A stretch of 41,651 nucleotides of DNA from positions 1 through 41,651 of IMG/VR virus record IMGVR_UViG_3300007611_000283; one strand, 5' to 3'. A program made the position numbers and the translations under genes. Shown here piece after piece: positions 1 through 41,651 of the stretch. A model generated the notes under the pieces. The model made no database searches. It worked only from the letters and a program-made list of their open reading frames with translations, and was not told the origin of the DNA. This DNA is from a virus. Position 1 is the first letter of the stretch, and each line of letters begins with the position of its first letter.

Positions 1-1
1 G

Positions 2-124
2 TGGGAGTGGAGCATGGACACGTATACAGATTTGTACAGCCACAGTTTCTACTTTGAGAACATGAACCATGCACATTCATTTCGTTCTAGGTTTGAGCAA
101 TGGGTTGACAAAGGCAAAGGCTAA
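2..124 (+). CDS. C-terminal end of an unidentified protein (truncated by window edge)
   Basis: An open frame enters from the left edge and stops at the TAA at 122-124, giving about 40 residues with no internal stop. It is rich in aromatic residues and histidine and ends WVDKGKG. The stop overlaps the next start by one base (TAATG), the tight coupling usual in this genome. Too little is visible to name a family. Confidence 0.55.
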   Translation, partial: WEWSMDTYTDLYSHSFYFENMNHAHSFRSRFEQWVDKGKG

Positions 125-486
125 TGATTATTGAACTGACACTATTTTTGATGCTGCTGCAGGTTAAACACTTTATAATAGATTATCCTCTGCAAACCCA
201 ACAAATGATAGCCAGCAAAGGAATTTTTGCAGACGGCCCTGGCGTAGTTCATTCTCTTTTGCACGCCGCAGGTAGTTTGTTGCTGTTGCTGTTTTTTACT
301 TCAATAACACTTGCTGTGTTGTTGGCTCTTTTAGATTTTGTGCTTCATTATCTAATAGACTTTTCAAAAAAGCGTCTAAACTACAGAAAAACTCCTCAGC
401 ACAAGGATTTCTGGACTATCACCGGCGCCGATCAGCTGGCTCATCAACTGTGTTACCTTTTTTATGCCCTGATAATTTTTTCTTGA
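124..486 (+). CDS. DUF3307-like integral membrane protein
   Basis: A 120-residue hydrophobic protein. Near the N-terminus it has VKHFIIDYPLQ, which fits the H-x3-D signature of the DUF3307 family, followed by hydrophobic segments at about residues 40-62 and 63-80 and again near the C-terminus. A second histidine-rich helix (DFVLHYLIDF) and the GADQLAHQL segment resemble the later conserved blocks of that family. DUF3307 proteins occur in bacteria and in large marine phages. Their function is unknown and they are presumed to lie in the inner membrane. The gene is coupled to the preceding one by TAATG and is followed by a strong promoter for the next gene. Confidence 0.6.
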   Translation: MIIELTLFLMLLQVKHFIIDYPLQTQQMIASKGIFADGPGVVHSLLHAAGSLLLLLFFTSITLAVLLALLDFVLHYLIDFSKKRLNYRKTPQHKDFWTITGADQLAHQLCYLFYALIIFS

Positions 487-511
487 CAGCGCCCTAGGAA
501 GGTAATATAGT
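483..511 (+). promoter_or_regulatory. Sigma70-like promoter, predicted start site at the ATG of the 518 gene
   Basis: TTGACA at 483-488 and TATAGT at 506-511 are separated by 17 bases, a near-consensus host sigma70 promoter. The -10 box ends 6 bases before the ATG at 518, so the expected +1 falls on the start codon. No Shine-Dalgarno can then be in the transcript. An early leaderless mRNA is inferred. Confidence 0.7.
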
Positions 512-517
512 AGATGA

Positions 518-736
518 ATGACTAGCATACAAGCCGGAAGAGATCTCGAAAAGCTCGTAGCTGTGTTTGATAGTTGTGAAACTGCTCATCACGTGCGAAT
601 TGCAAAACGAATGGCAGAATGTTATCATGAAAAATATCGCGACAGGTTAGATATTATAACAGCAGCGTATGCTACAAATAGAATCACAGGCGCATTAAAT
701 CGCGCTACCTATAGGATCGGAACACATGAAAGCTAG
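518..736 (+). CDS. Small unknown protein, predicted leaderless
   Basis: A 72-residue basic, helical-looking protein with several histidines (CETAHHVRIAKRM). I recognise no family. The start is set by the strong promoter just upstream, whose predicted +1 coincides with this ATG. An out-of-frame ATG lies 4 bases earlier. The end overlaps the next gene by 11 bases, as in other phage gene pairs here. It is probably an early gene because its promoter is host-like. Confidence 0.6.
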   Translation: MTSIQAGRDLEKLVAVFDSCETAHHVRIAKRMAECYHEKYRDRLDIITAAYATNRITGALNRATYRIGTHES

Positions 737-1430
737 AATGAAAAAATTCCCCGCTTGGTGGGGACCATACCAAGCCGTAGAAACTGTTTTCTTTTGGACT
801 CGATATCAAAACGAAGACGGTTTCCCTACTTACCCGGATTGGGTTTTTGATGCAGGCGAATGGTACAGCAATACTTGGCTAGGACACATCCATTCATACC
901 TAGCAGAAGCGTACATGTCATGGAAAAACAAAAACAGGGTTAAGATACACATCGATCGCTGGGACGCATGGAATGCGGATAATACAATTGCTCACGTGGC
1001 TTTACCCTTGTTAAAACAGTTAAAAAAGGACAAGCACGGGGCACCTTGGGTGTATCCAGCAGATGTTCCCAAAAAACTGCGTCCTACAAAAGCCCAGGTT
1101 GATAAGTATAACCAAAACGGTGAGGTAGATCCGCTGTTTTTCAAACGCTGGGAGTGGGTGTTAGACGAAATCATATGGGCTTTTGAACAACACGTCGACG
1201 ACGACGCAGAAGATCAGTTCCATACCGGCGAAACAGATATTGTGTGGACCAAAGTCGACGTTTATGGCAAAGAAATCGGCGCAGACTATAATGATGAGAT
1301 ATATTATCGCATGGATAAAGGACCAAACCACACTTCAAAATTTGACAAGGAGGGCTACGACGCATGGCACGAACGTAAACAAAATGGCTTCGCACTGTTT
1401 GGAAAATACTACACAGCACTATGGGATTGA
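726..1430 (+). CDS. Unknown tryptophan-rich phage protein
   Basis: A 234-residue acidic protein with about 15 tryptophans and many tyrosines and phenylalanines (for example FPAWWGPYQAVE and DEIIWAFEQHVDDD). There is no membrane segment or signal peptide. It looks like a well-conserved soluble phage protein of unknown role, but I cannot name a family. It starts inside the end of the 518 gene and is followed 3 bases later by the next frame, so it probably belongs to the same early operon. A second ATG five codons in (MKKFPAW) is an alternative start. Confidence 0.7.
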   Translation: MKARMKKFPAWWGPYQAVETVFFWTRYQNEDGFPTYPDWVFDAGEWYSNTWLGHIHSYLAEAYMSWKNKNRVKIHIDRWDAWNADNTIAHVALPLLKQLKKDKHGAPWVYPADVPKKLRPTKAQVDKYNQNGEVDPLFFKRWEWVLDEIIWAFEQHVDDDAEDQFHTGETDIVWTKVDVYGKEIGADYNDEIYYRMDKGPNHTSKFDKEGYDAWHERKQNGFALFGKYYTALWD

Positions 1431-1433
1431 GTT

Positions 1434-1619
1434 ATGCAACACGACTATATGAAGCGCATCAGCAAAAAACCGTTTAGACTTTGGCTGCAAAAACAATGGC
1501 AAGAGCATAAAATCGAACGAGAATATGTGAACGATCCTGTTGATTACACTCTTGAAGACTATTTTCAGCAACACAAAAAATTCCTCATTAAAAAATTCAA
1601 AGAACACCATAGGAGTTAG
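1434..1619 (+). CDS. Small basic unknown protein
   Basis: A 61-residue protein rich in lysine, arginine and aromatic residues (RISKKPFRLWLQKQW), starting 3 bases after the previous stop and ending 5 bases before the next start. Position, direction and charge favour a real small phage gene. No domain is recognised. A small nucleic-acid-binding or inhibitor protein is possible but not shown. Confidence 0.55.
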   Translation: MQHDYMKRISKKPFRLWLQKQWQEHKIEREYVNDPVDYTLEDYFQQHKKFLIKKFKEHHRS

Positions 1620-1624
1620 CACAC

Positions 1625-2338
1625 ATGGCTACCGATCAGGAAAAACAAGAACTTGTCGATCGCATAAAAGATCCTAGGTTCTATCGAATTCTAATTCGCG
1701 GATACGGTGGGGAAAGCACCTATTGCAGTATCTCTCGATCTGCTTTTGAATTTTGGAACAGCCTAGTTGAAGAACACGGCGACGGCGACCTTGTTGAATA
1801 TATGCTCAACTCTGAAGACGGAGAATGGGAGTTTGACGAAATAGATGAAGTTCCCAAAAGTGCCCAGTTTATGATCGACGAAGACGGCGACGCACGACCA
1901 TGGTACGAGCCGCCCAACGAAATCGATCACAGCTTTGGTGTTACCTATGAATCTGCACTGATTTCTGTTGAGGAAGTCGACAGTTTTGATTACAATGCAG
2001 ATTTTTTAAACGAGGCTTCAGAAGAAGAAGATTTAACTGATTTGGTAGATAAAGTATACGAAGAATCGGAAGTAGAAATACAGGAATATAATTTTTCCGA
2101 GCCCGACGACGACGTCGACTACATAGCGCAACTGTACAGTATTGAAAAGGGAACTTTTTTCTCAGGCACGGTCGACACTCACGGCGATTTTGATCCCAGC
2201 AAACTTAAGATCAGCATTACAGAAGGTTTAAACGGCGAAGAAAACATCACAGAAGTTCGATATGACGGTGTCTTTGTTGAGAACGACGGCGGCGATACTA
2301 ACGGAAAAGGATATGTTGCGGCAGTTTGGGCGACCTAA
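1625..2338 (+). CDS. Acidic unknown protein
   Basis: A 237-residue, strongly acidic protein with runs such as SEEEDLTD and SEPDDDVDY in the middle and a C-terminal half that reads as beta structure. There is no signal peptide or membrane segment and I recognise no family. An acidic DNA-mimic character is conceivable from composition alone. Its last 41 bases overlap the end of the converging minus-strand gene at 2298-2732, so both carry antisense potential at their 3' ends. Confidence 0.7.
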   Translation: MATDQEKQELVDRIKDPRFYRILIRGYGGESTYCSISRSAFEFWNSLVEEHGDGDLVEYMLNSEDGEWEFDEIDEVPKSAQFMIDEDGDARPWYEPPNEIDHSFGVTYESALISVEEVDSFDYNADFLNEASEEEDLTDLVDKVYEESEVEIQEYNFSEPDDDVDYIAQLYSIEKGTFFSGTVDTHGDFDPSKLKISITEGLNGEENITEVRYDGVFVENDGGDTNGKGYVAAVWAT

Positions 2339-2732
2339 CAACTAGACTGATAAAATCGGACAGGTGCACAAAGTGCTTGCTCATCTGATAGAACAATTCG
2401 GGATTGTGATTTTCAGCAAACATGTCGTATGACGTGCTGCCAATATCCTGAAAGTATCGTCTGTTGAGTCCGCGGCGTTCGCCGTACTCTGGATAAACGC
2501 CTGTTACAAACAAGCAGATGTCACCTAACTCTTTGGCTTTGTAGTCAGCAGGTCTAGAAAGGCTCATAAACGCAACAGCAAAGTTAGGTTCAGGTAAAAC
2601 CTGTTGCTGTTCTACTCTACTAGACAATAACGCTATGATATAACTGGTAATTTCGCTGGGTAATTCCCAACCCTGTGTTTCAATTGTTTCATTAACGGCG
2701 TCGTAAAACGCACTTACATATGCATCCTTCAT
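2298..2732 (-). CDS. Unknown protein on the minus strand, predicted leaderless
   Basis: A 144-residue protein with a helical N-terminal half and a conserved-looking segment around GDICLFVTGVYPEYGE. I recognise no family. Support comes from protein-like composition, a lack of competing plus-strand frames over most of its length, and a late-type octamer AATAAATA placed exactly 5 bases before the ATG on this strand. There is no Shine-Dalgarno between them. It converges on and overlaps the 1625 gene and diverges from the 2778 gene. Confidence 0.6.
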   Translation of the reverse strand: MKDAYVSAFYDAVNETIETQGWELPSEITSYIIALLSSRVEQQQVLPEPNFAVAFMSLSRPADYKAKELGDICLFVTGVYPEYGERRGLNRRYFQDIGSTSYDMFAENHNPELFYQMSKHFVHLSDFISLVVRSPKLPQHILFR

Positions 2733-2737
2733 AAAAA

Positions 2738-2745
2738 TATTTATT
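2738..2745 (-). promoter_or_regulatory. T4-late-like promoter octamer AATAAATA
   Basis: On the minus strand the octamer AATAAATA is followed by five T residues and then the ATG at 2732. In T4 the octamer TATAAATA occupies about -13 to -6, so +1 would be the A of the start codon. The same octamer-N5-ATG geometry occurs before the 4494 and 10325 genes. Confidence 0.55.
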
Positions 2746-2771
2746 GACGATGCAGATTTTTTTGTTATAAT
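2744..2771 (+). promoter_or_regulatory. Sigma70-like promoter, predicted start site at the ATG of the 2778 gene
   Basis: TTGACG at 2744-2749 and a perfect TATAAT at 2766-2771 lie 16 bases apart. Six bases separate the -10 box from the ATG at 2778, the same geometry as at 518 and 8928. The -35 box overlaps the late-type octamer of the divergent gene, so an early and a late promoter lie back to back. Confidence 0.7.
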
Positions 2772-2777
2772 TACTCC

Positions 2778-3251
2778 ATGACTAGAAAAAATCTCGAAAG
2801 ATATTTAGATCGCTGTCGGAGTAACGGCGAGGATCCTAACCCGGACTACATCAAAATGTACGAAAAATTTGACGAACTGCGCGAGCATAGATTTGACTCG
2901 GAAGAACAGCGTGAAAATAATCTCGAATGGGACATGATGAATGCAGATTGGTTTGTGCATAAAGTGTGCGAATCAAACTCGTACGCACAGAACTTGTATG
3001 CGGCAATGTGTAACAATGAATTTCAAAAGTTGGATGTACTGCCTGTATTGAAAGAAGAAACCTGGGGTTGCAGTTGGAGAAGTGCAGGAGGCATAGTTGC
3101 AGAAATTCGCAAAGACGGCGACTATCTAGACTGGTACTGTAGTGGTATTGCGTCTAAGGAAAGGTGCGGGTATGTGGGAGAAAGCATAGTTACTGACGAA
3201 ATACGCGAAGATCTACGCCAATTGGGCTGGATTGTTTTAGAAGAGAGATAA
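2778..3251 (+). CDS. Unknown acidic protein, predicted leaderless
   Basis: A 157-residue charged protein. The first half is helical (RKNLERYLDRCRSNGED). The second half has cysteine and tryptophan residues (TWGCSWRSAGGIVAEI, LDWYCSGIASKERCGY). No family is recognised. The start fits the preceding promoter, whose predicted +1 falls on the ATG, and no Shine-Dalgarno is present. A separate late-type octamer follows the gene, so it is probably expressed early and alone. Confidence 0.65.
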   Translation: MTRKNLERYLDRCRSNGEDPNPDYIKMYEKFDELREHRFDSEEQRENNLEWDMMNADWFVHKVCESNSYAQNLYAAMCNNEFQKLDVLPVLKEETWGCSWRSAGGIVAEIRKDGDYLDWYCSGIASKERCGYVGESIVTDEIREDLRQLGWIVLEER

Positions 3252-3254
3252 ATT
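3247..3254 (+). promoter_or_regulatory. Late-type promoter GATAAATT with leadered start
   Basis: GATAAATT lies at the end of the previous gene. A +1 six bases downstream (about 3260) would leave a 17-base leader containing GGAG at 3267-3270, spaced normally from the ATG at 3277. This is the conventional leadered arrangement, in contrast to the leaderless starts nearby. Confidence 0.45.
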
Positions 3255-3276
3255 AAAGGAGCGAACGGAGATATAC

Positions 3277-4470
3277 ATGGCAAAGACCAAAGCAAAAACG
3301 AAATCCAAGGCGCCGGCTTCGGCCGCACCAAAGTTTGCCAACATTGAAGAACTTGATGGAAAAGAATTTCATAAAATGCGCAATCAAGCGATTGCCTACT
3401 ACTATCAAGAAAAGAAAAAGTCAGAGATGTTGCCAGATGTTTGGAAGTGGTGTAAAAACAACGGTTACATCAAAGAGCAGATTGATATCCTAAAAAGTCA
3501 ACAGTCTCTTGTGACTTCTTATCAAGCAACACTGTGCAAATGCGTAAATTTGGGCATGCCGGACTACAATGAACAACATGCTGAGTACTGGGAAGCACTG
3601 CCAGGTGTGAGCGGCAAAATGCGTCCTATTAGCGATTTTCTGCACAAAAGCTTTGAAACTATTATTGCCAAAGGTTACGCAGAAGGCGATGAGCCCGAAG
3701 AAGAAAAAGCCAAAGCACCAGTTAAAACAATTCAGCAGAGAACCTACGAAGCCGCAAGTTTCATGGCCAAAGACATTGACGAACAAGAAACTCTGTTGTT
3801 GAACGATCCTGAAAACTACGATGTTAAAAAGTTTGATGCAGGTTCGCTGTTACGTCAGGCAGAAGTAAAAGCCAATCACGCTAAGATCATCAAAGAATTC
3901 TATCAAAGTGATCTTGTCGAAATGCGCGAGGTCCTCGAAAACAATGACGAACAGCTCAAAGAAGCATATGCTCACATGGGCAAGAAAGCAGTAAAGAATA
4001 TTATTGCATTCTATGAGGAAATTGAAACTGCCTGCGATATGATTGCAGAACATCAAAAAGCACAGCGCAAGCCACGAAAAGCAAAAGTCAAGCCCAAGAC
4101 CAAGGTAGTAGAAAAATTAAAGTATATGAAAACGTATGATCCTCTCAAACTCGTAAGTGTGGACCCTACAAAGATTTTAGATGCTAAAGAACTTTGGGTT
4201 TACAATACCAAAACTCGCAAGCTGGGCAGATATGTTGTAGACGATCCCTACAACACAGGTGCAACACTGTCTGTCAAAGGCACTAGCATTATTGGGTTCG
4301 ATGAAAACAAAAGCATTCAAAAAACACTGCGCAAGCCAGAAGAAAAACTTAAAGAACTTAAAGAAAGTGGCAAGGTTAAATTACGCAAATTTATGGATGA
4401 AATCAACGCTGTTGACATCAAACTAAACGGTCGCGTAAACGATCAAACAATACTGCTGAAGGCGCTTTAG
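3277..4470 (+). CDS. Lysine-rich phage protein of unknown function
   Basis: A 397-residue protein with a highly basic, alanine- and lysine-rich N-terminus (first 20 residues) and a second basic linker near residues 265-285 (QRKPRKAKVKPKTK). The middle is helical and probably coiled-coil, and the C-terminal region is likely beta structure. There is no signal peptide. Composition suggests a nucleic-acid-associated or structural protein. A late-type promoter and a good Shine-Dalgarno precede it, and fibre-like and adhesin genes follow, which favours a late virion-related role. I do not recognise a named family. Confidence 0.75.
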   Translation: MAKTKAKTKSKAPASAAPKFANIEELDGKEFHKMRNQAIAYYYQEKKKSEMLPDVWKWCKNNGYIKEQIDILKSQQSLVTSYQATLCKCVNLGMPDYNEQHAEYWEALPGVSGKMRPISDFLHKSFETIIAKGYAEGDEPEEEKAKAPVKTIQQRTYEAASFMAKDIDEQETLLLNDPENYDVKKFDAGSLLRQAEVKANHAKIIKEFYQSDLVEMREVLENNDEQLKEAYAHMGKKAVKNIIAFYEEIETACDMIAEHQKAQRKPRKAKVKPKTKVVEKLKYMKTYDPLKLVSVDPTKILDAKELWVYNTKTRKLGRYVVDDPYNTGATLSVKGTSIIGFDENKSIQKTLRKPEEKLKELKESGKVKLRKFMDEINAVDIKLNGRVNDQTILLKAL

Positions 4471-4480
4471 ATCAAAATCT

Positions 4481-4508
4481 GATAAATATTGTTATGGAAA
4501 ACAATATT
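4481..4508 (+). promoter_or_regulatory. Late-type promoter inside a start-codon hairpin
   Basis: GATAAATA (4481-4488) lies 5 bases before the ATG at 4494, so the expected +1 is the start codon. The same segment forms a perfect 9-bp inverted repeat: AATATTGTT at 4485-4493 pairs with AACAATATT at 4500-4508, and the hexaloop ATGGAA holds the start codon. RNA read through from upstream would carry the hairpin. RNA started at the octamer would lack its 5' arm. Confidence 0.55.
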
Positions 4509-5327
4509 GATCAAGCACTAGATGCGCTCAAGCAGGCTCTCAAAGAGGGTCCGGACGCCGAAGCAAAAGACGCAAGTCTTAAATTCGGCGGCAAGGTTTT
4601 TAACAAAGGTTTACTTTGGGTAGGTACTGGAAATACCAAGCAGTTGGTATTACAAGACGGGCCCGATAGAGTATTTTCATCCGAACATATTGATCTTGCC
4701 AAAGATCGGCACTTGAGCATTAACAAAGTCCCTGTGCTTGATCAGACACAACTGGGTGCAAGTGTTGTTAAGTCTAGTCTCAAAGAAGTAGGCACACTTA
4801 AAGGTCTTAACATAGACGGCGGTTTGCGTGTTAATCAATACATGGTGTTTGATCATCACACAGATAGGCTGGGTCTAGGCACAGAAGAGCCCAATGCCGC
4901 ACTCAGTGTTGCTGAAGACGGCATTGAAGTTGTCATAGGAACTGAAGATTTTACATCCGGCGTTGTTGGCACTTTCGCCAGCCACGATCTGCATATTAAA
5001 ACAGACAACACAACAAGAATTTCTGTTGGTGCAGGCGGAGATGTCGAAATTGGCAATCGAAACAATTCGCCAATACAGGCTTCTGTTCACGGAAGTCTCA
5101 GTGTCGGTGTTAACAATCCAGATCCCGGCGTGGATCTGCATGTTAGAGGCAACATCAAATTTGCCAATCGCACACACATGGTAGACTCGCAACCGCCACA
5201 GGGCGGTTCTTGGAATCAAGGCGACATTGTTTGGAACCAAAGTCCCGAGCAGAGAAAGCATGTAGGTTGGGTTTGCACTAAAGCAGGAAACCCCGGCGTT
5301 TGGAATCCTTTCGGCGAGATCCACTAA
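4494..5327 (+). CDS. Tail-fibre-like structural protein
   Basis: A 277-residue protein with the glycine-, asparagine- and valine-rich beta-repeat composition of phage fibres. It has the motif LGLGTEEPNAALSV (about residues 123-136) and the related SVGVNNPDPGVDLHVRG (about 202-218); such repeats are common in fibre shafts. The C-terminus (GDIVWNQSPEQRKHVGWVC...GVWNPFGEI) resembles a small tip or receptor-binding domain. The N-terminus is helical. The gene ends directly against a glycosyltransferase-like gene at 5328. Its start lies in the hairpin described above. A virion fibre or whisker role is inferred from composition. Confidence 0.65.
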   Translation: MENNIDQALDALKQALKEGPDAEAKDASLKFGGKVFNKGLLWVGTGNTKQLVLQDGPDRVFSSEHIDLAKDRHLSINKVPVLDQTQLGASVVKSSLKEVGTLKGLNIDGGLRVNQYMVFDHHTDRLGLGTEEPNAALSVAEDGIEVVIGTEDFTSGVVGTFASHDLHIKTDNTTRISVGAGGDVEIGNRNNSPIQASVHGSLSVGVNNPDPGVDLHVRGNIKFANRTHMVDSQPPQGGSWNQGDIVWNQSPEQRKHVGWVCTKAGNPGVWNPFGEIH

Positions 5328-5933
5328 ATGCCACCAGCCCTTGTTATCGGCAACGGCGAAAGCAGGAACGATATTGATTTAAACAAAGCGGTTGCAGACC
5401 ACACAACTATAGGGTGCAACGCACTTCATCGTGATTATGCCGTTGACCATCTCGTTTGTTGCGATCGCAGAATGATTGAAGAAGCAGTTATCAGCAACAA
5501 CACACAGCAAACCTCGATTTGGGTGAGAGAAGAGTGGTATCGCTATTTTCGCAAGACGAGGAAAGACAAGCGCATACAAATTCTTCCGGGCCTGCCCTAC
5601 ACAGGACAAAACAAACAGGACAAACCACTGCATTGGGGAAGTGGGCCCTACGCCGTTCTATTAGCTTCACAGCTGAACGATTCTATTGCAATGCTGGGCT
5701 TTGATCTATATTCACTAAACGGACGCGTAAACAACGTCTACAAGGGCACTAGCAACTACGCAAACGCAGACGGCCATCCGGTAGATTATGTTTTTTGGGT
5801 ATGTCAAATTGCCAAGGTTTTTAAACATTCGCCAAATAAATCTTTTGAGATATACAATCGCAAAGATTGGCAAATGCCAAAGCAGTGGCAGTATCCAAAT
5901 GTCAGCTTTAAAAATATTGCCCTGTTCGATTGA
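5328..5933 (+). CDS. Putative GT42 sialyltransferase / MptE-like sugar protein
   Basis: A 201-residue protein that starts ALVIGNGESRNDIDLNKAV. This resembles the IxGNGPSLxxID nucleotide-binding start of the GT42 sialyltransferases (Cst family) and the related DUF115/MptE-like Rossmann proteins. Later blocks (HWGSGPYAVLLASQL and IAMLGFDLYS) fit the second half of such a fold, in which a GxGP turn precedes a helix and a GFDL strand. GT42 enzymes use CMP-sugars, and the two genes after the next one make CMP-KDO, so a CMP-sugar transferase is an attractive inference. It is shorter than Cst-II (about 290 residues). The ATG directly follows the TAA of the previous gene. Confidence 0.5.
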   Translation: MPPALVIGNGESRNDIDLNKAVADHTTIGCNALHRDYAVDHLVCCDRRMIEEAVISNNTQQTSIWVREEWYRYFRKTRKDKRIQILPGLPYTGQNKQDKPLHWGSGPYAVLLASQLNDSIAMLGFDLYSLNGRVNNVYKGTSNYANADGHPVDYVFWVCQIAKVFKHSPNKSFEIYNRKDWQMPKQWQYPNVSFKNIALFD

Positions 5934-5958
5934 TTTGATAACTACTTTCGTATATAAT
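5930..5958 (+). promoter_or_regulatory. Sigma70-like promoter ahead of the PTPS-kdsBA genes
   Basis: TTGATT at 5930-5935 and a perfect TATAAT at 5953-5958 are separated by 17 bases. The predicted +1 near 5965 leaves a leader of about 74 bases ending in AGGAGG before the ATG at 6039. I see no strong hairpin or known riboswitch in this leader. Confidence 0.6.
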
Positions 5959-6038
5959 ATAAAAAATAATAGGACTTGGCGTCATCCCTACTAATTCTGC
6001 CGCCATCAAACTTACTCAACTACTACAGGAGGCAAGAG

Positions 6039-6623
6039 ATGGGTATTCAAGTTAAATCAACAAAACGTTTTAAATATCTTCCGTGCGGCCACGCACAGTA
6101 TTTCGATCAGGAACCGGATGGTTCGCCAGGAGAATGTGCAAGCGTACACGGCTACGACAGAGAAGTAGAGTTTACGTTCGCAGGAGACATTGACGAACAT
6201 GGTTGGATCGTGCCGTTCGGCGAACTAAAGCCTATCAAGCACTTTTTAGAATATTACTTCGATCACGTTACTGTGCTACCGGCAGATGACCCTCGTTTAG
6301 AACACATTACAGAAGAACTTACTGTGCCCGGCGGGTTGCTAGGCACTGTTCGAGTATTGCCGTCGGGCGTGTCTATGGAGATGAGTTCGCTGTTTATCTG
6401 GGAACACGTCAACGCCTATGTATATGAAGTTACACACGGTCGTTGCTATGTAGAGCGGGTAGAAGTGTTCGAGCATGATCGAAACGCAGGACAGGTCGTC
6501 GTTGACCGCGACACTGCTAGAAATGATGCACAGCGCAAGGTAACATTTGGACAATTGCTGCCATGCCAGGCTCGTTGGGATTGGGAAGCTCCCCGTGATG
6601 CACTAAAGAGATTAGAACCATAA
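6039..6623 (+). CDS. 6-pyruvoyl-tetrahydropterin synthase (QueD/PTPS)-like protein
   Basis: The start at 6039 is chosen over an upstream TTG because of the AGGAGG just before it; the protein has 194 residues. PTPS landmarks in order are GH18AQYF (first zinc histidine), GEC33ASVHGY (nucleophile cysteine and second zinc histidine H37), the beta strand EFTFAGDIDEHGWIVPFGELK, FD75H76, and a C-terminal VEVFE145 resembling the catalytic-glutamate strand. The family's HGH is HGY here, so the third zinc ligand is replaced by Tyr39, and the usual DF after the GMVxDF strand is PF. It may be a divergent enzyme in 7-deazaguanine or pterin metabolism, or a non-catalytic relative. It opens the operon that contains kdsB and kdsA. 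Confidence 0.6.
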   Translation: MGIQVKSTKRFKYLPCGHAQYFDQEPDGSPGECASVHGYDREVEFTFAGDIDEHGWIVPFGELKPIKHFLEYYFDHVTVLPADDPRLEHITEELTVPGGLLGTVRVLPSGVSMEMSSLFIWEHVNAYVYEVTHGRCYVERVEVFEHDRNAGQVVVDRDTARNDAQRKVTFGQLLPCQARWDWEAPRDALKRLEP

Positions 6624-6624
6624 T

Positions 6625-7299
6625 ATGAGATCAGTAGTACTAATACCCAGTAGACTAGACAGCACTAGGTTTCCTCGTAAACCGCTTGTAGATCTAAACG
6701 GAGTGCCGATGATCAAACACATTCACCATGTTTGTGTGTCTGCTGGGTATTCTACTTATGTGTTGACGCCCGATCAAGAAATCGCAAACTGTGTTGACAA
6801 CAGTATTCTAGTAGACGATGCTGCGAACGGAACAGCCCGTTGTGCACTTGCACTAGAATATTTTCCAGAAGTAGATTATTTTATTAACGTCCAAGGAGAC
6901 ATGCCCGACGTAACACAGGAAATGATCGAGAAGGTCGGATGGTTGTTACAAACATATAATGTTTCAACTCTTTATACAATCATGCCAACGGAGTTGCAAA
7001 ACGATCCGAACAGTGTAAAAATGATAAGAGCAGGCGATAGAGCACTATGGTTTGGTAGAGGCATGACCGGTTATGGTGATTGGCACTTGGGAATATATGG
7101 TTATCGACGCCAGGCATTAGAGAAATATTCTTCATATGAAATCAGCACGGAAGAGCAGGTCGAAGGATTAGAACAACTGCGTTGGCTAAAACAAGGATGG
7201 GACATAGGCTGTTTGCACACGGACTTTGACGGCATTGAAATCAACACACCAGAAGATTTAGAACAGTGGCACAAACGAGAAAGAAATGAAAACAATTAA
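6625..7299 (+). CDS. kdsB: CMP-KDO synthetase (3-deoxy-manno-octulosonate cytidylyltransferase)
   Basis: This enzyme activates KDO with CTP to give CMP-KDO, the donor for lipopolysaccharide inner core. The 224-residue protein starts with VVLIPSRLDSTRFPRKPL, the family's CTP-binding IPAR-x-xSTRxPxKPL signature. It continues with INVQGDMP (the NxQGDxP motif), HLGIYGYRR and the C-terminal EINTPEDLE. It is about 20-25 residues shorter than bacterial KdsB (about 245-250). KdsA follows with a 14-base overlap, which fixes the assignment to KDO over another CMP-sugar synthetase. No kdsC phosphatase or kdsD isomerase is seen, so the host must supply them. Confidence 0.85.
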   Translation: MRSVVLIPSRLDSTRFPRKPLVDLNGVPMIKHIHHVCVSAGYSTYVLTPDQEIANCVDNSILVDDAANGTARCALALEYFPEVDYFINVQGDMPDVTQEMIEKVGWLLQTYNVSTLYTIMPTELQNDPNSVKMIRAGDRALWFGRGMTGYGDWHLGIYGYRRQALEKYSSYEISTEEQVEGLEQLRWLKQGWDIGCLHTDFDGIEINTPEDLEQWHKRERNENN

Positions 7300-8125
7300 G
7301 ATAGCAGATTTTGAAGTCGGCGGCGACAATCCTCCGATGATAATTGCAGGACCGTGTCAGATAGAGACACTAGAACATGCACGTAAAATCTGTAGCACAG
7401 TAAAAGAACTATGCGGCAAACATGGTCTAAATTTTGTCTACAAGAGCAGTTATGACAAGGCCAATAGAACCAGCCTCACTGGCAAACGCGGCGTTGGCAT
7501 CGATCGAGGACTCGAGATTCTCGGACAAATCAAACAGGAATTGGATGTTCCCATCCTCACAGATGTACACGAAACAGATCAAATTTCTCACATAGAAGAA
7601 TACTTTTCTGGTGTAGTAGACATATACCAAATTCCTGCTTTTCTCTGTAGACAAACAGATCTGTTATTAAAAGCAGGTTCTACAGGCAAAGCAGTCAATG
7701 TCAAAAAGGGACAATTTTTAGCACCTTACGACATGCAAAAGGTTGCTGACAAAATTGCCAGCACTGGTAACGAAAAAATACTATTAACTGAAAGAGGCTA
7801 CACACATGGATATAATAATCTTGTGGTTGACATGCGTTCTCTACCCATTATGGAGCGCACTGGTTACCCCGTGGTATTTGATGCTACACATAGCGTGCAA
7901 CAGCCTGGCGGATTGGGACAGTCATCCGGCGGCGATCGAACCATGGTAAAATATTTGACCAGAGCCGCAATGGCAACTGGCTGTGTGTCGGCGGTGTTCA
8001 TTGAAACACACGAAGATCCCGACCGTGCACCCAGTGACGGTCCTAACATGATCGAGTTAAATAGACTTGAGAATTATTTGGTAGAAATCAAAAAATTGTA
8101 TGAAGTCTCAAGCAAATTTAACTAA
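7286..8125 (+). CDS. kdsA: KDO-8-phosphate synthase, metal-dependent class
   Basis: This enzyme condenses phosphoenolpyruvate with arabinose-5-phosphate to KDO-8-phosphate. The 279-residue protein is full length and has KSSYDKANRTS (family KxSFDKANRSS), ILTDVHE, IPAFLCRQTDLL, VNVKKGQFLAP and NNLVVDMRSLPIM. Cys24 in IAGPCQIE, His202 in DATHSVQ, Glu240 in FIETHEDP and Asp251 in SDGPN match the four metal ligands of the Aquifex-type enzymes. It is therefore of the metal-dependent class rather than the E. coli metal-free class, which has Asn in place of the cysteine. It overlaps kdsB and the next glycosyltransferase, so the three are translated together. Confidence 0.93.
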   Translation: MKTIKIADFEVGGDNPPMIIAGPCQIETLEHARKICSTVKELCGKHGLNFVYKSSYDKANRTSLTGKRGVGIDRGLEILGQIKQELDVPILTDVHETDQISHIEEYFSGVVDIYQIPAFLCRQTDLLLKAGSTGKAVNVKKGQFLAPYDMQKVADKIASTGNEKILLTERGYTHGYNNLVVDMRSLPIMERTGYPVVFDATHSVQQPGGLGQSSGGDRTMVKYLTRAAMATGCVSAVFIETHEDPDRAPSDGPNMIELNRLENYLVEIKKLYEVSSKFN

Positions 8126-8909
8126 ACAACAGCGTCGCTACGAAAAAGATCTGCGCAAACTAGAAAAGCGTCAAAACAAGCTCGCCAAAAAAAACCAAGC
8201 AACAGCGGCTTCACCAGTCACAGTTCTCTGCGTTAAATTTGGAAACAAGTATGGAATTCCATATGTTGAGAGGCTGAGGAATATGGTCTCTCGCCATATA
8301 ACAATTCCTTACGAATTCGTTTGTCTCACAGACGAGCCCAAGCCTATAGAAGGCGTGAGATCGATTGTGCAACGAAATGCAGGATACACCAAAGGCTGGT
8401 GGCACAAAGTACATATGTTTGATCCCAGCTTGCCCTTATCGGGGCGAATTCTTTACTTTGACTTAGATGTTATCGTGTTCAATAATATAGATAGACTTGC
8501 ACAGTATTGCACATCTGAATTTGTAGGGACACGCGATTTTAATAGAAAATTTTATCCTACATGGAACAAGCTTAACAGCAGTGTAATGTCCTGGAATGCA
8601 GGAACTCAGACTCATATTTGGGAGGACTTTTCTAATAAACCGCAAAATGCTCTGAGAATGCATGGCGATCAGGACTGGATATTTAAAAAAAGCCAGGATG
8701 TCTTAAAATTCTTCCCCGATACCTGGATTCAAAGTTATAAATGGGAAATTCGCAGGAAGCAGGACCTTATGATACAAGGTGGCAAAAGACGATTTAGAGA
8801 AATCAAAGAAGATGTACGCCCTCCTGCAGATTGTTCTGTTGCTGTTTTTCACGGTGATCCTAATCCTGCAGACGTGCGTGATCCTTTTGTGATTGACAAC
8901 TGGCAATAA
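8100..8909 (+). CDS. Putative glycosyltransferase with DxD motif
   Basis: A 269-residue protein. The first 35 residues are very basic and probably coiled coil. A nucleotide-sugar transferase fold follows: VTVLCVKFGNKYG (about 40-52), FVCLTDEP (73-80), GWWHKVHMF, and ILYFDLDVIVFNNI with the metal-binding DLD at 121-123. Later blocks are SWNAGTQTHIWEDF and MHGDQDWI, followed by a C-terminal FHGDPNP. The pattern resembles GT8-like or GT-A enzymes found in marine phages. The start overlaps kdsA by 26 bases, which ties it to the CMP-KDO genes. The acceptor could be host lipopolysaccharide or a phage component; neither is shown. Confidence 0.7.
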   Translation: MKSQANLTKQQRRYEKDLRKLEKRQNKLAKKNQATAASPVTVLCVKFGNKYGIPYVERLRNMVSRHITIPYEFVCLTDEPKPIEGVRSIVQRNAGYTKGWWHKVHMFDPSLPLSGRILYFDLDVIVFNNIDRLAQYCTSEFVGTRDFNRKFYPTWNKLNSSVMSWNAGTQTHIWEDFSNKPQNALRMHGDQDWIFKKSQDVLKFFPDTWIQSYKWEIRRKQDLMIQGGKRRFREIKEDVRPPADCSVAVFHGDPNPADVRDPFVIDNWQ

Positions 8910-8921
8910 ATCAAGTACTAT
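8893..8921 (+). promoter_or_regulatory. Sigma70-like promoter, predicted start site at the uvdE ATG
   Basis: A perfect TTGACA at 8893-8898, a 17-base spacer, and TACTAT at 8916-8921. The ATG at 8928 follows exactly 6 bases after the -10 box, as at 518 and 2778, so the transcript is predicted to start at the start codon. The -35 box lies inside the end of the glycosyltransferase gene. Confidence 0.65.
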
Positions 8922-8927
8922 CAAACT

Positions 8928-10016
8928 ATGAAACGAATTGCATTTGCATGCAAGTACATGCACGACGACCAGTCTTTGCCTAAGCGAGAACTGGAACAAA
9001 TACAGCGTCCGCTAAATACACGGTCCACTACTGTGCAGTGGCTTAACCGTCAAACTCGCGATATCGCGGAGCAACGCTTGTGGGAGTTGATGGAACACAA
9101 CATTCAATCATATTACAATTTGATTGAGTATGTAGGAAGTTTGTCCTATGAGCTTAGAATGGTTAGACTCGGCAGTGATGTCCTCCCTGTTTATACCGAG
9201 CCTACTTGGAGTTATTTTTGGAAGCATGGCGACGTTCGTGATTACTGCGAACAACAGTTTTCTCAAGTCGGCGAACTGGCTAGAAGTCTCGATGTTCGGC
9301 TTAGCATGCATCCTGGTCAATTTACTGTGTTGGCTAGTGATAATGATGAAATTGTAGAGAGGAGCATAGAAGAGTTTGAATATCACACCGATGTCATCCG
9401 CTGGATGGGATATGGCAGGACCTTTCAGGACTTCAAATGCAATGTACATATATCGGGTAGAAGAGGTCCACAGGGCATTAAAGACGCCCTTAAGAGACTC
9501 TCGCCAGAAGCACGAAACACTATCACAATCGAAAACGATGAAAACCGATGGGGACTCGAACACAGTCTCGAACTTGCAGACGACCTTGCACTTGTACTCG
9601 ATATCCACCACCACTGGGTGCGTGAAGGTGAATACATACAGCCCACCGACGATAGATTTCGTCGTGTGATTGATTCGTGGCGAGGAGCTCGACGTCCTGT
9701 AATTCATTACTCACTAAGTCGCGAGGATCTACTTAACCTGCATCCTGCAGATAAACAACCTGATATGGCGGAATTATTAGAGTGGGGATACAAGAAACAA
9801 AAACTCCGTGCCCACTCAGACTATATGTGGAACACAGCCTGTAATACGTGGGCTAAAGAGTTTTGGGAATACGCTGATATTATGGTAGAGTCGAAGTGTA
9901 AGAACTTGGCGAGCATGAAGCTCTACGAAGAATTTACTTCGCAAGCTTCAACACTTCTGCAACAAGATCCGCTTTCTTCCGACGCTTATCAAGATCAACT
10001 TTGTATTCCTTCTTAG
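8928..10016 (+). CDS. uvdE: UV damage endonuclease (UvdE/UvsE family)
   Basis: UvdE is a TIM-barrel, metal-dependent endonuclease that nicks DNA 5' to UV photoproducts. The 362-residue protein shows the family's core: LGSDVLPVYTEP, RLSMHPGQFTVLASDN (the SMHPGQ-x3-L block with a metal-binding His), CNVHISGRRG, TITIENDENRW (ligand Glu), LVLDIHHHWV (ligand histidines), PVIHYSLSR, and RAHSDYMWNT with another metal ligand. UvdE genes are known in cyanophages and other sunlit-ocean phages, where they repair UV lesions during infection. It is predicted to be made from a leaderless early mRNA. The last 83 bases overlap the converging SAP-like gene. Confidence 0.9.
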   Translation: MKRIAFACKYMHDDQSLPKRELEQIQRPLNTRSTTVQWLNRQTRDIAEQRLWELMEHNIQSYYNLIEYVGSLSYELRMVRLGSDVLPVYTEPTWSYFWKHGDVRDYCEQQFSQVGELARSLDVRLSMHPGQFTVLASDNDEIVERSIEEFEYHTDVIRWMGYGRTFQDFKCNVHISGRRGPQGIKDALKRLSPEARNTITIENDENRWGLEHSLELADDLALVLDIHHHWVREGEYIQPTDDRFRRVIDSWRGARRPVIHYSLSREDLLNLHPADKQPDMAELLEWGYKKQKLRAHSDYMWNTACNTWAKEFWEYADIMVESKCKNLASMKLYEEFTSQASTLLQQDPLSSDAYQDQLCIPS

Positions 10017-10287
10017 CGTAAGCTTCTAGCTCATCTTTGTTCATTTTGTTAAGATCGGTTTTGGTAACACCGATCTTTTTACGACCACGCTTGGCAGGTG
10101 TTTGCTCAGCAGTTTTCTTAGTTGTGGATTTCTTTTGAGCAGGTTTAGTGCTCTGCGAAGCTGTCGCTCCTGTTGCTGATCCTGCATCGGCTGTAGCAGT
10201 TTTATACTGACTGTAGTTGTTGGGTTCTTTCTCAACTGTATTAGCCGAATTAGAACCACTTAAAATATTTTTCAACCATTTAAACAT
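9934..10287 (-). CDS. Small basic protein with C-terminal SAP/HeH-like domain
   Basis: A 117-residue minus-strand protein. A low-complexity linker of Ala, Thr, Ser, Lys and Gln spans residues 30-70. The C-terminal 40 residues (TDLNKMNKDELEAYAKKEY, then a short turn and KKADLVAEVLKLAK) have the two-helix pattern of SAP or HeH/LEM nucleic-acid-binding domains. The start at 10287 has an AGGAGG a few bases upstream and a late-type TTAAATA further up, so it is a leadered late gene. Its 3' end overlaps uvdE by 83 bases. A DNA-binding or virion-associated role is plausible. Confidence 0.65.
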   Translation of the reverse strand: MFKWLKNILSGSNSANTVEKEPNNYSQYKTATADAGSATGATASQSTKPAQKKSTTKKTAEQTPAKRGRKKIGVTKTDLNKMNKDELEAYAKKEYKVDLDKRRKKADLVAEVLKLAK

Positions 10288-10305
10288 TGTGTTGTCCTCC
10301 TAGTC

Positions 10306-10320
10306 ATATTTAATAAATAT
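10306..10320. promoter_or_regulatory. Palindromic divergent late-type promoter region
   Basis: The segment reads ATATTTA-A-TAAATAT, so a late-type octamer appears on both strands. On the plus strand AATAAATA (10312-10319) lies 5 bases before the sodC ATG at 10325. On the minus strand TTAAATA serves the SAP-like gene through a leader with a strong Shine-Dalgarno. One palindrome could serve two divergent late genes. Confidence 0.5.
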
Positions 10321-10324
10321 TTGC

Positions 10325-10870
10325 ATGAGAATAAAAGAAATGAGCAACTGCCCTAGAACACGTGCTAAAAAATGTCAGTGCGAAAGCGTACAGAACATTG
10401 TCGAAGACAAAAATAGAATTACTGCATCTTGCGAGCTAGAACACAGCGAGACAGTAAAAGGCAGAATTGTTCTCATGCAGGAAGGAAACGGTCCCACGCT
10501 CATACGTGGGCAAATTTCAGGGTTAGGCCCGGGCGAACACGGTTTTCACATTCACGAATTCGGCGATCTAAGCAACGGTTGTGAGAGTGCAGGCGGACAC
10601 TACAATCCAGACGGTGTAGATCACGGTGACGTAGACGAAGGACATGTCGGTGATCTAGGCAATGTTACAGCAGACGAAAACGGATTTGCTGATTTCTTAA
10701 TCGAAGCACCTAGAGTTGCTTTGGCCGGAGAAAGAAGTGTAGTAGGCAGAGCAATCGTAATACACGAAGATGAAGACGACCTTGGCAAGGGCGGCGATAG
10801 CGAAAGCCTTAAAACTGGTAATGCGGGCGACAGGCTTGCGTGTGGTGTAATTGTACTGCACGAAAACTAA
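10325..10870 (+). CDS. sodC: Cu/Zn superoxide dismutase
   Basis: The enzyme dismutates superoxide to peroxide and oxygen. All active-site residues of the family are present in the 181-residue product: copper ligands His75 and His77 (GFHIHEFG), bridging His92 (GGHYNP), zinc ligands His100, His107 and Asp110 (EGHVGDLGN), copper ligand His147, the disulfide pair Cys86-Cys173 and the substrate-guiding Arg170 (GDRLACG). The first 25 residues are basic and contain three cysteines but no hydrophobic signal peptide, unlike most bacterial SodC, which is periplasmic. The enzyme may therefore act in the cytoplasm or virion. An alternative ATG lies five codons in (10340). The promoter octamer sits 5 bases before the first ATG. 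Confidence 0.92.
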   Translation: MRIKEMSNCPRTRAKKCQCESVQNIVEDKNRITASCELEHSETVKGRIVLMQEGNGPTLIRGQISGLGPGEHGFHIHEFGDLSNGCESAGGHYNPDGVDHGDVDEGHVGDLGNVTADENGFADFLIEAPRVALAGERSVVGRAIVIHEDEDDLGKGGDSESLKTGNAGDRLACGVIVLHEN

Positions 10871-11154
10871 TATTTAGAAATAGGTAAATCTGCGCCTGCG
10901 GGCATATCCCATATTTTCTTTTGTTCTACACCTTTCTTTTGTGCAAAACGTTTTGCATCGCAGTGTTTACACACATGAAAAAAATTGTTACTGGTTCGTT
11001 TGTGATGCATGTTTTTGGGGTTTCTTGTGAATTCTTCTCCACAATGATCACATTTCAAATGATATACAGTTCTAGTTCTAGTATATTCATGATTCACACC
11101 CAGCTTGCTTGTCCGAACATGCTTCCTATATTCTAAACTTTTTCCTAAGAACAT
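10867..11154 (-). CDS. Small zinc-ribbon protein
   Basis: A 95-residue basic protein with two CxxC knuckles, C35-D-H-C38 and C62-K-H-C65, separated by a basic, histidine-rich stretch (NPKNMHHKRTSNNFFH), the layout of a treble-clef or zinc-ribbon fold. Similar stand-alone zinc proteins occur near homing-endonuclease-type genes in large phages, but no nuclease motif is visible here. It overlaps the end of sodC by 4 bases. A TGTAAATA late-type motif lies 4 bases before the ATG on the minus strand, with CAGG between them that could act as a weak Shine-Dalgarno. Confidence 0.65.
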   Translation of the reverse strand: MFLGKSLEYRKHVRTSKLGVNHEYTRTRTVYHLKCDHCGEEFTRNPKNMHHKRTSNNFFHVCKHCDAKRFAQKKGVEQKKIWDMPAGADLPISKY

Positions 11155-11186
11155 CCTGTATTTACATTAGGCTTTTAGAATTACTT

Positions 11187-11194
11187 GATAAATA
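11187..11194 (+). promoter_or_regulatory. Late-type promoter octamer GATAAATA
   Basis: GATAAATA lies 27 bases before the ATG of the giant fibre gene. Its expected +1, near 11200, leaves a 22-base leader containing CAGGGG at about 11211-11216 as the ribosome binding site. It probably drives the whole adhesin cluster, which has almost no intergenic space downstream. Confidence 0.5.
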
Positions 11195-11221
11195 CCAATA
11201 AGCATTAAATCAGGGGCTAGC

Positions 11222-14200
11222 ATGGCAAGAAAAATTGTTGATATTGGTGATGTCGGTAATGACGGAACCGGCGATAGTATTCGTGATTCGTTTCGCAAGG
11301 TAAATGACAACTTCAGAGAACTTTACAGCTCTCTAGGACTTGGCGAGAGACTAACCTTTATAGGTTTAGATGACACGCCTGCCACATATGCTGGGAATGA
11401 AAACGCGCTGTTAACTGTTAACCAAACTACAGACGGTTTGAAGTTCAAACAGATCATCGGCGGTACTGGTGTAAGCATAGATCAAACTACAAACAGTAAC
11501 CAAATTACTATCAATTCTGAATTCTCTGATGTTGCAGGCGATCCTGCTCCTAATTTAGGCGGTGCACTAAATGCACTTAGTGGAGGTGAGAGATATCCAA
11601 TCGGAAACTTGCCAGATCTCACTGTCAACACCGAAACACAAGATTCAATAAATCAATTAACTAACACGCACGGTTCCCAAGCAAACGACCCGGACCGGCT
11701 CGCTGTCAACAAGGCCTATGCAGACAGTAAAGTTTCTCTAGGTGGTGTTGACGGTATAGATCCAGTGACGGGTCAATCGGACTCTGCGTTTGGTAGAATG
11801 ACCGGACCGCTTGTTCTCTCTCGCAATCCACAAGATTCAGACGACGAGGTATTTGACGGATTAGTTGCAGCAACAAAAAACTATGTAGATAATGCTGGCT
11901 TTGCTAGTGGGGTTAATCTATATGTTGCTACAACAGGCAGCGACGAGCGTGATGACTTAGGAAAAGAAAAGCAAGGTAGAAGTTTAGCATTTGCATATAA
12001 AAGCATAGAGGCGGCATGTAAACGCGCTGAAGAAATTACACTTGAGTCACAATTAGAATTAGGTCCTTACCGTAAACTTTTAACGTTTGGAGAAAGGGAA
12101 GGAATTTGTACTCTGGCAGAAATAGACGTTGCAGATATTTCAGGGACAGGATTTGCTGGAAATATTACAATGTCAGTAGACACGTTAGAAATAACAAATC
12201 CGGGTACAAACTACAGAATAGGTGATAGATTAGAGTTAGTAGGCGGAAATGGAGCCACTGCAATTATTGAAGTATTAGCAACTGCCTCTACGCCGGGTGC
12301 TATAACATCTTTTCAGCAGGTTTCATCTGGTCTTTACACGTCACTTCCGGGTTCGACCAATGTAGAAACAACAACCGATAGCGAATTCGGCGAAGGCGCA
12401 GAATTTAACGTTACATATAAAGTTGCACAGATAAGTGTTACAAACGGCGGAAATGATTATACTCTTGTTTCACCGCGCGCCGAAGGCGGTGGTGGTACAG
12501 GAGCTTTCGGCGAAGCAACTATCGATAACGGGTCAATCATATCTATCGAGGTTACTGACCCAGGGCAAGGATTTACTGATGTTCCTGTTTTGAAAGTCGA
12601 CTTACCTCGTTTCAGAATTCGCACAAACGGCAAACAGACTGATTTCACAGGGGAAACAACTACCGATAGTGTAGAAGCATTTAGAACAAGGGATATAAGA
12701 GAGGGTTTATTACTCCAAGGTGAAAATAGCAATGCGATTGCTAGGATTCTCGCGCATGACGGAACACTCGACAGCGAAGGAAATGAAATTTTCGATGTCG
12801 AAATTCTTTCAGGTACGTTTGAAATTAACGAACCGATCTCATACGGAGCCCCTGCTAATCAGACACAAATTTGTATATTCGTTGAAGCTGGAATATATGA
12901 GGAGCATTTTCCACTCAAAATTCCGCCAAATACTGCTATAATAGGCGACGAATTTAGAAGAACAATTGTTAGACCTAAAAAAGGAACAAGTTCGTCGCCC
13001 TGGGCATTTCAACGTTTTAGACGCGACCTAATCATTCCGGATCCTGACACTTCTGCAAGCAGATCTTTATCTATTTCAGAAGACCAAGAAGATCCAACAC
13101 CAGATAATGAAACAAACAATCTTGTAATCGGAGAAAGACTTTTTGGGTATCATTACCTACAAAACAGTGCTGACCCTGTTTATCCAAAAATATCTAATCC
13201 CGGAGGGTTTTCGGCGGCGGCTAGATTATTAGAACTGAACAGGCAGTTTTTACAAGAAGAAGTAATAGCCTGGATCAATGCTCAGGTACAAAATAACATT
13301 GCTCCATTCAGTACCTCATTTTCATATGACAGCGAAAGATGCAAAAAAGATGTAGGTCTAATAACAGATAGTATTATATTTGACCTAAGGTACGGAGAAT
13401 ACTTTAGGACTGTTTCGGCGGGGTTAAAATACTACGAAACTGCTAGTGGAAGAATTGCAATAACAACACAGCTTTCTGAAACTACAGCGGCTATTAATCG
13501 TTGGTTACAATTAGCGCAAGGCGTGATAAACAATGAGGTTATTAGCAATACAGAACAGAATACAGTCAATCAAATTATCGATCAAGCATTTGATTCTAAA
13601 CCAAATAGCAATGCAGTATTAAACGATCTTACAGAAGTTTTAATCGACGTTATTGATGGCAGCGGAAGTGTAAATTATCCTAAAGAAAACAATCAAATGG
13701 ACGTTTTCTTAATGAACGATGCAGACATAATCCGTGCTGTAACTTGTCAGGGGCACGGGGGTTTTATGATGGTTCTGGATCCCACCGGACAAGTACTCGC
13801 CAAATCTCCGTATTGTCAAGAGTCAGCAAGCTTTTCGAAATCAATAAACGAATGGACATTTGCAGGTGGCATGTTTGTTGATGGGTTTGCGGGCAACCTA
13901 CAGTTTTTCCATGACTCTACCGATAATCCAACAAGGATCAAAGTCAGTGGTTTAGATAGAGTTCCACTATTGCCGGCCTCGTTCATTGTAGCTGACACTA
14001 GATTTACAATTAATTATATTCGTAATTTCCAGTACAACAAAGAAGGCTCAACAGCTACTTTTGTATTAGATGAAACCACACCGTTTAACCTAGCTCCTGG
14101 AGCACAAGAATGTACCATAAGTGTAGATGAACCGGCTGTAATTACAAAAAACGATCACGGTTTGACTGGCGGTACAACAGTAGTCTTTTCAGCAGAAGGA

Positions 14201-17200
14201 GTAGGCAGTTCATTACCTGCAGGCATCGAAGAAGGCAAAGAGTATTATGTTTTACCGGGAGAAATAACTCCTAATACCTTTAGAATAGAGGAATTGCCTG
14301 GCACTGGTGTAGGAGTTGAAACTACTAGCCCAGGGAGCGGAACCTTAAAATATCAAGTAAAATATGAAGTACTAATGCCAGGTAACAGATCAATGTTATC
14401 TAATGACTTTACTCAGGTAAACGACATGGGTTTTGGTCTATTGGCAACAAACGGCGGCTTAACCGAAGCCGTTTCCATGTTTACATACTATAACTTTGCT
14501 TCTTATTATGCATTGAACGGAGCTCAAATACGTTCAGTAGGCGGCTCGTCTGCACACGGTGTATATGGCCTAGTTGCAGCAGGGTCTGATCCTTTAGAAG
14601 TTCCTACCCCTACTGATCCGTACTACGATTTTGCACAAAGAGTAATATGCAAAGCGTCTCCTGCATCTTTCGCTAACGAACAGGAAGGGTTAAGTGTGTT
14701 TGTAGAGGGATATGATTATACACCTCTAGAAAACGGCGAGTTAGAAGTTGATCATAGTAATTTTATTGTTAGATATCCTGTTACATCTGTCAGCACAGAT
14801 GGTCTACCCGAAGGCGTAGCGCGATTAAATCTATCAAGCGACTCTACAGGAAATTTTGAAGGATTATTTCAGTCCATTCCAGATGGCACTAAAATGTCCT
14901 ACAGGGTAAAATCAACACTTGTTCTAACCGGACAGTTAGAAGATGTAGCTGTACGTCCTTCTACTGGACTTGTGCTGAATGAAACTCCAGAAGTGTATCG
15001 TGTATTGCAATTTAGTGCATATTCAAATGAAGTAGACGAAGAATTCGAAATCGAAGTAGTGACAACAGGAAACCCCGGCGAACTAAGTGTTTTAACCGAG
15101 ATTACCGAAATTGCTTCGGATTCTAGTTTTGAGTATTTTATTACCGCCAATAATCATAGGCTTAGAATCGGAGATACATTTGTTCCAACAACTTCTAGTA
15201 ATGGTTTACTAGAAGGCGTTACTTATTTTGTTGTAGAAGTTCCTAATTATAATGAGTTTGTCCTAAGTACACTAGAAGCCGGAGATCCGCCGCCTGCAGG
15301 TACTTTTACGACCGGAAATGTATCAGTCAAAGGGGTGCGTCCTCATAAATTGATTAACGGGTATACCATTGCCTTTAACACCACTGGAAGTCTACCAACC
15401 GGCTTAGGTCCTGAAGAATATTTTGTAATAGAAGATGGTTTAACAGACACCGTTTTTCAAATTTCTGAATCAAAGAACGGAAATCCTGTAGAAATAACAG
15501 ATACAGGCTCTGGTGTTCATACATATTTCCAAACGGGTCTTACTAAAACTACAACACGCGAAAATTACAATTATAATGATATGACGCTGTTTCAACCGCA
15601 GTTGCCTGCTACACCACCGCAAGAGGTAACTATTTCTATTGGAGCAAGTGCAACATTTACAACAGCAGAGCCGCACGGCTTACAATCCCAGGATGTAATT
15701 AGATTTTTTACCACTGGCGAATTACCAACACCTGTAACTATAGGACAAAACTTTTTCGTACAAAATATAATAAGCCCAACCGAATTTCAAGTTTCGGCTG
15801 TCTATCCGATAATTGGCGTGGTTGCATTAGACACATCTGGCACACAATCAGGAACACACAGTTTCAGCAAGGTGCAAGGTAGCGCAGGAGACAGAGAATT
15901 TGCAGTGGTTCCGGTGGCGCCGCAAGATCGCAGTCGTATACCCGGGTCTAAATTTGTTTTTAAGGGCGAAGAATACATTATTAATGAATACGTGTCGGAA
16001 GGCGACTTAAGCGAACCATATGCTATTCTAAGATTGAATAGAGATTTGGTAGATAGTATTGTTTCTTATACAAGCAGTTATACAATTCAAAGTGCTGTCC
16101 CTGTTAGAGATCAAAGAGCTTTAGGAACGTTAACGGTAAGAATTGCGCTAACTCGTGTTACTTCGCATGATTTGCTCGAAATTGGAACTGGCTCTTATGC
16201 CGACACAAACTATCCAAACGAAATATTCGGTGACAGCGTAAATGCACCGGACGAATCTAATGAAGTAGTCGAAAGAGATGTTGGTCGTGTGTTTTTTGTC
16301 ACCACAGATCAATTTGGTAACTTTAAAGTTGGTCCTTATTTCAAGGTCGACCAAGGAACAGGTTCGGTTACATTTGCGGCAAGCATTGCCCTTTCTAACT
16401 TAGACGGTCTTGGTTTTAAACGTGGCGTGCCTATTTCAGAATTTTCTGTAGACGCGACTTTTGCAGATAATGCGGTTGATACGGTTCCTACAGAAAATGC
16501 TACCAGGGTATATATTGAAAGACGGTTAGGAATCTCTCACGGTGGAGCAGTTGTTCCTTCGGGTTCTTTAATTCCTTCTGAAACAGGAGGTTTTATGGCG
16601 CTTGACGGCCAGTTAGCCATGAAAAATACCATGAGCCTGGGCGATAACAAAATTGCAGATTTAGCTGATCCTACTAATCCGCAAGATGCAGTAAATCTAC
16701 GAAGTGTTACTTTTGCTAATCTACAAGATTTCGACATTACTAACATTCAAGCAAATCAAATTTTAACATTTACCGGAGTAGGCAACGAAGCAGTTAATGT
16801 TGACGTAGTAGGCGACGTATCTTTTAACTTGGAATCTACAGCGAACACCTTAGATGTTCAAATTGTTCCTGATACTATCATCGATACTGACGTTAAACTG
16901 CCTACAAACAATACAGAATTTGAAGCTGATGGAATTCTACAAAGCAAATTGAACATGAATCTAGCGCAAACGCTAGAGGAGGCTGAATCAGGAGATCTAC
17001 AAACCATTCAGTCTACGCTCGGTGTCGCAAGTTTTAATGATGCAGAATTTGTTTCTACGGACGGTTGGATTGAATTAAAAGACAACGGAATTGTTACAAC
17101 CAAGATTGAACAAATCAATGCCAAGCATGTGATAGCTAATCCTTCTGTGACTATTGACAATGTTATTGCAGTATCGTATGAAGATGTTATAAACGATGGC

Positions 17201-18085
17201 GGAGCAATTAAGAAGAATCAATTTTCACAAACCGGTTTTATTCGCAGAGATAACACTTCATCAAATGCAAACGACGTTGATTACAGTATAGTAGAAGCAT
17301 CAGCGGCATATACAGGCGCGTCAGATAATAACAAATTAATACAGCGCGACAGTAATGGCGATTTTGCGGCCAGAATAGGCGATTTATCCAAACTACAGAT
17401 CGACAGCAGAGACGCGCTAGATACAACCGTTACAGCAACCGGCGGATATTTACAGATTTATGCTTACGAAGGAGCAGGGGGTATATTCCTTTCTGATGGT
17501 AGTCTTGCTAGCGATAAAAAGAACCAGTATAGAAACGATGTTCACGAGTTTAAAACATTGGACGGTGCCGACGATGCACCTGTTACGTGTAGCCAAGTTC
17601 AGACATCTTCTCTTACAACTGGCGGAAATACTCAGCCCGGAACCGTTACAGGAAGGTGGACGCTTACCGGAACTTCACCCAACGAGTCAAGATTTGAAGC
17701 AACATATTCGGCAGACGTTGCCGAATACTACGAAGGTGACAGAGAATACGAAGTAGGCACTGTGCTTGTGTTCGGTGGCGACAAAGAAGTAACTACAACT
17801 ACCAGATATGCAGACACAAGGATAGCAGGAGTTGTTTCGAACACAGCAGGCTTTGCAATGTTTACAGGCTGTCCCGGTTTAAAAAATCTAGTTGCACTTA
17901 CAGGAAGGGTTCCTGTTAAGGTATTAGGAAAAATACGCAAGGGCGATATACTTGTCACGTCTGAAATAGAAGGAGTTGCGGTGAGGTCACCAGAAGTAGT
18001 TCCCGGTGCCATTGTAGGAAAAGCTATACAAGACTACGACGGCGACGGCGTAGGCGTAATAGAAGTAGCGGTAGGGAGATCATAA
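11222..18085 (+). CDS. Giant tail-fibre / adhesin protein (2287 residues)
   Basis: The N-terminal 40 residues (DIGDVGNDGTGDSIRDSF then KVNDNFRELY) form a module shared with the 20016 and 20283 proteins. Next are a serine/glycine-rich shaft, a VNLYVATTGSDERDDLG block near residue 240 and glycine-rich GGNGATA/GGGGTGA repeats near 320-450. A region near residues 550-600 (EAGIYEEHFPLKIPPNTAIIG) resembles a pectin-lyase-type helix. About four copies of a beta module follow, each starting with a His-(Gly)-Leu motif, near residues 978, 1310, 1372 and 1482. The C-terminus from about 2160 (ADVAEYYEGDREYEVGT, then DTRIAGVVS) resembles the C-terminal regions of cyanophage fibres and perhaps the autocleaving Peptidase_G2 domain. 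It is probably a long host-recognition or baseplate-attached structure. Confidence 0.85.
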   Translation: MARKIVDIGDVGNDGTGDSIRDSFRKVNDNFRELYSSLGLGERLTFIGLDDTPATYAGNENALLTVNQTTDGLKFKQIIGGTGVSIDQTTNSNQITINSEFSDVAGDPAPNLGGALNALSGGERYPIGNLPDLTVNTETQDSINQLTNTHGSQANDPDRLAVNKAYADSKVSLGGVDGIDPVTGQSDSAFGRMTGPLVLSRNPQDSDDEVFDGLVAATKNYVDNAGFASGVNLYVATTGSDERDDLGKEKQGRSLAFAYKSIEAACKRAEEITLESQLELGPYRKLLTFGEREGICTLAEIDVADISGTGFAGNITMSVDTLEITNPGTNYRIGDRLELVGGNGATAIIEVLATASTPGAITSFQQVSSGLYTSLPGSTNVETTTDSEFGEGAEFNVTYKVAQISVTNGGNDYTLVSPRAEGGGGTGAFGEATIDNGSIISIEVTDPGQGFTDVPVLKVDLPRFRIRTNGKQTDFTGETTTDSVEAFRTRDIREGLLLQGENSNAIARILAHDGTLDSEGNEIFDVEILSGTFEINEPISYGAPANQTQICIFVEAGIYEEHFPLKIPPNTAIIGDEFRRTIVRPKKGTSSSPWAFQRFRRDLIIPDPDTSASRSLSISEDQEDPTPDNETNNLVIGERLFGYHYLQNSADPVYPKISNPGGFSAAARLLELNRQFLQEEVIAWINAQVQNNIAPFSTSFSYDSERCKKDVGLITDSIIFDLRYGEYFRTVSAGLKYYETASGRIAITTQLSETTAAINRWLQLAQGVINNEVISNTEQNTVNQIIDQAFDSKPNSNAVLNDLTEVLIDVIDGSGSVNYPKENNQMDVFLMNDADIIRAVTCQGHGGFMMVLDPTGQVLAKSPYCQESASFSKSINEWTFAGGMFVDGFAGNLQFFHDSTDNPTRIKVSGLDRVPLLPASFIVADTRFTINYIRNFQYNKEGSTATFVLDETTPFNLAPGAQECTISVDEPAVITKNDHGLTGGTTVVFSAEGVGSSLPAGIEEGKEYYVLPGEITPNTFRIEELPGTGVGVETTSPGSGTLKYQVKYEVLMPGNRSMLSNDFTQVNDMGFGLLATNGGLTEAVSMFTYYNFASYYALNGAQIRSVGGSSAHGVYGLVAAGSDPLEVPTPTDPYYDFAQRVICKASPASFANEQEGLSVFVEGYDYTPLENGELEVDHSNFIVRYPVTSVSTDGLPEGVARLNLSSDSTGNFEGLFQSIPDGTKMSYRVKSTLVLTGQLEDVAVRPSTGLVLNETPEVYRVLQFSAYSNEVDEEFEIEVVTTGNPGELSVLTEITEIASDSSFEYFITANNHRLRIGDTFVPTTSSNGLLEGVTYFVVEVPNYNEFVLSTLEAGDPPPAGTFTTGNVSVKGVRPHKLINGYTIAFNTTGSLPTGLGPEEYFVIEDGLTDTVFQISESKNGNPVEITDTGSGVHTYFQTGLTKTTTRENYNYNDMTLFQPQLPATPPQEVTISIGASATFTTAEPHGLQSQDVIRFFTTGELPTPVTIGQNFFVQNIISPTEFQVSAVYPIIGVVALDTSGTQSGTHSFSKVQGSAGDREFAVVPVAPQDRSRIPGSKFVFKGEEYIINEYVSEGDLSEPYAILRLNRDLVDSIVSYTSSYTIQSAVPVRDQRALGTLTVRIALTRVTSHDLLEIGTGSYADTNYPNEIFGDSVNAPDESNEVVERDVGRVFFVTTDQFGNFKVGPYFKVDQGTGSVTFAASIALSNLDGLGFKRGVPISEFSVDATFADNAVDTVPTENATRVYIERRLGISHGGAVVPSGSLIPSETGGFMALDGQLAMKNTMSLGDNKIADLADPTNPQDAVNLRSVTFANLQDFDITNIQANQILTFTGVGNEAVNVDVVGDVSFNLESTANTLDVQIVPDTIIDTDVKLPTNNTEFEADGILQSKLNMNLAQTLEEAESGDLQTIQSTLGVASFNDAEFVSTDGWIELKDNGIVTTKIEQINAKHVIANPSVTIDNVIAVSYEDVINDGGAIKKNQFSQTGFIRRDNTSSNANDVDYSIVEASAAYTGASDNNKLIQRDSNGDFAARIGDLSKLQIDSRDALDTTVTATGGYLQIYAYEGAGGIFLSDGSLASDKKNQYRNDVHEFKTLDGADDAPVTCSQVQTSSLTTGGNTQPGTVTGRWTLTGTSPNESRFEATYSADVAEYYEGDREYEVGTVLVFGGDKEVTTTTRYADTRIAGVVSNTAGFAMFTGCPGLKNLVALTGRVPVKVLGKIRKGDILVTSEIEGVAVRSPEVVPGAIVGKAIQDYDGDGVGVIEVAVGRS

Positions 18086-20273
<2,188 letters not shown>

Positions 20274-20282
20274 GGAAAAATA

Positions 20283-20852
20283 ATGGTAGATTTAATTAAC
20301 ATAGGTAACAGAGTAAATGACGGGCTAGGCGATGATCTACGCACTGCATTTGAAAAGGTTAACGCAAACTTTACTGAGTTGTCGAACGAATTGTCAACAA
20401 CTGCCGTAAATCTCGGTGAAACAGGCGCGGGTTTATTTAAGCAACAGACCGGCGCTACTCTAGAATTTAAAAGCCTAGTAGGCGGAAGAAAAATACGAAT
20501 CGACGAATTTCTCGATTCTGTAGAAATAAATTCTACTCAGCCAGATGCTTTTACACAGTTCGACACCGATTCTGGCAGCATCAAAGCAAGTACCTTTCAG
20601 CAGATAACTGTGCAGGGACAGTCGGCCGGAGCATCCTATTCCGGCGTCAAAGACATTGAGGTCACTGCAATTGGGTCAAGTCTGTTTATTAAAAACATTC
20701 TTCCGGTAACAGAAATACTACAAAACTATGATTTTGGTGCTATCGACGGGCAATTCGATAACGCAGTACAATTTAACACTGCAAATTCTAACATAGACTT
20801 TGGCACACTTCGAAGTGGAAGCAGAATAGACCTAGATCTCGGCGGAATATAG
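20283..20852 (+). CDS. Adhesin with shared N-terminal module
   Basis: A 189-residue protein. Residues 4-38 (INIGNRVNDGLGDDLRTAF, KVNANFTELS) repeat the module of the 11222 and 20016 proteins. The rest is a beta-rich domain (GAGLFKQQTGATLEFKSLVGG, DTDSGSIKASTFQQI) with no recognised enzyme motif. A GGAAAAATA run precedes the ATG. It is probably a structural component of the tail or fibre network. Confidence 0.7.
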   Translation: MVDLINIGNRVNDGLGDDLRTAFEKVNANFTELSNELSTTAVNLGETGAGLFKQQTGATLEFKSLVGGRKIRIDEFLDSVEINSTQPDAFTQFDTDSGSIKASTFQQITVQGQSAGASYSGVKDIEVTAIGSSLFIKNILPVTEILQNYDFGAIDGQFDNAVQFNTANSNIDFGTLRSGSRIDLDLGGI

Positions 20853-20856
20853 AATT

Positions 20857-23319
20857 ATGGCGATCGATTGGATCACACCTGCAGGAGACATAGGAATATT
20901 TTCTGAAAGAAACCTACTCGAAATAGAGTTAGAAGCTCGTTCCGCAGAAGGCGAAATAAGCTATTCTTTGTTGGCAGGCGATCTACCCAGGGGCTTGAGA
21001 CTAGAAGGCAATAAGATACTAGGTAGTCCAACAGAAGTTGCTAAATTTACCACCAGCAGATTTGCAATTAGAGCAAGCGACGGTGTTAGCATCAAAGATC
21101 GCACATTTGAGATCTCTGTTGACGGTGCGGACAGTCCAATTTTTCTTACTCCTGAAGGTTTTTTAAATGTGGGATCAGCAGACGCATACTTTGTCTTAGA
21201 TAATGCGCAGGTGAATTTACAACTAGTCGCAAGAGATCCTGATCTACTAGCCGGCCAACAATTAGAATTCTTTCTAATCCCCAATGCCGGCGAGCTCCCT
21301 CCGGGCCTCGAACTTTCGTCCTCCGGTTTAATCTCCGGGTTTACTGATCCTGTGTTTGCTATAAACTTTTCTAGAAACGCAGACGGCGGATACGATACAA
21401 ATCGATTTGATACAATACCACTTGACATTGGAGGAATAAACACCAACGGGTACGATTCTTTTTTCTACGACAACCAAACATTCGACTATAACGAACCTAA
21501 CATTATACCCAGAAGACTAAGTAGAATTTACAGTTTTACAGTGGGAATAACAGACGGCCTAGCAGTAGAAGAAAGATTATTTAAAATTTACGTGGTTACC
21601 GAAGAGTTTTTGAGAGCAGACAACAACATTTTAGAAGTAGATACCAATCTCTTTCAAGCAGATTCCGACGGTAACAGGGAACCTATTTGGATCACAGACA
21701 GTTACCTGGGAAGATATAGAGCCAAAAACTATGTAACACTGTTTTTAGAAGTTTATGATCCGCCCAGTCTACCTGGCGTAACTACCTATATATTAGAAAA
21801 TCAAAATCCCGATGGAACAGCCAGCGAACTTCCGCCTGGTATGAGCCTGGACACCGTTTCTGGGGAAGTTGCAGGATCCGTACCTTACCAAGATGCTGTA
21901 ACCAAACAATACAAATTTACTGTTTTGGCTATTAATTTTCCTGACACAGGAACTCCTTCATATAATTTACGAGGAGAATGGAGCAACTCTGTCATATACA
22001 ACAAAGACGATGCTGTAAAATTCGATGGTGATCTCTACATAGCAGCTCAAGTCAATAGAAACAACACACCCGAAGAGGGCGAGTTTTGGACTCTAGGCTA
22101 CACCACTGTACCAAAAACATTTACAATAGATATTATAGGCGAAATCGAAAGCTCGATTCAATGGACTACGCCCAGCAACAGAGGCGAACTAGCACCTAAT
22201 AAACCTAGTAATAAGTTTGTAAAGGCAGAAACAACAGCATACGGCGGACAGGTATTTTACAGTCTCGAAGACGGCGAACTTCCGCCAGGACTAACACTAC
22301 TGCCCACAGGAATTATAACAGGGAAAGTAAAACAGTTTGCAGACGAGGAAGGGCTCGGTCTCACAAGATTTTTTGAAAGCGACAGTGCAACAGATGACAG
22401 TGCAGGATCTAAAACATTTGATACAACATTTGACAGCAACTCAACAACATTCGATCGAAAATTCGATTTTACAGTAAAAGCTAGAGACTTTGCTAGCCTG
22501 GCTGAAACATTTAGAACCTTTAATATCACAATACCTGTTACTGAAAACAGAAGTTTTGCTAGCCTATATATAAAAGCTCTGCAAAACAAAGACAAAAGGC
22601 TCTATTGGAGTGATTTTATAACAGATGCAGAAATTTTTAGACCAGATGATTTGTATAGATACGGCGATCCCGAATATAGTGTGCAAACTGATCTTAGAGT
22701 TTTAATTTATGCAGGAATAGAATCTCAAGACGCCGTTGAATACGTACAGGCAATGAGCAGGAATCACTATAGAAAACGTATCTATTTTGGAGATGTAAAG
22801 ATCGCCGTTGCCAAAGATCCAGAAACACAGGAAACACTCTACGAAGCAGTTTATGTAGAAGTAAATGATGAATATGAAACGAACGGAAACAGCATTTCAC
22901 CTGAAATAGAACTAAGTGATTCTATAAACAGTCCTGTGTTGGTCAGCTACGATGCAATTACAATTGATAGCGACATTCCCTATGTAAGTGATAGCGATCA
23001 CCAGAGAATATTCCCCAACAGCATAACAAACATGCGCGATAGAATCGAGCGCATAGGCAAACGTGATAGAACATTTTTACCGTTATGGATGCGCAGTATA
23101 CAGGAATCCGGAACATTTGAGCTGGGATATACAAAAGCACTGGTTCTGTGTTATGCTAAACCTGATAGAGGGCAAACTGTTTTAGATAGAATACGTGCAA
23201 GTGGGTTCGATTTTAAACAACTGAACTTCGAAAGTGATAGATACGTAATAGATATTTTAGACGGGGAAATTGAAGATAAATATCTTGCATTTCCACAAAT
23301 TGGAGAAAAAGAACCGTGA
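20857..23319 (+). CDS. Large structural protein with repeated Ig-like (He_PIG) domains
   Basis: An 820-residue protein. The turn motif (G/S)-x-LPPGL-x-L followed by a second G-x-(I/V)-x-G turn occurs near residues 41, 144, 322 and 472, the signature of He_PIG/cadherin-like beta-sandwich domains used in adhesins. Between the third and fourth lies a segment near residues 374-412 (WSNSVIYNKDDAVKFDGDLY, ending GEFWTLG) that resembles a CBM5/12 carbohydrate-binding module. The C-terminal 250 residues (from ENRSFASLYIKALQNKDKR) are a different, more charged domain. Probably a baseplate-associated or fibre adhesin. Confidence 0.8.
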   Translation: MAIDWITPAGDIGIFSERNLLEIELEARSAEGEISYSLLAGDLPRGLRLEGNKILGSPTEVAKFTTSRFAIRASDGVSIKDRTFEISVDGADSPIFLTPEGFLNVGSADAYFVLDNAQVNLQLVARDPDLLAGQQLEFFLIPNAGELPPGLELSSSGLISGFTDPVFAINFSRNADGGYDTNRFDTIPLDIGGINTNGYDSFFYDNQTFDYNEPNIIPRRLSRIYSFTVGITDGLAVEERLFKIYVVTEEFLRADNNILEVDTNLFQADSDGNREPIWITDSYLGRYRAKNYVTLFLEVYDPPSLPGVTTYILENQNPDGTASELPPGMSLDTVSGEVAGSVPYQDAVTKQYKFTVLAINFPDTGTPSYNLRGEWSNSVIYNKDDAVKFDGDLYIAAQVNRNNTPEEGEFWTLGYTTVPKTFTIDIIGEIESSIQWTTPSNRGELAPNKPSNKFVKAETTAYGGQVFYSLEDGELPPGLTLLPTGIITGKVKQFADEEGLGLTRFFESDSATDDSAGSKTFDTTFDSNSTTFDRKFDFTVKARDFASLAETFRTFNITIPVTENRSFASLYIKALQNKDKRLYWSDFITDAEIFRPDDLYRYGDPEYSVQTDLRVLIYAGIESQDAVEYVQAMSRNHYRKRIYFGDVKIAVAKDPETQETLYEAVYVEVNDEYETNGNSISPEIELSDSINSPVLVSYDAITIDSDIPYVSDSDHQRIFPNSITNMRDRIERIGKRDRTFLPLWMRSIQESGTFELGYTKALVLCYAKPDRGQTVLDRIRASGFDFKQLNFESDRYVIDILDGEIEDKYLAFPQIGEKEP

Positions 23320-23891
23320 GTGAAATTCAATACTTAGGAATAAATGAAAATTTTCCTGTAGCAGGACAAGACAACGATACACAAGTTTTTAGAGACAATT
23401 TTGACACCATCAAAGAAAGTCTAAGAGTTGCACAGTCCGAAGTAGAAGCACTACAAGACTTTAGTGCAAAATTAAATCAAAACAATGATTTTGATGGCAA
23501 TAAAATTACAAATGGTGTTTTTGAAAACATATTTAACAGTAAGTTTACTGGCGGTTCCGTTACACAGAGCCCTACAACCATTGACTATAGAAACGGCAGT
23601 TACCAAATCTATATAGTTGCCGCAGACATAAACGTGGATTTCTTAAATTTGCCAGGGGACCCCAACGCAACAGATGCTCCCGAAGGTCAAGGTGAAATTG
23701 TTCTAGAATTTTACAACGACGGAACACAAAGAACAGTAAACTTTGTTACCAGCGGTGGAACAGTAATTAAGAAAGATCCCAGCTTCCCCGCAACACTAAC
23801 CGTAGACTCAGACACTGATCCTACATTTGTTAAAGTGTGGAGACATAACAGCGATGTGATATTCATGCAATATCTTGGGGTGTTTTCCTAA
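23316..23891 (+). CDS. Structural protein with attachment-like N-terminus (GTG start)
   Basis: A 191-residue protein starting with GTG, whose GTGA overlaps the TGA of the previous gene. Residues 8-36 (INENFPVAGQDNDTQVF, RDNFDTIKESL) match the rhythm of the shared adhesin module with its conserved Asn-Phe. A short coiled coil follows (VAQSEVEALQDFSAKL), then a beta domain. It is the last member of the adhesin cluster and is probably a tail or baseplate protein. Confidence 0.7.
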   Translation: MSEIQYLGINENFPVAGQDNDTQVFRDNFDTIKESLRVAQSEVEALQDFSAKLNQNNDFDGNKITNGVFENIFNSKFTGGSVTQSPTTIDYRNGSYQIYIVAADINVDFLNLPGDPNATDAPEGQGEIVLEFYNDGTQRTVNFVTSGGTVIKKDPSFPATLTVDSDTDPTFVKVWRHNSDVIFMQYLGVFS

Positions 23892-24124
23892 TGTTTCACC
23901 CTTTTCAGGGTAATTTAGAAGAACTTTCCGATGCTGACCTTGAAACCAAAATCAAGGATTTAAGCAAAAAATATCTATCTGCGCAACGTCAAAATAATCC
24001 TTATATCTTGACACAACTACAAACATTTATTACAATATACAGAGAAGAATTAACAACTCGGTCTCTCAAGAAAAAGACCGGCAATGACGACGATAGTCTC
24101 GATCAATTAATTAATGTCGAATAA
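23891..24124 (+). CDS. Small helical phage protein
   Basis: A 77-residue, highly helical and charged protein (EELSDADLETKIKDLSKKYL). The ATG overlaps the TAA of the previous gene by one base, and its end overlaps the next by 11 bases. Proteins of this size and pattern sit between baseplate genes and the gp31-like gene in other T4-like marine phages. The function is unknown. Confidence 0.6.
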   Translation: MFHPFQGNLEELSDADLETKIKDLSKKYLSAQRQNNPYILTQLQTFITIYREELTTRSLKKKTGNDDDSLDQLINVE

Positions 24125-24587
24125 AAATTCTATGCAAGACCTTATTGAAGGCGTAAGAATGTTCGGTCCGGACGTTCTATTATACGCCGATACCAAAGAC
24201 GATCTCGAACAATATAAAAATAGACTAGTTGAAGAACATCTCAAATACCCCGTTCCAAAAGAGCCAGATCCAAATGCGTGGTTTGTTCCTCAAGAATATC
24301 GAGATCTAGACATAGAAAGCCATGTTTTATCCCTCTGTAACACAAAAGAAGAACACGTTCGAGTTGAACAGGAAATGACCCTATACAAGAAAAAGAACAT
24401 GCTCGACGTGTTGCGTTGCATGAAATATATTGTTGATACACTAAAGGCCAACAACATTGTGTGGGGTGTCGGACGAGGCTCAAGCGTGGCAAGTTATGTG
24501 CTCTTTTTACTAGGGGTTCATAGGGTGGACAGTATTAAATACAAACTACCAATAGAAGAATTTTTCAAGGAGACCGCAGATGGGTAA
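24114..24587 (+). CDS. Orphan DnaE-palm-like protein without catalytic aspartates
   Basis: A 157-residue protein. Residues 81-151 follow the entry to the palm of bacterial DNA polymerase III alpha (DnaE): a helix (RVEQEMTLYKKKNMLDVLR), then ANNIVWGVGRGSSVASYVLF with the GRGS phosphate-binding loop at 120-123, then the block VHRVDSIKYKLPIEEFF. In DnaE the catalytic PDxDxD follows directly, but this protein ends there with KETADG, so it cannot be a polymerase. It may bind nucleotide or DNA, or mimic host DnaE. It overlaps both neighbours and lies between structural genes and gp31. Confidence 0.6.
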   Translation: MSNKNSMQDLIEGVRMFGPDVLLYADTKDDLEQYKNRLVEEHLKYPVPKEPDPNAWFVPQEYRDLDIESHVLSLCNTKEEHVRVEQEMTLYKKKNMLDVLRCMKYIVDTLKANNIVWGVGRGSSVASYVLFLLGVHRVDSIKYKLPIEEFFKETADG

Positions 24588-24804
24588 GGTATACAAAAGC
24601 CTTAAAGGTAAAGAAGTTGATATGGAAAGGCTATCTCTCCAAAACGAACTAGAACCAGCAGTTGGGAATATTCGAGTAAATGCAAGAGGTGACGAATTAG
24701 GACCTCGCGGAGAGATTGTGAGAACACGTGAAGAGATTTTAAAGGATTACTACAATAAAAATCCTCGCAGTGTGCGAGAAGATGAAATTTCTAAGGATCA
24801 ATAA
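24580..24804 (+). CDS. Conserved small phage protein
   Basis: A 74-residue charged protein (MGKVYKSLKGKEVDMERLS, then NIRVNARGDELGPRGEIVR). I recognise this layout as a short conserved protein of T4-like marine phages, but no role is established. Its start overlaps the previous gene by 8 bases and has an AAGGAG nearby. Its stop directly abuts the gp31-like gene, so the two are probably co-translated. Confidence 0.65.
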   Translation: MGKVYKSLKGKEVDMERLSLQNELEPAVGNIRVNARGDELGPRGEIVRTREEILKDYYNKNPRSVREDEISKDQ

Positions 24805-25206
24805 ATGTCAGTGTATGCTATAGAAGGCAAAGTTCGCGCTAAAGGCGAAGATATTTTGGTTAGAGATATGTATTTCGGCGAAATGAAAACCGCCGGTGGA
24901 ATTATCCTTAACAACGACGACGCAAAAGGCCACGGTGTTAAGCCACGTTGGGCCAAAGTGTTTGATATTGGGCCCACCCAAAAAAATCTCGAATTCGGTG
25001 TCGGTGATTGGATACTACTGGAACACGGCCGCTGGAGTAGAAAAATAAAAATTGCAGACGGCGATGACGAGTTTGAGATTCAAAAAGCAGATCCCGACGG
25101 TATTATAGGTATTTTTACTGGCGAAGGGAAGCCAAACATGGATTATATTGGTCAGGAACACAGCGACGGCGAAAGTTTTACAGTTGACCCTAGCGATTTT
25201 ATGTAA
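24805..25206 (+). CDS. 31: GroES-like co-chaperonin (gp31 type)
   Basis: A 133-residue protein with the GroES beta-barrel pattern: KVRAKGEDILVRDMYFGEMK, then the mobile loop TAGGIILNNDDAKGHGVKPRW (GroES G-G-I-x-L-x3-A), then AKVFDIGP and VGDWILLEHGRW. The IIL triplet should contact host GroEL. In T4, gp31 replaces GroES so that GroEL can fold the capsid protein gp23. The inserted loop after the mobile segment and the acidic C-terminus (DGESFTVDPSDF) distinguish it from host GroES. It lies in an operon with phage genes of mixed role. Confidence 0.85.
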   Translation: MSVYAIEGKVRAKGEDILVRDMYFGEMKTAGGIILNNDDAKGHGVKPRWAKVFDIGPTQKNLEFGVGDWILLEHGRWSRKIKIADGDDEFEIQKADPDGIIGIFTGEGKPNMDYIGQEHSDGESFTVDPSDFM

Positions 25207-25209
25207 ACC

Positions 25210-25449
25210 ATGTACCTAAGAAAAAAAGATTGGAACCCCCAAGATCTTAAAACTCAAATAATGCAAATAGCACGAGAATGTAAAAGCCCTTACAACGAGG
25301 GCTTTACTTCCTTTGAGCTCAAAAAAGAACTATACGAGCTTAAATTCCTCTTAGATGAACAAATCGAGACTTGTCCGCAGTTTGCAGGCGAAGAGGAATG
25401 GTTGCATGAAAGAGAAAAAGAAACTATTATAAAGCATCTATCAAAATAA
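25210..25449 (+). CDS. Small unknown acidic helical protein
   Basis: A 79-residue protein, mostly helical (LKKELYELKFLLDEQIETC), starting 3 bases after the gp31 stop. No family is recognised. It is followed by AAGGAG and the MazG-like gene, so it belongs to the same operon. Confidence 0.55.
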   Translation: MYLRKKDWNPQDLKTQIMQIARECKSPYNEGFTSFELKKELYELKFLLDEQIETCPQFAGEEEWLHEREKETIIKHLSK

Positions 25450-25458
25450 GGAGAAACA

Positions 25459-25824
25459 ATGTCTAATCCTTTCAAGGATCAATCTGACTTTATGACTGCG
25501 TGTGACCAAACTGTGGGAGAGCCCAATCCAGAACAAATGGGCATGTATGTAAAACTAATCGCCGAAGAAATGAACGAATTGATCGAAGCAATCGACGATC
25601 AAGACGAGGTTGAAGTACTGGATGCACTCGTCGATATTCTAGTTGTGACTATTGGCGCGGGACACTCGATGGGTGCAGATTTAGAAGGTGCGTGGAATGA
25701 AGTGATGCGCACAAACTTTGCCAAGGTAGATTCCGAAACAGGAAAGGTTTGCAAGAGAGATGACGGGAAAGTATTAAAACCAGAAGGCTGGCAACCTCCC
25801 GAACTGGCACCTTATGTCCGATAA
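25459..25824 (+). CDS. mazG: MazG-like nucleotide pyrophosphohydrolase
   Basis: An all-helical 121-residue protein with the MazG-type metal-binding pattern: IAEEMNELIEAID (ExxE) and, one helix later, EVLDALVDILVVTIG (ExxD). The C-terminal TNFAKVDSETGKVCKRDDGK and KPEGWQPPEL resemble phage MazG-like dNTP/NTP hydrolases. These may clean nucleotide pools or tune alarmone levels in infected cells. It is one catalytic domain, smaller than E. coli MazG (263 residues). A clear AAGGAG precedes the ATG. It overlaps the next gene by 11 bases. Confidence 0.8.
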   Translation: MSNPFKDQSDFMTACDQTVGEPNPEQMGMYVKLIAEEMNELIEAIDDQDEVEVLDALVDILVVTIGAGHSMGADLEGAWNEVMRTNFAKVDSETGKVCKRDDGKVLKPEGWQPPELAPYVR

Positions 25825-26191
25825 TAAGTCAAAGATGGTTGCAGAAAATCCCATGAGTCTGCCCTATGGCAGCAATGTGGGTGCACCTGCAATTACTGTC
25901 CCAGACAATCTTGGATTTAGAACTAGGCACAATACTGCTAACCACCACTTAAATCAACAATTAGATGAAATAAAAGAACAATATGAAGCATTATTAAAAC
26001 TTGCAGAGGATACACAACTCTGTTATACTGCACGTTACAACTTTATTCCTATAGTTGGTAAAACTTACCACTTGTATTGGACAGGACACGATTATATGTT
26101 AAGCTTGCTTTCTCCCGACGACTGGGATTTTGGCGAATTCATCGGCAGCTTTACATACGACACAAACGACATTTGGAAGAGACAAAAATGA
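25814..26191 (+). CDS. DUF2452-like protein
   Basis: A 125-residue protein with the layout I associate with DUF2452: an N-terminal NPMSLPYGSNVGAPAI block, a central helix, and YNFIPIVGKTYHLYWT, then LSPDDWDFGEFIGSF with conserved aromatic residues. The family's function is unknown; it occurs in bacteria and large phages. It overlaps mazG by 11 bases, and its TGA overlaps the clamp-loader ATG (ATGA). Confidence 0.65.
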   Translation: MSDNKSKMVAENPMSLPYGSNVGAPAITVPDNLGFRTRHNTANHHLNQQLDEIKEQYEALLKLAEDTQLCYTARYNFIPIVGKTYHLYWTGHDYMLSLLSPDDWDFGEFIGSFTYDTNDIWKRQK

Positions 26192-27102
26192 AAGAACTTT
26201 GGGTAGAGAAATGGAGACCTAAAAACACTGCTGATTATGTCTTTAAGGACGAATCTCAGAGAAAGCAAATTGAAACTTGGGTCAAAGATCAGAGTATTCC
26301 TCATTTGTTATTCAGTGGCAGTGCAGGGATTGGCAAGACCACAATGGCAAAGGTATTAATAAATGAGTTAGGCGTAGAAGAATACGATGTATTAGAAATA
26401 AATGCCAGTCGCACCAACTCTGTAGAAGATGTGAGAGATAAAATAACTAATTTTGTGCAGATGATTCCGTTTGGTCCGTTCAAGGTGGTGTTATTAGATG
26501 AGGCTGACTATCTGTCACCCAACGCACAGGCAGCACTGCGCGGCGTAATGGAAGAGTATCACAATACTGCGCGATTTATCCTGACTTGTAACTATCCTAA
26601 CAGAATTATTCCTGCTATTCACTCGCGTTGCCAAGGGTTTCATATTGAAAAAATCGATCAAACAGAATTCACAGCTCGCATAGCTACTATTTTGGTAGAG
26701 GAAAACGTTGCGTTCGATCTCGAAACTCTTGATAACTATGTAAAAGTTGCCTATCCTGATCTACGCAAAGCAATCAACATGGTGCAACAGAATGTCAGCA
26801 ACAGCGAATTAAATGCACCCAGCAAAGGTGACGAAGGCGAGGCTGATTGGAAGTTTGACATGGTCGATTTATTCAAGGCAGGCAAAATTCAAGATGCTCG
26901 TAAACTTCTCTGTGGCAAATTACGAGCTGAAGAGATGGAAGAAGTCTATCGTTGGCTGTATGACAATTTAGAAATTTTCGGAGAAGAAGAAAATCAGGAC
27001 AGGGCTGTGCTGATAATTAAGCAGGGCATGGTAGATCACACGCTGGTGAGTGACCCCGAGATAAATTTAGCAGCCACACTCATTCGGCTGAGCCGGTTAT
27101 AA
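26188..27102 (+). CDS. 44: Sliding-clamp loader large subunit (T4 gp44-like AAA+ ATPase)
   Basis: The ATG at 26188 is chosen because it forms an ATGA overlap and begins the family-typical ELWVEKWRPK. An in-frame TTG further upstream would run through the previous gene. The 304-residue protein (T4 gp44 is 319) has Walker A GSAGIGKT at 44-51, Walker B VVLLDEAD at 100-107, sensor 1 ILTCNYPNRI and the arginine-finger motif SRC at 146-148. It loads the gp45 clamp for DNA replication and late transcription. In T4 gene 62 follows immediately. Here an HNH endonuclease follows instead and no gp62-like protein is recognised. Confidence 0.92.
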   Translation: MKELWVEKWRPKNTADYVFKDESQRKQIETWVKDQSIPHLLFSGSAGIGKTTMAKVLINELGVEEYDVLEINASRTNSVEDVRDKITNFVQMIPFGPFKVVLLDEADYLSPNAQAALRGVMEEYHNTARFILTCNYPNRIIPAIHSRCQGFHIEKIDQTEFTARIATILVEENVAFDLETLDNYVKVAYPDLRKAINMVQQNVSNSELNAPSKGDEGEADWKFDMVDLFKAGKIQDARKLLCGKLRAEEMEEVYRWLYDNLEIFGEEENQDRAVLIIKQGMVDHTLVSDPEINLAATLIRLSRL

Positions 27103-27157
27103 AATAATCTGCTTTTAGGGTAAGTTTGACTAAATAACATAGCAAGGAGATAAACTT

Positions 27158-27940
27158 ATGCTATGTGATTACGGTTGCGGAAAATCTGCTAAATTTCAAT
27201 TCAAGAATAAAAAATGGTGCTGTGCGCATAGATTTGACAGATGCCCTGCTATAATAAAGAAACGGGTAGAAACAAGAAAGGCCAAAGGCTGGAAACATTC
27301 TGAGGAATCAAAAGAAAAAATTAGTAGTAAGTCTAAAGGCAGAAAGTTATCCAAAGAGTGGAAACAAAAAATAAGTAAAAGCAATAAAGGGAAAACATAT
27401 GGACCTATGACCGAAAGCCATAAACAAAATTTATCTGCTTCATTAAAAGGAAAAATTCCTTGGAATAAAGGATTAACATCTGAAGATCCTCGAGTAGCTT
27501 CGTATGCAGATAAACAGACAGGTCAGAAAAGATCTGGTAATTATTTTTCGCCAGATAAGTGGAAAGGATCCGGCAATTATTGGTTTGGAAAGGATAGAAG
27601 TAAAGATAACAGTCCTAGATATAATGGAGAGGACTATAACAGAAAATTATTAGATTACAGAAATAAAGTAGCTTGGTTAACAGAAAAAACATATACTCAA
27701 TATAAGAGCATTATTAATCCTGAGAATAAACCTAGAAAACTGGCAGGAGAAGATAAAGGATTTCACTTAGATCATATATATCCTGTATCCAAAGGATTTG
27801 ATAATAATATTCCACCAGATATAGTAGCAGGTGTTGATAATTTAAGATTAATAGACTGGCGTGAAAATGTTCTAAAAGGTAATGAAATTTTAGAAGACTT
27901 AATTCCGTCATCAATTAAAAAATACTTAAGAGATAGTTGA
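27158..27940 (+). CDS. HNH homing endonuclease with NUMOD3 repeats
   Basis: A 260-residue, lysine-rich protein. Order of parts: a zinc-finger-like N-terminus (Cys3, Cys7, Cys21/22, His24); NUMOD3-type DNA-binding repeats at about residues 46-105 (HSEESKEKISSKSKG, SKEWKQKISKSNKGK, SHKQNLSASLKGK); and a C-terminal HNH domain with HLDHIYPVSKGF (His206), GVDNLRLID (Asn228) and WRENVLKGN (Asn237). Such free-standing genes spread by cutting alleles that lack them. The gene is visibly more A/T-rich than its neighbours and sits between the clamp loader and the broken ferredoxin gene. A CTAAATAA late-type motif and an AAGGAG precede the ATG. Confidence 0.88.
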   Translation: MLCDYGCGKSAKFQFKNKKWCCAHRFDRCPAIIKKRVETRKAKGWKHSEESKEKISSKSKGRKLSKEWKQKISKSNKGKTYGPMTESHKQNLSASLKGKIPWNKGLTSEDPRVASYADKQTGQKRSGNYFSPDKWKGSGNYWFGKDRSKDNSPRYNGEDYNRKLLDYRNKVAWLTEKTYTQYKSIINPENKPRKLAGEDKGFHLDHIYPVSKGFDNNIPPDIVAGVDNLRLIDWRENVLKGNEILEDLIPSSIKKYLRDS

Positions 27941-27956
27941 CTCTGTGAAAAACACA

Positions 27957-28085
27957 ATGTATAATACTGCAATAGCAGAACAAAAAATTTTAGAATCCGT
28001 CGAAAAGTATAAACCTAAGAAAAGATTTGGCGGATATAGTGAATGTATAAAAAACTATGTAGACATAAAAAAATATGTCCCGTAA
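27957..28085 (+). CDS. Possible 42-residue ORF, perhaps a remnant
   Basis: An ATG frame of 42 lysine- and tyrosine-rich residues (EKYKPKKRFGGYSECIKNY) lies in the 180-base gap between the homing endonuclease and the ferredoxin. There is no Shine-Dalgarno. Directly after its stop, AAGGT (28086-28090) pairs with ACCTT (28096-28100) around a CGGAA loop, just before the ferredoxin ribosome site. It may be a real micro-gene or leftover DNA that travelled with the endonuclease. Confidence 0.25.
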   Translation: MYNTAIAEQKILESVEKYKPKKRFGGYSECIKNYVDIKKYVP

Positions 28086-28122
28086 AAGGTCGGAAACCTT
28101 ATAAAGGAGGAAATTGCAGACT

Positions 28123-28454
28123 ATGGCTTATGTAGTAGATGATAAATGTATCATGTGTAAACACACTACTTGTGTCACGGTCTGCCCGTAGCGGTAGACT
28201 GTTTTTATGAAGGTGAAAATATGTTAGTCATCAATCCAGAAGAATGTATTGACTGTGGGGTATGTGAACCAGAATGTCCAGAAGATGCAATTTATGCAAC
28301 TAACTACGTAGAAGATATGTGGTATCAACATAATCTGTATTTTGCCAAAAAGTGGCCAAACATCACAGATGAAAAAGATCCAATGCCAGAATATGAAAAA
28401 TATTCTGCTATAGAAAACAAAATATCGTTGTTTAGTAAAAATCCAGGCGAATAA
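28123..28454 (+). pseudogene. Seven-iron-type ferredoxin interrupted by a frameshift
   Basis: Translation from the ATG at 28123 (AAAGGAGG 12 bases upstream) gives [17 protein letters not shown] then VTVCP and a UAG stop at 28189-28191. The frame one base back, from 28188, continues with [20 protein letters not shown], then [15 protein letters not shown], to the stop at 28454. Together they make a near-normal ferredoxin with C-x2-C-x4-C-x3-CP and a second C-x2-C-x2-C-x3-CP cluster, ending in a WPNIT-type tail. Either one base is missing or five are extra near 28188; the family usually reads CPVDCF here. Phage ferredoxins could feed electrons to host or phage enzymes. Sequencing error, true inactivation and recoding cannot be told apart. 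Confidence 0.75.
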
Positions 28455-28455
28455 A

Positions 28456-28476
28456 AAGGGGACTTGATGTCCCCTT
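28456..28476. terminator. Bidirectional intrinsic terminator
   Basis: AAGGGGAC (28456-28463) and GTCCCCTT (28469-28476) form a perfect 8-bp stem with a TTGAT loop, between the converging ferredoxin and phoH genes. On the minus strand the stem is followed by a run of T residues, an ideal terminator for phoH. On the plus strand the T-run is poorer. Confidence 0.85.
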
Positions 28477-28480
28477 ATCA

Positions 28481-29209
28481 TTAATCCTCGCCGTATATAG
28501 CTAGGATTTCCTTAACAGCTTTGTGCCGTTCAATGTCATTCACCGTAAAATGACTAATATCTACATATCGGTGGTTATTGAAGTTGTTATACAACTCTAA
28601 AAACTCTAACAATCCATTATTACTGGGTCGGTCTGCCTGCTGTAGATCACCGGTGACCACCATTTTTGATCCCTCTCCCAGTCGCGTGAGCAACATTTTC
28701 ATTTGACTAGGTGTGGCATTTTGCATTTCGTCTGCTATAATAACAGCATTTTTGAATGTTCTTCCACGCATATATGCCAAGGGACTTGTTTCGATCACCT
28801 CCTCACTTACCAGTTTCTCAACTTCTTTGGCATTAAAATTTTCTGCGAAAACATCAAAAATTGGTTTCGTCCAAGGTTCCATTTTTTGTTGTAGGTCGCC
28901 TGGCAAAAAGCCGTGCGATTCATCAACACTTACCGCAGGACGGGTAACAATTATTTTTTCAACATCGCCAAACTTCAGCTCGTCGATTGCCCACTGAACA
29001 GCAAGCATGGTTTTGCCTGTGCCCGCAGGGCCAATAGCAAAAACAATATACTTGTTGTCGTCATTTAATTTGAGTAGGTAATCTTCTTGACTGAGATTTT
29101 TTGGATATATCTGCACACGTTTTTTTGATTTGTGCTGAGAAATGTTTACGATGTTGTTTTGATTTTCGGCAAGATTAGACATCTGTGCCTGTTGCTTTTT
29201 TCGCTTCAT
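28481..29209 (-). CDS. phoH: PhoH-like ATPase
   Basis: The start at 29209 (MKRKKQQAQM) is supported by AGGAGG 12 bases upstream; an open frame extends to 29398 but has no ribosome site. The 242-residue product has Walker A GPAGTGKT at 60-67, then KIIVTRPAVSVDESHGFLPG, the segment AYMRGRTFKNAVIIADEMQN with Walker B, and VVTGDLQQADRP, all diagnostic of PhoH. PhoH is widespread in marine phages; it is an RNA/nucleotide-related ATPase of uncertain role, sometimes linked to phosphate stress. The gene is alone on the minus strand, ends in a strong terminator and diverges from the 29351 gene. Confidence 0.93.
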   Translation of the reverse strand: MKRKKQQAQMSNLAENQNNIVNISQHKSKKRVQIYPKNLSQEDYLLKLNDDNKYIVFAIGPAGTGKTMLAVQWAIDELKFGDVEKIIVTRPAVSVDESHGFLPGDLQQKMEPWTKPIFDVFAENFNAKEVEKLVSEEVIETSPLAYMRGRTFKNAVIIADEMQNATPSQMKMLLTRLGEGSKMVVTGDLQQADRPSNNGLLEFLELYNNFNNHRYVDISHFTVNDIERHKAVKEILAIYGED

Positions 29210-29237
29210 ATGTAGGTCTTTCCTCCTATAAGTGTCA

Positions 29238-29268
29238 GGTTCGACCCGGATTGTAATATGTTCGAACC
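29238..29268 (-). repeat. Inverted repeat in the phoH 5' leader region
   Basis: GGTTCGA (29238-29244) and TCGAACC (29262-29268) are exact inverted copies 17 bases apart; the second also lies in the palindrome GTTCGAAC (29260-29267). The repeat lies just upstream of the phoH ribosome site on the minus strand. A minus-strand TATAAT (29303-29308) would place it in the leader. An operator or leader hairpin is possible. Confidence 0.35.
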
Positions 29269-29327
29269 CGAACACACACTTATTTAATACGAAAATCTTT
29301 GAATTATAGTGTACGATATTAAATTCT

Positions 29328-29335
29328 GCTAAATA
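29328..29335 (+). promoter_or_regulatory. Late-type promoter GCTAAATA
   Basis: GCTAAATA places +1 near 29341, leaving a 10-base leader that begins with the Shine-Dalgarno AGGAG before the ATG at 29351. The same 10-base leader geometry occurs at 32004. Confidence 0.4.
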
Positions 29336-29350
29336 CAAATAGGAGACATC

Positions 29351-29890
29351 ATGGCTGACATTCAGGAAATAATCAAAAACATAGAACAGATCTATCATTC
29401 AAACAACAGTCTTAATCTGCTGAAAGATTTCGAGCGTGTGATCGATGAACTAGATCTGTATGTCTACGACAACTGGATAGACGGCGAACTAATGACAGGG
29501 CCGCGTGCTTCTAGGTATTTTGTAGAGTGCACATTTATGTGGCCCAAACACAGAATGCCAGATCCTGCAGGCGGCCTTAAATTAATCAACTATGGTTGTA
29601 AAGTTGAGTGGGGCGAAGACTACGTTGCAAAAGTTCGCAAGATAAAAACTCCCGATGACATGCGGCCGGGAACCAAAAAAGGAAAAATAGACTACTATCC
29701 TGTTTGGTTAGTAAAAATCACAATGCCTAAAAAATTAATGGCATCTATCCAAACAGGTTACGAACAACTCGATCAAAACACGATTGAAGATATACTTAAC
29801 ACAACACCTACTACAACAAAGCTAGATCCTGCAGACGAGCAAGATCCACTAGAACTAGAGGACGAAAACACAGATGACCTTGAGCTCTAA
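29351..29890 (+). CDS. Unknown phage protein, probably late
   Basis: A 179-residue protein with a helical N-terminus (IQEIIKNIEQIYHSNNSLN), a beta-rich middle (WIDGELMTGPRASRYFVECT) and an acidic, low-complexity C-terminal tail. No family is recognised. The layout resembles conserved proteins of unknown function in T4-like marine phages. A late-type motif and AGGAG lie immediately upstream. It overlaps the next gene by 17 bases. Confidence 0.7.
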   Translation: MADIQEIIKNIEQIYHSNNSLNLLKDFERVIDELDLYVYDNWIDGELMTGPRASRYFVECTFMWPKHRMPDPAGGLKLINYGCKVEWGEDYVAKVRKIKTPDDMRPGTKKGKIDYYPVWLVKITMPKKLMASIQTGYEQLDQNTIEDILNTTPTTTKLDPADEQDPLELEDENTDDLEL

Positions 29891-30614
29891 CCTAAACGAA
29901 GGCCTGCGTCAGCATGACCTTAAAAATCTTATTCATCCTGTGTTCGAAGTCGACACATTTAAAAGCAAAATGGGCAATGATGCGGATGTGTGTGTTGTAA
30001 CTTTTCAGGCTAAAGACAGATATCCTGCTAGAGATCTAAGTGAATTTATAGAGCGAGGATACGATTTTGTTTTAGATGCAGATGTAAGTGCAGGGGAAAA
30101 CAAACAAGGTGAATATTCTGTGTTTGTAGAAGTAGAACGCAATGAGAATATTGCTGAAAATCTACAGGATCTACTCTACGGCGTTAAAAATCTAACTGGC
30201 ATAGAAAAGTTTGATTTTAGATATTACAAAGACAACACTGTACAAAACGCAACTAGAGAAACATTAGAATCCATCCCCACAACAGAAAAACAATATCTGT
30301 CAATGATCAAAGAATATCAGGTAGATGCTACTCGCAAATTTTTTGATCGTACAGTAATGGACAATCTAGAAATCAACAACGAATCATTAACTATTGTAAA
30401 ACCTTTTGGCAACAGAATTCAATTAGAAATCGTAGATGAAGGATCAACAGATGATGTCTTGAATAGAATCGATGATCCCCTGACAGAAACCGCAGAAAGC
30501 ACGGCAGAGGCTTTCTGGTTAACTAAAGTTTTAGGTGACTACGACATCACCAAATATGGTGAAAACTTTCTTTTCACTAACAACGATCGCGCTATACTAC
30601 TTAAGAGGAGATAA
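29874..30614 (+). CDS. Unknown phage protein
   Basis: A 246-residue acidic, mixed alpha/beta protein (HPVFEVDTFKSKMGNDADVC, YSVFVEVERNENIAENLQDL) without membrane segments. No family is recognised. It starts inside the end of the 29351 gene and ends 3 bases before the endolysin, so the three form one transcription unit. AAGAGGAGA at its end serves as the ribosome site of the endolysin gene. Confidence 0.7.
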   Translation: MTLSSNLNEGLRQHDLKNLIHPVFEVDTFKSKMGNDADVCVVTFQAKDRYPARDLSEFIERGYDFVLDADVSAGENKQGEYSVFVEVERNENIAENLQDLLYGVKNLTGIEKFDFRYYKDNTVQNATRETLESIPTTEKQYLSMIKEYQVDATRKFFDRTVMDNLEINNESLTIVKPFGNRIQLEIVDEGSTDDVLNRIDDPLTETAESTAEAFWLTKVLGDYDITKYGENFLFTNNDRAILLKRR

Positions 30615-30617
30615 TAA

Positions 30618-31082
30618 ATGCGTCTATCAGATAATTTTACACTTGCAGAATACACAAAGAGTCAAACTGCCCTAAGACAGGGCATTGACAACACGCCGGG
30701 CGAGGAACATTTGGAGGCTGCTAAAGCACTGTTTGAACATGTAGCACAAAAAATACGAGAACACTTTGGTCCAACGATTATCACATCGGGATATCGTTCT
30801 CCTGCACTCAACGAAGCAATTGGCGGATCCGCTACATCGCAACATTCTAAAGGCGAGGCAGTGGATCTAGAAGTTCCCGGTGTGCCAACAGCAGAAGTTG
30901 CTCAGTGGATTTCAGACAATCTCGACTATGACCAGTTAATACTTGAATTTTACACTCCAGGCGAAACAAACTCGGGATGGGTTCACGTTTCTTACAAAGC
31001 AGACGGATCCAACAGAAATCAAGACCTTACTGCCGCCCGCGTTGACGGGAAAACCCAGTATTCACACGGTTTAAACTACTGA
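30618..31082 (+). CDS. Peptidase M15-type endolysin (DD/LD-carboxypeptidase fold)
   Basis: A 154-residue protein with the M15A zinc-peptidase pattern: ITSGYRSPALNEAIGG (55-70), SQHSKGEAVDLE with zinc ligands His76 and Asp83, QLILEF with the likely catalytic Glu110, and WVHVSY with the third zinc ligand His123. It should cut peptides in peptidoglycan. There is no signal peptide, so it needs the holin to cross the membrane. It heads the lysis cassette of membrane and spanin genes that follows. The ribosome site AGGAG is at about 30605-30609. Confidence 0.88.
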   Translation: MRLSDNFTLAEYTKSQTALRQGIDNTPGEEHLEAAKALFEHVAQKIREHFGPTIITSGYRSPALNEAIGGSATSQHSKGEAVDLEVPGVPTAEVAQWISDNLDYDQLILEFYTPGETNSGWVHVSYKADGSNRNQDLTAARVDGKTQYSHGLNY

Positions 31083-31083
31083 T

Positions 31084-31248
31084 ATGAAAAATTTTATACT
31101 AGGTAGACTTAAAGAAAGAACCAGCCTAGACGGTGCAGTCCTGATTGCCGCAGGTTTGACTTTCTTATTTCTCAATAATATTGCTAGTCTTGTAGCGTAT
31201 GCTGCTATTGCATATGGCGCTTGGACTATTTTCGCCAAAGAGGACTAG
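31084..31248 (+). CDS. Small membrane protein of the lysis cassette
   Basis: A 54-residue ORF starting 1 base after the endolysin stop and ending 1 base before the i-spanin ATG. After a basic N-terminus (KNFILGRLKERTS) it has two hydrophobic stretches, about residues 17-30 (GAVLIAAGLTFLFL) and 33-50 (IASLVAYAAIAYGAWTIF), and ends KED. Small hydrophobic proteins in this position are candidate holins, antiholins or pinholins. No family is certain. Confidence 0.6.
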   Translation: MKNFILGRLKERTSLDGAVLIAAGLTFLFLNNIASLVAYAAIAYGAWTIFAKED

Positions 31249-31249
31249 C

Positions 31250-31753
31250 ATGGGATTGAAACTGTCAGCCGTGTTTGCAGTTTTAATGATGGCTATGGCT
31301 GGTGCGTTCTATTGGTATTACAATGATACACAAGAACGCATCGGTGTTTTGAGAGAAAACGCCGCACGATTAGAAACAGCCGTGCAAATCTCCGAAGAGT
31401 CTGTTTCTATGCTTCAGGACGAAGTAAAACGCTTTGCAGAAGCAAATAGACAGTTACAGTCTGATTTACAAAAAGCAGAGCAGTACGGCGACGAATTGCG
31501 AACTAAACTGCGCGAGCACGATTTAACAGCCCTGGCTATCAGAAAGCCAGGTTTATTAGAAGGTAAGATGAATGGAGCAACAGCAAATCTCTGGCGTGAA
31601 CTTGAGCAAATTACTGGCGGCGAGCCTGATAACAGTCTTCCTGACTGGTTGCAGTCTGATTCCGAAACCGGAGCCGGAGGTGCAGGTAGTGACCCAAGTG
31701 GAGAAGACACAGATACCGACAGTAGAGCGCCCGAAACCAGCACAACTGATTGA
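31250..31753 (+). CDS. Inner-membrane spanin (Rz-like)
   Basis: The ATG at 31250 overlaps the previous stop region and starts the classic i-spanin layout. A longer upstream frame would run through the 54-residue gene and is rejected. The 167-residue protein has one N-terminal membrane anchor (about 6-22, AVFAVLMMAMAGAFYWY), then a periplasmic coiled coil (about 25-95, with heptad-like ETAVQISEESVSMLQDEVKR) and a glycine/serine/acidic tail. Spanins fuse inner and outer membranes in the last step of Gram-negative lysis. The last 182 bases overlap the o-spanin in another frame. Confidence 0.82.
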   Translation: MGLKLSAVFAVLMMAMAGAFYWYYNDTQERIGVLRENAARLETAVQISEESVSMLQDEVKRFAEANRQLQSDLQKAEQYGDELRTKLREHDLTALAIRKPGLLEGKMNGATANLWRELEQITGGEPDNSLPDWLQSDSETGAGGAGSDPSGEDTDTDSRAPETSTTD

Positions 31754-31982
31754 CACAAGAATTTGGGTTGTTAATTCAGATACACTAGAAAATTTTTTAG
31801 AAGAGTTCGAGGAAGCTAACGGAAATCGTGCCTTTGTTGCGCTGTCTATTAAAGACTACGAAAATCTTGCACTAAATGTATCTGAACTGCGTAGATATAT
31901 TGAACAACAGGGCGAAATAATCATATATTATGAAAATGCTGTGACTGAGAATAACACTTCCGAAAATACAGACGAACAGTAA
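31572..31982 (+). CDS. Outer-membrane spanin lipoprotein (Rz1-like), long form
   Basis: This gene starts inside the Rz-like gene in the +1 frame, the embedded arrangement typical of spanin pairs. The 136-residue product has a lipoprotein signal (LSKLLAASLITVFLTGC) with Cys27 as the lipid-modified residue, then a proline-rich stretch (SLIPKPEPEVQVV, PTVERPKPAQ). Unlike the short Rz1 of lambda (about 40 mature residues), it continues for about 75 residues of predicted helix (LENFLEEFEEANGNRAF) and extends well beyond the end of Rz. The extra domain might bridge the periplasm or interact with Rz. Confidence 0.82.
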   Translation: MEQQQISGVNLSKLLAASLITVFLTGCSLIPKPEPEVQVVTQVEKTQIPTVERPKPAQLIDTRIWVVNSDTLENFLEEFEEANGNRAFVALSIKDYENLALNVSELRRYIEQQGEIIIYYENAVTENNTSENTDEQ

Positions 31983-31988
31983 TAAATA
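31981..31988 (+). promoter_or_regulatory. Late-type promoter octamer AATAAATA
   Basis: AATAAATA at the end of the o-spanin gene predicts +1 near 31994 and a 10-base leader starting with AGGG before the ATG at 32004. It may give the two holin-like genes their own late transcript. Confidence 0.4.
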
Positions 31989-32003
31989 AAAAGAGGGCAA
32001 AAT

Positions 32004-32285
32004 ATGTTAGAAATGATCGATAGAATGTTCGATGACACACTGTGGATATGGACTGCGATTGCAGGTTCATTAGCAGGTGCCGCTTTTCTAGCATATTTTA
32101 AAGACACGCAAGCAGGATTATGGTGCTATGCTAAACTTGACCAAACACTAGATTATCTTGTAGAACGCTTTGGGTGGTCATGGTTAAAACAACCAGAAGA
32201 TGCTTGGCGTAAACGCTATCCTAAAATAACAAAAAAAATTGATGAGCTAGAAGCTCGTTTAGCCAAACTTGAGGAGCGAAAATAA
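32004..32285 (+). CDS. Small membrane protein, holin candidate
   Basis: A 93-residue protein with one clear membrane segment (about 13-31, LWIWTAIAGSLAGAAFLAY) and a basic, helical C-terminal half (KITKKIDELEARLAKLEER) likely to be coiled coil in the cytoplasm. It sits between the spanins and the EF-hand membrane protein, so a role in lysis is likely, but no holin family is recognised. The stop overlaps the next ATG by one base (TAATG). Confidence 0.65.
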   Translation: MLEMIDRMFDDTLWIWTAIAGSLAGAAFLAYFKDTQAGLWCYAKLDQTLDYLVERFGWSWLKQPEDAWRKRYPKITKKIDELEARLAKLEERK

Positions 32286-32632
32286 TGGCAGAAGAAAAGA
32301 AAACGATTGACGCATCGGCGGTGGAAGGCGTCGACGCAAACAACGACGGGCACATATCCAAACAAGAATTAGACATGCATCTCGAATTCAAAAGAAAAGA
32401 ACTAGAAGACGAAGATGCACAGCGCGATGCTATGCGCAAAATGACATGGTTTGCACTGTTTGGCATGCTGCTATATCCTGCAATCATTCTTATTACTTCC
32501 CTTACAGGTCAGGACAAAGCTGCACAAATAATAGGTGATATAGCACCTACATATTTTGTTGCCATTGCTGGTTTAGTAGCGGCATTTTTTGGTGCTGACG
32601 CTGTAAAAGGCAAGAAAAAACAAACCAAATAA
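32285..32632 (+). CDS. EF-hand membrane protein, holin candidate
   Basis: A 115-residue protein. Residues 17-28 (DANNDGHISKQE) are a canonical EF-hand calcium loop with D, N, D, H, S and E at positions 1, 3, 5, 7, 9 and 12 and the required Gly6 and Ile8. An acidic helix follows (EFKRKELEDEDAQRDAMRK). There are two membrane segments at about 52-72 (WFALFGMLLYPAIILITSL) and 85-104 (TYFVAIAGLVAAFFGADAV), with a lysine-rich tail. The two-helix hairpin with a charged C-terminus fits a class II holin. The calcium loop would probably be cytoplasmic and could couple lysis timing to calcium entry. Confidence 0.7.
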   Translation: MAEEKKTIDASAVEGVDANNDGHISKQELDMHLEFKRKELEDEDAQRDAMRKMTWFALFGMLLYPAIILITSLTGQDKAAQIIGDIAPTYFVAIAGLVAAFFGADAVKGKKKQTK

Positions 32633-32647
32633 TCACTACTTCTAAAC

Positions 32648-32687
32648 TATAATAGTCCATGCGATAAGTAATTGTATGGACTATTAT
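32648..32687 (+). promoter_or_regulatory. Promoter-overlapping hairpin that encloses the dnaJ start codon
   Basis: ATAATAGTCCAT (32649-32660) and ATGGACTATTAT (32676-32687) are a perfect 12-bp inverted repeat with a 15-base loop. The 3' arm is the first four dnaJ codons, including the ATG. The 5' arm overlaps TATAAT (32648-32653), whose expected +1 near 32660 would exclude it. There is no good -35 box. Long transcripts from the holin genes would fold over the start; short ones would not. Confidence 0.6.
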
Positions 32688-33509
32688 TCAATCCTAGGGG
32701 TTTCTAAAAACTCCTCTCAACAGGACATAAAAAAAGCCTATAGAAGCCTTGCACACAAACATCATCCTGACAAAGGAGGAGATGCTACGAGATTTCAGCA
32801 AGTCAAAGAAGCTTATGAAGTTTTAAGCGATCCTCACAAAAAGCAAATGTATGATCACGGCGTTGACCCTAACAGGCAACAACAGGGAGGCTTTAGAAGA
32901 GGTCCTTTTGAATTTCACTTTGGCGATAATCCAGAAGATATTTTTAGTCAATTCGGATTTGGATTCGGAGGTCCGCAGAGACAAAGACGTAACAAAAGTT
33001 ATAATATAACCGTACAAATAACCCTGGAAGATGTATTAAACGGAAAAGACATCTCTGCTCAAGTGCGAGACGAAAGAGGCAATAACAGGTTAGTAAATAT
33101 ACAAGTACCGCCAGGTATCGAAGAAGGACAACAAATAAAATATGCGGGCATGGGTGACGACTCCATACCTAACATGCCACCCGGCGATCTTATAGTTAAT
33201 ATTTCTGTTGCACCACACAAATCGTTTGAAAGACGCAATAACGATTTGGTAACAGAAGTGAATGTTAGTGTCTGGGATGCTCTGTTAGGAGGCAAAGTAA
33301 AAGTCAAGACTTTAGACGGAAGAGATTTAAATATAAATGTGCCTCAAGGAACACAGCCGGGCACGGTTTTAAGTTGTAGAGAAGAGGGCCTTCCTAATGT
33401 TCGAACCAAACGCAGAGGTAATCTATTGGTAATAATAAAAATAGATATCCCCAAAAACCTCAGCAAAAAACAGAGAAAGATAATAAGCAGAATAAGAGAT
33501 GGAATTTAA
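32676..33509 (+). CDS. dnaJ: DnaJ/Hsp40 co-chaperone (type II, CbpA-like)
   Basis: A 277-residue J-protein. The J domain (1-62) begins MDYYSILGVSKNSSQQDIKK and has the essential HPD at 30-32, which stimulates Hsp70 ATPase. A glycine/phenylalanine linker follows (about 70-108). There is no zinc-finger domain. Two C-terminal substrate-binding beta domains (NITVQITLEDVLNGKD, VPPGIEEGQQIKY, VWDALLGGKVKV, LLVIIKIDIPKNLS) complete a type II protein. No phage DnaK is seen, so it should work with host DnaK. The end overlaps the deformylase gene by 11 bases. The start codon is in the hairpin described above, and no clear Shine-Dalgarno is present. Confidence 0.93.
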   Translation: MDYYSILGVSKNSSQQDIKKAYRSLAHKHHPDKGGDATRFQQVKEAYEVLSDPHKKQMYDHGVDPNRQQQGGFRRGPFEFHFGDNPEDIFSQFGFGFGGPQRQRRNKSYNITVQITLEDVLNGKDISAQVRDERGNNRLVNIQVPPGIEEGQQIKYAGMGDDSIPNMPPGDLIVNISVAPHKSFERRNNDLVTEVNVSVWDALLGGKVKVKTLDGRDLNINVPQGTQPGTVLSCREEGLPNVRTKRRGNLLVIIKIDIPKNLSKKQRKIISRIRDGI

Positions 33510-33996
33510 ATTAGGACAGCACGACACACTCAAACAGACCAGCGTGGATTGGGATTTCAATACCGACGGCGACAGTGAAAAATTAGAGAGCGCTATGTGC
33601 TCTTTTATGTTGAATAACCGAGGTATAGGATTAGCTGCAAACCAGGTCGGCATGACCAAAAGAGTTTTCACTATGGGTGCTTATGATATCGCAGGATTCC
33701 CCGAGCCGCATGCTCTGTTCAATCCGCGCATAATAGAACACAGCAACTATCTTGTTTTAGATCAAGAAGGTTGCCTGAGTTTTCCTGGTCTAATTCTCAG
33801 CATAAAGCGTCCAGAGTGGGTTGTTGTAGAATATGAAAACAGCCAAGGCACAACAGAGAGGCATAGGATAGAAGGTTACGCCGCAAAATGCGTGCAACAT
33901 GAAATTGATCACTTGAACGGTGTGTGTTTTGTTGACATTGTCAGCCCGTTGAAGTTAAAATTAGCTAAACAAAAATTAAGGAAAAATCATAAATGA
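33499..33996 (+). CDS. def: Peptide deformylase
   Basis: The enzyme removes the formyl group from new proteins. All three motifs are intact in the 165-residue product: GIGLAANQVG (42-51), EGCLSFPG (90-97) with metal ligand Cys92, and QHEIDHLNG (133-141) with metal ligands His134 and His138 and catalytic Glu135. Deformylases are known in cyanophages and other marine phages and are thought to keep phage or host proteins maturing when host supply falls. It is coupled on both sides (11-base and 4-base overlaps) to dnaJ and clpA. Confidence 0.94.
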   Translation: MEFKLGQHDTLKQTSVDWDFNTDGDSEKLESAMCSFMLNNRGIGLAANQVGMTKRVFTMGAYDIAGFPEPHALFNPRIIEHSNYLVLDQEGCLSFPGLILSIKRPEWVVVEYENSQGTTERHRIEGYAAKCVQHEIDHLNGVCFVDIVSPLKLKLAKQKLRKNHK

Positions 33997-36281
33997 TAGA
34001 ACCCAGCGCAAACCTACAATCAATTTTTGACAACGCTATGGAATCTGCTCTTGCTCGTAATCATGAATATGTTACTCTAGAGCACATTGTGTTTAGTATT
34101 ATGAACGACGCAGATACCTATGCCTATCTCAAAGAGTTTGGTGCGGATGTTGATTATATTTTAGATAATTCGCTGGAATATCTAGAAAACAACATGGAAG
34201 AAATCAAAAACTTTAACGTAGACAAACCTCGTAAAACAAACAGTGTAGAACGAGCACTAAACAGATGCTTTACGCAGGTTCTATTTGCGGGCAGAAGCAA
34301 AATTGAAGTGCAAGATCTAATTTTGAGCATACTGAATGAAAAAAATAGTATGGCCAGCTATATCTTGCACAAAGGCGGTGTTGACAAACACAGCTTTGCT
34401 GAGCACTTTTCAGAGTCTGTTGACATAGGAAGCGAAGAATTGTCAATCGCTGACGGTAGCGGTAGCAGTGTTCCTCGAGGCGCAGACAAGGTTATTAAAG
34501 AATTCTGTGAAAACCTAAGCGAAAAAGCAAGGCAAGGTAAGATCGATCCTGTCATTGGACGAGATAAAATTATAGAAGATGTTGAGCTTATTCTTGCAAG
34601 ACGAAACAAAGCCAATGCTATATTGGTTGGGGATCCGGGCGTGGGCAAGACAGCAATTGCTGAAGGACTTGCCAAGCAGATCAACGAGGGAGAAGTCCCA
34701 GCATTTATCCAAGATCACGAAGTATACAGTTTAGATATCGGCAGTTTGATTGCCGGTAGCAAGTATCGCGGAGATTTTGAAGAAAGAACCAAAGCAGTGT
34801 TTAAATCTCTCGAAGAAAAAGGCAAAGTAATTCTTTTTATAGATGAAGCACACATGATGAACGGCGCAGGTTCGGCCAGCCAGAGCTCAAACGATCTAGC
34901 CAATCTTCTCAAGCCTATTCTTACAAAGGGCATTGTAAAATTAGTGGCAAGCACAACTTGGGAAGAGTTCCGCAAATATTTCGAAGCCGATCGCGCACTG
35001 ATGCGTAGATTTCATCGCGTAACTGTAGATGAACCTACTCCAGAACTTACTGTTGATATTATTAAAGGTATTCGCAAGTATTACGAAGAGCATCACAATG
35101 TGAATATTACGGATGCCGCTATTGAACAAGCAGTTAAAATGAGTGTGAAATACATGCACGACAAAAAACTGCCCGACAAAGCTATCGATATTATCGATTG
35201 CGCCAGTGCTCGTTACAAATTAAAGAGAAGCAGCGAAGAAGATGATGTAACCGAAATTGTCGATATCGAACAGATCAACTTCGAACTCAGCCGCATGGTC
35301 AACTTGCCAAAAGAAACTGTGGCTCAAACAGAAAGCGCAAGACTAAGCACCTTGGAAGAAAGCATGAAAACCAAAGTGTTCGGGCAGGACGAAGCAATCG
35401 ACACAGTGCTAGACAAGATCTTTGTAGCACAAAGCGGATTTAAAGAACCTAATAAGCCCATTGGTAGTTTTCTTTTCCTCGGCCCAACTGGCTGTGGCAA
35501 GACCGAAACTGCCAAACAGCTTTCAGAACAGCTAGATATGAAACTGATTCGTTTTGATATGAGCGAATATCAAGAAAAGCATGCTGTAAGTAAGTTGATC
35601 GGATCACCTCCGGGCTATGTAGGGTATGAGGACAACGCAGGACAGCTGATTACAGAATTACAGGAATCGCCTAACTCAATTGTTCTGTTGGACGAGATTG
35701 AAAAAGCTCATCCCGACGTGAGTAACATTCTACTCCAGTTTATGGACAACGGATTTGTAACCGGAAGCAACGGCAAACAAGCAGACGGCCGCAATTGTAT
35801 TCTAATCATGACATCGAATCTAGGTGCGGCTGACAATGAAAAGAATACCATAGGCTTCGGTTCGTTAGAACAGTCGGGCAAAGACGACGAAGCAGTTAAT
35901 TCTTACTTTGCTCCGGAATTTAGAAATCGACTAGACGCTATTGTTAAATTTAACAAGCTGGCGGAAAACACAATGTCAAGCATTGTGGACAAGTTTATTG
36001 CAGATCTAAACAGTCAAATCGTTGACAAGGGCATTGAAATCGAATTGACTGATTCGGCCACTGAGTACTTGGTGCAGGAAGGTTTTAATCCCAAAATGGG
36101 TGCTCGACCTCTCGCAAGAATCATCGACAAAGAAATTAAAACTCCATTAAGCAGAGAAGTATTGTTCGGCAAATTGATCAACGGTGGTGTTGTGAGAGTA
36201 AATAAAGGCAAAGAAGGTATTACATTCAAGTTCCTCAAGCCAAGGAAAAAGGTCGAGACAACCGAGGATGTAGATGTATAG
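33993..36281 (+). CDS. clpA: ClpA-like AAA+ unfoldase with ClpP-docking loop
   Basis: A 762-residue protein, the length of E. coli ClpA (758). Order: a Clp N-domain (1-145, LARNHEYVTLEHIVFSI); AAA-1 with Walker A GDPGVGKT (213-220), LFIDEAH and pore motif KYRGDFEER; no long ClpB-type M-domain; AAA-2 with Walker A GPTGCGKT (about 497-504), GSPPGYVGYEDNAGQL and FAPEFRNRLD. After MTSNLGAADNEKN comes IGFG (about 619-622), which sits where ClpA has its IGL ClpP-binding loop. It should therefore feed substrates to host ClpP. No ClpP is encoded here. It overlaps def by 4 bases and the next gene by 8. Confidence 0.92.
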   Translation: MIEPSANLQSIFDNAMESALARNHEYVTLEHIVFSIMNDADTYAYLKEFGADVDYILDNSLEYLENNMEEIKNFNVDKPRKTNSVERALNRCFTQVLFAGRSKIEVQDLILSILNEKNSMASYILHKGGVDKHSFAEHFSESVDIGSEELSIADGSGSSVPRGADKVIKEFCENLSEKARQGKIDPVIGRDKIIEDVELILARRNKANAILVGDPGVGKTAIAEGLAKQINEGEVPAFIQDHEVYSLDIGSLIAGSKYRGDFEERTKAVFKSLEEKGKVILFIDEAHMMNGAGSASQSSNDLANLLKPILTKGIVKLVASTTWEEFRKYFEADRALMRRFHRVTVDEPTPELTVDIIKGIRKYYEEHHNVNITDAAIEQAVKMSVKYMHDKKLPDKAIDIIDCASARYKLKRSSEEDDVTEIVDIEQINFELSRMVNLPKETVAQTESARLSTLEESMKTKVFGQDEAIDTVLDKIFVAQSGFKEPNKPIGSFLFLGPTGCGKTETAKQLSEQLDMKLIRFDMSEYQEKHAVSKLIGSPPGYVGYEDNAGQLITELQESPNSIVLLDEIEKAHPDVSNILLQFMDNGFVTGSNGKQADGRNCILIMTSNLGAADNEKNTIGFGSLEQSGKDDEAVNSYFAPEFRNRLDAIVKFNKLAENTMSSIVDKFIADLNSQIVDKGIEIELTDSATEYLVQEGFNPKMGARPLARIIDKEIKTPLSREVLFGKLINGGVVRVNKGKEGITFKFLKPRKKVETTEDVDV

Positions 36282-36939
36282 AGTAAAGCCTAAAACTACA
36301 ACCAGAAAATTTTACAATAAATGGTTGTACAAGAGCACACTTTACCTTCCCGGATGTCACGTGTTTAGGTATTATACCGTTGACCGTTTGGCAGACGAAG
36401 ATACCATAGAAACTTATTTTTCTGGTCCTTTTAAAAGACTTCCTTACTGGCCAGAAATTCGCAGTCTTACTAAACTGGCTAGGTTATTGCACACACAACA
36501 AGACGAGTGGAGCAAACGCATCGAAGGTCCTTGCATTGACATCTACACCAATTCAAAAAAGCTTTACGACAACGTTAATCTAGTGCTTGCTGCCGAGGTT
36601 AAACAACGTTTTGAACCCGAACCCGGCACAGCAGATCAACTGGACAACCCTCGAACTGTAGTTGTTAAAAAGCTACCGCATGACAGGTTCGAATACAAAG
36701 TTTTCCTTGGTGTCCACAAAGCAGATCAAACCGAAAAAGAGTCATTCATAAACTTTTTAGAAACACATTCCAAAAAAATAAAATGTACAACTGCTGTTAA
36801 GACGTGGATTAGAAGAGGCTGGCGAGATTATGATCGTCGATATATCCTAGTAGAAGACGAACCCACGCTCTTGCTCCTTAAAATGGCGCACGGAAATTTA
36901 ATAGGGCAAACCTATTCTCACGTGTTAGCCGATAAATAA
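36274..36939 (+). CDS. Unknown basic phage protein in the clpA operon
   Basis: A 221-residue basic protein with blocks such as WLYKSTLYLPGCHVFRYY, VVVKKLPHDRFEYKVFLG and AVKTWIRRGWRDYDRRYILV. There is no membrane segment and no recognised family, though the layout resembles a conserved late protein of marine myoviruses. Overlap with clpA suggests co-translation, but not a shared function. Its last codons (GATAAATAA) also form a late-type promoter octamer for the next gene. Confidence 0.65.
   Translation: MYRVKPKTTTRKFYNKWLYKSTLYLPGCHVFRYYTVDRLADEDTIETYFSGPFKRLPYWPEIRSLTKLARLLHTQQDEWSKRIEGPCIDIYTNSKKLYDNVNLVLAAEVKQRFEPEPGTADQLDNPRTVVVKKLPHDRFEYKVFLGVHKADQTEKESFINFLETHSKKIKCTTAVKTWIRRGWRDYDRRYILVEDEPTLLLLKMAHGNLIGQTYSHVLADK
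36931..36938 (+). promoter_or_regulatory. Late-type promoter octamer GATAAATA, near-leaderless
   Basis: GATAAATA ends 4 bases before the ATG at 36943, putting the expected +1 within a base of the start codon. There is no Shine-Dalgarno in between. It overlaps the last two codons and stop of the previous gene, so a chance match is possible. Confidence 0.4.
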
Positions 36940-36942
36940 CGT

Positions 36943-37287
36943 ATGCTTCAAGAATCAATCACTCTAGCAGAAAATATTGCAATAGAAAGCACAGCATTCG
37001 AATTTACTTTCAAAAACAAGGGTGCTGGATACGCTGGTAGACTAGACACTACCACTACTGTGCAATATCTTTTAGACAACTTTTCTGGTACTGTAAAAAT
37101 GCAAGGCACACTAGAACTGTACCCCGGAGACAATGACTGGGTTGATATTGATTCAACTGTTGTAGACGATGACAGCAGTTCTGCTGATGATGACTATGTT
37201 TTTAGCTTTAACGGCAATTTTGTTTGGCTAAGGGCCGCATACAAGCTTACAGACGGCACTATTCTATCAATTCGATATAATCTTTAA
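36943..37287 (+). CDS. Probable virion protein with beta-sandwich layout
   Basis: A 114-residue protein of beta-strand type (STAFEFTFKNKGAGYAGRL, GTVKMQGTLELYPGDNDWVD, FSFNGNFVWLRAAYKL). The pattern fits a small structural or decoration domain, but no family is certain. The N-terminus (MLQESITLAEN) has an L-x-E site at residues 8-10, similar to T4 prohead-protease cleavage sites. It begins a run of genes with this feature. Confidence 0.6.
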   Translation: MLQESITLAENIAIESTAFEFTFKNKGAGYAGRLDTTTTVQYLLDNFSGTVKMQGTLELYPGDNDWVDIDSTVVDDDSSSADDDYVFSFNGNFVWLRAAYKLTDGTILSIRYNL

Positions 37288-37299
37288 CACGCACTTTTA

Positions 37300-37330
37300 A
37301 ATAAATACATTACAAAACAATGGATTTATT
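37300..37330 (+). promoter_or_regulatory. Late-type promoter octamer in a weak start-adjacent inverted repeat
   Basis: AATAAATA at 37300-37307 predicts +1 near 37313. AATAAAT (37300-37306) is also an exact inverted copy of ATTTATT (37324-37330), which directly precedes the ATG at 37331. The stem is only 7 A/T pairs with a 17-base loop, so its significance is weak. No Shine-Dalgarno is visible in the leader. Confidence 0.35.
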
Positions 37331-37750
37331 ATGCGTGACCTATTGGAAAAACTCGACAGACTTTTGACAGACGACGAGTTCTGGGAAAAAGAAGAAATTA
37401 CTTTAAACGACGATCAAGATTTCCATGAATATTTTGGATACCTAGGTTATAGCCTAGATGAAAACGATGTGTTTGAGGCCGAATATCAAGGTCGTGATGT
37501 CAAACTCAATCAACCGTATCGAGGCGACGTAAAAAAGTTCAAAGTCTACGTCAAAGACAAAAAAACAGGCAATGTTAAAAAAGTCAACTTTGGGTCAGAC
37601 AGCATGGAAATCAAACGCGACGATCCCGATGCTAGAAAAAGTTTTAGAGCAAGGCACAACTGCGATAATCCCGGCCCAAAAACCAAGGCACGTTACTGGA
37701 GTTGCAAAATGTGGCAGGGAAATAAAACAGTGAGTGACATGTTAAAATGA
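37331..37750 (+). CDS. Conserved phage protein with C-terminal RARHNC/YWSCKMW motif
   Basis: A 139-residue basic protein. The C-terminal third (MEIKRDDPDARKSFRARHNC, then KARYWSCKMW) is a block found in many tailed-phage proteins, often described as prohead- or structure-associated; it has paired cysteines that could bind metal. The N-terminus (MRDLLEKLDRLL) is a short amphipathic helix with an L-L-E site after residue 6, like a capsid-targeting peptide. The next gene overlaps by 4 bases. Confidence 0.65.
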   Translation: MRDLLEKLDRLLTDDEFWEKEEITLNDDQDFHEYFGYLGYSLDENDVFEAEYQGRDVKLNQPYRGDVKKFKVYVKDKKTGNVKKVNFGSDSMEIKRDDPDARKSFRARHNCDNPGPKTKARYWSCKMWQGNKTVSDMLK

Positions 37751-38091
37751 GATTGAGCGAAATGTTTTCGCCGATGGGCGGCCCAAGAGAACAAGACCAG
37801 CAGGTGGACTGGTTAGGTGACCTTAAATTTTTTATAGACAACGAAGACCGTCTACTTAAAAACGAAATGTTTCCTGCTATCAAAAAACACATGCAGTATA
37901 GAAATCATCCTAATGCATACAAACTGTATATAAAACCTCTAAAACGCTGTTGTAGAGCCTATTGCGCTAAATTCCAAATTAAAAATCCAGAAGAAAAATT
38001 TCCTAAACAAGATCTAATTACTCTAGCAAAACACATTGCAGAGGAACAAACAAAATTTATAGACAGGGGCGATTACGGTGAGATTGCGTAG
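37747..38091 (+). CDS. Conserved small phage protein
   Basis: A 114-residue helical protein (WLGDLKFFIDNEDRLLKNEM, YIKPLKRCCRAYCAKFQI) with three clustered cysteines. The function is unknown. It begins MRLSEMF, containing an early L-x-E, and overlaps neighbours on both sides by 4 and 14 bases, placing it in the same translational unit as the NMNAT-like gene. Confidence 0.65.
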   Translation: MRLSEMFSPMGGPREQDQQVDWLGDLKFFIDNEDRLLKNEMFPAIKKHMQYRNHPNAYKLYIKPLKRCCRAYCAKFQIKNPEEKFPKQDLITLAKHIAEEQTKFIDRGDYGEIA

Positions 38092-39907
38092 TATTCTTGA
38101 AGATCAAGACAAGCACGCGGCATTCTGCTTTGGCAGAATGAATCCTCCTACCGTCGGACACAAAGAAGTGTTCGATACCCTTAAAGCTCAAGGCGGCGAC
38201 TATCGCATTTTTCTTTCAAAAACTCAAGACAGCAAGAAAAACCCCTTAGACTACGCAACCAAAGTAGATTTTGTAAAAAGAATTCATCCGCAGCACGCAG
38301 ACAAAATAGTAGAGGATATATCTATTAAAACACCTCTCGATGCTGCTGCCCATCTCTATGATCAAGGTTACAATCACATTACATTTGTAGGTGGAGACGA
38401 CCGAAAGAATATGTATGACCTTATCAAACAGTATAACGGTGTCGAAGGCAAGCAGTATGGATACTACAAATTCGATTCGATCGATTTCGAAAGCGCAGGA
38501 GCTAGAGAGGATGATGCAGACGGCGTTGCAGGCATTTCCGCTACACTGGCTAGAAAAGCCGCAACAAACGGAGATATCGAAGCATTTGCTAAAGCCACAG
38601 GAGCAGGGGAGCATGCAGAGGATCTCTATAAAGCAGTAAGACAGGGACTAAACATGAAAGAATCAGTCACAAGAGAAGGAACAGCTGATACTAAAGCAAT
38701 GATGAAAAAAATTGTAGATGCTTTTAAACCAATATCAAAATCCGAAAAGATTGTTAAAGCATTCAGTTACAAACCATACAGAAACACTCAATCTGTTCCG
38801 GTTATTATTACAAAAGACCCAAAAGTAGATGAAGAAACGGATTATCCTTTTGCTGTATACATCAAGAGCGACGATTCTAGCGAAATGTTGCATTTCGAAT
38901 ATTACGACAATCTAGACGATGCCGTATCAGATGCCAAGTATGAAATAAAAGATAGTGTAGATAGGCCCAGTGACGACAACTACATTCCTGGACAACAGAG
39001 GCTGCCTATGGGAGAAGTCACAGGTTCGCAGGACCCTGTTGCTAAAAACCTAAACAAATTTAACAAGCCACAAACTCACAAGGACCGCAAGAAAGCAATG
39101 AAACGCGGCGATGTAAAACACAAAGGAAAAGAAATGAGAAGCACAGAACTGTTTCGAGAGAATGAAAATTCCAAACGCCTAGCAGAACTAGGTAGAATTT
39201 TAATGGACAAGGCCGTAGAACAAAAAGATGACACACTTAGTCAAACAATGAGCGTGGTAGGAAGTGAGCTTACAGGCTATGGCGAGCCCAGCGGTGCTAA
39301 TTCTATGGAGCAGTTAGAAAAGAGAACCGGCATGCCTAAAAAGATTATACTTCAGCTGATGCAGTATGCTTCGAAATTTAAAGACAAAACAAGAGAACGT
39401 GTTCCTGATCCAGAACCGGATACTGTCGAAGAAGACAGTGATTCTAGAGAAACACTTGAGTTGATTTTACAAAAAATTGAGCGTGAAATAGAATGGCCTC
39501 TAACTGATATTATGGATCCTAAACAGGTACGTCAGTTGTTAAGACCTTTAGTACGAGCAGTTAATGAAAAAATGCAAAGTATGGTAAGAACGCCAGAGGG
39601 TCTAGAAGCTGTTGATGAGGGCGACATCGAGCACGGTTCATCGGAAGCGGTCAATGCGCCGGGTGAAACAGCAGGTCGATTTGGCAGCAACGTACTAAGC
39701 AAGCTGGAAAATATTGTCGATAACACCCAAGCAATGACTGTCAGTTTTCAAGACGGCAAGGGCAAAGTTGATATGTTTACTGCTAGCGCGATAATGCAGG
39801 TATACAATGCAGTAAACGACGACAATAAGAGCAAAATGAAGGATGCATTAAGCACCAAACCAGGATTTATGAAAATTGCAAAATTTGCTATGCAGCAAGT
39901 AAAATAA
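38078..39907 (+). CDS. NMNAT/cytidylyltransferase-like enzyme fused to a virion-type region
   Basis: A 609-residue protein. After a short N-terminus (MRLRSILED, with I-L-E at residues 6-8) comes a nucleotidyltransferase fold: AAFCFGRMNPPTVGHKEVF with the TxGH motif at 25-28, ITFVGGDD (101-108) and ISATLARKA with the SxTxxR-type motif at 154-159. These fit nicotinamide-mononucleotide adenylyltransferases or related cytidylyltransferases. From about residue 190 the protein is charged and helical with no known enzyme motif, including an interior MKESVTREG that looks like a second targeting peptide. It may be an enzyme carried in the virion or an NAD-salvage activity. Confidence 0.75.
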   Translation: MRLRSILEDQDKHAAFCFGRMNPPTVGHKEVFDTLKAQGGDYRIFLSKTQDSKKNPLDYATKVDFVKRIHPQHADKIVEDISIKTPLDAAAHLYDQGYNHITFVGGDDRKNMYDLIKQYNGVEGKQYGYYKFDSIDFESAGAREDDADGVAGISATLARKAATNGDIEAFAKATGAGEHAEDLYKAVRQGLNMKESVTREGTADTKAMMKKIVDAFKPISKSEKIVKAFSYKPYRNTQSVPVIITKDPKVDEETDYPFAVYIKSDDSSEMLHFEYYDNLDDAVSDAKYEIKDSVDRPSDDNYIPGQQRLPMGEVTGSQDPVAKNLNKFNKPQTHKDRKKAMKRGDVKHKGKEMRSTELFRENENSKRLAELGRILMDKAVEQKDDTLSQTMSVVGSELTGYGEPSGANSMEQLEKRTGMPKKIILQLMQYASKFKDKTRERVPDPEPDTVEEDSDSRETLELILQKIEREIEWPLTDIMDPKQVRQLLRPLVRAVNEKMQSMVRTPEGLEAVDEGDIEHGSSEAVNAPGETAGRFGSNVLSKLENIVDNTQAMTVSFQDGKGKVDMFTASAIMQVYNAVNDDNKSKMKDALSTKPGFMKIAKFAMQQVK

Positions 39908-39910
39908 GAC

Positions 39911-39922
39911 TATAAATTTATA
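39911..39922 (+). promoter_or_regulatory. Palindromic late-type motif TATAAATTTATA
   Basis: A perfect 12-base palindrome whose first half is TATAAATT, one base off the T4 late consensus. It ends 2 bases before the ATG at 39925; the predicted +1 (about 39924) is next to the start codon, with no Shine-Dalgarno. Confidence 0.35.
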
Positions 39923-39924
39923 AA

Positions 39925-40128
39925 ATGGATATCAAAGATTTAAAAAAACTAGCGGGCATAAACGAGTTTAAAGGTTATGCTCCCTATGAGGGGTCTAACA
40001 TATCCATTACTGGTACAGAAAAGCGTCAAATAGAAAGAGAAAAAGATATAAAACCAGGCACAGAAGAATGGTTTAAACTATGGTTTAGTTTACCATATTT
40101 GACGGGCGAAAAACCAACAGGAGATTAA
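39925..40128 (+). CDS. Small phage protein
   Basis: A 67-residue protein with N-terminus MDIKDLKKLAGINEFKGYAP. The first 14 residues form an amphipathic stretch ending I-N-E. The rest is charged with an aromatic patch (EEWFKLWFSLPYL). No known family. It lies 17 bases after the NMNAT-like gene and 1 base before the next. Confidence 0.55.
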   Translation: MDIKDLKKLAGINEFKGYAPYEGSNISITGTEKRQIEREKDIKPGTEEWFKLWFSLPYLTGEKPTGD

Positions 40129-40129
40129 C

Positions 40130-40537
40130 ATGCACACCGAACTCAAAGATTTAATTGCTAGGATGGACGAGATAGAGGAACAGCCTCCCGAAAATGACTA
40201 CGACGCTAGCGACGAAACGCAAGACAGAGAAGAATTAAAAGTCGGCAATTATCAAACACGGCATTTTGACATGTGTCCTGGTGCAACTGCGGTTTATAAA
40301 GACATTGAAAACAAAGTGGATGACATAGATTTAGCTGAAAGAACAGCAAAACTACAAGATGTGTTATACTATCTAGAGAAAGCGCCTAACAGAGATCATG
40401 TCGAAGAAGATGCAATGATGGCAGAAATTGTTGCGGAGCAGATTATGCAAATGGCAGAAATGATGGGGTTGGAAGATGAACACAGCTTTATTCAAAGTCA
40501 TGTTGATGCTATTAAGGAAAAGGCCGCAGAATCGTGA
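40130..40537 (+). CDS. Unknown acidic helical protein
   Basis: A 135-residue, strongly acidic and helical protein (AERTAKLQDVLYYLEKAP, AEIVAEQIMQMAEMMGLEDE). There is no membrane segment. The N-terminus (ELKDLIARMDEIEE) has an I-E-E site at residues 15-17. Acidic helical proteins with such N-termini resemble T4 prohead-core components, but the assignment is only by analogy. It overlaps the next gene by 4 bases. Confidence 0.6.
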   Translation: MHTELKDLIARMDEIEEQPPENDYDASDETQDREELKVGNYQTRHFDMCPGATAVYKDIENKVDDIDLAERTAKLQDVLYYLEKAPNRDHVEEDAMMAEIVAEQIMQMAEMMGLEDEHSFIQSHVDAIKEKAAES

Positions 40538-40944
40538 GAAATATAATCAACATTCTAGAAGCAATAGACAAAAACTGTCCGTTGCCAACACAAGATTTAG
40601 AACTAAACACAAAAAATAGAAATGATGCCATACAGGCCGATCATATTCAATACGGACCGCTTAATATAGACGAGCCGGGTGACTTTTTTGAAAGAATTGC
40701 AGAATTTTGGAATACTACCGAAGAAGCTGCAAAGAGTGCGCTGTGTGGCAATTGTTCTGCTTTTGATATTAGCCCTAGAATGCTAGATTGCATGCCCGGC
40801 GAAACTTCAGACGAACACGGTACACTAGGTTATTGTTGGATGCACAAATTTAAATGCCACAGTGCTAGAACGTGCAGAACATGGGCAAAGGGTGGGCCAA
40901 TCGAACATGACGAAAAGAGCCTTACTTGGGACAAGGAAGATTAG
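40534..40944 (+). CDS. Cysteine-rich phage protein, putative metal or iron-sulfur binder
   Basis: A 136-residue protein. After MRNIINILEA (I-L-E at 7-9, the best match here to a T4-like capsid-targeting peptide) the C-terminal half holds six cysteines: CGNC (71, 74), Cys86, Cys101, Cys108 and Cys114, with tryptophans between them (GYCWMHKFKC, CRTWAKGGP). Similar proteins in marine phages are sometimes labelled as high-potential iron-sulfur-like. Spacing favours metal or cluster binding, but the cofactor is unknown. The stop codon overlaps the GTG of the next gene. Confidence 0.65.
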   Translation: MRNIINILEAIDKNCPLPTQDLELNTKNRNDAIQADHIQYGPLNIDEPGDFFERIAEFWNTTEEAAKSALCGNCSAFDISPRMLDCMPGETSDEHGTLGYCWMHKFKCHSARTCRTWAKGGPIEHDEKSLTWDKED

Positions 40945-41651
40945 TGATTTTACAACAGTTGTTTGAAAATAAAGGAGAGTTTAGGAGTCGTGCTTCTGAA
41001 GAAGCAATGATGGACAAATCTACACTGATGGACTTCAAACAACGGACAGTTCCTGATTGGGAAATGTTAGATCATAGAATTCTTACTGCAAAATACTTTG
41101 CTAAAAATCACAGACACGCAGTAGAGTTTGTAGATTTTATAAATCGTGTTTCTGAATATATAGATCATTTTGCTGAGGTAACACAGGATGTCGCAGAAGT
41201 TACTGTAAAAACAACAACTTCTGACACCAACAGTCTTACAATACTAGACTTTGCACTTGCTAAGGCGATTGACGATTATGCAAAACAAAACAATATAGAA
41301 CAAGAAAGGATACAGGGCAACTTTGAAGCCGCAGGCGTTGGCATAGTAACAAAACAAAATGCCACTTCGGACGTTCCTGTGGGCGGTGAATATCAGAACG
41401 TAAAAAAACTTTTTCCTAAACAGCGCAAGAAAAAAACAGAAAACTTTGCAGATGGTAAAAAGAAGAATAAAGACAGAGAAATAGGAATACACAGAAGTTC
41501 AGAGGATTTTGCGGTTATAGATTTAAGTAAAAGTGCGGATGGAACATTTTGGTTGAATGGCGTAGATAATACCGACTGGGACACCACTGTCACGACAGGA
41601 CAGGGAGTAGATATGGCATTTGAAATATCTTCTAAAGCAAGGTTGGCTTCA
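40944..41651 (+). CDS. PCD-like protein with targeting peptide (truncated by window edge, GTG start)
   Basis: From GTG at 40944 (overlapping the previous TAG) the frame stays open for 236 codons to the window end. An internal ATG near 41007 is an alternative start. The N-terminus MILQQLFEN has L-F-E at 6-8. Residues 47-115 (AVEFVDFINRVSEYIDHFAE, VTVKTTTSDTNSLTILDFAL) follow the fold pattern of pterin-4a-carbinolamine dehydratase (PCD/DCoH), including the VTVTLTTHD-like strand. The active-site HHP is reduced to a single His75 followed by Phe, so activity is doubtful. A basic linker follows (about 155-175). Probably a virion protein reusing the PCD fold. Confidence 0.6.
   Translation, partial: MILQQLFENKGEFRSRASEEAMMDKSTLMDFKQRTVPDWEMLDHRILTAKYFAKNHRHAVEFVDFINRVSEYIDHFAEVTQDVAEVTVKTTTSDTNSLTILDFALAKAIDDYAKQNNIEQERIQGNFEAAGVGIVTKQNATSDVPVGGEYQNVKKLFPKQRKKKTENFADGKKKNKDREIGIHRSSEDFAVIDLSKSADGTFWLNGVDNTDWDTTVTTGQGVDMAFEISSKARLAS

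Follow-up and report, generated by a model that had tools for sequence, protein, structure and literature searches.

The dnaJ gene of an uncultured T4-like phage starts inside a predicted 17-bp RNA hairpin, the loop region of which holds a T4-type late promoter box. This element probably represents a leaderless form of the late translational switch that is typified by gene e, soc and I-TevI of T4. If so, promoter, translation lock and start codon are packed into a single DNA segment of ~40 bp, and translation would be confined to the RNA initiated at that promoter. Hairpin-locked late genes of T4 have been studied mainly in T4 itself and its close relatives; here, a lock with T4-like logic appears from covariation to be conserved across dozens of uncultured phages, and the locked gene encodes a chaperone, being neither a lysis gene nor an endonuclease gene.

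A hairpin at the start of dnaJ

The window (the entire stretch of 41,651 nucleotides analyzed here) contains a perfect 12-bp inverted repeat, ATAATAGTCCAT (32649-32660) and ATGGACTATTAT (32676-32687), the 3' arm of which consists of codons 1-4 of dnaJ (MDYY), with the ATG as its first three bases (Table 1). This repeat was reported in a preliminary description of the same DNA; it is exact, and it forms the core of a larger structure. Structure prediction, which had been proposed there as a check, yields an uninterrupted RNA stem of 17 bp (32649-32665 paired with 32671-32687) that includes two G.U pairs and closes a 5-nt loop, AAGTA; the two mismatches beyond the 12-bp core turn into G.U pairs when the coding strand is folded as RNA. 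The folding energy of the stem is -20.5 kcal/mol on the coding strand and -13.3 kcal/mol, for a slightly longer stretch, on the opposite strand, and in the predicted fold the AUG of dnaJ is buried in the stem. Because there is no T-tract 3' of the stem, the hairpin does not qualify as an intrinsic terminator.

Within the 41.6-kb window, this is the sole perfect 12-bp inverted repeat with a loop of 3-20 nt, and neither strand contains a second RNA stem of 14 or more pairs; 20 first-order simulated windows yielded no perfect 12-bp repeats and no 17-pair stems. Comparison of the window and five relatives with the Rfam covariance models gave no match at the gathering score, and no exact copy of the hairpin element was found in bacterial and archaeal genomes.

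Table 1. Features at and upstream of the dnaJ start in the window
Feature	Position	Strand	Basis or remark
Late box AATAAATA, 15 nt upstream of the ATG of a 93-aa ORF at 32004	31981..31988	+	Possible source of dnaJ read-through
Upstream gene, 115-aa predicted membrane protein	32285..32632	+	Homologue adjoins the tape-measure gene in HTVC008M
TAATCACTACT, stop codon of the upstream gene and conserved block	32630..32640	+	Mostly in hairpin-bearing relatives
TATAAT, incidental complement of Tyr codons	32648..32653	+	4 of 43 relatives
Hairpin 5' arm, ATAATAGTCCATGCGAT	32649..32665	+	Pairs with 32671-32687; covariation in 42 sequences
T4-type late box GATAAGTA, -13 to -6 of the predicted +1	32663..32670	+	N5 before ATG; conserved motif
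Hairpin loop AAGTA, part of the late box	32666..32670	+	AAGTA or AAATA in hairpin-bearing relatives
Hairpin 3' arm, holds the dnaJ AUG and codons 2-4	32671..32687	+	Sequence, predicted fold
Predicted late start, A of the dnaJ AUG	32676	+	From the 5-nt spacing
dnaJ, 277 aa, J domain and DnaJ C-terminal domain	32676..33509	+	Pfam DnaJ, DnaJ_C

Relatives that share the hairpin

A search with the DnaJ protein identifies loci of up to ~57% identity, all of which are without a hairpin of the window type. A pattern scan for TAGTCCAT...ATGGACTA, in contrast, detects an identical element with fixed spacing at more than 20 DnaJ genes, and further scans that disregarded the 5' arm enlarged the set to at least 43 distinct phage dnaJ loci with the same stem, the same geometry and fixed spacing; the counts of hairpin loci are lower bounds, and the first pattern scan favors perfect cores. 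The hairpin-bearing phages are a T4-like group from environmental sequence collections. The 15 hairpins first fetched irrespective of the 5' arm do not have the bias toward perfect cores, and all 15 keep the 8 central pairs, as Watson-Crick or G.U. Representative hairpin-bearing relatives encode DnaJ proteins only ~41% identical to that of the window, so that the non-coding 5' arm is conserved better than the protein.

Next to the hairpin, the TAATCA core of the TAATCAYTACT block at the upstream stop codon is present in 32 of 43 hairpin loci, compared with 2 of 44 hairpin-less ones among the loci listed, and the block shows no covariation with the hairpin loop. A pseudoknot between this block and the AAGTA loop was considered and rejected, the pairing being 148 against 147.7 in shuffled sequences, which is no gain. 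Similarly discarded was a mini-ORF, ATG-CGA-TAA, in the 5' arm, which is present in 18 of 43 loci, the others having CCATACG or CCGTACG.

Selection on RNA pairing

An alignment of 42 hairpins has 92.6% of its cells paired, with two-sided changes in 4 pairs, and the covariation score exceeds those of all 500 shuffles and of every slid register; the slid registers of the alignment, by comparison, are only 28-53% paired. This is the covariation of the two arms among related phages that the preliminary description had asked for. In the core (columns 10-19), departures from Watson-Crick pairing comprise 21 G.U, no C.A and 3 others. This bias identifies RNA pairing as the conserved trait, and it favors RNA over a DNA dyad, which would have no reason to accumulate G.U on one particular strand. 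Individual changes follow the coding sequence: in two loci (L042 and L388), the Tyr codon TAT is replaced by TAC and the arm changes from A to G, a compensatory replacement of A-U by G-C at the wobble base, and in L166, where Tyr3 is replaced by His (MDHY), the 5' arm is matched as AGTGGTTCAT, again a compensatory change. The covariation and the G.U-biased pattern of change across the 42 sequences thus support the proposal, already made in the preliminary description, that selection maintains the pairing of the 5' arm with the dnaJ start. Relatives that keep the dnaJ start but are missing the arm, a finding that was to count against this proposal, do exist; where the arm is present, the covariation stands.

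A predicted late promoter and leaderless start

The conserved element within the hairpin is CGATAAGTA. The loop and the adjoining bases are occupied by GATAAGTA, with exactly 5 nt between it and the ATG; this box-N5-ATG arrangement is found in the window and in at least ~80 other dnaJ genes. The late box of T4, TATAAATA, spans positions -13 to -6 (PMC2988020), and GATAAGTA resembles it, with differences in two positions. With a late box 5 nt from the ATG and the T4 box at -13 to -6, the predicted +1 coincides with the A of the AUG, and therefore the late dnaJ mRNA is predicted to be leaderless. No Shine-Dalgarno-like tetramer is present in any of the 87 dnaJ leaders with a late box among the loci listed.

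Several observations bear on whether the box is a promoter. In the 43 hairpin-phage loci, NATAAATA is found either exactly 5 nt (28 times) or ~19-33 nt before ORF ATGs, and scrambled motifs give no spacing peak before ATGs; a single structural gene, represented by its orthologues, accounts for many of the cases at 5 nt, and when such cases are clustered over all collected loci, chance matches on unrelated contigs included, 50 clusters result. In the window, 4 of 8 copies of the late box are located 4-5 nt before an ATG. A search with GATAARTA-N5-ATG yields 29 matches in 14 phage records, compared with 1 for the reversed pattern. These matches include the tape-measure and tail-tube-cap genes of the cultured pelagiphage HTVC008M (L401), at annotated starts, with GATAAATA exactly 5 nt before the annotated ATGs (record positions 16007 and 19456), whereas T4 has a single match, before a 12-codon frame. 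The spacing peak, the window copies and the excess over the reversed pattern support the identification of GATAAGTA as a real late promoter, as far as sequence comparison can indicate. Of 11 long relatives, 5 have a gene for a late sigma factor of the gp55 family, the hairpin phage L094 among them, whereas the control genomes have none. Two traits of T4-like late transcription are thus seen in this phage group, namely boxes placed before starts and a gp55 family among the long relatives; in addition, the window encodes a T4 gp9/10-like protein. If leaderless late mRNAs are a feature of this phage group, the annotation of genes and start sites would be altered, and the two HTVC008M genes with the same 5-nt spacing make leaderless late starts testable in culture.

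Additional [AG]ATAAATA boxes occur 4-5 nt before ATGs at 2738-2745 (minus strand), 10312-10319 and 36931-36938 of the window; the ORFs behind them, of 114-181 aa and including an SOD-like gene at 10325, are candidate leaderless late genes. At 4481-4510, where a 277-aa structural-type gene begins, GATAAATA-N5-ATG is embedded in a hairpin, AATATTGTT/AACAATATT, with the loop ATGGAA, which makes it a second candidate for a leaderless late box; a search for relatives of this gene (at 4494), with which the start hairpin could be compared, returned C-terminal matches only. Another late box in an inverted repeat is found in L430, where around position 1514 the palindrome GCAGATAAATATCTGC directly precedes the ATG of a gene for a 253-aa FDPLHSGH-motif protein that is nucleotidyltransferase-like by motif only.

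Proposed switch and alternative explanations

The following scheme best accounts for the features of the dnaJ start. Transcripts that enter from upstream would carry the 5' arm, fold into the 17-bp hairpin and bury the AUG; with the AUG buried and no Shine-Dalgarno sequence, such read-through transcripts would yield no DnaJ. The phage late RNA polymerase, consisting of the host core and a gp55-type sigma factor, would recognize GATAAGTA and start transcription at the A of the AUG, and the resulting mRNA, having no leader, could not form the hairpin and would be translated from its 5'-terminal AUG, on the assumption that the host can translate leaderless mRNAs. The hairpin, its conservation as RNA, the late motif, its constant 5-nt distance from the ATG and the lack of a Shine-Dalgarno sequence are read from the sequences, and what we infer in this scheme is the promoter activity, the exact start site, the silencing of the long transcript and the timing of expression. 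In the folding model at 20 C, the openness of the first 12 coding nt of the window gene is 0.01 in the long RNA versus 0.50 in the leaderless one, and the respective medians for 42 loci are 0.02 and 0.59. Upstream, the closest candidate promoter (31981) also belongs to the late type, and scans with consensus promoters detect about as many sites as in shuffled sequences.

The preliminary description considered the TATAAT hexamer (32648-32653) to be the promoter, with a start near 32660 in the 5' arm, which would leave a leader of 16 nt. The hexamer does exist and shares bases with the 5' arm, most of which would likewise be missing from a transcript that begins near 32660. However, the hexamer occurs at this place in only 4 of 43 relatives, the listed promoter-scan output contains no -35 match for it, and the hexamer is a by-product of the arm because pairing to the Tyr codons forces it, whereas GATAAGTA-N5-ATG is retained even in arm-less relatives. 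A promoter at the hexamer is accordingly very unlikely; the likeness to e, soc and 49 that was drawn there persists in that a box lies inside a hairpin that buries the start, with the promoter reassigned to GATAAGTA (32663-32670) and the predicted +1, from the spacing of the late box, moved to 32676. Under a different reading, the palindrome would be a DNA operator or binding site over the late promoter and RNA pairing would be irrelevant. The palindrome does overlap the promoter, and operators that overlap late promoters are known for I-TevI of T4 (PMC2988022), but neither the exclusive bias of the core toward G.U over C.A nor the compensatory changes that track dnaJ codons would be expected of an operator, which makes this reading quite improbable.

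The alternatives that concern the RNA itself differ in what the hairpin would do. That it is an RNA thermometer, melting with heat and inducing dnaJ translation, is suggested by the nature of the gene, a chaperone, and by the occluded AUG, and a thermosensor was the second possibility raised in the preliminary description. In the folding model, however, the AUG stays more than 99% paired across 4-50 C, in a stem of about -20 kcal/mol that contains no mismatch, and there is no Shine-Dalgarno sequence to expose; because the stem is too stable, a simple thermosensor is unsupported and seems extremely improbable. Alternatively, silencing of translation might be a secondary effect and the hairpin might mainly insulate, process or stabilize RNA; it could, for instance, be cut by RNase III or protect the 3' end of the mRNA from the upstream lysis region. 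A true intrinsic terminator is located at the same place in sister phages (see below), so that insulation from upstream transcription may be a shared function; nevertheless, the window hairpin is no such terminator, its 3' arm is anchored at the AUG, and it is exactly the loop that holds the late box. We consider a mainly insulating or processing role unlikely.

Comparison with known systems

In T4, the genes e, soc and 49 (and, as reported, 25, 26 and 39) have an inhibitory hairpin at the start region, with late promoters in its 5' strand (PMC3014915; PMC2988022). The dnaJ element resembles those of e, soc and 49 in that the start is sequestered by a hairpin, the 5' strand would be missing from late transcripts and the phages are T4-like. 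Of the traits that characterize the e/soc/I-TevI switch, sequestration of the AUG by an RNA helix is indicated by the predicted fold and the covariation in 42 sequences, and a late box that would exclude the 5' strand from late transcripts is recognizable at the motif level. The differences are that in dnaJ, unlike e, soc and 49, the box is in the loop and only 5 nt from the AUG, and that the late mRNAs of e and I-TevI keep a leader with a Shine-Dalgarno sequence, whereas the dnaJ mRNA has no such sequence and is predicted to be leaderless. No gene e is reported among the cyanophages examined in PMC3014915.

For the homing endonuclease genes I-TevI, I-TevII, I-TevIII and segB and for mobE of Aeh1, early or middle read-through transcripts are silenced by a hairpin, with a late promoter immediately upstream (PMC2988022). 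Those hairpins sequester a ribosome-binding site with a Shine-Dalgarno sequence, whereas the window hairpin sequesters the AUG itself, and, unlike in those systems, there is no intron or endonuclease at the dnaJ site. Elsewhere in the window (27158-27940), a NUMOD3 motif protein, probably a homing endonuclease, is encoded.

Among phage J-domain proteins, Rki of the T4-related phage RB43 is toxic to E. coli through DnaK when expressed alone, has an early promoter and cannot replace DnaJ (PMC3486835). The window protein is likewise a phage-encoded J-domain protein but, unlike Rki, combines the J domain with the DnaJ C-terminal domain. The toxicity of Rki suggests a reason for the tight control of a phage dnaJ.

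Other dnaJ leaders in related phages

About half of the dnaJ genes with a late box, among the loci listed, lack a hairpin (L334, L337, L339 and others), and thus the arrangement can do without it. In the DnaJ tree, for which only the labels HP and LL were used, types with and without the hairpin are intermingled, and the window, despite its hairpin, falls within the sister group; repeated loss or exchange of the dnaJ leader is likely.

In the sister group (L001, L003, L004, L252-L322; 41 loci), dnaJ is preceded by an intrinsic terminator the loop of which holds a -35 element, TTGACA; in most of these leaders, a TATAAT-like box lies 5-9 nt upstream of the ATG, and a late-type box, [GT]TAAATA, is located 2-3 nt before the terminator stem, so that a late start would fall within the 5' arm of the terminator. 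By sequence, this leader is a compact overlap of terminator, early promoter and late promoter. TTAAATA is also found 22-31 nt before other starts in the sister phages. The sister-group leaders resemble that of the window in that they belong to the same gene and have a promoter whose -10 box immediately precedes the ATG, together with a hairpin that parts dnaJ from upstream transcription; they differ in that their hairpin (L001, L003, L252 and others) is a terminator with TTGACA in the loop, which the window hairpin is not. The chances seem evenly balanced for a broader picture in which a large group of uncultured T4-like phages uses leaderless late mRNAs generally, with late boxes 5 nt ahead of the start codons, dnaJ adds a hairpin with the promoter in its loop, and the sister phages evolved an equivalent lock from a terminator that overlaps a promoter.

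Two more leader types are found at dnaJ. In six loci (L318, L323, L326, L327, L328 and L331), a Shine-Dalgarno sequence, AAGGAGG, lies inside a GGATT...GATCC hairpin with a TAAATA-type box upstream, which is a separate solution for this gene. In L263 and L297, a different hairpin, with the arms CTAAGGTGCT...AGCACCTTAG in L263, pairs with codons ~5-8, and its loop encloses both a late-type box and the AUG.
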